A stretch of DNA of 43,430 nt from Ignavibacteriota bacterium (GTDB taxonomy: Bacteria; Bacteroidota; Ignavibacteria; UBA10030). Both the position numbers and the translations under genes were made by a program. Below, in pieces: positions 1 to 43,430 of this stretch; the first letter of the stretch is position 1; every line of letters starts with the position of its first letter. Under the pieces are notes generated by a model. That model did no database searches, was not told where the DNA came from, and was given only the letters and a program-made list of their open reading frames with translations. The stretch spans positions 41,435 through 84,864 of the forward strand of contig PLMK01000031.1 in the NCBI GenBank assembly GCA_003142475.1, read 5' to 3'.

Positions 1-360
1 AAATTGCATGATAAGAGACATCCAATTTATGTTGCAGTGCTCGATGGAAAAGTCGTCGGGTGGATATCGTTGAGCAAATGGTCTGATCGCTCTGCATATA
101 ATGATACAGGTGAAACATCATTTTATGTTAAATCCGAATACCGCGGTCAAGGAATTGGTACAACACTCATACAAACAATGATCAAAGAAGCTCAACAATT
201 AAAGTATCATACCATCATCGCACGCATAGCTGGTGAAAGCGATGTGAGTTTGCATGTGCATGCGAATTTTGGTTTTGTTCAAGTTGGAATATTAAAAGAA
301 GTTGGACGAAAATTTGGGAAACTTCTAGATGTGCATATCTTACAAAAAATGTTGGACTGA
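1..360 (+). CDS. GNAT family N-acetyltransferase (5' partial)
   Basis: The reading frame is open from base 1, so the N-terminus lies outside the window; the TTG at 4 is probably not the real start. The visible 119 codons hold the acetyl-CoA binding part of a GNAT fold: a strand (IYVAVLDGKVVGWISL), then the motif YRGQGIGTTLI, which matches the Q/R-x-x-G-x-G/A pyrophosphate loop, then the C-terminal HANFGFVQVGILKEVG segment. The last part and the ending resemble phosphinothricin/amino-acid N-acetyltransferases (PAT/YncA type), which acetylate small amines, but the substrate cannot be told. It stands alone, with over 200 bases to the next gene. Confidence 0.85.
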   Translation, partial: KLHDKRHPIYVAVLDGKVVGWISLSKWSDRSAYNDTGETSFYVKSEYRGQGIGTTLIQTMIKEAQQLKYHTIIARIAGESDVSLHVHANFGFVQVGILKEVGRKFGKLLDVHILQKMLD

Positions 361-419
361 GGGGGCAGGATACATGTACAAAAGCTAGTGGTAACATAAT
401 AATTTTGGCGCAAATTGAT

Positions 420-491
420 TTTACTCATATTATCGAGTAAATTATGATAAAGCGTGCTCTTTTATTGATAATATGAACGGCAACTGTTCAT
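420..491. promoter_or_regulatory. Two dyads ahead of the XRE-cupin regulator
   Basis: Two inverted repeats lie in the gap before the regulator gene. TTTACTC (420-426) pairs with GAGTAAA (435-441) across 8 bases, and ATGAAC (473-478) pairs with GTTCAT (486-491) across 7 bases. The first could end the acetyltransferase transcript, although it lacks a T-run. The second has the size of a helix-turn-helix operator and could be an autoregulatory site for the 578-1132 protein. Both roles are inference. Confidence 0.3.
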
Positions 492-577
492 GAATGCTTT
501 TATCCAACGCATGAAGAAATACTTCAATCTTTCAGCATTGATCATTAAAGAAAACGATTTAGGAAGAAATAATTACT

Positions 578-1132
578 ATGAAAGAGAAAATACAATTCGT
601 TGCTGAGCGGATAAAGGAATTAAGAGAAATATCCGGGCTGTCTGCCTCCGCACTGGCGCAAGAATTAGGAATTTCACAGGATGTAATTCTTCAATACGAG
701 AGCGGGACGGTCGATATTCCTGTTGGATTCCTTTATAAGGTGGCACATAAATTCGGCATAGAACTTACCGCAATCCTTACCGGAGAGAATCCCAGACTTC
801 ATGTCTATTGCGTTGTGCGTAAAAACAATGGATTAAGTGTGGAAAGAAGAAAACAGTACAAATATGAAAGTCTCGCGGCTAATTTTATCAACAAAAAAGC
901 TGGACCGTTTATTGTCAGAATTGAACCAGATACAGAAAATACTCCAATGGAATTCAACTCACATCCTGGACAGGAATTCAATTACATCCTTGAAGGCGCT
1001 ATGAAAATCGTCATTGATACCCATGAGATAGTTCTGAATGCAGGCGACTCCATCTATTTTGATTCATCATATAAGCATGCGATGAAAGCGGTGAATCAAA
1101 CATCGGTTAAAATGCTTGCGATCGTTTTATAA
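578..1132 (+). CDS. XRE-family transcriptional regulator with C-terminal cupin domain
   Basis: This 184-residue protein has an N-terminal XRE helix-turn-helix (about residues 8-62; recognition region SASALAQELGISQDVILQYESG) and a C-terminal cupin barrel (about 110-184) with HPGQEFNYILEG as motif 1 and GDSIYFDSSYKHAM as motif 2. Such proteins usually bind a small effector or metal in the cupin and control the adjacent operon. Here the next gene is an acyl-CoA ligase 23 bases downstream, a pairing common in Bacteroidota and other anaerobes, so it probably controls uptake or activation of an organic acid. The ATG is preceded by a purine-rich AGGAAG about 10 bases upstream. Effector unknown. Confidence 0.88.
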   Translation: MKEKIQFVAERIKELREISGLSASALAQELGISQDVILQYESGTVDIPVGFLYKVAHKFGIELTAILTGENPRLHVYCVVRKNNGLSVERRKQYKYESLAANFINKKAGPFIVRIEPDTENTPMEFNSHPGQEFNYILEGAMKIVIDTHEIVLNAGDSIYFDSSYKHAMKAVNQTSVKMLAIVL

Positions 1133-1155
1133 ACATTTGAATAAAGAGAATCATA

Positions 1156-2814
1156 ATGCTTGAAAAATATCTTTCACAAACAGAATTTAGTTCATATCAA
1201 GAATTTATTGATAAATTCGAGATTCGAATACCAAAACATTTCAACTTTGCATTCGATGTGGTCGATGAAATCGCCCTCAAAACTCCCGATAAGATTGCGA
1301 TGGTATGGTGCGATGATAAAGGAGGAGAAGCAACTTTTACATTCGGTCAAATGAAACGTTTCAGTGACAAAGCTGCAAATTTCTTTCAATCAATAGGCAT
1401 CTGCAAAGGTGATCCTGTAATGCTTATCTTGAAACGTCGTTATGAATATTGGTTCTGCACGCTTGCATTAAATAAAATCGGAGCGATCACCATTCCTGCA
1501 ACCCATCTCCTAAGAACAAAAGATATTATATATAGAAATAATGCCGCAGATATAAAAATGATTGTGAGTGTATCAGAGCCAGATGTTATTCAGCATGTGG
1601 AAGAATCAATTGTGAAATCACCAACTTTAAAGCATAAAGCGTTGATCGGTGCATCGCGAGAAGGATGGCTGAACTTAACTGAAGAAATGGAAAAAAGTCC
1701 AGAGGTATTCGATCGAAAATCACTTAAAGAAAAAACTACAATAGACGATACAATGCTTCTCTATTTTACATCCGGCACAACTGGAATGCCCAAGATGGTA
1801 AATCATAACTTTGCGTATCCCCTTGGACATATTCCTACGGCAAAATATTGGCAAAATGTGCAAGACAATGGTCTTCACTTTACAGTTGCGGATACCGGAT
1901 GGGCAAAATCAGCTTGGGGAAAAATATACGGTCAGTGGTTGTCGGGATGCGCTGTGATGACATATGACTACGACAAATTCGTTCCGAAGCATATGATGAA
2001 AGTTATTGAGAAGTACCGCGTAACCTCGTTTTGTGCACCGCCGACTATTTACAGGTTTTTAATAAAAGAGGATTTGACGCAGTATGATTTGAGTCACTTG
2101 AAATATTGTGTCGTTGCCGGAGAACCGTTGAACCCTGAAGTGTACAAACAATTCCTTGAGATTACCGGCATTCGATTAATGGAAGGCTATGGACAAACAG
2201 AATGCACGGTTGCTGTAGCGACTTATCCATGGATGGAACCAAAACCCGGTTCTATGGGAAAGCCATCACCGGGGTACGATATCGATCTTATTGATTCAGA
2301 CGGTAAGATATGCGAAGTTGGTGAAATTGGCCAGATCGTAATTTACACGAAGAAAAGAAAACCAGTAGGGATGTTCGATGGTTATTTCCGGGATGAAGCG
2401 CTTACAAAAAGTGTATGGCAGAACGATATCTATTATACAGGTGATACGGCATGGCGCGATGAAGATGGCTATTTTTGGTTTGTCGGCAGAGCTGATGACA
2501 TTATAAAAAGTTCTGGTTACCGAATTGGTCCATTTGAAGTGGAGAGCGCTCTGCTGGAACACCCGGCTGTTTTGGAATGCGCCATTACTGCTGTTCCAGA
2601 TACCGAGCGCGGCCAGATCGTGAAGGCAACTGTTGTTCTTTCAAAAAACTATCAGCCAAGCGATAATTTGGCACATGAGTTGCAAAACCATGTAAAGAAA
2701 GTAACCGCACCATATAAGTACCCAAGGATTGTGGAATTTGTCACAGAGCTTCCAAAAACTATCAGCGGTAAAATAAGACGCGTGCAGATACGAGGTGAGG
2801 AAAGTAATGAATAA
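1156..2814 (+). CDS. AMP-forming acyl-CoA ligase (acetyl-/medium-chain acyl-CoA synthetase type)
   Basis: This 552-residue enzyme of the ANL superfamily activates a carboxylic acid to acyl-AMP and then acyl-CoA in the cytoplasm. Visible core motifs, in order, are the phosphate loop [31 protein letters not shown], the hinge region [18 protein letters not shown], and near the C-terminus [10 protein letters not shown], whose Lys (about residue 539) is the usual adenylation lysine. The overall wording is closest to the medium-chain/ACSM-like acetyl-CoA synthetase group rather than classical Acs. It lies between a cupin regulator and a cupin plus thioesterase, suggesting one inducible module. Substrate (short or medium fatty acid, or aromatic acid) cannot be assigned. 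Confidence 0.9.
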
Positions 2815-2869
2815 GTAATCTTTTGTCGAATAACTTAATATTGTCCCACAAATTTTTAGGGAAACGGAA

Positions 2870-3208
2870 ATGTCGACAAACATAAATGATTCATCAACGC
2901 TTAACGGTGTTCTCCAACAAGCAGAGCTTGTTCTGTATCAAACTGGTTCTGTGGTCAGCCGAATATTAATTAAAAATCCAAGTGGCAATGTGACCGCATT
3001 TGCTTTCGATCAAGGTGAAAGTTTAAGCGAACATACAGTGCCCTTTGACGCACTTGCCCTTATAATAGAAGGCGAGGCTGAAATATCAATTTCAATAATT
3101 GCTCATCGGGTGTACGCAGGACAAATGTTATTGCTTCCAGCAAATCAGCCGCATTCAGTAAAAGCAATTACGAGATTCAAGATGATCCTTATAATGATTA
3201 AAGCATAG
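2870..3208 (+). CDS. Small stand-alone cupin protein
   Basis: This 112-residue protein is a single double-stranded beta-helix. Recognisable parts are LSEHTVPFDALALIIEGEAEI (cupin motif 1, His then the EG turn) and GQMLLLPANQPHSVKA (motif 2 with its His). The metal set is reduced compared with classical cupins (one His in motif 1 and one in motif 2), so a binding role is as likely as an enzymatic one. A purine-rich AGGGAAACGGAA precedes the ATG. The position after the acyl-CoA ligase suggests a link to the same pathway, but no function can be assigned. Confidence 0.75.
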   Translation: MSTNINDSSTLNGVLQQAELVLYQTGSVVSRILIKNPSGNVTAFAFDQGESLSEHTVPFDALALIIEGEAEISISIIAHRVYAGQMLLLPANQPHSVKAITRFKMILIMIKA

Positions 3209-3307
3209 AAATTTGTTCTTTTATTCATTGCAGCCGATTTCGTCTTTTAAAAAGAGAAGTTAAATAGAAACTATTTATCTCGCCTGTATTTTTCTGGAGT
3301 ACAATTC

Positions 3308-3742
3308 ATGACTAAAATGCAAATTACTTATCGTGGCGTCGTTCATCCATGGCATTGCGATATTATGGGTCATATGAATGTTGTTTGGTACGTAAGTAAG
3401 TTTGACGAAGCATCATGGCAGTTTGCCTCAATGTTGGGTTTGAATAATTCATATTTTATGAAAAAACATATGGGTATTGCGGCACTTCAGCAGAACATAA
3501 CGTATAAATCTGAGATAGTCGCTGGAAGCACGGTTACCGTGCGCTCCGGAGTTCTTGAAATGAAAGAGAAAATTGTACGTTTTATTCACGAAATGCGAAA
3601 CGATACAACGGGTGAAGTTGCCGCGATTATGGTATTGACAGCGGTTCATTTTAACACTCGAAAAAGAAAGTCTTGCCCGTTTCCAAAAGATATACTGAAA
3701 CGCGGTCGCAGTCTAATTGTATCGTACAATGTGGAGCTATAA
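3308..3742 (+). CDS. Acyl-CoA thioesterase, 4-hydroxybenzoyl-CoA thioesterase-like hotdog fold
   Basis: This 144-residue protein starts with a strand and then HCDIMGHMNVVWYVSKFDEA, the signature of the 4HBT/YbgC/FadM hotdog family; the catalytic Asp is D18, followed by GH and the long helix. The middle (YKSEIVAGSTVTVRSGV) matches the family's strand pair, and the length is normal. It would hydrolyse an acyl-CoA to free acid and CoA. Together with the upstream ligase it may balance CoA esters of the same substrate; this is inference. A TCTGGAG Shine-Dalgarno-like stretch lies just before the ATG. Confidence 0.85.
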   Translation: MTKMQITYRGVVHPWHCDIMGHMNVVWYVSKFDEASWQFASMLGLNNSYFMKKHMGIAALQQNITYKSEIVAGSTVTVRSGVLEMKEKIVRFIHEMRNDTTGEVAAIMVLTAVHFNTRKRKSCPFPKDILKRGRSLIVSYNVEL

Positions 3743-4044
3743 AGGGTTTTAACAAACAAGGAATTCTAGCGCATTTGCTATTAAAGTTTTCTTTTAGAGT
3801 TGACTTATATACAATTGAGTGGAGTCGAAATCGAATTTTAGTATTACATCTCATAAAATTACCGTAAATTATACAAGGTAGTAAAGAGATGGATGACCCG
3901 CTCTTTTCCTTTTGTTGTAAAAATATTCACTCTCATGAACACGAGTGAGTTGTAATTCTATTGCTCATTTTGAGAATTATATTTACTGGCAGCCTTAATA
4001 GTTCAGAATCCTTAATTGGGCCAAAAAAATGAAAGTTCATCTGA
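3743..4044. other. Intergenic region, 302 bases, no gene seen
   Basis: No convincing coding potential was found. The only structure is TCACTC (3927-3932) paired with GAGTGA (3943-3948) over a 10-base loop, which has no T-run after it and is a weak terminator at best. Just before the next gene the text TGATTGATTACTAC (4042-4055) is identical to part of the leader at 14583-14596. Confidence 0.5.
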
Positions 4045-4848
4045 TTGATTACTACAACAATCAAATTTATTGTTCTTAACATCATCTTTGTTTACTTCTG
4101 TTTCTCACAAACCTTAACATCAACTATTTCCGATAGTGCAGCATCAACAACGTTATCAACTGCAATTGTGTTCGGAGTTACCGGTGCTGCAGCGGTGACC
4201 GGTTTGCTTTTTCATTATGATCAAGATATCTATAATGAACTTCATAGTTGGCGAGAAAATAATATCGTAGTTCGAAAAGTAAGTCCGGTTATTACAAATC
4301 TAGGTGACGGTACGTTCTCTGCGGGACTATTCGTAGGATTCGCCGGATATGGATTAATCTCCAAGGACAAGAAGGCAGTTGAAGTTGGCAAGATCGGCAT
4401 CGAATCCTTTCTTCTTACCGGAATTACTGTTCAATTGTTCAAAAACCTGTGCGGGCGCGAACGTCCAAGCGCTGCAACTCGACCCGGTGGATTTTGGTAT
4501 GGACCGTTTGCATATTTCAGCAAATCAAAAGGGAGCGGCAAGGGGATTTCTTCCTTTGATGCTTTTCCTTCAGGACATACAACGACAGTCTTTTCTGCCG
4601 CTACTACTATTTCAGATTTCTATACTGAACCATGGGTGTCCTACCTCTGTTACTCACTCGCGACAGTAACAGCGGTGAGCAGGGTTACTGAAAGTACTCA
4701 TTGGATGAGCGATTGTTTTGTCGGTGCAATTATCGGGCATTATGGAACGCGATTGATAGAAAAGTTGAATTATGGTTCCAGCAGCATCACTCTCCTGCCG
4801 CAAGCAAGTGAGCACCAGTGTGGCCTACTTCTTAGTGTAAAGTTTTAA
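4045..4848 (+). CDS. PAP2-family phosphatase (phosphatidic acid phosphatase type 2), exported or membrane
   Basis: The protein has 267 residues if translation starts at the TTG at 4045, which directly follows an in-frame TGA; no ATG or GTG fits better, and the resulting N-terminus (FIVLNIIFVYFCFSQ) looks like a signal peptide. All three PAP2 motifs are intact: K-x6-RP (KNLCGRERP), PSGH, and SR-x5-H-x3-D (SRVTESTHWMSD). The family removes phosphate from lipid phosphates or isoprenoid diphosphates such as undecaprenyl diphosphate at the membrane. A second paralogue follows after 8 bases, so they are co-transcribed. Substrate unknown; a lipid A or undecaprenyl diphosphate role is possible. Confidence 0.87.
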   Translation: MITTTIKFIVLNIIFVYFCFSQTLTSTISDSAASTTLSTAIVFGVTGAAAVTGLLFHYDQDIYNELHSWRENNIVVRKVSPVITNLGDGTFSAGLFVGFAGYGLISKDKKAVEVGKIGIESFLLTGITVQLFKNLCGRERPSAATRPGGFWYGPFAYFSKSKGSGKGISSFDAFPSGHTTTVFSAATTISDFYTEPWVSYLCYSLATVTAVSRVTESTHWMSDCFVGAIIGHYGTRLIEKLNYGSSSITLLPQASEHQCGLLLSVKF

Positions 4849-4856
4849 AGGATAAT

Positions 4857-5768
4857 ATGAGACATTTATTTATTTCTGGATTTCTATTCATAAATTTATT
4901 CATTGGTACTCTCTACAAGAGTCAAGCACAAGAAACACAAAAATTATCCATGCCGGATTCAATCTTAACTTTAGATAATGCGGATTCAGAAAATGTCCAA
5001 TGGTACTCGATGTTTGCAAATATACCGCGTGATTGGGAACGCTGGTACGACGTTTCATTTAGAAAAGAACGCATCAATGAATGGCTTATCATCGGAGGAC
5101 TCACACTTGCGACATATTTTACGGATGACATTACATATACACCGGCAGCTAAGTTCTACTACGGTTCAGCATCTGCAAAAAATTTGAGCGATTTCTGCGC
5201 AAACATCGGCGATGGAACTACACAGTTTGCTCTTGCAGGAACGCTAGGAGCATATGGGCTTGTATTCAAAGATCAGAAAGCATTACGTACAGGCAGCCAG
5301 ATTGTACAGGCAGTGCTGGCATCGGGTGCTATTATTCAGGTGCTCAAACATGTTACAGGCCGTGAAAGTCCGTTTGTACGCACTACGCCAACTGGAGTGT
5401 GGAAAATTTTACCCAACCAAATTGATTATCATCGCAGGGTGCCGCAATTCGATGCCTTTCCATCCGGACATTTATGTACTTCTATCGCTACCGTTGTTGT
5501 GGTTGCAGAAAATTATCCAGATGAAAAATGGATTCGTCCAGTTGGATATGCATTTACCACGATTGTCGGACTTGGTATGCTCAGCAATGGTATTCATTGG
5601 GTAAGCGATTATCCGCTTGGATTGTTCATCGGTTATTATTTTGGCATGCTTGCTGCACATCCGGAAGGACTACCGGTAATAGACTCTGGAGATGGAAAAC
5701 TGAAAGTGCATATCTTGCCAAATGTCACTCCAATCGGAACCGGTGTTAGTTTAACAATGAATTTTTAA
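4857..5768 (+). CDS. PAP2-fold protein with degenerate active site
   Basis: This 303-residue paralogue of the upstream PAP2 protein begins with a clear signal peptide ending SQAQ and has AAAGGATAAT just before its ATG. The fold is recognisable: PSGH is present (FPSGHLCTS) and the motif 3 His and Asp remain (GIHWVSD). However, motif 1 reads KHVTGRESP, with Ser where the Arg of RP should be, and the Ser-Arg of motif 3 is replaced by Gly-Met (GMLSNGIH). Two phosphate-binding arginines are therefore lost. It may be a binding or structural partner of its neighbour, or use a different substrate. The tail ends in an aromatic residue (TMNF), like many outer-membrane proteins. Confidence 0.82.
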   Translation: MRHLFISGFLFINLFIGTLYKSQAQETQKLSMPDSILTLDNADSENVQWYSMFANIPRDWERWYDVSFRKERINEWLIIGGLTLATYFTDDITYTPAAKFYYGSASAKNLSDFCANIGDGTTQFALAGTLGAYGLVFKDQKALRTGSQIVQAVLASGAIIQVLKHVTGRESPFVRTTPTGVWKILPNQIDYHRRVPQFDAFPSGHLCTSIATVVVVAENYPDEKWIRPVGYAFTTIVGLGMLSNGIHWVSDYPLGLFIGYYFGMLAAHPEGLPVIDSGDGKLKVHILPNVTPIGTGVSLTMNF

Positions 5769-5860
5769 TGTGAGTATAGGCAGAATTGAATAACGTTAAA
5801 AGCGCTATTCCAGTTGTAAAAGCTGATTGCTGTTTTCTATTTATCTGCTTTCTGATTTCT

Positions 5861-6958
5861 TCAAATATTAAACCGCACCGTCATCACGTCTCCATCTTCT
5901 ATTATATAGTCCCGCCCTTCAACGTGAAGGAGTCCGGCATCTCGTACAGCAGTTTCAGAACCGAGTCGATTTAAATCGGCGCATTTCATAATTTCCGCAC
6001 GAATAAAACCCTGTTCAAAGTCACTGTGGATTTCTCCTGCTGCCGGAGGTGCTGTTGTACCTTTTCTTACAGTCCATGCATGCACTTCCTTCGGTCCTGC
6101 GGTGAAGAAAGTGATGAGGTGCAATAAATCGTACCCTTCGCGGATAACCTTACTCAATCCGGATTCCTGCAGCCCAAGTTCGGAAAGAAATGCTTGCCGA
6201 TCGCTTTCAGGTAATTGCGAAATTTCCGCTTCTACTGCCGCACTAACAACGACAACCTTAGCATTTTCTTTTGCAGCGACTTCGCGGACTTGATTTACAT
6301 ATGCATTGTCGATAGTTAATTCTTTCTCGTGAACATTGCACACATACATTATCGGCTTATTGGTCAGCAAGTGCATATTGCGGAGGTACAGTTGTTCATC
6401 ATCGCTTTTCGACGTAAGATATTTCGCAAGTCTGCCGATGAGTAAATGTTTTTTAACTGCCGCATAGAATTCTTCTTCTTCCTTCAATTTTTTATCGCCG
6501 ACGCCGCCGCGTTTTTCAATATCTGCCTGCTTTTTCTCGACAGTCTCAAGATCTTTTAAAATCAATTCTGTTTCGACGATTTCGATGTCGTATTGTGGAT
6601 TCACCGTACCATCGACATGAATGATGTTGGGATCATCAAAGCAGCGGACGACATGCACAATGGCATCTACCATCCGGATATGCGAGAGAAACTGGTTGCC
6701 TAATCCTTCACCTTTACTTGCACCTTTCACAAGACCGGCAATATCGAGAAACTCAAGTGTGGTTGGAACAATTTTGGGAGATTTATAGATTTCTGCTAAT
6801 CGGTCGATTCGTTCATCCGGCACGCTTACAATGCCTATATTCGGGTCAATGGTACAAAACGGATAGTTGGCAACATTGGCTCCAGCTGCAGTGATCGCAT
6901 TAAATAATGTTGACTTGCCTACATTTGGCAACCCTACTATCCCGCATGTAAATCCCAT
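5861..6958 (-). CDS. ychF: Redox-regulated ATPase YchF (Obg-like)
   Basis: This 365-residue P-loop protein has the full YchF plan: Walker [15 protein letters not shown] (about 9-22), the switch region [17 protein letters not shown], the YchF version of G4 (NVHEKE in place of NKxD, which gives ATP over GTP preference), a helical insertion, and the C-terminal TGS-like domain with [13 protein letters not shown]. Length is the family standard. YchF binds ribosomes and is involved in stress and translation control. It is a single-gene unit on the minus strand, converging on the PAP2 pair. Confidence 0.97.
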
Positions 6959-7264
6959 TTTAATTCTTATCCTTTAATGGTTAAAATATAGCCAACGATT
7001 TTCTGCGAACCAAGAGGTGCGTTGAATCGTGAATAAATTTCGATATTAAAAGAATGGCTGTTGCAATTATTACGGTAGGTAGAAAATGATTAATGTACAG
7101 TGACTCATTAAATTAAAGAAAAGGAATAACACGAAAGAAAATAAAACAAGAAAAGAAGTCATATTCGGTTAGCGAGACAGAATTTAAAGACACATTGAAG
7201 AAAATTCTTCACGCTCCGACTTTTAATAAAAAGAAAAAGAAGTCTAAGTGAATTAGTTTCTGTG
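6959..7264. other. Intergenic region between ychF and the tRNA-like gene
   Basis: This stretch of about 306 AT-rich bases has no standard gene. The only coding-like signal is the lysine-rich frame at 7126-7251, described separately. No copy of the tRNA 3' end that could mark an attachment site was seen here. Confidence 0.5.
7126..7251 (+). pseudogene. Possible small lysine-rich protein gene without a standard start
   Basis: The frame ends in TGA at 7249-7251 and reads through KKSYSVSETEFKDTLKKIL and then a HAPTFN turn with a KKKKKSK tail. This looks like a real small protein: an amphipathic FKDTLKKIL helix followed by a proline turn and a basic tail. No ATG, GTG or upstream TTG lies in frame after the stop at 7114; only ATA codons at 7126 and 7141 and a late TTG are available. 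It may be a decayed gene, use a rare start, or be chance. A sequence AAAGGA sits at 7120-7125. Confidence 0.3.
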
Positions 7265-7362
7265 GGAGCATTAGTTCAATTGGTAGAACGACAGACTTCT
7301 TAAGTTCACTTATAGATGGATTTAAGAATCTGTTTATAAGGGTTCGAGTCCCTTATGCTCCA
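7265..7362 (+). tRNA. tRNA-like gene with an enlarged anticodon arm (pseudo-tRNA or unusual tRNA)
   Basis: The ends fold as a perfect tRNA: acceptor stem GGAGCAT (7265-7271) with ATGCTCC (7355-7361) and discriminator A, D arm GTTC/GAAC around AATTGGTA, T arm AAGGG/CCCTT around TTCGAGT, and outer anticodon stem ACAGA (7291-7295) with TCTGT (7329-7333). The anticodon region is 33 bases instead of 7. Its flanks TTCTTAA (7297-7303) and TTAAGAA (7322-7328) pair, and the pairing can continue to an 8-base loop at 7309-7316. Without the extra ~26 bases the loop would resemble CTTCTAA, the arginine UCU loop, but this is a guess. CCA is not encoded. Only two bases separate it from the stop codon of the PIN-domain gene on the other strand. 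Confidence 0.5.
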
Positions 7363-7364
7363 CT

Positions 7365-7907
7365 TCAATCTTTTGGAAGTACGAATTGCGTTTTCAGTTC
7401 TCGAAGCATTTCAAAAGTATTCTTCCATTTAACACCGAAGGCTGTACATACATTTGGGATTGGAACTCTTTTCTTGCTTTCAAGATTTAACACCTCATGT
7501 GTCACAAGAATTTTATTATCTTTTTGGGCTTTTACATGCGCGATTAACCATCCATCAGCACCATTCGCAAATTCTTCTTTCGCCTCTAAAAAATATTGGG
7601 GTTGGTGCATCACCCAATTAATTATTTCTTGATAATCTTTAATAACATCATTGTCATCTGTTGCGCAGAAAAATGAAGGTGGAACTGTCGCCTTTATCCA
7701 TTTCTTTATTTCATCGCCATAATTACCATCATTTATTTCTTTTTTAACTTTATCGATACTTTCAATCCTTGACTTTGCATGATTAATGAGCAGAGAATCC
7801 CAAAAAGCGGGACAAATATCGAAAGCATAATAGCGGTTTTTAGCTTCTATTAAGACGTTCGCATCAATTACATACGTTTCAGGAATTATGACCTGTTCGT
7901 CGTTCAA
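7365..7907 (-). CDS. DUF4411 PIN-domain protein, probable toxin
   Basis: This 180-residue protein has the PIN ribonuclease layout: an N-terminal strand with the first acidic residue (YVIDANVLIEAK, D15), a helical middle, then GADGWLIAHV with a second conserved Asp and a strand LVTHEVL. This arrangement matches the DUF4411 family, regularly encoded with XRE/ImmA proteins and regarded as a toxin of a toxin-antitoxin-like pair. It overlaps the upstream partner by 4 bases (ATGA), indicating translational coupling. PIN proteins cut RNA, often tRNA or rRNA; the target here is unknown. Its stop codon lies two bases from the tRNA-like gene. Confidence 0.82.
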   Translation of the reverse strand: MNDEQVIIPETYVIDANVLIEAKNRYYAFDICPAFWDSLLINHAKSRIESIDKVKKEINDGNYGDEIKKWIKATVPPSFFCATDDNDVIKDYQEIINWVMHQPQYFLEAKEEFANGADGWLIAHVKAQKDNKILVTHEVLNLESKKRVPIPNVCTAFGVKWKNTFEMLRELKTQFVLPKD

Positions 7908-9058
7908 TTGATTCCAAGTTTTATTGAATACTCATTAAAAGTTTTTTCATGAAGACCTGTTAATCGATAGGCATCACGATAAAGAAGCCGTCCTTCTTTT
8001 GTCGCCTGGATTACGGCATGAGCAAATCTTTTCCCAATCCTTACATTTTGATTTCTATAAAAATCGCCTCCGCCCTTTTTAGATTTTTTCGTTAATTGTA
8101 AATCTTCCTGTTCTTCTTTATATTTTCCATAAAATGCTAAGAAACGCGTTAGATTTATAAAACCAAGATCAAGTGCGCGACGCGCAACAACAAGAGTGCT
8201 TACCTTAAACTGCTTAGATAAACTGCCAAACGGATTCTTTGTGTTTTCGACTTCTTTCCAAGCTTTCCGGATTTCATTCTCTGGAACTAAAAATTCTGCC
8301 GCAACCTTATTACAAAACTTCTCTTTGTTGTCATCAAACGGTTGTAAAAACGCTAAGTTAAAAATACTACCACTTCCTAACCATACATGTGCTAATTCAT
8401 GCGCGATAGTAAACATTTGCGCACCTTCAAAATCGGCACCATTTATAAATATCAAAGGTGCCATATTGTCAATTAAAACAAATCCACGAAATTCGGCAAC
8501 ATCCAATTTGCGATAATTATTGTTCCCTACAACGCCATTTCTCGCTATTAAAATACCGGCTCGATCAACCAAGTTGCGCAATGCTGCCAATGCATCTCTC
8601 CATGTGCTATAATGTGCCGCCCAATCCGTAGTAAGTCCAAAAGTATCTCTAATGCTTTTTGCCGCAAACTTTATATCGGTATCTACCGTGACAGAACCGA
8701 CAAAAGGAAGCGGTGTTTCTTTTTCTTCGATAAGATAATCATGCATCCAATTTTGCCGACGTCGCATCGTATGGAATGTTTCTATCAGATTTGGACTTGG
8801 TCGAAGGATATGTTTATCCTTAACTGTTCGGAAGTTAGGAATTGGTAAGGTTTCGTCTGGGGGTTCTTGTAGGAATAAATAACCTAACGGTGTGTATGTT
8901 TTGTGTGCGAATTTTTCGAGTTGTTTTAATTCGGGGGATTCTTCCCCACTCATCCATTTGAGAAACTTTGGGAATTTTTCTAATATATATTCGACTGTAA
9001 GCCCAGAGCGTTCCCTTGCCCAGTTAAGAATCTGACTATTGACTGCGATTGTACTCAT
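7904..9058 (-). CDS. XRE / ImmA-IrrE family metallopeptidase, probable antitoxin-regulator
   Basis: This 384-residue protein begins with an XRE-like helix-turn-helix region (LNWARERSGLTVEYILEKFP, about 12-60) and carries an ImmA/IrrE (DUF955) zinc peptidase domain with HELAH at residues 220-224 (FTIAHELAHVWLG), followed by the usual helical end with KFCNKVAAEFLVPE. Family members act as repressor-like antitoxins or cleave a partner regulator under stress. It is the first gene of a two-gene unit with the PIN protein, overlapping by 4 bases. The unit faces away from argC and looks like an accessory cassette. ATG start at 9058. Confidence 0.88.
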   Translation of the reverse strand: MSTIAVNSQILNWARERSGLTVEYILEKFPKFLKWMSGEESPELKQLEKFAHKTYTPLGYLFLQEPPDETLPIPNFRTVKDKHILRPSPNLIETFHTMRRRQNWMHDYLIEEKETPLPFVGSVTVDTDIKFAAKSIRDTFGLTTDWAAHYSTWRDALAALRNLVDRAGILIARNGVVGNNNYRKLDVAEFRGFVLIDNMAPLIFINGADFEGAQMFTIAHELAHVWLGSGSIFNLAFLQPFDDNKEKFCNKVAAEFLVPENEIRKAWKEVENTKNPFGSLSKQFKVSTLVVARRALDLGFINLTRFLAFYGKYKEEQEDLQLTKKSKKGGGDFYRNQNVRIGKRFAHAVIQATKEGRLLYRDAYRLTGLHEKTFNEYSIKLGIN

Positions 9059-9095
9059 AGGATTACTTCAAATTTTGATATTATTTGTCTAATAA

Positions 9096-9181
9096 GCAAA
9101 CATTGGATTTTATCGTTTGTTTGCGCTAGTTTTCTCTCTGTATAATTCCCGCATATCCAGCGTTTGCGAAGTATACACTTC
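9096..9181. promoter_or_regulatory. Possible operator dyads upstream of the ImmA/PIN pair
   Basis: GCAAAC (9096-9101) pairs with GTTTGC (9119-9124), and GAAGT (9168-9172) pairs with ACTTC (9177-9181) around ATAC. These are candidates for autoregulation of the divergent XRE-ImmA gene. Only the symmetry is seen; the role is inference. Confidence 0.25.
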
Positions 9182-9214
9182 CGAATATTTTTCACTTGCA
9201 TAATTATCCATATC

Positions 9215-9232
9215 ACTGTATATTAATACAGT
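9215..9232. promoter_or_regulatory. Candidate ArgR operator (ARG box) upstream of argC
   Basis: ACTGTATATTAATACAGT is a perfect inverted repeat: 7-base arms ACTGTAT and ATACAGT around a central ATTA, 18 bases in total. ARG boxes known from other bacteria are AT-rich 18-base palindromes next to arginine promoters. It lies 30 bases before the argC start, and argR is in the same gene row, so autoregulated repression by arginine is a natural reading. The exact consensus in this lineage is not known to me. Confidence 0.5.
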
Positions 9233-9262
9233 TATTAAATATAGAAGGAGAACGTTGAAATA

Positions 9263-10279
9263 ATGATTTCTGTTTCCGTTGTCGGTGCATCCGGTTATTC
9301 GGGCATCGAACTTTTGAAAATTCTCGTTCGGCATCCAGGTGTGTGCATAGATAGGCTCTTTGCAAATTCTTCCGCAGGTAAACATCTCGCAGATGTCGTG
9401 CCATCATTCAGTAAAACAGTAGACATGGTGCTTGAGCTGTATTCTGTCGATAAAATAGTAAAGAGCGATCTGGTTTTTGTTGCGCTTCCATCGGGAGAAG
9501 CAATGAATCTTGTCCCAGCAATGCTTTCAGAAGGAAAACGGGTCATTGATCTCGGCGGCGACTTTCGTCTGCAGGATACTTCATTGTACGAGCGATATTA
9601 TAAACGAAGTCACTCGGCGAGCACAATACTAAAACAATCTGTATATGGTTTGCCGGAATGGAATTGTTCTCAGATCAAATCAGCATCTCTTATTGCAAAT
9701 CCGGGCTGTTATCCAACAAGCGCCATCCTCCCGCTTGCCCCACTTTTAAAAGAAGGCATTATTGAATCGAAAGGCATCGCCATTAGTTCACTCTCGGGTG
9801 TTTCTGGTGCCGGACGCAGTTCTTCAACCGAGATGTCGTTTGCAGAAGTGAATGAATCGGTTCGTGCATATAAAGTTGGTACGCATCAGCACATTCCAGA
9901 AATTAAGTCGATATTGGAATCACTTTCAAATACACAGGTGAAGCTCTCATTTGTGCCGCATCTTCTTCCTATCACGCGCGGTATTTATACTTCATCGTAT
10001 GCGACATTAAAAAAGCCATTGACTGAGCAGACAATTCTTGATGTATATGAAAAATATTATGCAACAGCGCCATTTGTTCGATATTCCGCAACAGCAATTC
10101 CGGAAATTAAAAACGTTGCATATACGAATTTCATCGATATTGGCTTCCGCATTAACCACGAAGACGGACAGCTCGTCCTTCTTTCTACAATTGACAATTT
10201 AATAAAAGGCGCAGCGGGACAAGCGGTACAAAATATGAATATCATGTTTAGACTGAACGAAACAGAAGGATTACAGTAA
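9263..10279 (+). CDS. argC: N-acetyl-gamma-glutamyl-phosphate reductase
   Basis: This 338-residue enzyme performs the NADPH-dependent reduction of N-acetylglutamyl phosphate to the semialdehyde, third step of arginine synthesis. Evidence: the N-terminal Rossmann start VVGASGYSGIELL, the catalytic cysteine C149 in NPGCYPTSA, and the later GVSGAGRSS segment. Length is normal. AAGGAG at 9245-9250 precedes the ATG by 12 bases, slightly far. Its TAA overlaps the ATG of argJ by one base, so the two are translationally coupled. First gene of the arg row and likely controlled through the palindrome at 9215. Confidence 0.97.
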   Translation: MISVSVVGASGYSGIELLKILVRHPGVCIDRLFANSSAGKHLADVVPSFSKTVDMVLELYSVDKIVKSDLVFVALPSGEAMNLVPAMLSEGKRVIDLGGDFRLQDTSLYERYYKRSHSASTILKQSVYGLPEWNCSQIKSASLIANPGCYPTSAILPLAPLLKEGIIESKGIAISSLSGVSGAGRSSSTEMSFAEVNESVRAYKVGTHQHIPEIKSILESLSNTQVKLSFVPHLLPITRGIYTSSYATLKKPLTEQTILDVYEKYYATAPFVRYSATAIPEIKNVAYTNFIDIGFRINHEDGQLVLLSTIDNLIKGAAGQAVQNMNIMFRLNETEGLQ

Positions 10280-11496
10280 TGGAAATTGATGCATCACAGG
10301 AATGCGCCGGCGGTGTAACGGCAGCACAAGGATTTACAGCCGGCGGAGTTTATTGCGGTATACGCAAGGCAAAAAAGGATATTGCCATTGTGCAGTCGGC
10401 AAAACCGGCTGTTGTCGCTGGTGTATTCACACTGAACAAAGTTATTGCAGCGCCTTTACTCGTTGATAAAATTCAACTTAAGAATTCGAATGTATGTTCA
10501 GCCGTCGTTGTCAATAGCGGAAACGCTAACGCTTGCACAGGTGAGCAAGGAATGAAAGACGCGTGGATGATGGTCGACACGACCGCCGATGCTCTTCATT
10601 TGCCGCGGGAGCAAGTGATGGTCTCTTCTACCGGTGTTATCGGGCAATATCTTCCGATGGAAAATGTTGTGAGTGGCATCCGTGATCTATCAACAAAGCT
10701 TTCTGTAGATGGAAACAAAGATGCAGCTGAAGCAATCATGACAACCGATATTTTTCCTAAACAATGTGCCGTGCGTGTTCCTTTTGGAACGTCTGTTATC
10801 ACAATTGGCGGAATGGCTAAAGGTTCCGGCATGATTGCACCGAACATGGCAACGATGCTTGCATTTGTTACCACCGATGCTGTCATTGCGCCATCGGCGT
10901 TGCAGGCGGCGTTACGCATTGCAAACAATCATTCTTTCAATCGCATTACTGTCGATGGCGATATGAGTACGAACGATATGCTGCTTGTGCTTGCAAACGG
11001 ATTAACGAAGAATGAAGAGATTCGGGAAAAAACTCCTGCATTCCAGCAATTTCTTGCCGCACTCGAATATGTACTTATTAAACTTGCAAAGATGATTGCA
11101 CGCGACGGTGAAGGCGCTACAAAGTTTATAGAAATCGTTGTAAGCGGAGCGCGAACGGAAGATGAAGCTGTGCAAGCCGCGCGGGCTGTGGCAAATTCAA
11201 ATCTAGTTAAAACCGCACTTCACGGTGCTGATGCAAATTGGGGCAGAATTCTAGCCGCAGTTGGATACTCCGGTATTGATTTCGATCCGGCAAAAATATC
11301 AATTGGCTTTGACGATTTGCTTGTGCTGAAGCCGAATTACGAAATTGTTCTTGACGAAGAAAAAGCAAAGACGAAACTCTCGCAGGAAAACATCACAGTG
11401 CTTATCAATTTACATCAAGGTTCCGCTGAAGCATGCTTCTGGACGTGCGATCTGACAAAAGAATATATTCATATCAACGCAAGTTATCGTTCATAA
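10279..11496 (+). CDS. argJ: Bifunctional glutamate N-acetyltransferase / ornithine acetyltransferase ArgJ
   Basis: This 405-residue Ntn-type enzyme transfers the acetyl group from N-acetylornithine to glutamate, making the acetyl cycle self-sustaining. The autocleavage site is visible in APNMATMLAF, where T192 would become the nucleophile of the beta chain; GGMAKGSGMI precedes it. The C-terminal DLTKEYIHINASYRS is the usual end. ArgJ implies the cyclic pathway, consistent with no argA or argE in the row. Whether it also accepts acetyl-CoA cannot be read from the sequence. Confidence 0.96.
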   Translation: MEIDASQECAGGVTAAQGFTAGGVYCGIRKAKKDIAIVQSAKPAVVAGVFTLNKVIAAPLLVDKIQLKNSNVCSAVVVNSGNANACTGEQGMKDAWMMVDTTADALHLPREQVMVSSTGVIGQYLPMENVVSGIRDLSTKLSVDGNKDAAEAIMTTDIFPKQCAVRVPFGTSVITIGGMAKGSGMIAPNMATMLAFVTTDAVIAPSALQAALRIANNHSFNRITVDGDMSTNDMLLVLANGLTKNEEIREKTPAFQQFLAALEYVLIKLAKMIARDGEGATKFIEIVVSGARTEDEAVQAARAVANSNLVKTALHGADANWGRILAAVGYSGIDFDPAKISIGFDDLLVLKPNYEIVLDEEKAKTKLSQENITVLINLHQGSAEACFWTCDLTKEYIHINASYRS

Positions 11497-11552
11497 ATGA
11501 TAATAGAATGCAATTACATCTGATAACGTAATGCTGATTATTGAGAATTAAC

Positions 11553-12401
11553 ATGACACACACGCAAACCAAAGAAGACGTTCTTATTGAAGCGCTGCCG
11601 TACATTCAAACGTACGAAGGCAAAACATTTGTTATTAAATATGGCGGGGCGGCTATGAGAGACGAACGCCTAAAAGTTTCTTTTGCTCAGGATGTGACGA
11701 TTCTCCGTAAGATCGGTATTAATATTATCATTGTGCACGGCGGCGGAAAAGATATTACCGATCTCGCTTCTGCACTGAATATTCCCACCCGATTTGTTGA
11801 TGGACAGCGTTATACTGATGAGAAAATGGTTGATGTAGTGCTGATGGTGCTGGCTGGAAAGTTGAATAAAGAAATCGTCAATCTCATCAATACGAACGGC
11901 GGTAATGCTATTGGGCTTTGTGGTATAGATAATGGGTTGTTAAAGGCACAGCGAATTACCGAGAAAGATCTCGGCTTAGTTGGGGACGTAAATTTTGTGA
12001 ACACAGGTTTTTTGAATTTACTTTTGAATAATGGAATGATGCCGGTGATCGCTCCATTGGCAGTGGGAGACGATAATAAAATTTTAAACATCAATGCAGA
12101 TCTAGCCGCAGGTGCTATTGCAACAGCATTGAAAGCGGAAAAACTCGTCTATCTCAGCGACATCGAAGGCGTGCTCGTGGACAAGCAATTGATTTCATCG
12201 CTTACATATGCGGAATCAGAATCGCTCATTGAACGCGGTGCAATTCATAGCGGAATGATTCCAAAAGTGCGTTCTGCGTTTGCCACACTCGATACCGGTG
12301 TAAATAAAGTTCACATTATCGATGGACGCATTAAGCATTCTCTCCTGCTGGAAATTTTTACTGACGAAGGAGTAGGAACCCAAATGATACATCCGTCATA
12401 A
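11553..12401 (+). CDS. argB: Acetylglutamate kinase
   Basis: This amino-acid kinase phosphorylates N-acetylglutamate, second step of arginine synthesis. Motifs: FVIKYGGAAM near the N-terminus, INIIIVHGGGKDI for substrate and phosphate binding, GFLNLL..NGMMPVIAPL, NINADLAAGAIA for ATP, and SGMIPKV at the C-terminal side. I start it at the ATG at 11553 (MTHTQTKEDVLIEAL); an upstream in-frame TTG at 11541 adds only four residues. It follows argJ after 56 bases and is followed by argR after 11. Confidence 0.96.
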   Translation: MTHTQTKEDVLIEALPYIQTYEGKTFVIKYGGAAMRDERLKVSFAQDVTILRKIGINIIIVHGGGKDITDLASALNIPTRFVDGQRYTDEKMVDVVLMVLAGKLNKEIVNLINTNGGNAIGLCGIDNGLLKAQRITEKDLGLVGDVNFVNTGFLNLLLNNGMMPVIAPLAVGDDNKILNINADLAAGAIATALKAEKLVYLSDIEGVLVDKQLISSLTYAESESLIERGAIHSGMIPKVRSAFATLDTGVNKVHIIDGRIKHSLLLEIFTDEGVGTQMIHPS

Positions 12402-12412
12402 GGGATACGAAT

Positions 12413-12868
12413 ATGGAAAAACAACGTCGTCATTTAACAATAAAACAAATTCTCGCCAATCGTACAATAACCACGCAAAGTGAATTAGCATCGGCAATGC
12501 GGAAAGAGGGTTTCAAAACCACGCAAGCAACGCTCTCGCGAGATATGAAAGAGCTTGGCATTGCATGGGTTTACACACCAAGCGGCGCAAAATACATGCT
12601 CAGCCCAGAACAGGAAGAAGAACGTCTGACAACACTTATCGGTTTTGAAATTGAAAAGATTGAAGCAAACGAAAGCATGGTGCTCATTAAAACGTTGCCC
12701 GGGCGGGCACAGGGTGTCGCTGAAATCATAGACCATCTTCATCTCCCATCCGTGCTCGGGACACTTGCAGGTGACAACACCGTGTTTGTTCTTCCGCGCT
12801 CGATCAAAACGATTAGGGAAACCATCAGTGCACTTCGGGATATTCTTGAAAAAACCAAACAAGTATAA
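12413..12868 (+). CDS. argR: Arginine repressor ArgR
   Basis: This 151-residue protein has the ArgR two-domain plan: an N-terminal winged helix (RHLTIKQILANRTITTQSELASAM, then TQATLSRDMKELGI, about 8-70) and a C-terminal hexamerisation and arginine-binding domain (TLPGRAQGVAEIIDHL, and GTLAGDNTVFVLPR with the Asp used for arginine). It would bind ARG boxes with arginine as co-repressor, and a fitting palindrome lies ahead of argC. Encoded inside the row it regulates, which suggests feedback on its own level. Confidence 0.96.
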   Translation: MEKQRRHLTIKQILANRTITTQSELASAMRKEGFKTTQATLSRDMKELGIAWVYTPSGAKYMLSPEQEEERLTTLIGFEIEKIEANESMVLIKTLPGRAQGVAEIIDHLHLPSVLGTLAGDNTVFVLPRSIKTIRETISALRDILEKTKQV

Positions 12869-12907
12869 CTGCAAACACTTCATTTGAAAACAGAAAGATA
12901 ATTATCG

Positions 12908-13246
12908 ATGTATTTCTACACAATTGATATTGCCCATCCGCCACTCACATCTGAGGCCGCTGAAATGATGCTGGATGATGAAGTGAGACGAATCCACTCC
13001 ACACAAAAATGGCGTGCCCTGAAAGTAATACATGGTCACGGAACAAACGACCGTCCTGCTATATTGAAACAAGTTGTTTATAACTGGGCGCACCGCAATC
13101 AAGCACGTCTGTTGTCAGTTATTCCTGGAGAGGATTACCATATTCTTGATACAAAAACACAAGAAATGCGCAAACAATGCGGACAGGTGCCGGATCCAGA
13201 TCTTGGAAAATCGAACCCCGGTATAACTTTATTTTGGATAAAATAG
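12908..13246 (+). CDS. Smr-domain protein (MutS2 C-terminal-like)
   Basis: This 112-residue protein carries the features of a stand-alone Smr domain: an early [20 protein letters not shown] helix (the DLHG-like entry), then [13 protein letters not shown], the HGxG core motif, followed by a helix and a short strand. Smr domains bind or nick nucleic acids and occur at the end of MutS2 or alone. Its place between argR and argG is odd for a nucleic-acid protein and suggests it simply shares the transcript. Specific function unknown. Confidence 0.75.
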
Positions 13247-13266
13247 AAGATATTATTACAAGGAGA

Positions 13267-14490
13267 ATGGAATTGAAAAAAGAAAGAATTGCCGTCGCAT
13301 ATTCTGGCGGACTTGATACATCTGTTATTGTGAAATGGCTGCAAGAAAAATACAATGCGGAGATTATCACCGTTACAGGAAATCTTGGGCAGAAAAAAGA
13401 ACTCGTTGGATTAAAAGAAAAAGCGATCAAATCTGGGGCCAAGAAAGTCTATATACAGGATTTATCGAAAGAGTTCGTGGAAGAATATATTTGGCCATCA
13501 CTAAAAGCCGGTGCACTCTACGAATATAACTATCCGATGGCAACAGCAATCGGACGCCCATTGCTTGCAAAATCATTAGTGAAGATTGCTAAGAAAGAAG
13601 GATGCACTGCGGTTGCTCATGGCTGTACAGGAAAAGGAAACGATCAGGTTCGTTTCGAAGTTTCCGTTGCTGCGCTTGCTCCAGAATTAAAAGTACTGGC
13701 GCCGGTGCGTGAGTGGGAATTTAAATCACGTGAAGAAGAAATCGCTTACTGCGAAAAGCATGGTATTCCAGTTTCTGCAACGAAGAAAAATCCATATTCT
13801 ATCGATGAAAATCTTTGGGGCACCGCAATCGAATGCGGAGTATTAGAAGATCCGATGGTCGAACCACCTGCCGATGCATACCAACGCACTGTGCCTGCAA
13901 ATTTAGCACCAGATAAACCTACGTACGTCACTATTGAATTTAAGTTTGGTGTTCCAGTTGCATTAAATGGCAAAAAGATGAGTGGTGTAGAATTGATCGA
14001 CCGCCTCAACGAAATTGCGGGAGCGAACGGCGTAGGCAGACTCGACCTTGTTGAGAACCGCCTTGTTGGTATTAAGTCACGCGAAGTGTACGAAGCGCCC
14101 GCGGCAACAGTTCTCCACTTTGCCCATCGCGAACTAGAACGTCTTGTATTAGACAAAGACACTGCACACTTTAAAGCCAAACTCGCCAACGATTACGCCG
14201 ACTTGATTTATAACGGATTGTGGTTCACGCCGCTTCGGGTTGCAATGGATGCATTTGTGAATGAAACACAAAAAGTAGTTTCCGGATTAGTAAAAGTGAA
14301 ACTCTATAAAGGCAATCTTGATATTGCAGGACGTACGTCGCCTTCTTCACTCTATGACACAAAGCTGGCAACATACACAGAAGAGGATTCGTTCGACCAC
14401 AAAGCAAGTGTTGGCTTCATAAAAATCTACGGCTTGCCGATAAAAACATTTTACCAGGTGAACAAAGGTTTGCTCAAGAAGAAAAAGTAG
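13267..14490 (+). CDS. argG: Argininosuccinate synthase
   Basis: The enzyme joins citrulline and aspartate using ATP. Motifs: the PP-loop [17 protein letters not shown] at the N-terminus, [17 protein letters not shown], and the SIDENLWG segment typical of the family; about 407 residues. Start choice: a Shine-Dalgarno AGGAG at 13261-13265 sits only 1 base before the ATG at 13267 but 7 bases before an in-frame TTG at 13273, so the true start may be the TTG ([13 protein letters not shown]). The longer frame from 13177 overlaps the Smr gene and is unlikely. Last gene of the main arg row; a hairpin terminator follows. Confidence 0.96.
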
Positions 14491-14518
14491 AGCACCAGTT
14501 ACATTTGCATTCACTTGA

Positions 14519-14550
14519 AAGCCGATAGCTATTGCCATCGGCTTCTTTGT
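14519..14550 (+). terminator. Rho-independent terminator after argG
   Basis: AAGCCGAT (14519-14526) pairs perfectly with ATCGGCTT (14537-14544) over a 10-base loop and is followed by CTTTGTTT. It lies about 30 bases after the argG stop. Confidence 0.75.
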
Positions 14551-14558
14551 TTCAAGCA

Positions 14559-14692
14559 GAACTTGAATTTAATCCCATTTCTTGATTGATTACTACCAGC
14601 CATTCATATCAAAATCAGGAAATTTCGTGCTTCGCCTCATCATCACAACGTTTTTCTTCACATCAACTCTTGTTGCTCAAATCAAAGTTGAA
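14559..14692 (+). repeat. Shared leader plus signal-peptide repeat, copy 1
   Basis: This segment aligns without gaps to 17765-17898 (offset exactly 3206 bases), with about 108 of 134 positions identical by hand count. It covers 68 untranslated bases, including the fully conserved TTCTTGATTGATTA and CAGGAAA, the start codon, and the signal peptide down to the residues after VAQ. The untranslated part is at least as well conserved as the coding part. Confidence 0.85.
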
Positions 14693-17600
14693 GCGCGAAT
14701 CGATACACTTCTCAATCAAATGACAACGGAGGAGAAAATCCTGCAACTCCATCAGGAAGGCTCCTTCAATACTGCTGACAATACGCGTCTTGGAATACCG
14801 GGCTTCGTTATGGCAGATGGACCGCATGGTGTCCGTGATATTAATGGTAGCTATGCGACGAGCTTTCCCGTCGGTATTGGAATGGCATCGATGTGGGATG
14901 TCGATCTTGCACAGCAGATCGGCGTGGCAATGGGAAAAGAATTCCGCGGTAAAAGAAAGTATCAAGCTCTCGGACCTTGTCTCGATATCGACCGCGACCC
15001 GCGCAATGGTCGAAGTCCGGAAACGGGAGGCGAAGATCCCTACCTCTGTGCTCAAATCACAACAGCAGTTGTTAAAGGCATCCAATCAACACCATGCATT
15101 GCGACGATAAAGCATTATAACGCAAACCACCGTGAGAATGGACGAACCACGAATAATATTACTGCGGCACGGCGTGTATTGAACGAACCCGCAGGACTTG
15201 CTTTCCGCACTGCAATTCAACAAGGTGGTGCGATGTCCGTGATGAATGCGTATAATAAAATCAATGGTGAATATTGCGCGGAGAATTATACACTATTAAC
15301 TTCTATTCTTCGTACTCAATGGGGATTTCCATTTTATGTTGTTTCCGACTGGGGTTCAATTACGAATTCGGAACGCGCAATCAAAGCAGGCTGCGACATT
15401 TGCATGGGGTCTGCTATGTATCAGTACGATCTTCCATCTCTTGTAAGCAGTGGTGTTGTTTCTGATACAGTGTTGAATAATGCGGTTCGCCATGTTCTAC
15501 GAACAAAAATATTTGCCGGCATGCTCGATTACCAGCCGCCAGGCGATATCAACGATGTCAACAGCACCGATCATCAGCAGTTGTGCCTTGAAGCCGGTCG
15601 AAAATCTCTTGTTCTGCTCAAGAATCAAAATAAGATTCTTCCGATCAGCAAGTCCGTCAAATCCATAGCACTTATCGGTCCTAGTGCTGCAATTGCACAA
15701 ATTGACGGCAGCGGAAGTTCGTACGTTACGCCTTATTTTACTATCACTCCAAGACAAGGCATAGAAAGTAAAATTGGGACCGAGAAATTACTGTATGCGA
15801 AGGGATGTGATATTAATAGTACAGATACGAGCGGCTTTACCGCGGCAGTGGATTATGCGAAAAGTGCAGATGTTGTCATTTATTGCGGTGGACTCGATGG
15901 GGGTCAAGAAGGAGAAGGTGCTGACCGTGCAAGTGGTTCGACAAGTCTGCCGGGCAAACAACAAGAACTCATTAACATACTAGCAACCGCTAATCCAAAT
16001 CTCGTTGTGGCTATTTTCAGCGGCGGAGTATGCAATCTAAGCCAATGTATTGATACGATCAAAGGATTGATCTATGCGTTTTATCCGGGTCAGGAAGGCG
16101 GCAATGCACTTGCTGATGTGTTATTCGGTGATTACAATCCCGGCGGCAAAATGCCTGTGACAATGCCAAAAGATGATTCACAGCTTCCTGCATGGAACGA
16201 CAACCTTGACGATGACTACGGTTGCGGATACCGTTGGTACGATAAGATGGGATACGTACCGCAATTTGCTTTTGGGTATGGACTCAGCTATACGACTTTT
16301 TCGTACGGGAATTTGAAAATATCCCCCAAATCAGTGGCACCGGGAGAGTTGGTGACGGTTCAAGTTGATGTGACAAATAGCGGTCCACAAACCGGAGACG
16401 AAGTAGTTCAACTCTATCTGAGTCATCCTGAATCATCTATACCGATGCCAACAAAAGAGCTTAAAGCGTTTAAACGAATAACACTTGATGCTGGACAAAC
16501 AGTTACTGTAGAGTTCACGCTCACCGCCGACGAACTGTATTATTATAATGAGGTAAGCGATACATATGAAGTTGAGTCAGGTCAATTTACAGTTCGTGTC
16601 GGTAGTTCATCAGACAATCTACGACTCTATGACAGTTTTGAGGTACGAAATGGTACTCGGAAACCCGACTTGCTCATCACCAATATAAGAATGGTTCCTC
16701 CATATCCATTGCCCGGTCAAAAAGTTATCTTTTATGCCACAGTGAAAAACCAGGGAAGTGCACCAACAATAGCAGGCTCACCATTAAAGCTATCGTTCAA
16801 TGTAAATGGTCAACAAGTAAGCTGGTCGGACGAATTCACAAACTCCATTCCTGCTGGCGGAATGGAGTTGATTTGCGGCAACACATGGACGGCAAACGCA
16901 GTTGGAACATTTAATATTGAAGCAACCGTTGATCCTGATAAAACAGTGGATGAGTGCGTGGAAACCAACAATGTTTTCTCTTCACAATTTTCAGTCTACC
17001 CGTTTCCATTACAGAATCTCGCTTTGAATAAATCTGTGATAGTCTCTTCTGTGAATTTATCTGCATATAGAGGAACAAATGCCATTGATGGAAATATGAA
17101 CACGCAATGGAGATCCGTTTCGAGTGATCCACAATTTATCATTGTTGATCTTGGTGCAAACGCATATATCAATAACGTTGTATTGCGTTGGGGGACGTAT
17201 GCAAAAGAATATTATCTCCAGATTTCCGACGATACATTAGTGTGGACAGATGTCAAACACGTCTTGAACATCAATAGCGGAGAGGATAATATTTCCGTCG
17301 GAGCATCAGCTCGATTTGTACGAATGCTGGGGATACAACGACAAATCGCCCAATTTGGATTTTCTATCTATGAAATAGAAATCTATGGGACAATTCCGAC
17401 CGGTGTAAACGAAAAAGCACAAAAGAGTATCATTCCTTCAGAATACGCCTTGTTGAGTGCCTATCCTAATCCATGCAACCCAACGACTACGATTGCGTAC
17501 GATTTGCCGCAAGAATCCAATGTGACATTGAAGGTATTTAACATGCTCGGCCAAGAAGTAGCCACACTTGTGAATACTCGGCAAAGAGCCGGACATTATT

Positions 17601-17701
17601 CAAAGACCTTCGATGCAAAGAATCTCGCTTCTGGCATTTACTTATACAGATTAGAAGCTGGTAATTATATCTCAGCAAAGAAGGTATGTTTATTGAAGTA
17701 A
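14627..17701 (+). CDS. Secreted glycoside hydrolase family 3 enzyme with CARDB, F5/8C and type IX sorting domains
   Basis: I start it at the GTG at 14627, matching the ATG of the homologous leader at 17833 and preceded by CAGGA; a TTG at 14582 adds 15 unlikely residues. The 1024-residue product has a signal peptide ending VAQ; a GH3 N-terminal barrel (about 24-310) with MADGPHGVRD, KHYNANHREN and VVSDWGS, where D241 is the expected nucleophile; a GH3 C-terminal domain (about 326-555); a fibronectin-like domain (about 560-675); a CARDB adhesion domain (about 678-782); a discoidin/F5-8C carbohydrate-binding domain (about 795-923); and a C-terminal YPNPCNPTTTI sorting domain. It is probably an exported beta-glucosidase or xylosidase; exact sugar unknown. 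Confidence 0.92.
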   Translation: MLRLIITTFFFTSTLVAQIKVEARIDTLLNQMTTEEKILQLHQEGSFNTADNTRLGIPGFVMADGPHGVRDINGSYATSFPVGIGMASMWDVDLAQQIGVAMGKEFRGKRKYQALGPCLDIDRDPRNGRSPETGGEDPYLCAQITTAVVKGIQSTPCIATIKHYNANHRENGRTTNNITAARRVLNEPAGLAFRTAIQQGGAMSVMNAYNKINGEYCAENYTLLTSILRTQWGFPFYVVSDWGSITNSERAIKAGCDICMGSAMYQYDLPSLVSSGVVSDTVLNNAVRHVLRTKIFAGMLDYQPPGDINDVNSTDHQQLCLEAGRKSLVLLKNQNKILPISKSVKSIALIGPSAAIAQIDGSGSSYVTPYFTITPRQGIESKIGTEKLLYAKGCDINSTDTSGFTAAVDYAKSADVVIYCGGLDGGQEGEGADRASGSTSLPGKQQELINILATANPNLVVAIFSGGVCNLSQCIDTIKGLIYAFYPGQEGGNALADVLFGDYNPGGKMPVTMPKDDSQLPAWNDNLDDDYGCGYRWYDKMGYVPQFAFGYGLSYTTFSYGNLKISPKSVAPGELVTVQVDVTNSGPQTGDEVVQLYLSHPESSIPMPTKELKAFKRITLDAGQTVTVEFTLTADELYYYNEVSDTYEVESGQFTVRVGSSSDNLRLYDSFEVRNGTRKPDLLITNIRMVPPYPLPGQKVIFYATVKNQGSAPTIAGSPLKLSFNVNGQQVSWSDEFTNSIPAGGMELICGNTWTANAVGTFNIEATVDPDKTVDECVETNNVFSSQFSVYPFPLQNLALNKSVIVSSVNLSAYRGTNAIDGNMNTQWRSVSSDPQFIIVDLGANAYINNVVLRWGTYAKEYYLQISDDTLVWTDVKHVLNINSGEDNISVGASARFVRMLGIQRQIAQFGFSIYEIEIYGTIPTGVNEKAQKSIIPSEYALLSAYPNPCNPTTTIAYDLPQESNVTLKVFNMLGQEVATLVNTRQRAGHYSKTFDAKNLASGIYLYRLEAGNYISAKKVCLLK

Positions 17702-17723
17702 CAACAGTTGCTTTGCAGAAATC

Positions 17724-17754
17724 AAAAAACTGAATGATATATCCGGTTTTTTTT
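17724..17754 (+). terminator. Terminator after the GH3 gene
   Basis: AAAAAACTG pairs with CCGGTTTTTT (one T-G wobble) around an AT-rich loop, and a run of eight T follows. It lies about 25 bases after the stop and just before the second leader repeat. Confidence 0.6.
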
Positions 17755-17764
17755 ATGGGTTGCT

Positions 17765-17898
17765 GAACTTGAATTTCATCCCATTTCTTGATTGATTAGT
17801 ACAGGTTATTCATATCAATCTCAGGAAAATCCATGCTTCGCTCAATCATTATAATTCTTCTCTTTACATCAGGTCTTTTTGCTCAAGTCAAAATTGAT
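17765..17898 (+). repeat. Shared leader plus signal-peptide repeat, copy 2
   Basis: This is the partner of 14559-14692: ungapped, about 80 percent identical, again ending shortly after the signal peptide (FAQVKID against VAQIKVE). After it the two proteins are unrelated. Confidence 0.85.
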
Positions 17899-19662
17899 TC
17901 TGTTCAGCAGGCGGCCGTACCAATCAATCCAAGTAAGGACACTCTTTTTTTGCATGTCCAGCGCCCGGATAAGGATACTGTACGGACATATGCTTCTCGT
18001 TATCGGATTGCCGCTTGCACACAGCCGAGTGCGAAAGCTTTCATCAACGGTAAGCAAACAAAAGTATATGCAAGCGGTGCATTTGTCGGGCTTCTACACA
18101 TAAACGTCGATACTAATACTTTTCGCCTCACCGTAAAGTCTATAGCAGGAGATTCGCTGTGGAAAGAATTTGTTATCCTCCGTCCAATGCCGATGAAGAA
18201 CTCACCGCACGATACGCTTGTCATTGAACAAGCGATGATGGAACCGTCCGAAGATATGTGGTTAACAACAGGCGACGTGCTGGAAGTAAAATTTAAGGGA
18301 AGTCCGGGATGGGAAGCATCATTTGATATACCGAATGTCGAATCAGGAATTCCAATGCGCGAACTTTCACCGAGCGAAGACGGCGGATTCACCGGTATTT
18401 ACAGTGGTCGTTATATAGTGAAACCGACAGATGAAACACGAGACGTGCAAATTAAATTTCACCTGAAGAAAAATTTCTGGAGCAGTGAAAAGGTTTTATC
18501 GAAAGCCAAAATATCTATTCTGCCAAAAGAACTGCCGCGCGTTGCAGAAGTTGTGGGCAAGCATCCATATCTCAATGCCGGACTTGGTGAAGATCGTCTC
18601 GGTGGATCGAAGCTGGGATTTCTTCAAGAAGGTGTTCGGGTTGAGATCACAGGTAAGATAGGCTCACAATATCGCGTTTGGCTTTCTGCGTCTATGGAAG
18701 CTTGGCTGCCGGAAGAATTCACAAAACTTCTGCCGCCGGATACGCCATTGCCGCGCGCACTTGCAGGGGCCATTTCTGCAACAAGTAACGGCTCAGAAGA
18801 TATTGTCGCGCTTGCCCTTTCCGAAAAACTTCCATACAGCAGTGAAATGTTGGTTAATCCCAATGTAGTTGCCGTAGATGTCTATGGTGCAACATCAAAC
18901 ACAAACTGGATTTCACAATCACGTTTTGTACAAGGAATCGAAAGCATCACATGGAAGCAAGTTGCCGCTGATCAGTACCGTATCATTATCAATCTTCTTC
19001 ATCCGCATTGGGGGTATGATATTGATTATACGGGTAGATCGCTGCGAATAAAAATCCGCAAGCCACCTGTGATTGCTTCGTCAGATTCAATTCTTTCGGG
19101 ACTCATCGTTGCTGTCGATGCAGGACACGGCGGCGAGAACCATGGCTCTATCGGCGCAACCGGTGTGTTTGAAAAAGATATAAATATTTCGATGGCACGT
19201 CATCTTGAGACAATTCTCACTTCCAAAGGCGTTCAAGTTGTGCTTACGCGTACGGAGAACGATGTTCCGACTATGTTAGAACGCATTGATAGAATTGTGC
19301 GTTCTGGTGCGCGCCTGCTTGTGAGCATTCACTGTAATTCTGCCGGCGATGCATCCGATCCACTTGCACTCCAGGGTGTCAGTACTTATTATCGATCTAT
19401 CGGATTCAAACCGCTTGCCGATATTATGTATGATAAAATGCTTGCTATAGGACTGAAACAATTTGGCGAAGTGGGCAGTTTCAACTTTACGCTCAACTCG
19501 CTAACACAACTGCCAAATGTATTAGTGGAAACAGCGTTTCTTTCTCATCCAGAAGATGAAATGCTTTTATTGGATGATGGATTCCGGAAAAAGGTAGCGG
19601 AACAAATTGCTACAGGATTGGAGGAATTTGAAAAAAAATACGGAAACCCGATCGAAAAGTAA
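17833..19662 (+). CDS. Exported N-acetylmuramoyl-L-alanine amidase (Amidase_3) with SH3-like and AMIN-like regions
   Basis: This 609-residue protein has a signal peptide ending LFAQ, a long N-terminal beta-rich part, an SH3-like segment (about 239-298), an AMIN-like region (about 325-415) and a C-terminal zinc amidase (about 424-605). Zinc ligands are H432 in DAGHGG, E447 in GVFEKD and H500 in SIHCNS; the catalytic glutamate lies in NVLVETAFLSHPED. It cleaves the amide between muramic acid and the peptide stem in the periplasm, for cell separation or wall turnover. Single gene between two exported proteins; its leader and signal peptide are near-copies of those of the GH3 gene. Confidence 0.93.
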   Translation: MLRSIIIILLFTSGLFAQVKIDSVQQAAVPINPSKDTLFLHVQRPDKDTVRTYASRYRIAACTQPSAKAFINGKQTKVYASGAFVGLLHINVDTNTFRLTVKSIAGDSLWKEFVILRPMPMKNSPHDTLVIEQAMMEPSEDMWLTTGDVLEVKFKGSPGWEASFDIPNVESGIPMRELSPSEDGGFTGIYSGRYIVKPTDETRDVQIKFHLKKNFWSSEKVLSKAKISILPKELPRVAEVVGKHPYLNAGLGEDRLGGSKLGFLQEGVRVEITGKIGSQYRVWLSASMEAWLPEEFTKLLPPDTPLPRALAGAISATSNGSEDIVALALSEKLPYSSEMLVNPNVVAVDVYGATSNTNWISQSRFVQGIESITWKQVAADQYRIIINLLHPHWGYDIDYTGRSLRIKIRKPPVIASSDSILSGLIVAVDAGHGGENHGSIGATGVFEKDINISMARHLETILTSKGVQVVLTRTENDVPTMLERIDRIVRSGARLLVSIHCNSAGDASDPLALQGVSTYYRSIGFKPLADIMYDKMLAIGLKQFGEVGSFNFTLNSLTQLPNVLVETAFLSHPEDEMLLLDDGFRKKVAEQIATGLEEFEKKYGNPIEK

Positions 19663-19786
19663 TATACTTCTATATTAATGGGCGATTGTGCTTTTAATCA
19701 TTGACAATAGTCCTATCAATATTTACATTCCGTAAGTTACCTTTCTTAAATTGATACTTTAATAATTGCTTATGCATGGAGGCTAT

Positions 19787-22700
19787 ATGCAGTTACTGCC
19801 CAAAAATTACATAAATAATTTTCTCACATTCATCATTCTCTTTATTTGCTTTACACTGGCATTATACGCGCAAATGCCGACAATCTTAATGAATGGTACG
19901 AGTTCCAATTCTACCCCTGATGCACCAATAGCAATAGGAGGGAATAATGATGAGCCAACAAGCTTCTCAGCCAATTGGGATTCAGTCAGTGGAGCTATGG
20001 GGTACCTATTAGATGTCGCATTAGATAATGGATTCACAACATTTGTTACTGGATTTAATGATAAAGATGTTGCAAATGTTACAAGTTATTCAGTTACAGG
20101 ATTAAGTGCCAACACAATATATCACTATCGAGTCAGAGCATATAATACATATGGAATAAGTGTAAACTCGAACACCATAGATGCAAAAACAATGATGACA
20201 ACCCCAACTGCAACAGCAGCGACTAATGTATTGCAGACGAGCTTTTCAGCAAATTGGAATTCAGTTGAAGGTGCAACCCGATATTATTTAGACGTGGCAA
20301 CGGACGCAGGATTCACAACACATGTAGCTGGCTATATTGAAAAAGAAGTGGCAAACGTATTAACTTACAGTGTAACAGGATTGAATGTGGGTACAACATA
20401 TTATTATCGTGTTTGCGCAAATAATACTGATGGTGGTGCAAGCAAATACTCGAATAGTATTAACGTTACAACATTCAATGGTTCTCCCACTATTACATCC
20501 TTCACACCAACCTCCGGACCCATTGGCACAACGGTAACGATTACTGGCACGAACTTAAATCCTGTCGCTACAAATAATGTGGTTTACTTCGGAGCAGTGA
20601 AGGCGCAAGTACTTTCATCGGCCAGCACTCAATTAACAGTGACTGTACCAATTGGAGCGACATATCAACCAATTACAATAACAGACATAACGACAGGATT
20701 GACGGCATACTCTACTAAACCGTTCACAGTTACTTTTCCCAGTTCACAGATCGTTGATGCAACATCATTTGCTTCTCAGGTTGACTTCACAACGGGGATG
20801 CATCCACAGAGTGCTACCATCGGTGATGTAGATGGAGATGGTAAACCTGACCTCATCGTTGCAAACCAAGATGACGGCACAGTTTCAGTTTTCAGAAATA
20901 AAAGTAATTCCGGTTCCATAACTGTAAGTTCCTTTGACTCCAGGGTTGACTTCTCGACGGGATCGGCTCCATCTGGCGTTGCCATAGGAGATCTGGATGG
21001 AGATGGTAAACCCGATTTAGTTATTACAAACCAGAACAGCAACACAGTTTCAATTTTAAGGAATACAAGCACTTCCAGTTCGATAACGGCAAGCTCCTTT
21101 GCTTCTAAGGTTGACTTTACGACTGGAACGAATCCACAAGGTGTTGCCATAAGTGATATAGACGGAGATGGTAAACCTGACGTAATTGTTACGAACTTGA
21201 ACAGTGGAACGGTTTCGGTCTTTAGGAATACAAGTACTTCCGGTTCGATAACGGCAAGCTCTTTTGTTACCAAGGTTGACTTCACGACAGGATCGAACCC
21301 ATGGCGTGTAGCAATTAGTGATGTAGATTGTGATGGCAAACCAGACTTAGTTATTGCAGATTTTTATAGCAATACCGTATCGATATTGCGTAATACAAGC
21401 ACTTCCGGTTCTATAACTGCAAGTTCTTTTGCTCCCAAGGTTGGTTTCACGACAGATGTGTCTCCATATAATAGTATTGCAATTGGTGATGTAGATAGTG
21501 ACGGCAAACCCGATTTAGTTGTTACTAATTATAGCAATAGTTCTGTCTCAGTTTTCAGGAATACAAGCACTGTCGGTTCCATAACTGCAAGTTCCTTTGC
21601 TTCTAGGATTGACTTCACAACAGGAGTGAATCCATGGAGTGCTGCCATTAGTGATGTAAATGGAGATGGTAAACCTGATTTAATTGTTACAAGCCCATAC
21701 AGTGGTACTGTCTCCGTCTTTAAGAACACAAGTACTGCCGGCTCGATAACAACAAGCTCTTTTGCTTCCAAGGTTGATTTCGCGGCGAGATCAGGTGCAA
21801 ATAGTATCGCCATTGGTGATGTGGATGGAGACGGCAAACCTGATGTAGTTGTTGGAAATTATAGTGCTGGTTCAGTTTCTGTTTTGCGGAATATGATGGG
21901 TGGTTCACTTCCTCATCCTACTATCATTTCCTTCACACCAATACGCAACGCGCTTAATGTAGTACAAAGCACTGGTGTTACTGTTACTTTTGATACATCT
22001 ATGAACGCTGCAACATTTACAGACAGCGCGATTCGTATCAATGGATCGTTGAGTGGTTTACATCCGAGTGTGTTTAGTTATAATGAGCTTGCTCATACTG
22101 TTACCGTTACACCGAATACACAATTCAAAATTGGCGAACTTGTAACAGTAACACTTACAAGCAGGATCAAGAGCCTGACTGGTGATTCACTGACAAATGG
22201 TTATAGCTGGAGTTTCACAGTGATGACCAATGCCTGTTCTGGACTTGTTTACCAGAGTTCAACTGTGGGAGTTGGAAATACACCCTGGTATTTGGCAGCG
22301 GCGGATTTCAACGGAGATTCAGCAATAGATTTGGCTGTTGTAAATAATTACAGCAACGATGTTTCGATCTTGACAAATAATGGAAAGGGAATATTCACTA
22401 AAACTTCGACAATCAAAGTGGGAAATTATCCGGGTTCGATAGCAACAGCAGATCTGGACGGCGATGGTGATATGGATTTGGCTGTCACTAATAGCGGAAG
22501 TAATACTGTTTCGATATTAAAGAACAATGGACATGGAACATTTACACAAACCTCTACAGTGAGTGTTCCGGGTAATCCTTGGAATGTAGCAGCAGCGGAT
22601 CTGGATGGCGATGGAGCAATCGATTTAGCCATAGCAGGTTATTCTGGCACCGTTTCCATTTTAAAGAACGATGGGAGTGGGTCTTTTACTCTAACGTCAA

Positions 22701-25700
22701 CTATAACGGTAGGAAGTCATGCATATTCAGTAACAGCAGCAGATTTGAATGGTGATGGTGCAATCGATCTCGCAGTAACAGATTATGGATTAAACACTGT
22801 CGCGATATTAACGAACAGTGGCAGCGGCGGATTCATACTAACATCGACGATAAATGTAGGAGAGGGGTCGATGGCTGCAGCGGCGGCAGATTTGGATGGA
22901 GATGGAGCTATCGATTTAGCAGTCGCAAATTTTTATTCAAACACAATCTCGATATTAAAGAATAATGGTAGTGGAACATTTACACTGACATCAACAATAA
23001 ACACAGAAAATTATCCAACTTCAATAATAGCTATGGATGCTGAGGGAAAGGGTATTATGGATTTGGCTGTTGTTAATGCTGGGTCTGGCAGTGTTTCAAT
23101 CTTGAAAAATAATGGAAGCGGATCCTTTACACTGGCGTCAACCGCGAGTACCGATATAGGAAGTTCACCACGAATAGTAACGACGGCAGATTTGGATGGA
23201 GATGGAAGAATTGATTTGGCAGCAGTAATCCTTAATTTGAATTCTGTTTCGATTATAAAGAACCGCGCATCGCATGATACAATTCCTTTACAGGAAATTG
23301 TCCAAGTCGCAGGCGGCACATTCCAAATGGGGAGCAATGATCCAAACGATTATCTAGCAAGTCCACCGCATTCAGTATCACTCGGTTCATATTACATCGA
23401 CAAATATGAGGTCACGTACGAAAAGTGGACGGAAGTAAGAAATTGGGCTCTGACACACGGATATGCAAGCGCCGATATTGCGGTGGGAGTAAACGGATAC
23501 TCTCCAGTCGGAACGAATAATCCGGTCGGCGATGTGAATTGGTATGATATATTGAAATGGTGTAACGCACGCTCAGAGAAAGATAGCTTAACGCCGGTAT
23601 ATTATACAAGAGGTGCAAAAGACACGGTCTATCGTACAGGTGAACTCGATTTGGCTGCAGACGCGGTTAAATGGACAGCAAATGGCTATCGTTTGCCGAC
23701 AGAAGCAGAGTGGGAATTTGCAGCACGTGGCGGGAATCAAACGCATGGTTATATGTACAGCGGGAGTAATACGTTAGGGGATGTAGCCTGGTATTATACA
23801 AATTCAGGAAACACTACTCATCAAGTCGGAATAAAATCTGCAAATGAACTTGGTATCTATGATATGAGTGGCAATGCATCTGAGCGGTGCTGGGATTGGT
23901 GTAACACCTATGATGCATCGCCACAGATAGATCCGAAGGGGCCGACTTCTGGTTATGCATATCGTGTAGTGCGGGGCGGCTCATTCGCCAGCGCTGGCCC
24001 TAACGACGACAACTGCCGGGTTGCTTATCGTACAAATGCCGTCCCCGCGGGAGGACGCTACGACAACTACGGATTCCGTTGTGCCTCAACCATTTTACAG
24101 AACCATGTATCAGGCGCTACAATCGGAATTTCTTCTTCACGGCTTTCCTTTGGTTCCGTTTCAGTTGGAAGCAGTAAGAGTGAATACTTAAAAATTTACA
24201 ATTATGGTACCGACAGTTCTCTCGTCGTCAGCAATATTACTTCCTCTAACGCTACATTTATAGTTAATCGAACATCGCTCACTATTGCACCTTCAGGATG
24301 TGATAGTATTCTTGTAACGTTTCTACCGACAACAAAGGGTACAATTTTTAATGATAGTCTAATTTTATCGAACAATGATACTGTAAAGCCTAATATAAAG
24401 GTTTCTCTGACTGGTTCATCAACCTTTAGTCAACCCAAGGTTGCATTTACAATAAACTTGGGGGGACCAGTCTATGCTGGTATCAGTGTATTAGGCGACA
24501 ATGCGCTGTATGCAATTGCGTCAGGGTACGCAGTATATCGAATGAATGCAGCCGGCTCTATTGCCTACATGCTTCAAGTCGCTGGCGACATTCGCTCCTC
24601 CAGTTCCATTGCATATGACACGACAGTGTACATTGCATCATCTGATCGAAATCTTTATGCGTTTTCGAAAGATGGAAATTCCATATGGGTATTACCAACA
24701 GGCGGTGTCCTTACTGCAACACCTGTTGTTGATTCTATTGCAAATCGATTATATATAGGAGTATCTAACCACAATTTCATTGCTGTGAATCGATCGACAG
24801 GAAAAGTTGACTGGAATTATTTTGCAGATGGAGAAATCAGGAACTCAGCGGTGGTCACCAACGATCGTAAATTGGTCTTCGCAACACAAAAAGGTACACT
24901 CTATGGCTTCGATTTAAATAATCTCACTTCACCGGCAACACCAACATGGCAAATAGCTTTACCAGATACGACCCCGAGTTCAATTGCATTAGATAACCAG
25001 GGTTATATTTATGTTGGTACAAGTGTAGGTCGATTATTGAAAATCTCGATGCAAATAAATCAACAGCCTTCGATCGTATGGCAAGTACAGCTTGGTCAGG
25101 CTATTGTTGGTTCTCCTGTTATTGATGCGAGTGGAATATTGTATGCCGGGTCATTGGATGCGAATCTATATGCCGTTGACATTCAGTCGGGTTCTGTGAA
25201 ATGGTCGTTTTCCACAAAAGGTGCTATCCGGTCAACTCCTGCTATATCCGATGCCGGCAATATTTTTGTTGCTAATGACAGCGGTGAGGTAATTTTGCTG
25301 GATACAAGTAAGAATATGCTCTGGTATTACAAGGCAAGCAGTGCCATTGCAGCTCCTCTTCTGTATTATAAATCGACCTTATATGTAGGAACACTTGGAA
25401 ATCAGGTTATTGCGTTGTATGACGCAGCTGATTCGTCACTTCTCCACAAAACTGAGTCTTCACAACAAAAAACCGGGAAACCGGTCTGGGCAACATTCCA
25501 GGGAAACAACCAAAGAACTGGTCTGTTTTCATCATCCGGAACAACCGGCGGAACAACTGGAATTAAAAACTCGAGTAGCGATCTTCCAATCGATTATACT
25601 CTGATGCAGAATTATCCTAATCCTTTCAACCCATCAACAACGATTCAGTTTGCTTTGCCCAAAGAGGGAAGAGTGTCTATTAAGATATTCAATATGCTTG

Positions 25701-25852
25701 GAAAGCACATTGCCACACTTATTGATGAGTTTCAGTATGCGGGATATCATGAAGTGACCTTTAATTTGGACTCCTTCTCAAGCGGAATATATTTCTATCA
25801 GATGAGAGCAGGATCTTTCATTGAGACTAAAAAAATGATGCTGATGAAATAA
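19787..25852 (+). CDS. Giant multidomain surface protein (FN3, IPT, two VCBS blocks, FGE-like, PQQ-like propeller, type IX sorting)
   Basis: The start is the ATG at 19787, with GGAGG at 19778-19782; a TTG at 19766 is too early. The 2021-residue order is: signal peptide ending LYAQ; two fibronectin III repeats (about 44-230); IPT/TIG (235-316); seven VCBS/FG-GAP repeats (324-704); a Big_5-type Ig domain (711-814); seven more VCBS repeats (822-1165); a formylglycine-enzyme/C-type-lectin domain (1170-1433) with GTFQMGS, RLPTEAEWEFAARGG and YGFRCAS; a HYDIN/choice-of-anchor-D Ig domain (1445-1543); a PQQ-like propeller (1552-1885); and a NYPNPFNPSTTI sorting domain (1935-2021). Many DGDGxPDL-type calcium loops are present. 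It is likely a cell-surface or released adhesin; the ligand is unknown. Confidence 0.9.
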   Translation: MQLLPKNYINNFLTFIILFICFTLALYAQMPTILMNGTSSNSTPDAPIAIGGNNDEPTSFSANWDSVSGAMGYLLDVALDNGFTTFVTGFNDKDVANVTSYSVTGLSANTIYHYRVRAYNTYGISVNSNTIDAKTMMTTPTATAATNVLQTSFSANWNSVEGATRYYLDVATDAGFTTHVAGYIEKEVANVLTYSVTGLNVGTTYYYRVCANNTDGGASKYSNSINVTTFNGSPTITSFTPTSGPIGTTVTITGTNLNPVATNNVVYFGAVKAQVLSSASTQLTVTVPIGATYQPITITDITTGLTAYSTKPFTVTFPSSQIVDATSFASQVDFTTGMHPQSATIGDVDGDGKPDLIVANQDDGTVSVFRNKSNSGSITVSSFDSRVDFSTGSAPSGVAIGDLDGDGKPDLVITNQNSNTVSILRNTSTSSSITASSFASKVDFTTGTNPQGVAISDIDGDGKPDVIVTNLNSGTVSVFRNTSTSGSITASSFVTKVDFTTGSNPWRVAISDVDCDGKPDLVIADFYSNTVSILRNTSTSGSITASSFAPKVGFTTDVSPYNSIAIGDVDSDGKPDLVVTNYSNSSVSVFRNTSTVGSITASSFASRIDFTTGVNPWSAAISDVNGDGKPDLIVTSPYSGTVSVFKNTSTAGSITTSSFASKVDFAARSGANSIAIGDVDGDGKPDVVVGNYSAGSVSVLRNMMGGSLPHPTIISFTPIRNALNVVQSTGVTVTFDTSMNAATFTDSAIRINGSLSGLHPSVFSYNELAHTVTVTPNTQFKIGELVTVTLTSRIKSLTGDSLTNGYSWSFTVMTNACSGLVYQSSTVGVGNTPWYLAAADFNGDSAIDLAVVNNYSNDVSILTNNGKGIFTKTSTIKVGNYPGSIATADLDGDGDMDLAVTNSGSNTVSILKNNGHGTFTQTSTVSVPGNPWNVAAADLDGDGAIDLAIAGYSGTVSILKNDGSGSFTLTSTITVGSHAYSVTAADLNGDGAIDLAVTDYGLNTVAILTNSGSGGFILTSTINVGEGSMAAAAADLDGDGAIDLAVANFYSNTISILKNNGSGTFTLTSTINTENYPTSIIAMDAEGKGIMDLAVVNAGSGSVSILKNNGSGSFTLASTASTDIGSSPRIVTTADLDGDGRIDLAAVILNLNSVSIIKNRASHDTIPLQEIVQVAGGTFQMGSNDPNDYLASPPHSVSLGSYYIDKYEVTYEKWTEVRNWALTHGYASADIAVGVNGYSPVGTNNPVGDVNWYDILKWCNARSEKDSLTPVYYTRGAKDTVYRTGELDLAADAVKWTANGYRLPTEAEWEFAARGGNQTHGYMYSGSNTLGDVAWYYTNSGNTTHQVGIKSANELGIYDMSGNASERCWDWCNTYDASPQIDPKGPTSGYAYRVVRGGSFASAGPNDDNCRVAYRTNAVPAGGRYDNYGFRCASTILQNHVSGATIGISSSRLSFGSVSVGSSKSEYLKIYNYGTDSSLVVSNITSSNATFIVNRTSLTIAPSGCDSILVTFLPTTKGTIFNDSLILSNNDTVKPNIKVSLTGSSTFSQPKVAFTINLGGPVYAGISVLGDNALYAIASGYAVYRMNAAGSIAYMLQVAGDIRSSSSIAYDTTVYIASSDRNLYAFSKDGNSIWVLPTGGVLTATPVVDSIANRLYIGVSNHNFIAVNRSTGKVDWNYFADGEIRNSAVVTNDRKLVFATQKGTLYGFDLNNLTSPATPTWQIALPDTTPSSIALDNQGYIYVGTSVGRLLKISMQINQQPSIVWQVQLGQAIVGSPVIDASGILYAGSLDANLYAVDIQSGSVKWSFSTKGAIRSTPAISDAGNIFVANDSGEVILLDTSKNMLWYYKASSAIAAPLLYYKSTLYVGTLGNQVIALYDAADSSLLHKTESSQQKTGKPVWATFQGNNQRTGLFSSSGTTGGTTGIKNSSSDLPIDYTLMQNYPNPFNPSTTIQFALPKEGRVSIKIFNMLGKHIATLIDEFQYAGYHEVTFNLDSFSSGIYFYQMRAGSFIETKKMMLMK
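20756..21900 (+). repeat. Seven tandem VCBS/FG-GAP repeats, block 1
   Basis: Repeats of about 53 codons, each with SSFASKVDFTTG-like entry, a DVDGDGKPDLVV-type calcium loop and a TVSVFRNTSTSGSIT ending. I count seven copies. The fifth (VGFTTDVSPYNS) and seventh (VDFAARSG) deviate most. Seven is the blade number of FG-GAP propellers. Confidence 0.85.
22250..23280 (+). repeat. Seven tandem VCBS/FG-GAP repeats, block 2
   Basis: Repeats of about 46 codons with STINVG-like entry, ADLDGDGAIDLAV calcium loop and SILKNNGSGTFT ending; seven copies counted. The sixth has a spoiled loop (DAEGKGIMDLAV). This is a different subfamily from block 1, so the two blocks did not arise from a recent block duplication. 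Confidence 0.85.
23971..24090 (+). other. Candidate diversity-generating retroelement variable region
   Basis: By hand count this 120-base stretch is about 62 percent GC (75 of 120), against about 38 percent in the next 120 bases. It encodes the end of the FGE-like domain in the frame RGGSF...CRVAYR...P...R...GFRCA. Many codons at the non-conserved positions end in C with changed first and second bases (TTC, GCC, AGC, GGC, GAC, AAC, GTC, CCC, TAC), the pattern left when AAC codons of a template are mutated at adenines. The fold and position match known variable proteins of these systems. No template repeat or reverse transcriptase was found in the window. Confidence 0.45.
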
Positions 25853-25871
25853 TTTCAAAGACTCTCATTAT

Positions 25872-25913
25872 AATGCCTGTTATCTTTCTGATCAAAGATA
25901 ACAGGCATTTTCA
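25872..25913 (+). terminator. Strong terminator after the giant surface protein
   Basis: A perfect 16-base stem, AATGCCTGTTATCTTT (25872-25887) with its complement at 25894-25909, a 6-base loop, and a short T-run. It starts 20 bases after the stop codon and isolates argH from the upstream genes, so argH needs its own promoter in 25914-26002. Confidence 0.88.
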
Positions 25914-26002
25914 TTATACCTCTCCGTTGCTCTCCCGCTTGAAATTCCGTATCTTGGTAGTAAGAAATCTTTCATTCATCATTATACTATTGGATATTCA
26001 AA

Positions 26003-27394
26003 ATGCCTACTCAAACGCTCTGGGGCGGACGGTTTAAAGAACCTCTCGCTGAAATCGCACTAAAATTTTCTTCTTCCATAGAGTTCGATAAAATACTCTA
26101 CGAGGAAGATATCGCCGGAAGCATTGCGCACGTAGAAATGCTTGCTGCGGTTAAAGTGCTGACAGCATCCGAAATGCGGCGCATCCGTACGGCGTTGAAA
26201 TCAATCCAGAAAGAAATCGAAACCAGTAAGTTTGAATTAACATCCGAGTACGAAGATGTGCACATGGCGATCGAAAAGCGATTAACACAAAAAATCGGGG
26301 CAGTCGGCGGAAAACTACACACAGCGCGAAGCCGCAACGATCAGATTGCCCTCGATGAACGGTTGTTCCTCCGTACTGCAATCCGCGAAATCAGCAAACT
26401 TGTAGTTAACCTCCAGCGCGTACTGCTTTACAAATCTGAAAAAGTATTCGGCATAATGATGCCAGGTTACACACACACGCAGCGCGCACAACCGATTCTG
26501 CTTTCTCATCATTTCTTGGCATATATTTCCATGTTGGAGCGCGACTTTGAGCGCTTGCAGGATTGCAGTAGGCGTTTGAATAAATCTCCGCTTGGTGCTG
26601 CGGCATTTGCCGGAACATCGTTTCCAATTGATCGTGCAATGGTGGCAAAGAAACTGCATTTTGATGGGATTATTGAGAACAGCATTGACGCCGTGAGTGA
26701 TAGAGACTACTTGATTGAATTTACAGCCGTGTGCAGTATTCTTATTATGCATTTAAGCCGGTTTGCGGAGGAATTGGTGCTATGGACGACAAAAGAATTT
26801 GGTTTCGCTCAAATCAGCGATTCCTATACAACAGGCAGCAGTATTATGCCGCAGAAAAAAAATCCTGATATGGCAGAGCTTGTGCGTGGAAAAACCGGCC
26901 GTATTTATGGCGCGCTTGTCAGTCTTCTTACAATGATGAAAGGATTACCGCTTGCGTATAACCGCGATATGCAGGAAGATAAGAAACCGATGTTCGATGT
27001 CGTGATCACTATGCGGCAATGTCTCTTCATCTTTGCGCATGTGCTTGTGCATACAACATTCAACAAAGCGCATTTGGAAGAAGAGCTTCGTACAGATTAC
27101 CTTTCAGCTACAGATATGGCAGACTATTTGGTACGTAAAGGACTGCCGTTCCGAGAAGCGCATGAGATTACCGGCAAAGTAGTTGCATACTGTATCAATC
27201 ACAAAATGTATTTTGGTAATCTTGATATTGAAACTTTGAAACAATTCTCTGCAAAGTTTGACGCTGATGTGTTTGACTTTATTCTGCCGCAAAACAGTGT
27301 AAACCAAAAGAAATCGGCGGGCAGTACAAATCCACATGAAGTGAAAAAGCAACTTGCTACATGGACTCGAGTACTGAGCAAACGAAGAGTGTAA
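26003..27394 (+). CDS. argH: Argininosuccinate lyase
   Basis: This 463-residue fumarase/aspartase-superfamily enzyme releases arginine and fumarate, the last step of the pathway. Motifs: LWGGRFKEP at the start, HTARSRNDQIALDERL, GYTHTQRAQPI, and the signature GSSIMPQKKNPDMAE, with catalytic Ser near residue 280. The length is normal. It is separated from argG by about 11.5 kb of exported-protein genes and has its own transcription unit between two terminators. Confidence 0.97.
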   Translation: MPTQTLWGGRFKEPLAEIALKFSSSIEFDKILYEEDIAGSIAHVEMLAAVKVLTASEMRRIRTALKSIQKEIETSKFELTSEYEDVHMAIEKRLTQKIGAVGGKLHTARSRNDQIALDERLFLRTAIREISKLVVNLQRVLLYKSEKVFGIMMPGYTHTQRAQPILLSHHFLAYISMLERDFERLQDCSRRLNKSPLGAAAFAGTSFPIDRAMVAKKLHFDGIIENSIDAVSDRDYLIEFTAVCSILIMHLSRFAEELVLWTTKEFGFAQISDSYTTGSSIMPQKKNPDMAELVRGKTGRIYGALVSLLTMMKGLPLAYNRDMQEDKKPMFDVVITMRQCLFIFAHVLVHTTFNKAHLEEELRTDYLSATDMADYLVRKGLPFREAHEITGKVVAYCINHKMYFGNLDIETLKQFSAKFDADVFDFILPQNSVNQKKSAGSTNPHEVKKQLATWTRVLSKRRV

Positions 27395-27412
27395 GTATTT
27401 CAGTTATCTTCT

Positions 27413-27447
27413 TAAAAAACCATCTCAATTATCGAGACGTTTTTTTA
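27413..27447. terminator. Probably bidirectional terminator after argH
   Basis: AAAAAAC and TCTC on the left pair with GAGA and GTTTTTT on the right around AATTATC with a small internal bulge. A-runs on one side and T-runs on the other mean it can act for argH (+) and also stop minus-strand transcripts coming from rsmE. Confidence 0.65.
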
Positions 27448-27560
27448 TTTCTGTTTGTTTTCGTACAACACCAGAATTTATTCCATATAATACTTCCATC
27501 TATTCCAGCAAAGCTATGTTCGAGATAATATTAGAGTTCAGAAAATTAATGTAAAGAGAA

Positions 27561-28271
27561 TTATACAAGCACAAGGCTTATCGCCACAACCGCTGCCGTT
27601 TCTGTCCGCAAGCGGCGTGTGCCGAGCGAAATAGATTTGAATCCAGCATGTGCTGCATACGCTATCTCTTCTGCTGTAAAACCACCTTCGGGTCCGACAA
27701 CAATGAGCAGCGAATGAAGATCCCCATGTAATACCAACTCTGAGGTGACTGTACGCGAGGAATCAGTTTTTTCATGAAGAATGAATTTCAATTGATAGTG
27801 AGATGAATTATCAATTAATGTTTTGAAATTTTGCACCGCTTGAATCCGGGGAAGCCAGCTGCGCCCGCATTGTTTCATTGCCGAAAGTGCGATCTTTCCC
27901 AACCGTTCATGTTTCTCGTTGTGAGATATAGTACGCTCACAAGAAATCGGAAGAATTGACCGCACACCAAGTTCCGTTGTTTTCTCCACCAAATAATCAA
28001 ACCTTGATGGATTTTTTAATAATGAAACAGCAAGCGTGACATCAACCGATGGTTCGTTGTACTTTCTGTGCATTGCAGCAATAGTGCAGTGCGTGTCCGT
28101 CTTTCCTATCTCCGCAATAACCGCTTCATACATCATCTCATTACCATCAGACACAAAGATGCGGTCACCAATATTTTTTCTCAGTACACGGATTAGATGC
28201 TTAGATTCGTCGCCGCGTAGTGTTAATCCGTGGCTTGTTACATCTTCCAGTTTGACGTAGAAGTAATCCAT
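27561..28271 (-). CDS. rsmE: 16S rRNA (uracil(1498)-N(3))-methyltransferase
   Basis: This SPOUT-class methyltransferase has about 236 residues from the start MDYFYVKLED at 28271; an upstream in-frame ATG at 28328 would add 19 residues not expected in the family. N-terminal PUA-like region with SKHLIRVLRKNIGD, then VEKTTELGVRSILP, and the C-terminal knot with IVVGPEGGFTAEEI and SLGTRRLRTETA, which bind SAM. It methylates U1498 of 16S rRNA. It follows the Omp85 gene on the same strand. Confidence 0.95.
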   Translation of the reverse strand: MDYFYVKLEDVTSHGLTLRGDESKHLIRVLRKNIGDRIFVSDGNEMMYEAVIAEIGKTDTHCTIAAMHRKYNEPSVDVTLAVSLLKNPSRFDYLVEKTTELGVRSILPISCERTISHNEKHERLGKIALSAMKQCGRSWLPRIQAVQNFKTLIDNSSHYQLKFILHEKTDSSRTVTSELVLHGDLHSLLIVVGPEGGFTAEEIAYAAHAGFKSISLGTRRLRTETAAVVAISLVLV

Positions 28272-28333
28272 AGTAAATGTACCTGAGTAAACCTTCGTTT
28301 TAAATTCCCGCTCGCAGGGAAATGACAAAGGAT

Positions 28334-29626
28334 TTAAAATGATGTATCAAAGTCGATGATGTAATCAGTATTGCCTACGTTGTTGAGAGCCACTTCTGTA
28401 CGAATAGTGAATCCATACGGCAGAAGAAATTGCAATCCTGCTCCATATCCTGAATACCACGGCTGTTCCGACAGTACCTGACTCCGCGACCATGCTTTTC
28501 CCACGTCAGCAAATATACCGAAGTAAACTCCGTAACGAAGTTTTTGGAATTCCGGTACTCCCAACCAGTCAATTTCTAAATACCGCGGAAGCAGAATCGG
28601 CAGGCGAAGTTCAAAGTTGGCACTGATTTTATCCTCCGCTTCAATCTTTTTATAAAAATACCCGCGAATACGTTCATCATAGCCGAAGAAGACATGCCGG
28701 TACGAAGGAATTACTCCGCCCCATGCAAAGGATCCCGCTGTCCGTAAACCGAATGCACTTCCGCCGTTGAATCCGAAAAATTTCCGCACGTCATAATTCG
28801 CGGTGGCAATATTTACTTCAGATTCTCCGAATCCATTTTTTGCGAGAGAGAGAAAAACAAGCGTTCCGTCCGTAGTGTATTCATAGTTATTTCTCGTATC
28901 AAACCTGTAGGAAAGCGACATAGTAAGAAACGCATCGCGCCCCGATGAAGATGATGTCGTATTTAATTGAGGATCGCTGACCTGCCAAAGCTCATAACCA
29001 ACTGTGCTTGAGAGTGTTTGGTACATGCCAAACCGCTTGCCGACCGTTCCTCGAAGGAAAAGATTGGAATTCATATACTCTTCAGAATTGCTGCTTAAAT
29101 TATGTAATTTCTGAAGTGTGACTGATGTTCCGGCAAAAATATCGCCATTGTCGGTTATTTTAGGATTTTGATAGTTGACCATGAATAATTGATCATACCC
29201 GAAATAGAATAATCCAAAAAGCTTCTCATTCCGCCCGCCGAAATTTTGATGCATGATCCCTGCACCGTAATATAATTTTGATATATCTCGATATTTCATG
29301 CCAAGAACGGGGAATGGAATGAAGTACCATCGTTCTGACACGGTCACGATTATTGTTGCCTGATTTTGGTACACCGAATCCGAGATATCCACTTTATTAA
29401 AAAGGAGAAGATTGTAGATATTGTTACGGTCGAGGTCTTTTGCTTGTTGCGTAAGCGTATCACCGATTTTTAGCGACATCTCGCGGAGGATGACGTGTTC
29501 TTTTGTCATAATATTTCCGCGAATTTGAATATCCCGAATAATAATTGCAGAGTCAGGTGCCATCTGCGCCTGAAGTGGCATATTGAATAGTGAAAAAAAT
29601 ACAAGAAGCATCAGATGTTTTATCAC
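28334..29626 (-). CDS. Omp85/BamA-family outer-membrane protein with one POTRA domain
   Basis: This 430-residue protein has a signal peptide ending LQAQ, one POTRA-like domain (IIIRDIQIRGNIMTKEHVIL to ATIIVTVSERW, about 27-105), and a beta-barrel rich in alternating aromatic strands. The barrel holds GYDERIRGYF, a version of the family's VRGY/F loop motif, and ends in Phe (DFDTSF), the expected outer-membrane signal. Shorter than BamA and with a single POTRA, it resembles TamA-like or two-partner-type members. The client is unknown. Confidence 0.85.
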   Translation of the reverse strand: MIKHLMLLVFFSLFNMPLQAQMAPDSAIIIRDIQIRGNIMTKEHVILREMSLKIGDTLTQQAKDLDRNNIYNLLLFNKVDISDSVYQNQATIIVTVSERWYFIPFPVLGMKYRDISKLYYGAGIMHQNFGGRNEKLFGLFYFGYDQLFMVNYQNPKITDNGDIFAGTSVTLQKLHNLSSNSEEYMNSNLFLRGTVGKRFGMYQTLSSTVGYELWQVSDPQLNTTSSSSGRDAFLTMSLSYRFDTRNNYEYTTDGTLVFLSLAKNGFGESEVNIATANYDVRKFFGFNGGSAFGLRTAGSFAWGGVIPSYRHVFFGYDERIRGYFYKKIEAEDKISANFELRLPILLPRYLEIDWLGVPEFQKLRYGVYFGIFADVGKAWSRSQVLSEQPWYSGYGAGLQFLLPYGFTIRTEVALNNVGNTDYIIDFDTSF

Positions 29627-29645
29627 AAAACTCCAAATTATTAAA

Positions 29646-29658
29646 GACCTTTCAGGTC
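29646..29658 (-). terminator. Small hairpin between gcvP and the Omp85 gene
   Basis: On the minus strand GACCT-GAA-AGGTC is followed by TTTAATAATTT. The stem is only 5 bp, so it may be a weak terminator for gcvP or a leader structure of the next gene. Confidence 0.3.
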
Positions 29659-29741
29659 AAAGTTACGTTCATTATTGTCCAGTATCTTAACGTCAGTTGA
29701 GGCCTTAAGAGTAAATCTCTATCCGTAACAAAATAATTGAT

Positions 29742-32630
29742 TTATTTATATTCTTCTATTGGTGGACAGGTGCAGAATATATTCCGATCACCATAGGTGT
29801 TGTTGATGCGGCCTACAGAAGGCCAGAATTTATTTTTTTTTTGTGATGGGACCGGAAAGACTGCTTGCTCGCGCGAATATTTGTGATTCCACGAATCGCT
29901 TGTCACTGCCCAAGACGTGTGCGGTGCATTCTTCAAAGGATTATCAATTTTATCAAGTTTCCCTTCTTCGATATCCTGGATTTCTTTTCTGATAGTAATC
30001 ATCGCATTGATGAAGCGATCAAGCTCGGCTTTCGGTTCGCTTTCGGTTGGCTCAATCATCATTGTGTCATGAACAGGAAACGATACCGTAGGTGCATGGA
30101 AACCGTAATCCATAAGCCGCTTCGCAATATCATCTACATCAATCCCAGCACGTTCTTTGAAATAGCTCATATTTAAAATAAATTCATGCCCTACTCTTCC
30201 ATTCTTACCTTGATAAAGAACCGGATAATATTTTTCTAATTTCGACTTCAGATAGTTAGCATTAAGGATAGCTATCTTCGTAATTTCTTTCAATCCTTCC
30301 GCGCCAAGCATTTTTATATACGCGTAGGAGATAAGTAAAATATTTGCACTACCCCACGGAGCAGAAGCAACAGCGTGTATGGATTTATTACCACCGACTT
30401 TCACAATCGAATGTCCGGGCAAGTACGGCATAAGATTCTCCGTTACACAAATAGGTCCCATCCCTGGACCGCCGCCGCCATGTGGAATTGCAAAAGTTTT
30501 ATGCAGATTGATATGGCAAACATCGGCGCCAATTTCTGCAGGAGACGTAAGTCCGACTTGTGCATTCAAATTTGCGCCGTCCATATATACCAATCCACCA
30601 TTTTCGTGAATGATATTGCATATTTCTTTTATGCGTTCTTCGAACACGCCATGTGTGGATGGATACGTTACCATAAATGCGGCAAGCGTATCTTTGTACT
30701 GTATTGCTTTTATTCGTACGTCGTCCACATCAATATTGCCTTGTGCATCGCAATTCACTATGACTACATTCATTCCTGCCATTACTGCGCTGGCGGGATT
30801 AGTACCATGTGCGGACGATGGAATAAGAGTAACATTACGCTGTGCTTGTCCGTGATCCTGATGAAAAGCGCGAATCACAAGCAAACCTGTAAACTCACCC
30901 TGCGCGCCGGAGTTCGGTTGAAGTGATGTCGCTGAAAAGCCAGTCGTTTTGTAAAGTGCACTTTCTAGTTCTTGAAATATTTTAAAATATCCCTTTGATT
31001 GATCAGCCGGTACAAACGGATGAATGTTTGCAAACTCCGGCCACGTCAATGGAAGTAATTCTGTCGCAGCATTTAATTTCATTGTACAGGAACCGAGCGG
31101 AATCATTGATGCTGTGAGCGAGAGATCTTTGTTTTCCAAACTTTTAAGATAGCGCATCATAGCTGTTTCAGAATGATAGGAATTAAACACTGGGTGCCGA
31201 AGATACGTACTCGTCCTCTGGAATGGAAACGGATATAAAACTGTCGTCAATTTAAACAACGCATTAAGCGATTCTTTGTTAACAACATCACCCCTGACTT
31301 TTGAAAAAATATTTACCAGTGCTTCAATATCTTCTAACGACGTCGTTTCATCCAGAGAAACACCAATATATTTATCTTCGATGAATCGTAGATTATAACC
31401 AGCCTCAACTGCAAATTGAATAATTTGTACCGTTTGCTTCTTGCCGGTAGTTTCAATTTTCAGCGTATCAAAATAAATATTGTTGAGCTGAATATACCCA
31501 CGTTTTATTAGTTCATTTTCCAGTAATTTAGTCAGGCGATGAATTCTGGTGGCAATTCTTTTTATGCCTTCGGGCCCGTGATAAACCGCGTACATTCCAG
31601 ACATTATCGCTAATAATGCTTGCGCTGTACATATGTTTGATGTTGCTTTCTCGCGACGAATGTGTTGTTCACGAGTTTGAAGTGTCAGGCGGTATGCAGT
31701 ATTGTTTTGAGCATCAATCGAAACACCAATAACTCGGCCTGGTATGCTACGAATGTATTCATTTTTAGTTGCTAAGAACGCCGCATGTGGACCACCGTAA
31801 CCGAGAGGAATCCCAAATCGCTGAGTGCTGCCGATAACAATATCCGCACCAATATCGGCTGGTGGTGTCAGCAGTGCCAACGCCATCAAATCCGTTGCGA
31901 TAATAGCAATTGCACCTGCGTCATGAACTTTTTTAATGAATCCACGCCGATCAACTATTGCACCATCATCATTGGGATATTGAATCAGTGCTCCGAAGAA
32001 TGACTTATCAAACCCTACTGTATCAGGATCACCAATGACAACCTCGATATTGTGAGGAGTGGCGCGCGTAAGAATTACATCAATTGTTTGACGGTAACAT
32101 CGTGCAGAAACGAAAAATTTATTTGCGGGCGTTTTGGGAGATTTGTTGACAATACCATACGCCATCGCCATTGCTTCTGCGGCAGCAGTACCCTCATCTA
32201 AAAGCGAAGCGTTTGCGACCGGCATCTCTGTAAAGTCTGAAACCATCGTTTGGAAATTGATAAGCGCCTCAAGACGGCCCTGCGAAATTTCCGGCTGATA
32301 TGGTGTGTACTGTGTGTACCAACCTGGATTCTCAAAAACATTTCGTTGAATTACACTTGGCGTAATGCAGTTGTAATACCCTTGACCGAGATAAGATTTA
32401 AGAACGATATTGCTCCTTGCAATTTCGCGAAGTTCATTCAGTATCTCGTACTCCGTCTTTGCAGGATCCGTCTCGATCTGTTTTTTGCTACGGATGATTT
32501 CGGGAATTGTCTGATCAATCAATTCATCCAGCGAATGAGCACCGATGGCATTTAGCATCTCGGGAATTTCATGCTCACGCGGGCCAAGGTGGCGAAAGAG
32601 AAATTCATTTTTCTGTTGCAATGTTTTCAT
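29742..32630 (-). CDS. gcvP: Glycine dehydrogenase (decarboxylating), P protein, single chain
   Basis: This 962-residue PLP enzyme decarboxylates glycine and loads the aminomethyl group onto the H protein lipoate. Both halves of the fused form are present: N-terminal FLFRHLGPREHEIPEML and ASLLDEGTAAAEAM, C-terminal GSCTMKLNAATE and SSAHGTNPASA. The PLP lysine is about K711 in NLHKTFAIPHGGGGPG. It overlaps the end of rnc by 26 bases, so the two are coupled. No gcvT or gcvH is next to it, and the overlap leaves no room for a glycine riboswitch. Confidence 0.97.
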   Translation of the reverse strand: MKTLQQKNEFLFRHLGPREHEIPEMLNAIGAHSLDELIDQTIPEIIRSKKQIETDPAKTEYEILNELREIARSNIVLKSYLGQGYYNCITPSVIQRNVFENPGWYTQYTPYQPEISQGRLEALINFQTMVSDFTEMPVANASLLDEGTAAAEAMAMAYGIVNKSPKTPANKFFVSARCYRQTIDVILTRATPHNIEVVIGDPDTVGFDKSFFGALIQYPNDDGAIVDRRGFIKKVHDAGAIAIIATDLMALALLTPPADIGADIVIGSTQRFGIPLGYGGPHAAFLATKNEYIRSIPGRVIGVSIDAQNNTAYRLTLQTREQHIRREKATSNICTAQALLAIMSGMYAVYHGPEGIKRIATRIHRLTKLLENELIKRGYIQLNNIYFDTLKIETTGKKQTVQIIQFAVEAGYNLRFIEDKYIGVSLDETTSLEDIEALVNIFSKVRGDVVNKESLNALFKLTTVLYPFPFQRTSTYLRHPVFNSYHSETAMMRYLKSLENKDLSLTASMIPLGSCTMKLNAATELLPLTWPEFANIHPFVPADQSKGYFKIFQELESALYKTTGFSATSLQPNSGAQGEFTGLLVIRAFHQDHGQAQRNVTLIPSSAHGTNPASAVMAGMNVVIVNCDAQGNIDVDDVRIKAIQYKDTLAAFMVTYPSTHGVFEERIKEICNIIHENGGLVYMDGANLNAQVGLTSPAEIGADVCHINLHKTFAIPHGGGGPGMGPICVTENLMPYLPGHSIVKVGGNKSIHAVASAPWGSANILLISYAYIKMLGAEGLKEITKIAILNANYLKSKLEKYYPVLYQGKNGRVGHEFILNMSYFKERAGIDVDDIAKRLMDYGFHAPTVSFPVHDTMMIEPTESEPKAELDRFINAMITIRKEIQDIEEGKLDKIDNPLKNAPHTSWAVTSDSWNHKYSREQAVFPVPSQKKNKFWPSVGRINNTYGDRNIFCTCPPIEEYK

Positions 32631-33450
32631 TCCCAGCTTTTAAAGGTATAGGGTTGAGTTGAATATATTCAAGCGCTCGCGCGGCGGCAGCTTGTTCAGC
32701 TTCTTTCTTGCTCCTGCCAAAACCACTGCCATAGGACTGTGCACCAATTAAAACTTCTATTGTAAAACGCCTATCGTGTTCAGGTCCTTCTTCATGTTTA
32801 ACAGAATATCGTGGAATGCCCAGCGAACGCGCTTGTGTATATTCCAGTAGTGTACTTTTATAGTTATCATCTGCCATGGCAGAATTGAATACTTCTAGGT
32901 TTTTCAATAGTGTTGCATAAATAAATTTTCGCGCCGCTTCCAATCCACCATCTAAATATATAGCACCGATAACAGATTCGACGGCATCCGCAATGATCGA
33001 TTCTGAACCGCTGTCAATTGATTGCGCAGCACTCACACTCAATAGTAAGTAATCCGACAAGTGCAAATCTTTTGCGCGCTGTGCCAGAATTCTTCTATTG
33101 ACCAATCGTGAACGCAATTTAGTTAGTTCTCCCTCTTCCATTTCTGGATAATTTACAAAGAGATGTTCCGCAACGATAAAATTCAAAATTGCATCGCCTA
33201 AAAATTCCAGCCGTTCATTGGAATTCCACGGTATTTCGAGAAACTGAAGATAGGAACGGTGAAGCAGCGCTTGCAGGAACAGTTTCCAATTACATGGATA
33301 GTAGTGAATAGCTTTTGTGAACCGTACGAAATCAAATTTCGTAGAGCTGAGCTTCTTTACAAGGAATTTGAACTGCTCGTCCCGTGAGAAACGAGAAAAC
33401 CATTGTAGGCGAAGTCGGCAACAAAGCCGACGGAATACGTTATTCAACAC
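32605..33450 (-). CDS. rnc: Ribonuclease III
   Basis: This 281-residue double-strand RNase has the RNase III signature ERLEFLGDAIL (about 79-89), a second acidic cluster in SIIADAVESVIGAIYLDGG, and a C-terminal dsRNA-binding domain (about 205-272, ending in SKKEAEQAAAARALE). It has an extended N-terminus of about 45 residues before the catalytic domain. AAGGAG lies 2 bases before the GTG at 33450 and 5 before a TTG at 33447, so either may be used. It follows fabF, a common order (fabF-rnc). Confidence 0.96.
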   Translation of the reverse strand: MLNNVFRRLCCRLRLQWFSRFSRDEQFKFLVKKLSSTKFDFVRFTKAIHYYPCNWKLFLQALLHRSYLQFLEIPWNSNERLEFLGDAILNFIVAEHLFVNYPEMEEGELTKLRSRLVNRRILAQRAKDLHLSDYLLLSVSAAQSIDSGSESIIADAVESVIGAIYLDGGLEAARKFIYATLLKNLEVFNSAMADDNYKSTLLEYTQARSLGIPRYSVKHEEGPEHDRRFTIEVLIGAQSYGSGFGRSKKEAEQAAAARALEYIQLNPIPLKAGNENIATEK

Positions 33451-33486
33451 AACTCCTTCAGCCCCACCGAAAACATGTGGGGAGGA

Positions 33487-34752
33487 TTAGTGTTCTTCTT
33501 GATACCTTCTAAACAGAAGGGAGGCGTTATGTCCGCCAAATCCAAATGTGTTGCTGATTGCTGCATTGACATTCCAATCCTGCGCCTTGTTTGGTATGTA
33601 ATTCAAATCGCATTCAGGATCGGGAGTCTCGTAGTTAATTGTCGGATGTACTTTGTTATTCTGAATCGCCAAGATGGTTGCAACTGATTCAATTGCACCT
33701 GCTGCGCCAAGAAGGTGACCTGTCATGGATTTTGTAGAATTAACGGCAATTTTCTTTGCATGTTCCCCAAAGACAGTTTTAATTGCAGCTGTCTCACTTT
33801 TATCACCCGGTGGTGTTGATGTACCGTGAGAGTTCACATGATCGATGTCCTCTGGAGCCAATCCTGCATCGCGAATAGCAAGGCGCATTGCACGCACCGC
33901 GCCTTCTCCTCCGGGAGCCGGCTCGGTGATATGATGTGCATCTGCAGAAAAGCCTATGCCGCCAATTTCTGCATAAATTTTTGCGTTGCGTTTTATAGCG
34001 TGTTCAAGTTCTTCCAAGATGAGAATGCCGCCGCCTTCACCCATGACAAAACCATCCCGATTCTTATCGAATGGGCGGCTGGCTTTTTGAGGAGCGTCGT
34101 TGCGCGTGGAAAGAGCTTTTAATGAATTGAATCCACCGATACCCATCGGACATATGCTCGCTTCACCTCCACCTGTTACCATAACATCGGCATCACCGCG
34201 CTGAATATGAATAAATGCATTACCAATTGAATGAGATGATGTTGCACATGCAGAAACTGTTGCGTAGTTGACACCTTTGAGACCATAAATCATCGAAATG
34301 CGCCCAGCAGCAATATCAGGAATCAACATAGGAATAAAAAATGGACTGATGAGGCGCGGACCTTTTCCTTCTACAAAATTCATAAACTGCTTATGGTATG
34401 TCCACATACCGCCAATACCGGAACCGTAAATCACGCCGATGCGTTCACGATCTTCTTTTTCAAGATTCAGTTCTGAATCTTTCATCGCCTCCTGACAGGC
34501 GGCAATTCCGTATAGCGCAAATAAATCGGCACGCTGCGCAAGTTTTCGATCCATATACTTTAGAGGATCGAATCCCTTTACTTCGCACGCAAATTTTGTT
34601 TCGTACGCGCTGGCATCAAAAAGCGTAATTGGACCTGCACCGCTCTTTCCGTCTATCAACGCTTGCCAAAACTCCTGCACTGTATTGCCAAGAGGCGTAA
34701 TGACTCCCATCCCGGTCACAACTACCCGTCGTTTTTTTGCATCAACCGCCAT
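33487..34752 (-). CDS. fabF: Beta-ketoacyl-ACP synthase II
   Basis: This 421-residue condensing enzyme elongates acyl-ACP with malonyl-ACP. The Cys-His-His triad is visible: C169 in VSACATSSHSIGN, His in VNSHGTSTPPGD, and His in SMTGHLLGAAGAIE. N-terminal VVVTGMGVITPLGN is typical. It follows acpP, from which two stem-loops separate it. Confidence 0.97.
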   Translation of the reverse strand: MAVDAKKRRVVVTGMGVITPLGNTVQEFWQALIDGKSGAGPITLFDASAYETKFACEVKGFDPLKYMDRKLAQRADLFALYGIAACQEAMKDSELNLEKEDRERIGVIYGSGIGGMWTYHKQFMNFVEGKGPRLISPFFIPMLIPDIAAGRISMIYGLKGVNYATVSACATSSHSIGNAFIHIQRGDADVMVTGGGEASICPMGIGGFNSLKALSTRNDAPQKASRPFDKNRDGFVMGEGGGILILEELEHAIKRNAKIYAEIGGIGFSADAHHITEPAPGGEGAVRAMRLAIRDAGLAPEDIDHVNSHGTSTPPGDKSETAAIKTVFGEHAKKIAVNSTKSMTGHLLGAAGAIESVATILAIQNNKVHPTINYETPDPECDLNYIPNKAQDWNVNAAISNTFGFGGHNASLLFRRYQEEH

Positions 34753-34780
34753 CGTTTCTTCCCCGTTAAAATAAAATTAT

Positions 34781-34867
34781 GCTAAGCGTCATATATATCT
34801 GCACGCTTAGCTAACCTGTACTGCTTTTCGAAGAGAGCAAAACTGTTTGAACCTCAGCTGCTCTCTT
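34781..34867 (-). promoter_or_regulatory. Two stem-loops between acpP and fabF
   Basis: Reading the minus strand, AAGAGAGC/GCTCTCTT (34831-34838 with 34860-34867) comes first and GCTAAGCGT/ACGCTTAGC (34781-34789 with 34803-34811) second, the latter followed by ATAATTTTATTTTAA. They may act as a partial terminator or mRNA stabiliser that lets acpP be made in excess over fabF. The structures are seen; the role is inferred. Confidence 0.5.
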
Positions 34868-34889
34868 ACCAACTTATTACCAAGAGAGA

Positions 34890-35126
34890 TTAGATACCCT
34901 TTGTTTTTAAATAATTGAGAACATCATTCACGTTTGTAATTTTTTCCGCATCTTCATCTGGAATTTGTATATTAAATGCTTTTTCGAATTCCATAACCAA
35001 TTCAACTGTGTCGAGTGAATCGGCACCAAGATCATTTGTGAACGACGCTTCTGGTGTCACCTGAGCGGCATCAACACCTAACTTGGACACGATGATTTCT
35101 TTTACTTTTTCTGCAGTATCTGCCAT
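34890..35126 (-). CDS. acpP: Acyl carrier protein
   Basis: This 78-residue acidic four-helix protein has the phosphopantetheine site S37 in [14 protein letters not shown]. It carries the growing acyl chain as a thioester for all enzymes of the row. It sits between fabG and fabF as in many bacteria. A purine-rich AAGGAGTAAT precedes the ATG on the minus strand, a strong ribosome binding site fitting high expression. Confidence 0.98.
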
Positions 35127-35176
35127 TGTATTACTCCTTAGTTTGTTGAAAAAATTTAATTGATTTATTTATTCAT

Positions 35177-35923
35177 TTACATAACAAGTCCGCCGTCCAC
35201 GTTTAACACTTGGCCGGTAATATAGCTTGCAGCCGGAGAAGCAAGGAAGGCAACTACATTTGCAATCTCCTCTGGCTTTGCAATTCGTTTCATTGGAATC
35301 ACATTCATCAATGTCTCGCGCTGTTGGGGAGTAAGCTTCTGTGTCATTTCAGTATCGATGAATCCCGGTGCAACTGCATTCACTTGAATATTGCGAGATG
35401 CAAATTCTTTTGCAAGTGTTTTCGTAATGCCGATAACGCCCGCCTTCGATGCAGAATAATTCACTTGACCTGCGTTGCCCATTATCCCGACAATTGATGC
35501 GATATTGACAATTTTTCCTTGTCTTTGACTAAGCATTTGTCTTGATACGGCTTTACAAAAATTAAATGTGCCTTTCAAATTAATAGCGATTACCGAATCC
35601 CATTCGTCTTCTGACATGCGCATTATCAAGTTGTCTCGTGTAATGCCTGCATTGTTCACAAGAATATCGATGCACTGATATTCCTTTACCACTGCATCTA
35701 CTGTACTTTGCGCTTCTATAAAGTTGCGGACATCGGATTGAATAGCTGTTGAATGAACACCTTTGGCGCGGATTAAGTTCATCACCTCGTCTGCCGCTCC
35801 CTCTAGGCGGATATCGGTGAATGCCACATGCGCACCTTCTGAGGCAAGCTTGAGAGCAATTTCCCGGCCTATGCCGCGTGCACCGCCGGTCACTAGTGCT
35901 ACCTTATTATCAAGAACACCCAT
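35177..35923 (-). CDS. fabG: 3-oxoacyl-ACP reductase
   Basis: This 248-residue short-chain dehydrogenase has the NADPH motif VTGGARGIGREIALKL, NNAG in ILVNNAGITRDN, and the catalytic Tyr and Lys in YSASKAGVIGITK, with the Ser in IASIVG before them. The end YITGQVLNVDGGLVM is classical for FabG. It reduces beta-ketoacyl-ACP. It lies between fabD and acpP. Confidence 0.97.
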   Translation of the reverse strand: MGVLDNKVALVTGGARGIGREIALKLASEGAHVAFTDIRLEGAADEVMNLIRAKGVHSTAIQSDVRNFIEAQSTVDAVVKEYQCIDILVNNAGITRDNLIMRMSEDEWDSVIAINLKGTFNFCKAVSRQMLSQRQGKIVNIASIVGIMGNAGQVNYSASKAGVIGITKTLAKEFASRNIQVNAVAPGFIDTEMTQKLTPQQRETLMNVIPMKRIAKPEEIANVVAFLASPAASYITGQVLNVDGGLVM

Positions 35924-35967
35924 ACAATTCCTTTTAGAATAATATTAAGAAACCTATTACACATTAA

Positions 35968-36906
35968 TCAGTTCAATGAACCGTTCTCCATTTTTCTATT
36001 AGCAATGTCACTCAGTTTTTCAAGTCCGACAGTTTTGATATTGCCATTAATCCGTCTCACTAACCCTTGTAGCACTTTGCCAGGACCTATTTCGACAAAC
36101 GTTGATGCACCATCAATGATCATGCTTGCCACACTTTCTTCCCAACGTACCGGATTGATAAGCTGCCGTATCAACAAATTACGTATCTCATCCGCAAAAT
36201 GCATCGGCCGAGCCGTGACATTTGCATAAACCGGAATTGCAGTGTTTTGGATTTTCATTTTATCTAATGCTGCTTTTAATCCAGCCTTAGCAGATTCCAT
36301 CAGTGGAGAATGAAACGCACCGCTAACCGGAAGTTCTTTCACAATTTTTGCACCACGTACTTTTGCCAGCTCTATTGTTTTTCGTACACCGGCAATCGAA
36401 CCGGAAACGACAGTTTGTTCGGGTGAGTTGAAATTAGCCACTTGCACAATTCCATCTGCCGAGGCTTCAACACATAATTCATTAACGGTCTTTGAATCAA
36501 GACCAACAATGGCAGCCATCGTACCGGGATGCCCGACACCAGCTTGCTGCATCAATTCGCCACGCAAACGAACAAGTTTCAATCCGTCTTCAAATGTCAA
36601 TGCACCAGCAGCAACTAATGCAGAATATTCACCAAGCGAATGTCCTGCAGTCATCTCAAATTGTTTTTTATTTATAAGATGGAAAAGAACAACGCTGTGC
36701 AAAAAAATTGCTGGCTGCGTGTTTTTTGTTTGTTTCAGTTCTTCTTCAGGACCCTCAAAGCATATTCTGCTGATAGAGAATCCAAGTATTTCATCTGCTT
36801 TATCAAAGAGCATTTTCGCTGGCGCACTGCCTTCATAAAGGTCTTTGCCCATACCAACATATTGCGAACCCTGTCCCGGAAAAATAAACGCAGTTTTCAC
36901 CATCAT
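35968..36906 (-). CDS. fabD: Malonyl-CoA:ACP transacylase
   Basis: This 312-residue acyltransferase has IFPGQGSQYVGMG at the N-terminus and the nucleophile S90 in AGHSLGEYSALVAAG, the catalytic His in SGAFHSPLM, and VEIGPGKVLQGLVRR at the end. It makes malonyl-ACP. Its ATG directly follows the TAA of fabH, so the two are coupled; a second ATG follows immediately and could also serve. Confidence 0.97.
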   Translation of the reverse strand: MMVKTAFIFPGQGSQYVGMGKDLYEGSAPAKMLFDKADEILGFSISRICFEGPEEELKQTKNTQPAIFLHSVVLFHLINKKQFEMTAGHSLGEYSALVAAGALTFEDGLKLVRLRGELMQQAGVGHPGTMAAIVGLDSKTVNELCVEASADGIVQVANFNSPEQTVVSGSIAGVRKTIELAKVRGAKIVKELPVSGAFHSPLMESAKAGLKAALDKMKIQNTAIPVYANVTARPMHFADEIRNLLIRQLINPVRWEESVASMIIDGASTFVEIGPGKVLQGLVRRINGNIKTVGLEKLSDIANRKMENGSLN

Positions 36907-37917
36907 TTATGGTTTCTCTGGATTTACTAGTGACCATTTTAACAACATAGATCCCCAAGTGTAACCTGCGCCAAATGCCGCAAGAACAATATTCTGCCCA
37001 CGCTTCAACTTACCGGCTTGCCACCATTCCGATAAGCAAAGTGGAATCGTTGCCGCTGTGGTATTACCATACCGGTCGATATTGATCATCACTTTGCTGC
37101 TATCAATTCCCATCCGCTGCGCTGTCGCTTCAATGATACGCAGATTCGCTTGATGAGGTACAAGCCATGCGATATCTCTGCCCTTCAAATGGTTTCGTTT
37201 CATAATTTCTTCCGAGACATCCGCCATACAAACAACAGCACTCTTAAATACCGATTTCCCGTCTTGAAATACATAGTGCAATTTTTTATCAATCGTTTCG
37301 TGAGTTGGCGGGTTAAGGCTTCCTCCGCCTTTTATGTTCAGAAAAGCTCCGCCGGCGCCGTCACTGTACATACATTGATCGATAATGCCATAATCTTTCT
37401 CATCCGTCGGTTCAAGTAGCACGACTCCGGCAGCATCTCCAAACAAAACGCAAGTATTCCGATCTGTGTAATCGGTGATGGAGCTCATTTTGTCCGCGCC
37501 GATAACGATAACTTTGGAATGCACTCCAGTTTCGATGAAGCGTGCGCCGACGCTTACGGCATACAAAAAGCCAGAGCATGCTGCGTTTAGATCAAAACCC
37601 CATGCTTTGCTGGCACCGATTTTTTCTTGCACTACACATGCCGTTGCCGGCAGCATCATATCCGGCGTAATGGTTGCAACAATTATTAATTCAATTTCTT
37701 CTGCAGTGATGCCGCGATTAGTTAAAACTTGCTGAACTGCCTTCACTGCTAAATCTGAGGTTGCTCCTTTTTTAAGAATATGCCGCTCACGGATACCAGT
37801 TCGCGTGCGAATCCATTCATCGTTGGTGTCAACCATTTTCTCAAGATCAGCATTTGTGAGAATCTTTTCCGGAACATAGTGACCAACTGCCGTAATTGAC
37901 GCTCGTCGTACTTCCAT
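36907..37917 (-). CDS. fabH: Beta-ketoacyl-ACP synthase III
   Basis: This 336-residue enzyme starts fatty-acid synthesis by condensing an acyl-CoA with malonyl-ACP. Cys114 in NAACSGFLYA is the nucleophile, His is in WLVPHQANLRII, and Asn in YGNTTAATIPL. GIRERH near the N-terminus is typical. It lies 10 bases after plsX in the order plsX-fabH-fabD-fabG-acpP-fabF known from many bacteria. Confidence 0.97.
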   Translation of the reverse strand: MEVRRASITAVGHYVPEKILTNADLEKMVDTNDEWIRTRTGIRERHILKKGATSDLAVKAVQQVLTNRGITAEEIELIIVATITPDMMLPATACVVQEKIGASKAWGFDLNAACSGFLYAVSVGARFIETGVHSKVIVIGADKMSSITDYTDRNTCVLFGDAAGVVLLEPTDEKDYGIIDQCMYSDGAGGAFLNIKGGGSLNPPTHETIDKKLHYVFQDGKSVFKSAVVCMADVSEEIMKRNHLKGRDIAWLVPHQANLRIIEATAQRMGIDSSKVMINIDRYGNTTAATIPLCLSEWWQAGKLKRGQNIVLAAFGAGYTWGSMLLKWSLVNPEKP

Positions 37918-37927
37918 CGTTACCTTG

Positions 37928-38947
37928 TTAAAAACCTTTCTCTGCCAAAGCCTTTTCGATTTGTCGGTTTACTTGACTCTGTGCTACTTCTGCGGCACGC
38001 AGGATCATATTTTTAATACCTTTTACTGTCGAACTCCCATGACCAATAATAGTCACGCCGTTCACTCCCAACACTGGCACGCCGCCTTCTTCGTTTGGAT
38101 CCATATCTCGAAGCGATGCTTTCAGCGGCCACAACGCCATCCCTACAGCGAGTTTGTTGATTACGCCCTTTGTTGAGAACTGCTTTAATCGGCTTTTCAG
38201 GAATGATGGTACACTTTCACCAAACTTCAGAACAATATTCCCTACAAAACCATCGCACACAACGACATCGGCTTTTGATTTGAGGATATCGCCGCCTTCT
38301 ACGTTTCCAATAAAATTGTAACTGCTTGCCAAAAGAAGTTTATGCGCTTCTTGTGCTGCTTCCGTGCCTTTTGACTTTTCTTCGCCTACATTGAGCAGGG
38401 CTATTGAAGGACGGTCTTTTTTCTTCAGAAGCCGAACATAAATATTTCCCATTACTGCAAATTCATATAAATGCTGCGCGCGGCAATCGACATTGGCGCC
38501 TGCATCTACTAACAAACAAGTGCCATGCTCTGCCGGAATAAATGTTCCAATCGTCGGGCGGCTGACATTTTTAATACGTCCTAAAATGAGTGTTGCAGCC
38601 GAAAGCACAGCACCTGTATTTCCTGCACTAACACACGCATCAACTTTTCCTTCTTTATGAAGATGCATTCCAACGGAGAGAGAAGAATCTTTCTTTTGTT
38701 TGAGGGCAGCGGTCGGAGAATCTGCCATAGTGATAACTTGCGAAGCGTGTACCACTGTAAACGGAAGATGCTCTGCATTTTGCAATGCAAGCTGATGATG
38801 AATGGTTTGTTCGTCTCCCACGAGTACAATTTCAAATTGTTCGCGAGATGCTCGGAGTGCTTCTACTGCACCAGCGACTTCACGTTCTGGTGCACAGTCC
38901 CCGCCCATGGTATCAAGCGCAATACGTAATTTCTTGGGAGATTCCAT
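37928..38947 (-). CDS. plsX: Phosphate acyltransferase PlsX
   Basis: This 339-residue protein makes acyl-phosphate from acyl-ACP, the entry to phospholipid synthesis through PlsY. N-terminal IALDTMGGDCAPEREVAGA, VSAGNTGAVLSAATLILGRI, ALLNVGEEKSKGT and VVCDGFVGNIVLKFGE are family signatures, and the length is normal. It sits between rpmF and fabH, the standard neighbourhood. Confidence 0.97.
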   Translation of the reverse strand: MESPKKLRIALDTMGGDCAPEREVAGAVEALRASREQFEIVLVGDEQTIHHQLALQNAEHLPFTVVHASQVITMADSPTAALKQKKDSSLSVGMHLHKEGKVDACVSAGNTGAVLSAATLILGRIKNVSRPTIGTFIPAEHGTCLLVDAGANVDCRAQHLYEFAVMGNIYVRLLKKKDRPSIALLNVGEEKSKGTEAAQEAHKLLLASSYNFIGNVEGGDILKSKADVVVCDGFVGNIVLKFGESVPSFLKSRLKQFSTKGVINKLAVGMALWPLKASLRDMDPNEEGGVPVLGVNGVTIIGHGSSTVKGIKNMILRAAEVAQSQVNRQIEKALAEKGF

Positions 38948-38997
38948 GAAATTCGCTTCAGGTCCCTGTATTCCGGTACCGTGGCGTATCCTGCTAA

Positions 38998-39180
38998 TTA
39001 GGCTTCCTTCGGGGTGACTATAGAGCGGCCGTTATAGAATCCGCAGTGGGGACATGCCCGGTGTTGCAGTTTTTGTTCGTGACAATTTGGGCATTCTTGC
39101 GTTGACGGTGCCGTTGCCTTGTAATGCGTTCGGCGTTTGCGTCCGCGAGCCTTAGAATGTCGTCGTTTAGGATTTGGCAT
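38998..39180 (-). CDS. rpmF: 50S ribosomal protein L32
   Basis: This 60-residue basic protein begins MPNPKRRHSKARGRKRR and has a zinc-ribbon form with two Cys pairs, CPNCHEQKLQHRACPHC. It keeps all four cysteines, so it is the zinc-containing version. It lies between yceD and plsX, as in many bacteria. Confidence 0.97.
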   Translation of the reverse strand: MPNPKRRHSKARGRKRRTHYKATAPSTQECPNCHEQKLQHRACPHCGFYNGRSIVTPKEA

Positions 39181-39204
39181 ATTATACTTTCTTAAATTAT
39201 ATAC

Positions 39205-39723
39205 TCAGTTATGGGACAGTTTTTTTAGTACATCCCAACGCGAGTCTACTGCTTGATCATTACAGGTGCAACTCGCAATATTTTTATTTACACCGCATAC
39301 AGGACAAAATCCCTGACAATCTTCCCTGCATAAAAGCTTTTGCGGGATGGTTAGCAGAACGTATTGTCGCACATCATCATCTAGATCAATGTAATTCATA
39401 TCAGCCGTGAGGATCTGGATATCTTCCTTTTTATTCAGATCGACGGCGGAGCGGGCACCTTGAACATACACCATCGAATATGCCGTATTCATCTCTTGAT
39501 GAAAATTTTCGAGGCACCGGTCGCAGAAAAAACTTCCTTCTGCCTGTATTTCTACTTGAAGGAACATTTGGCGCAAACTTTTATCTAGCTTGGCTTCAAT
39601 TTTAACTGTACCGCTAAACCGTTCATCCAGACCAATCTTCAAAGGCTCCGCTTCAAAGTGATATTCGTGAATCCCTTCCGAAAGTTTTGAGATATTAATC
39701 CGAAATTCAGCCAATGAACCCAT
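39205..39723 (-). CDS. YceD/DUF177 family protein
   Basis: This 172-residue protein has the family's FFCDRCLENFHQEMN region and a cysteine-rich end (CREDCQGFCPVCGVNKNIASCTC). DUF177 proteins are nearly always encoded next to rpmF and are linked to 23S rRNA or ribosome assembly in bacteria and plastids; the mechanism is not read from sequence. First gene of the rpmF-plsX-fab row. A small hairpin (GGCTT/AAGCC at 39736-39751) lies just upstream in its leader. Confidence 0.9.
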   Translation of the reverse strand: MGSLAEFRINISKLSEGIHEYHFEAEPLKIGLDERFSGTVKIEAKLDKSLRQMFLQVEIQAEGSFFCDRCLENFHQEMNTAYSMVYVQGARSAVDLNKKEDIQILTADMNYIDLDDDVRQYVLLTIPQKLLCREDCQGFCPVCGVNKNIASCTCNDQAVDSRWDVLKKLSHN

Positions 39724-39935
39724 AACGTGAACCCCGGCTTAACCGGAAGCCATTAAAATTGGCAAAAAAATGAACATACATTACAAAAAAACGTTTGAAA
39801 ATATACCTATTTCTATGGAGATAATCAAGAAAAAAAGTCTGCAACAAAATGAGTCTTAATCACGCATTCGCGAATGCATTTGGAATATACAACTAGATTT
39901 CATAGCTTTCGTAATAAATGCGCATCAAACAATTA
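39724..39935. other. Intergenic region, divergent promoters, no gene seen
   Basis: About 212 AT-rich bases between the minus-strand yceD operon and the plus-strand methyltransferase remnant. It presumably contains the promoter of the whole rpmF-fab row. I see no clear coding frame. Confidence 0.5.
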
Positions 39936-40689
39936 ATGAAACGAATTTTTCCCAATAGATTAGAAGTCAAATTTCAACAAACATTCTACTTCTTCAGAGG
40001 GTTATGGTATGGGGGTAGCAAATATCAATGCCCTTGTTGCGAAACTCGAGTTCGCTGATTCCTTTCTGGCGGTGTAAATCTACGACCCAACGCAAAGTGC
40101 CCGCGATGTGGGTCTCTGAAACGACATCGGTTACTTTGGCTCTATCTTAAACAAAAAACTGATTTTTTCAATCGACACTTATGTGTATTAGATATTGCTC
40201 CTACTTACTTTATGCAACAAAAATTCAGGCATTATGCTAATCTTGACTATCTTAGTACAGGTCTTGACGATCCGTGGGTAATGACGCATATGGATATCAT
40301 GGCAATACCGTTGCCTGACAACCATTTTGATTGCATTATCTGCTACCATAGTATTGGAACATATTGCCGATGATCGACAAGCTTTGAAGGAATTATTCAG
40401 AGTTCTAAAGCCAGATAGATGGGCTATTCTTCAATCACCTATTGATATGACTCGAGAAATCACGTTAGAGGATCCTCGGGTAACCACACCGGAAGATCGT
40501 CAGAAACTATTTGGCCAAGATGACCACTTAAGAGTCTACGGACGTGACTATATTGAACGGCGCAAAGAAGTTGGATTCTTTGTTACACCGGACACATTTG
40601 TTCAGCAGTTATCTAATAAAATGATAGATAAATTTGGTCTGATGAAAGAGGAAGTATTATTTATTTGCAAAAAACCTGTCATTTCCTGA
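39936..40689 (+). pseudogene. Broken zinc-ribbon SAM-dependent methyltransferase
   Basis: From the ATG at 39936 the frame reads a zinc ribbon (YQCPCCETRVR), meets TGA at 40056-40058, and continues in the same frame with FLSGGVNLRPNAKCPRCGS and then a methyltransferase domain (VLDIAPTYFMQQKF, IPLPDNHFDCIICYH). At about 40350 one extra A shifts the frame; after it the protein resumes as VLEHIADDRQALKELFRVLKP and runs to 40687. One nonsense and one +1 change therefore break an otherwise well-kept gene, so the loss looks recent. The 40327 frame alone is only its C-terminal part. Target unknown. Confidence 0.85.
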
Positions 40690-42961
40690 TTACAGCAACC
40701 TTGCCGGTCACAGTTTGCGAACCGTTTTCTGCAGTTGCAACAATGAAATAGATTCCAGATGCAACGAAAGCACCATTTTTATCGCGTCCATCCCAAAACG
40801 CCCTGCCGCCGCCTTGTGCTTCAAATTGTTTAACGACAGAACCACTTACGGTCATTATTTTAATTGTACTATTTGCAACTAAGTTGCGTATTGTGAAGGG
40901 CTGGTCATTTGGCAAAATAAACGGATTGGGACCACACTCAAGCTTAGAATATGTTCGGCTCGTCTGCACAGCGGTAATTGCAAGAGCTGACAGACCTTGT
41001 TCCGTCCCGAAATAGGCGATACCGTGTTTCTGATCGATAGCAATTGTTCGTACGTCATTCGATAGCAAAGATTTATTTGTTGACGTCACAGTATAACTTT
41101 GCAGCAACTGTGTGCCATCCGCGTTAACAACAAAGACACCTTCTTTTGTTCCAATCCATTTGTTGTTCACTGCATCGATTGCAATTGATTGAATAACTTG
41201 TTCAATTAATGGATACGATTTGCTTCGATTATTTGGATCAAACGGATAAAGAGGATTGTGAATAATAACTACACCAAGTCCAAGTCCAGCCCAGATTTCT
41301 CCATCAAGATCTATAGCCAATGAAAGGACAATATTACTAAGTAACCCATCATCCGTGGTTAGTTTTCCCCAACCATCATATGACTCTGTGCCTGAGATTG
41401 TATTCTTTTCATTGAAGAAATACAATCCGTTTCCATTGTCCATATGCCATGGCACTGTACTTCCCATCCATTTTGTATCATTTTGATCAATCACAATACC
41501 ATGAAACCATCCATTAGAATAATAATAATCATCAAAAAATGTTCCAGTTGTGTCGCTATCAAGTCGAAGGAGGCTCCTGCCAGTTGCTTCATTTCGATTC
41601 ACAATCCATGTTTTTCCTTCATTGTCAATTGCAACGCCGCTGCTGACAACATAGTCAGGAACCGAGGTAATCGCGCCGGGAAGACTCGGTTTGGAATAAT
41701 AGTTGTACTTCCGCACAACAGAATCGCCAACAACTTTAACGACTCCATCACCCCATGACGACACCCAGACAGAACCAGTTACTCCAAGAGAGACATTATA
41801 ATAATAGTCAAAGAGTGCTCCATTTTTTTGCATCAGTGGATATTTATCACTCGTAAAATTTTTCCATTGTTTATTCTCAGATAGAGAAGGATTATATCGA
41901 TAAAAACCAGCATCTGCAATTTCACCGGAAGCGCACCAAAGTACGCCATCTGCATCAACAGCGAGACTACTGAAAAAATTAGAGTTTGGTCCGTTAGGAT
42001 ATGAATAATTCCAGGTGGAACCGATCAGATGTGCTAATCCTTTTGATGCAGTTGCTATCCAAAGGGAAGAAGCTGGAATGATACAGACTCCTTGAACATC
42101 GGAATTTGAGGTAACAGTTTGCGGCATATCAAATATAGATGCAAGAGTCTCAACTGTAAAATTTGAACCGGAACTCGAAAGCACATACAATCTGCCATTT
42201 ACAACTCGAAGTTCACGGACAGATCTATTACTCAGTAATGGAATAGCTTTTGGCGTGTTATCATTGAGAGCAAAATATACTACGCCGCTCGCACTTCCGA
42301 CAAGCAATGTATCGTTGAACACCGCGAGTGCCGTTACCGCGCTTGAGGCAATTCCAGGAAACGATGTATACTGAGTCCACACACTCGATCCCAAGTAAGA
42401 GGCTGTAAGTCCTTTATCGGTTCCGACCCATATTCGACTTTGTTGAAGAGCCATGCAAGATACTTGTGGCGATATGAATCCCAAATTCTGATATGTATCT
42501 CCAAATTCCCAACGTGAACGCTTAAAGACTGAAGCGCCAAATTCGGAAACAATGAACACTGTATCCCCTTTAAAACTGAATGATTTAATCCCCTTTTGAG
42601 TGTGTTCTGTGCTATTCGCAATATCTGCAATTGTTTGCCATTGATGTGTATTTATATCATAGACATTTACATATCCGCCTGCTTCACCAATCCAAATATA
42701 GTGTGTACCATCATAAGCAATAGTGAGAACATCATTTGTATCTAAACCATCAACATTGGTAAATTTAGTGAACGATCCGTTTGCCGTATCAAATGCAAAT
42801 ACACCGCCGCCTGTTGCAGCCCAAATATTACCACCTATTTGCACTGCGCTACGAACGGACTTCATATCTGTGAATGATCTCCACTCTCCGACGTGCTGCT
42901 GACTTTGTGCATGAACAGTAAGAAAGAGAAAAACGAGGAATATTTTTTGAATACGATGCAT
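40679..42961 (-). CDS. Exported beta-propeller protein with type IX sorting-like C-terminus (PorZ-like)
   Basis: This 760-residue protein has a signal peptide ending AQSQ, then many short repeats of the two-component-regulator propeller type (IWAATGGGVFAFDTAN, LTIAYDGTHYIWIGEAGG, LAIDLDGEIWAGLGLG, IAIDAVNNKWIGTKEG), probably two propellers, and a C-terminal FlgD-like/sorting domain (CGPNPFILPNDQP to GKVAVIRK). The opening GEWRSFTDMKSVRSAVQIGG resembles PorZ, the surface protein that delivers A-LPS to the type IX attachment complex, but the match is by eye only. It converges on the broken methyltransferase and overlaps its end by 11 bases. ribH lies 7 bases upstream of it. Confidence 0.82.
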   Translation of the reverse strand: MHRIQKIFLVFLFLTVHAQSQQHVGEWRSFTDMKSVRSAVQIGGNIWAATGGGVFAFDTANGSFTKFTNVDGLDTNDVLTIAYDGTHYIWIGEAGGYVNVYDINTHQWQTIADIANSTEHTQKGIKSFSFKGDTVFIVSEFGASVFKRSRWEFGDTYQNLGFISPQVSCMALQQSRIWVGTDKGLTASYLGSSVWTQYTSFPGIASSAVTALAVFNDTLLVGSASGVVYFALNDNTPKAIPLLSNRSVRELRVVNGRLYVLSSSGSNFTVETLASIFDMPQTVTSNSDVQGVCIIPASSLWIATASKGLAHLIGSTWNYSYPNGPNSNFFSSLAVDADGVLWCASGEIADAGFYRYNPSLSENKQWKNFTSDKYPLMQKNGALFDYYYNVSLGVTGSVWVSSWGDGVVKVVGDSVVRKYNYYSKPSLPGAITSVPDYVVSSGVAIDNEGKTWIVNRNEATGRSLLRLDSDTTGTFFDDYYYSNGWFHGIVIDQNDTKWMGSTVPWHMDNGNGLYFFNEKNTISGTESYDGWGKLTTDDGLLSNIVLSLAIDLDGEIWAGLGLGVVIIHNPLYPFDPNNRSKSYPLIEQVIQSIAIDAVNNKWIGTKEGVFVVNADGTQLLQSYTVTSTNKSLLSNDVRTIAIDQKHGIAYFGTEQGLSALAITAVQTSRTYSKLECGPNPFILPNDQPFTIRNLVANSTIKIMTVSGSVVKQFEAQGGGRAFWDGRDKNGAFVASGIYFIVATAENGSQTVTGKVAVIRK

Positions 42962-42968
42962 AGGATAC

Positions 42969-43430
42969 CTACCGTGGCCGGCGTTTTAGTGTTTTAAAGA
43001 GAGCAGCCATTTCAAGAGCAGTCAATGCGGCATCCCACCCTTTATGTCCCTGCGAGCCACCAACACGATCTAGCGCTTGTTGTTCATTATCGGTTGTCAG
43101 CACACCAAACACTACCGGAAGAGAATAACGCAATGCTACATCTTGAATCCCGCGTGCTGTTTCAGCGGAAACATATTCAAAATGCGGAGTGTCCCCGCGA
43201 ATAACAGCACCAAGACAAATAATCGCATCCCACTTTTTTTGAGCTGCCAACCGATTGGCAACTTGAGGCAATTCAAATGCACCCGGACAGGATATAATTT
43301 TCCTGTTTTTTTCGGAGACACCATGGTCACGTAAACAGCGTTCAGCGCCTTCAAGTAATTTTGTGGTAATGTTTTGGTTGAATCGGCTAATAACAATAGC
43401 GAACTGAAATTTAGCCGCTGATCCTTGAAA
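42969..43430 (-). CDS. ribH: 6,7-dimethyl-8-ribityllumazine synthase (5' partial)
   Basis: The frame is open from the window edge: the first codons on the minus strand read AAKFQFAIVISRFNQNIT, then CPGAFELPQVANRL, AIICLGAVIRGDTPHF, VSAETARGIQDV and PVVFGVLTTDNEQQA, all lumazine synthase signatures including the His of TPHFEYV. 153 codons are visible; only a few N-terminal residues are missing. No start is seen, so the TTG at 43271 is not the real start. It makes lumazine, the riboflavin precursor. It is followed closely by the propeller gene. Confidence 0.96.
   Translation of the reverse strand, partial: FQGSAAKFQFAIVISRFNQNITTKLLEGAERCLRDHGVSEKNRKIISCPGAFELPQVANRLAAQKKWDAIICLGAVIRGDTPHFEYVSAETARGIQDVALRYSLPVVFGVLTTDNEQQALDRVGGSQGHKGWDAALTALEMAALFKTLKRRPR

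Follow-up and report, generated by a model that had tools for sequence, protein, structure and literature searches.

Background

Introns in the tRNA genes of bacteria are, according to the available text of a review (PMC3984707), self-splicing group I elements, and the same text places the phage introns known to date in protein-coding genes, despite the many tRNA genes that phages carry. The accessible portions of two papers on T4-like genomes (PMC2993671, PMC1524935) report group I introns as well as tRNAs classified as "pseudo" by tRNAscan, and contain no mention of a tRNA intron. For another stable RNA, excision of intervening sequences from 23S rRNA by RNase III is established, and the resulting fragmented rRNA is functional (PMC4990558, available part). 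No description of short hairpin introns in phage tRNAs was found in the accessible open-access full text, a scope outside which most subscription papers and bioRxiv fall.

Here we describe a tRNA-like gene with an interrupted anticodon loop, located in a 43,430-nt stretch of DNA from an Ignavibacteriota bacterium (the window), and compare it with a family of viral tRNA genes that carry an insert at the same position.

Structure of the tRNA-like gene

The gene and its predicted parts are as follows.

7265..7362, + strand: tRNA-like gene, anticodon loop interrupted, CCA not encoded (Rfam RF00005, 62.7 bits; ARAGORN)
7265..7300, + strand: 5' exon with tRNA positions 1-36, including the anticodon UCU (7298-7300) (sequence)
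7301..7326, + strand: 26-nt hairpin insert TAAGTTCACTTATAGATGGATTTAAG (split after position 36)
7327..7362, + strand: 3' exon, tRNA positions 37-73 (sequence; Rfam tRNA match)
7291..7333, + strand: anticodon arm with its extension (stem of 5 bp, bulge at C32, helix of 12 bp that takes in the anticodon, loop of 8 nt)

A covariance search, as suggested in a preliminary description of the locus, matched 7265-7362 (+ strand) to the Rfam tRNA family RF00005 as a cloverleaf with a score of 62.7 bits (gathering score 29). By sequence, the acceptor (7/7), D (4/4), anticodon (5/5) and T (5/5) stems are all fully paired, which agrees with the earlier statement that the outer helices are perfect, and the anticodon region of 33 nt (usually 7) with its 26-base insert was found at the lengths given there. 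The earlier view that the insert is not a group I intron also stands, as it has only 26 nt and as no Rfam family other than RF00005 scored above its gathering score in the whole window. Group I introns are much longer than this insert, their ribozyme core having approx. 200 nt or more. The preliminary description had further noted that the anticodon region folds on itself; this hairpin is real, but the 7 bp assigned to it were too few, as 12 pairs (two of them G-U) join 7297-7308 with 7317-7328 above the anticodon stem of 5 bp, for a hairpin of 17 bp in all. In this arm, C32 is bulged, positions 33-38 lie inside the 12-bp helix and the terminal loop has 8 nt. For the complete RNA, the folding energy is -37 kcal/mol (z = -6.5; 0/200 shuffles as good), and its anticodon loop alone is stabler than at least 99% of mononucleotide shuffles (P = 0.002 and P = 0.007 in two runs), these P values being post hoc as it was the hairpin that drew attention to the tRNA.

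Joining the exons as CTTCT + AA, with removal of the 26-nt insert, gives the anticodon UCU and thus tRNA-Arg(UCU); the boundaries were placed by analogy with the phages PX29 and phiAS5 and by the full-length fit to a model (R2) built without the window gene (see below). ARAGORN reported the gene as tRNA-??? and, when introns were allowed, as an intron-containing tRNA. The Leu identity assigned in the latter case is ruled out by the absence of a long variable arm; the same Leu(aag) call was obtained for the genes of PX29 and Ah1, the insert-free orthologue of which is Arg(tct). When only the tRNA body was scored, the nearest intact tRNA was a phage tRNA-Arg. We also scanned viral contigs for the parent anticodon arm, using a pattern (GAACNACAGACTTCT and AATCTGT with 0-30 nt between) that does not require A20; all of the contigs that matched the anticodon arm of the window gene (62/62) carry an insert-free tRNA-Arg(UCU). 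A control scan of viral contigs for other split points of this arm found none, the 17 stretches that it returned having CTTTGAA (14) or CTCTGAA (3) loops. A20 is the usual ArgRS element. It is present in 62/62 of the insert-free viral tRNA-Arg(UCU) with the same anticodon arm, and is missing from the D loop of the window gene, AATTGGTA, so that the exon identity of the family (A20 for Arg) is not intact in this copy.

Hairpin inserts in viral tRNA genes

Viral contigs, genome contigs (115 stretches) and 395 genomes were scanned with D-arm and T-arm patterns separated by long spacers. Using fully paired acceptor (7/7), T (5/5) and anticodon (5/5) stems and an anticodon loop of at least 18 nt as criteria, at least 52 distinct insert-bearing tRNA-like genes were found in the loci collected, including the window gene. 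Seven of these (the window gene and six viral genes), which were picked by eye from the 52 after their folding and ends were known, share one architecture, i.e., a 26-28 nt insert between positions 36 and 37. Five members are Arg (UCU) with the ends CTTCT and AA (the window gene, L583, L593, L620 and L626; A20 in the latter four was required by the scan pattern), and two are Thr (UGU) with the ends TTTGT and AA (L227 and L729). All seven form the pairs 35:-1 and 36:-2 and have one pyrimidine bulged out at position 32, 33 or 34; the best fold of the two Thr members pairs 32:38 and 33:37, a register equivalent to 33:38 and 34:37. The window gene has its insert exactly at 36/37 (after CTTCT and before AA), within the 26-28 nt length range, and with the pairs 33:38, 34:37, 35:-1 and 36:-2. 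A near member with a shifted register, L191, lies in a stretch of genome G103 that contains other odd tRNAs. Among genome contigs, the sole clear hairpin insert under these criteria came from an archaeon (L397, Pacearchaeota), in agreement with the introns known from archaea.

Model R2, built from the six viral members with the window gene left out, aligned the latter over its full length with no non-standard pair and with a score of 72.3 bits, which is higher than the scores of all 37 ordinary tRNAs found in the host genome G000 (best 66.4 bits, Arg-tct). The margin is modest, because the insert-free orthologue of phiAS5 (70.5 bits) and L191 (70.2 bits) come close. The same alignment contains one non-standard extension pair in Ah1 and two in PX29. 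Across the seven members, 95% of the cells are paired and 14 of the 17 pairs have changed on both sides (0/500 shuffles), a count that is inflated because the seven were chosen from the 52 after their folding and common ends had been seen. Hairpins are not general in insert-bearing tRNAs, as only 13 of 35 loops reach P = 0.05. The isotype of the nearest neighbour of the tRNA body agrees with a split at 36/37 in the Thr members L227 and L729 and, among the Arg members, in L593, L626 and the window gene; it agrees with another split for L415 and L042 (Met) and L191 (Pro), and does not agree for L620 and L583.

Inserts of other forms were also observed. In four viral genes (L419, L425, L435 and L591), which differ in their anticodon stems, the anticodon loop is replaced by a conserved sequence of 29 nt near GGGCGGCCTGAAATATTGGCTTAGCTGAT, and three others (L412, L430 and L450) have related replacements of 31-32 nt that start with tagtactca and end with gaggaaa. 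An insert of approx. 45 nt between the D arm and a Lys-like anticodon arm is present in L184-L188 (1501-1590), L103 and L130; these genes come from Bacteroidota genomes and viral contigs, the viral ones carrying a GCAGCAAC motif. Long inserts with CAGCAA occur in the viral tRNA-like genes of L063, L089, L090, L092, L126, L128 and L135, and the same motif is found in tRNA t001 of PX29 (83777-83893), which is annotated in two pieces. Finally, a recurrent viral form (L039, L049, L080, L086 and others) combines a GCGAGCG acceptor and good D and T arms with no normal anticodon stem.

Aeromonas phages with and without the insert

Two of the viral members have tRNA sequences identical to those of cultured Aeromonas phages and represent these phages, i.e., L583 (PX29) and L620 (Ah1). 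By BLAST, the L583 tRNA matched Aeromonas phages PX29, AsFcp_1 and AsFcp_2 with 100% identity and Ah1 and avDM12-TAAL with 79% identity, while phiAS5 matched in two pieces (91.8%) with the insert left out. The insert-bearing gene follows gp57B in PX29, Ah1 and AsFcp_2; in phiAS5 and avDM12-TAAL, the tRNA gene follows an ORF with the size and place of gp57B. As the phiAS5 orthologue at this locus has no insert (gccttct-aagcac, as compared to gccttct-(26 nt)-aagcac in PX29), the insert boundaries are fixed, and neither end can be shifted by one base. The inserts of Ah1 and PX29 differ in sequence yet still pair, with +2:-4 being C:G in Ah1 and A:U in PX29. A single phage tRNA-Arg gene thus occurs with and without the insert at the same locus, as can be inspected in GU396103.1 (101162-101261), MG250483.1 (102761-102861) and HM452126.1 (199408-199480).

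ARAGORN identified the phiAS5 gene as a plain tRNA-Arg(tct) and missed the genes of PX29, Ah1, AsFcp_2 and avDM12-TAAL, with a Leu(aag) miscall when introns were allowed. In GenBank, the PX29 gene is labelled "tRNA-Lys" in two pieces, the genes of Ah1, AsFcp_2 and avDM12-TAAL are unannotated, and the AsFcp_1 record carries no annotation. PX29 has 25 annotated tRNAs, and the other 24 are not Arg by annotation and ARAGORN, in a survey that leaves out approx. 80 kb of PX29, where an unannotated Arg tRNA is possible. This phage also encodes rnlA and rnlB (RNA ligases 1 and 2), pseT (polynucleotide kinase) and a tRNA nucleotidyltransferase-like gene.

RNA ligases in contigs with insert-bearing tRNA genes

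Within the family, PX29 and the L227 contig (two PF09414 ligase matches) were positive for RNA ligases, with L593, L626, L729 and Ah1 left out of the count. PF09511 was found in 3 of 9 viral contigs with insert-bearing tRNAs (one of the 3 below the family cut-off), and PF09414 in 4 of 5 and 1 of 9 such contigs (5/14) as compared to 0 of 18 contigs with insert-free tRNAs. These numbers are only suggestive of an association between PF09414 and insert-bearing tRNAs, given that the 14 contigs were hand-chosen, that the control contigs were shorter (medians of approx. 47 vs. 70 kb) and came from other phage types, that all contigs may be fragments, and that L227 is the only one of the 14 that belongs to the seven-member family.

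In L221, which is outside the seven, an Rnl1-like ORF (9341-10411; PF09511 above cut-off, NCBIfam TIGR02308 below cut-off) starts approx. 330 nt after an insert-bearing tRNA gene (8914-9016), and L238 likewise has an insert-bearing tRNA gene upstream of an Rnl1-like ligase gene. L227 also contains an RNase P RNA-like match (4742-4963; 80.7 bits, under the gathering score of 100).

Host genome

In the host genome (G000), at least 38 tRNA matches were found (150 of 213 candidates scored); the window copy, at 98 nt, is the longest of those found, the next ones having 87 nt. Comparison with the other tRNAs of the genome, another check proposed in the preliminary description, showed that a normal tRNA-Arg(tct), with the anticodon UCU, is present at L020. 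A candidate for the cutting enzyme is encoded in the window.

32605..33450, - strand: gene for the RNase III of the host (234.7 bits with NCBIfam TIGR02191, cut-off 166.25)

The RNA ligase families RtcB, Rnl1 and Rnl2 (PF01139, PF09511 and PF09414) had no match in G000, and G004, a genome of the same genus, has RtcB. The tRNA intron endonuclease family tRNA_int_endo (PF01974) also had no match in G000, and was recovered by the same search in 4 archaeal controls. Neither a TATATT nor a TATAAT element was present upstream of the window tRNA gene (6990-7265). A perfect TATATT precedes 9 of 28 ordinary tRNAs, yet half of the 28 (14) have upstream stretches that score no higher than that of the window gene, and the missing promoter-like site is thus weak evidence. 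Just upstream of the tRNA gene, an open frame without a standard start codon (7120-7251) could encode a small lysine-rich peptide and is possibly a gene remnant.

Genomic island

The tRNA gene is part of a 2.14-kb island that also contains a DUF4411 gene and an ImmA/IrrE-type gene.

7041..9182, no strand: island between ychF and argC, ends approximate (empty site in relative G004)
7365..7907, - strand: DUF4411 gene, neighbour only (Pfam PF14367, E = 1.3e-50)
7904..9058, - strand: ImmA/IrrE-type metallopeptidase gene, neighbour only (Pfam PF06114)

In G004, the closest relative with this region (ArgC 89% identical), ychF adjoins argC with nothing island-like between them. At the ArgC loci of 19 relatives (L155-L173), neither DUF4411 nor ImmA had a match; YchF is beside ArgC in 12 of these loci and, within the stretch covered, is without a match in the remaining 7. 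A BLAST search of 60 relatives (E 0.001) gave no hit to the window tRNA, plasmids contained no match to it either, and the insert sequence (up to 3 mismatches) is single copy in G000 and present in 0 of the 60 relatives; with one genomic copy, the insert was rejected as a repeated element. None of 165 matching phage records covers 80% of the tRNA, the phage records among the matches listed being similar to its T-arm and acceptor parts, and a full-tRNA pattern of the window gene had 0 matches in viral contigs. Of 395 genomes from the phylum, 38, with the host genome itself among them, have a match to DUF4411 (E 1e-10), which we take to be PIN-like, and ImmA adjoins it in 29/29 and 5/5 homologue loci.

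Discussion

The data establish a viral tRNA family with an exact insertion point, a paired structure and a presence/absence polymorphism, and this family is found in T4-like and other viral genomes. The preliminary description had left three readings side by side, i.e., a pseudo-tRNA, a structured tRNA-like RNA and a tRNA with an unknown processing event. For the family as a whole, processing is best supported, both by an insertion point that unrelated viral tRNAs have in common and by the natural insert-free orthologue; for the window copy, a stranded or pseudogene state is likely, as A20 is lost, a host ligase was not found and a normal Arg(UCU) tRNA exists in the genome.

In the reading that we prefer, and that in our judgment has an even prospect of being right as a whole, the window gene is a mobile phage-type tRNA-Arg(UCU) with a short hairpin intron at 36/37 of a type that would be cut by RNase III and sealed by a ligase, this copy being probably stranded. 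RNase III, or a similar staggered cutter, would cleave both strands of the extended arm after position 36 and before position 37; the tRNA fold, in which the stem side would have a 2-nt 3' overhang, would keep the two halves joined, and an ATP-dependent RNA ligase of the phage would then join the 3'-OH to the 5'-P to produce a normal tRNA. When a cut after 36 and before 37 was modelled, all seven members (7/7) were left with exon nucleotides 35 and 36 and two insert nucleotides that had been paired across the cut, so that the modelled arm geometry fits a staggered cut by RNase III; this 2-nt offset is not independent evidence for each member, because it follows from insertion at 36/37 in a continuous helix. 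A 2-nt 3' overhang is the geometry of RNase III, and the 5'-P and 3'-OH ends that this enzyme leaves suit T4-type RNA ligases. The extended anticodon arms of the family have 17-19 bp, which is short for RNase III. The window copy is probably stranded, as no RNA ligase was found in its host and as A20 is absent; any transcript of it may be cut and would probably not be sealed. The broader proposal, that the tRNA introns of some phages form a new class (hairpins of 26-28 nt at 36/37 that host RNase III would cut out, with a phage ligase closing the gap), is put forward tentatively.

As an alternative, a fold-back copying error may have created a palindrome by neutral insertion into a dispensable, mobile tRNA gene, the helices of this pseudogene being kept because it arrived recently. 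The window gene fits such a history in being single copy, absent from the 60 relatives, accompanied by a normal Arg(UCU) tRNA, devoid of A20 and of a recognisable promoter, and present in a genome where RtcB, Rnl1 and Rnl2 ligases were not found; moreover, inserts do arise, as viral contigs hold insert-bearing tRNAs of many other forms (at least 52 insert-bearing genes in all). Neutral insertion is nevertheless unlikely, as six viral tRNA genes of two isotypes share the insertion site, length and pairing, as Ah1 and PX29 have both kept the insert, a change in one strand being compensated in the other, and as the insert-bearing gene is the only annotated Arg tRNA gene of PX29.

We regard as less probable still, and as rather improbable overall, that the RNA is never spliced and that the tRNA body serves as a stability and processing module that displays the hairpin, e.g., as a decoy for anticodon nucleases or as a form immune to them. 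All outer helices of the window gene are perfect and a DUF4411 gene adjoins it; in the available parts of the respective papers, RNA expression in E. coli makes use of an engineered "tRNA scaffold" that has a hairpin instead of the anticodon loop (PMC3753655), and loop mutations are proposed to let phage tRNAs evade anticodon nucleases (PMC10264068). However, decoding is impossible for an anticodon that lies within a helix. The viral exons nevertheless correspond to normal tRNAs, and phiAS5 has an ordinary tRNA-Arg(tct) as its insert-free orthologue.

A role of the window RNA as antitoxin or bait partner of the adjacent DUF4411/ImmA pair, suggested by a distance of 2 nt between the tRNA gene and the DUF4411 stop codon within the same island, is highly improbable and was rejected, as this RNA was conserved beside the pair in 0 of 34 DUF4411 homologue loci (L175-L179 and L545-L573; ARAGORN and model R1); in these loci, the matches of R1 were confined to ordinary Ser tRNAs of L562, at a distance of over 1 kb, and to one match in L178 that is at the level of chance (15.1 bits). 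Archaeal-type (bulge-helix-bulge) and group I introns share with the insert its location in the anticodon loop and are excluded, with next to no probability left, by its position (36/37 instead of 37/38), its continuous helix without a bulge-helix-bulge, the lack of a PF01974 match in G000, its length of 26 nt, far below the range of group I introns, and the failure of any other Rfam family to reach its score in the window.

If the broader proposal of a phage tRNA hairpin intron is true, a protein-based route of tRNA splicing would exist in the bacterial domain, phage RNA ligases would have a new job beyond repair, a number of phage tRNA genes that annotation at present overlooks or assigns wrongly would be real genes, and the window would hold a copy of a phage tRNA intron gene that has moved into a bacterial chromosome.

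Comparison with known systems

The closest counterparts of the window gene are the tRNA-Arg genes of the Aeromonas phages PX29, AsFcp_1, AsFcp_2, Ah1 and avDM12-TAAL, which have the same paired arm and a 26-28 nt insert at 36/37, and which differ from it in having A20 and, in PX29, RNA ligases and a kinase. Bacillus cereus tRNAOther is also a non-standard tRNA beside a genomic island, although a hairpin insert is not described for it in the available text (PMC3399842). According to the accessible part of PMC10264068, the tRNA repair system of T4 (Pnkp and Rnl1), a member of the same phage group, rejoins tRNA broken in the anticodon loop; that system mends damage, whereas the insert of the family is encoded. 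Intervening sequences of 23S rRNA are likewise stem-loop inserts in a stable RNA with the same proposed cutter, but 23S rRNA is functional in its fragmented state (PMC4990558, available part), while a tRNA would need ligation. The protein-spliced tRNA introns of archaea and eukaryotes are also short, located in the anticodon loop and dependent on an endonuclease and a ligase, and their 37/38 position, bulge-helix-bulge motif and endonuclease are absent here (PMC4090602, available part). Group I introns also interrupt bacterial tRNA genes and differ in being self-splicing (PMC3984707, available part); a short hairpin intron removed by a common nuclease and a phage ligase would represent a different way of tRNA splicing.
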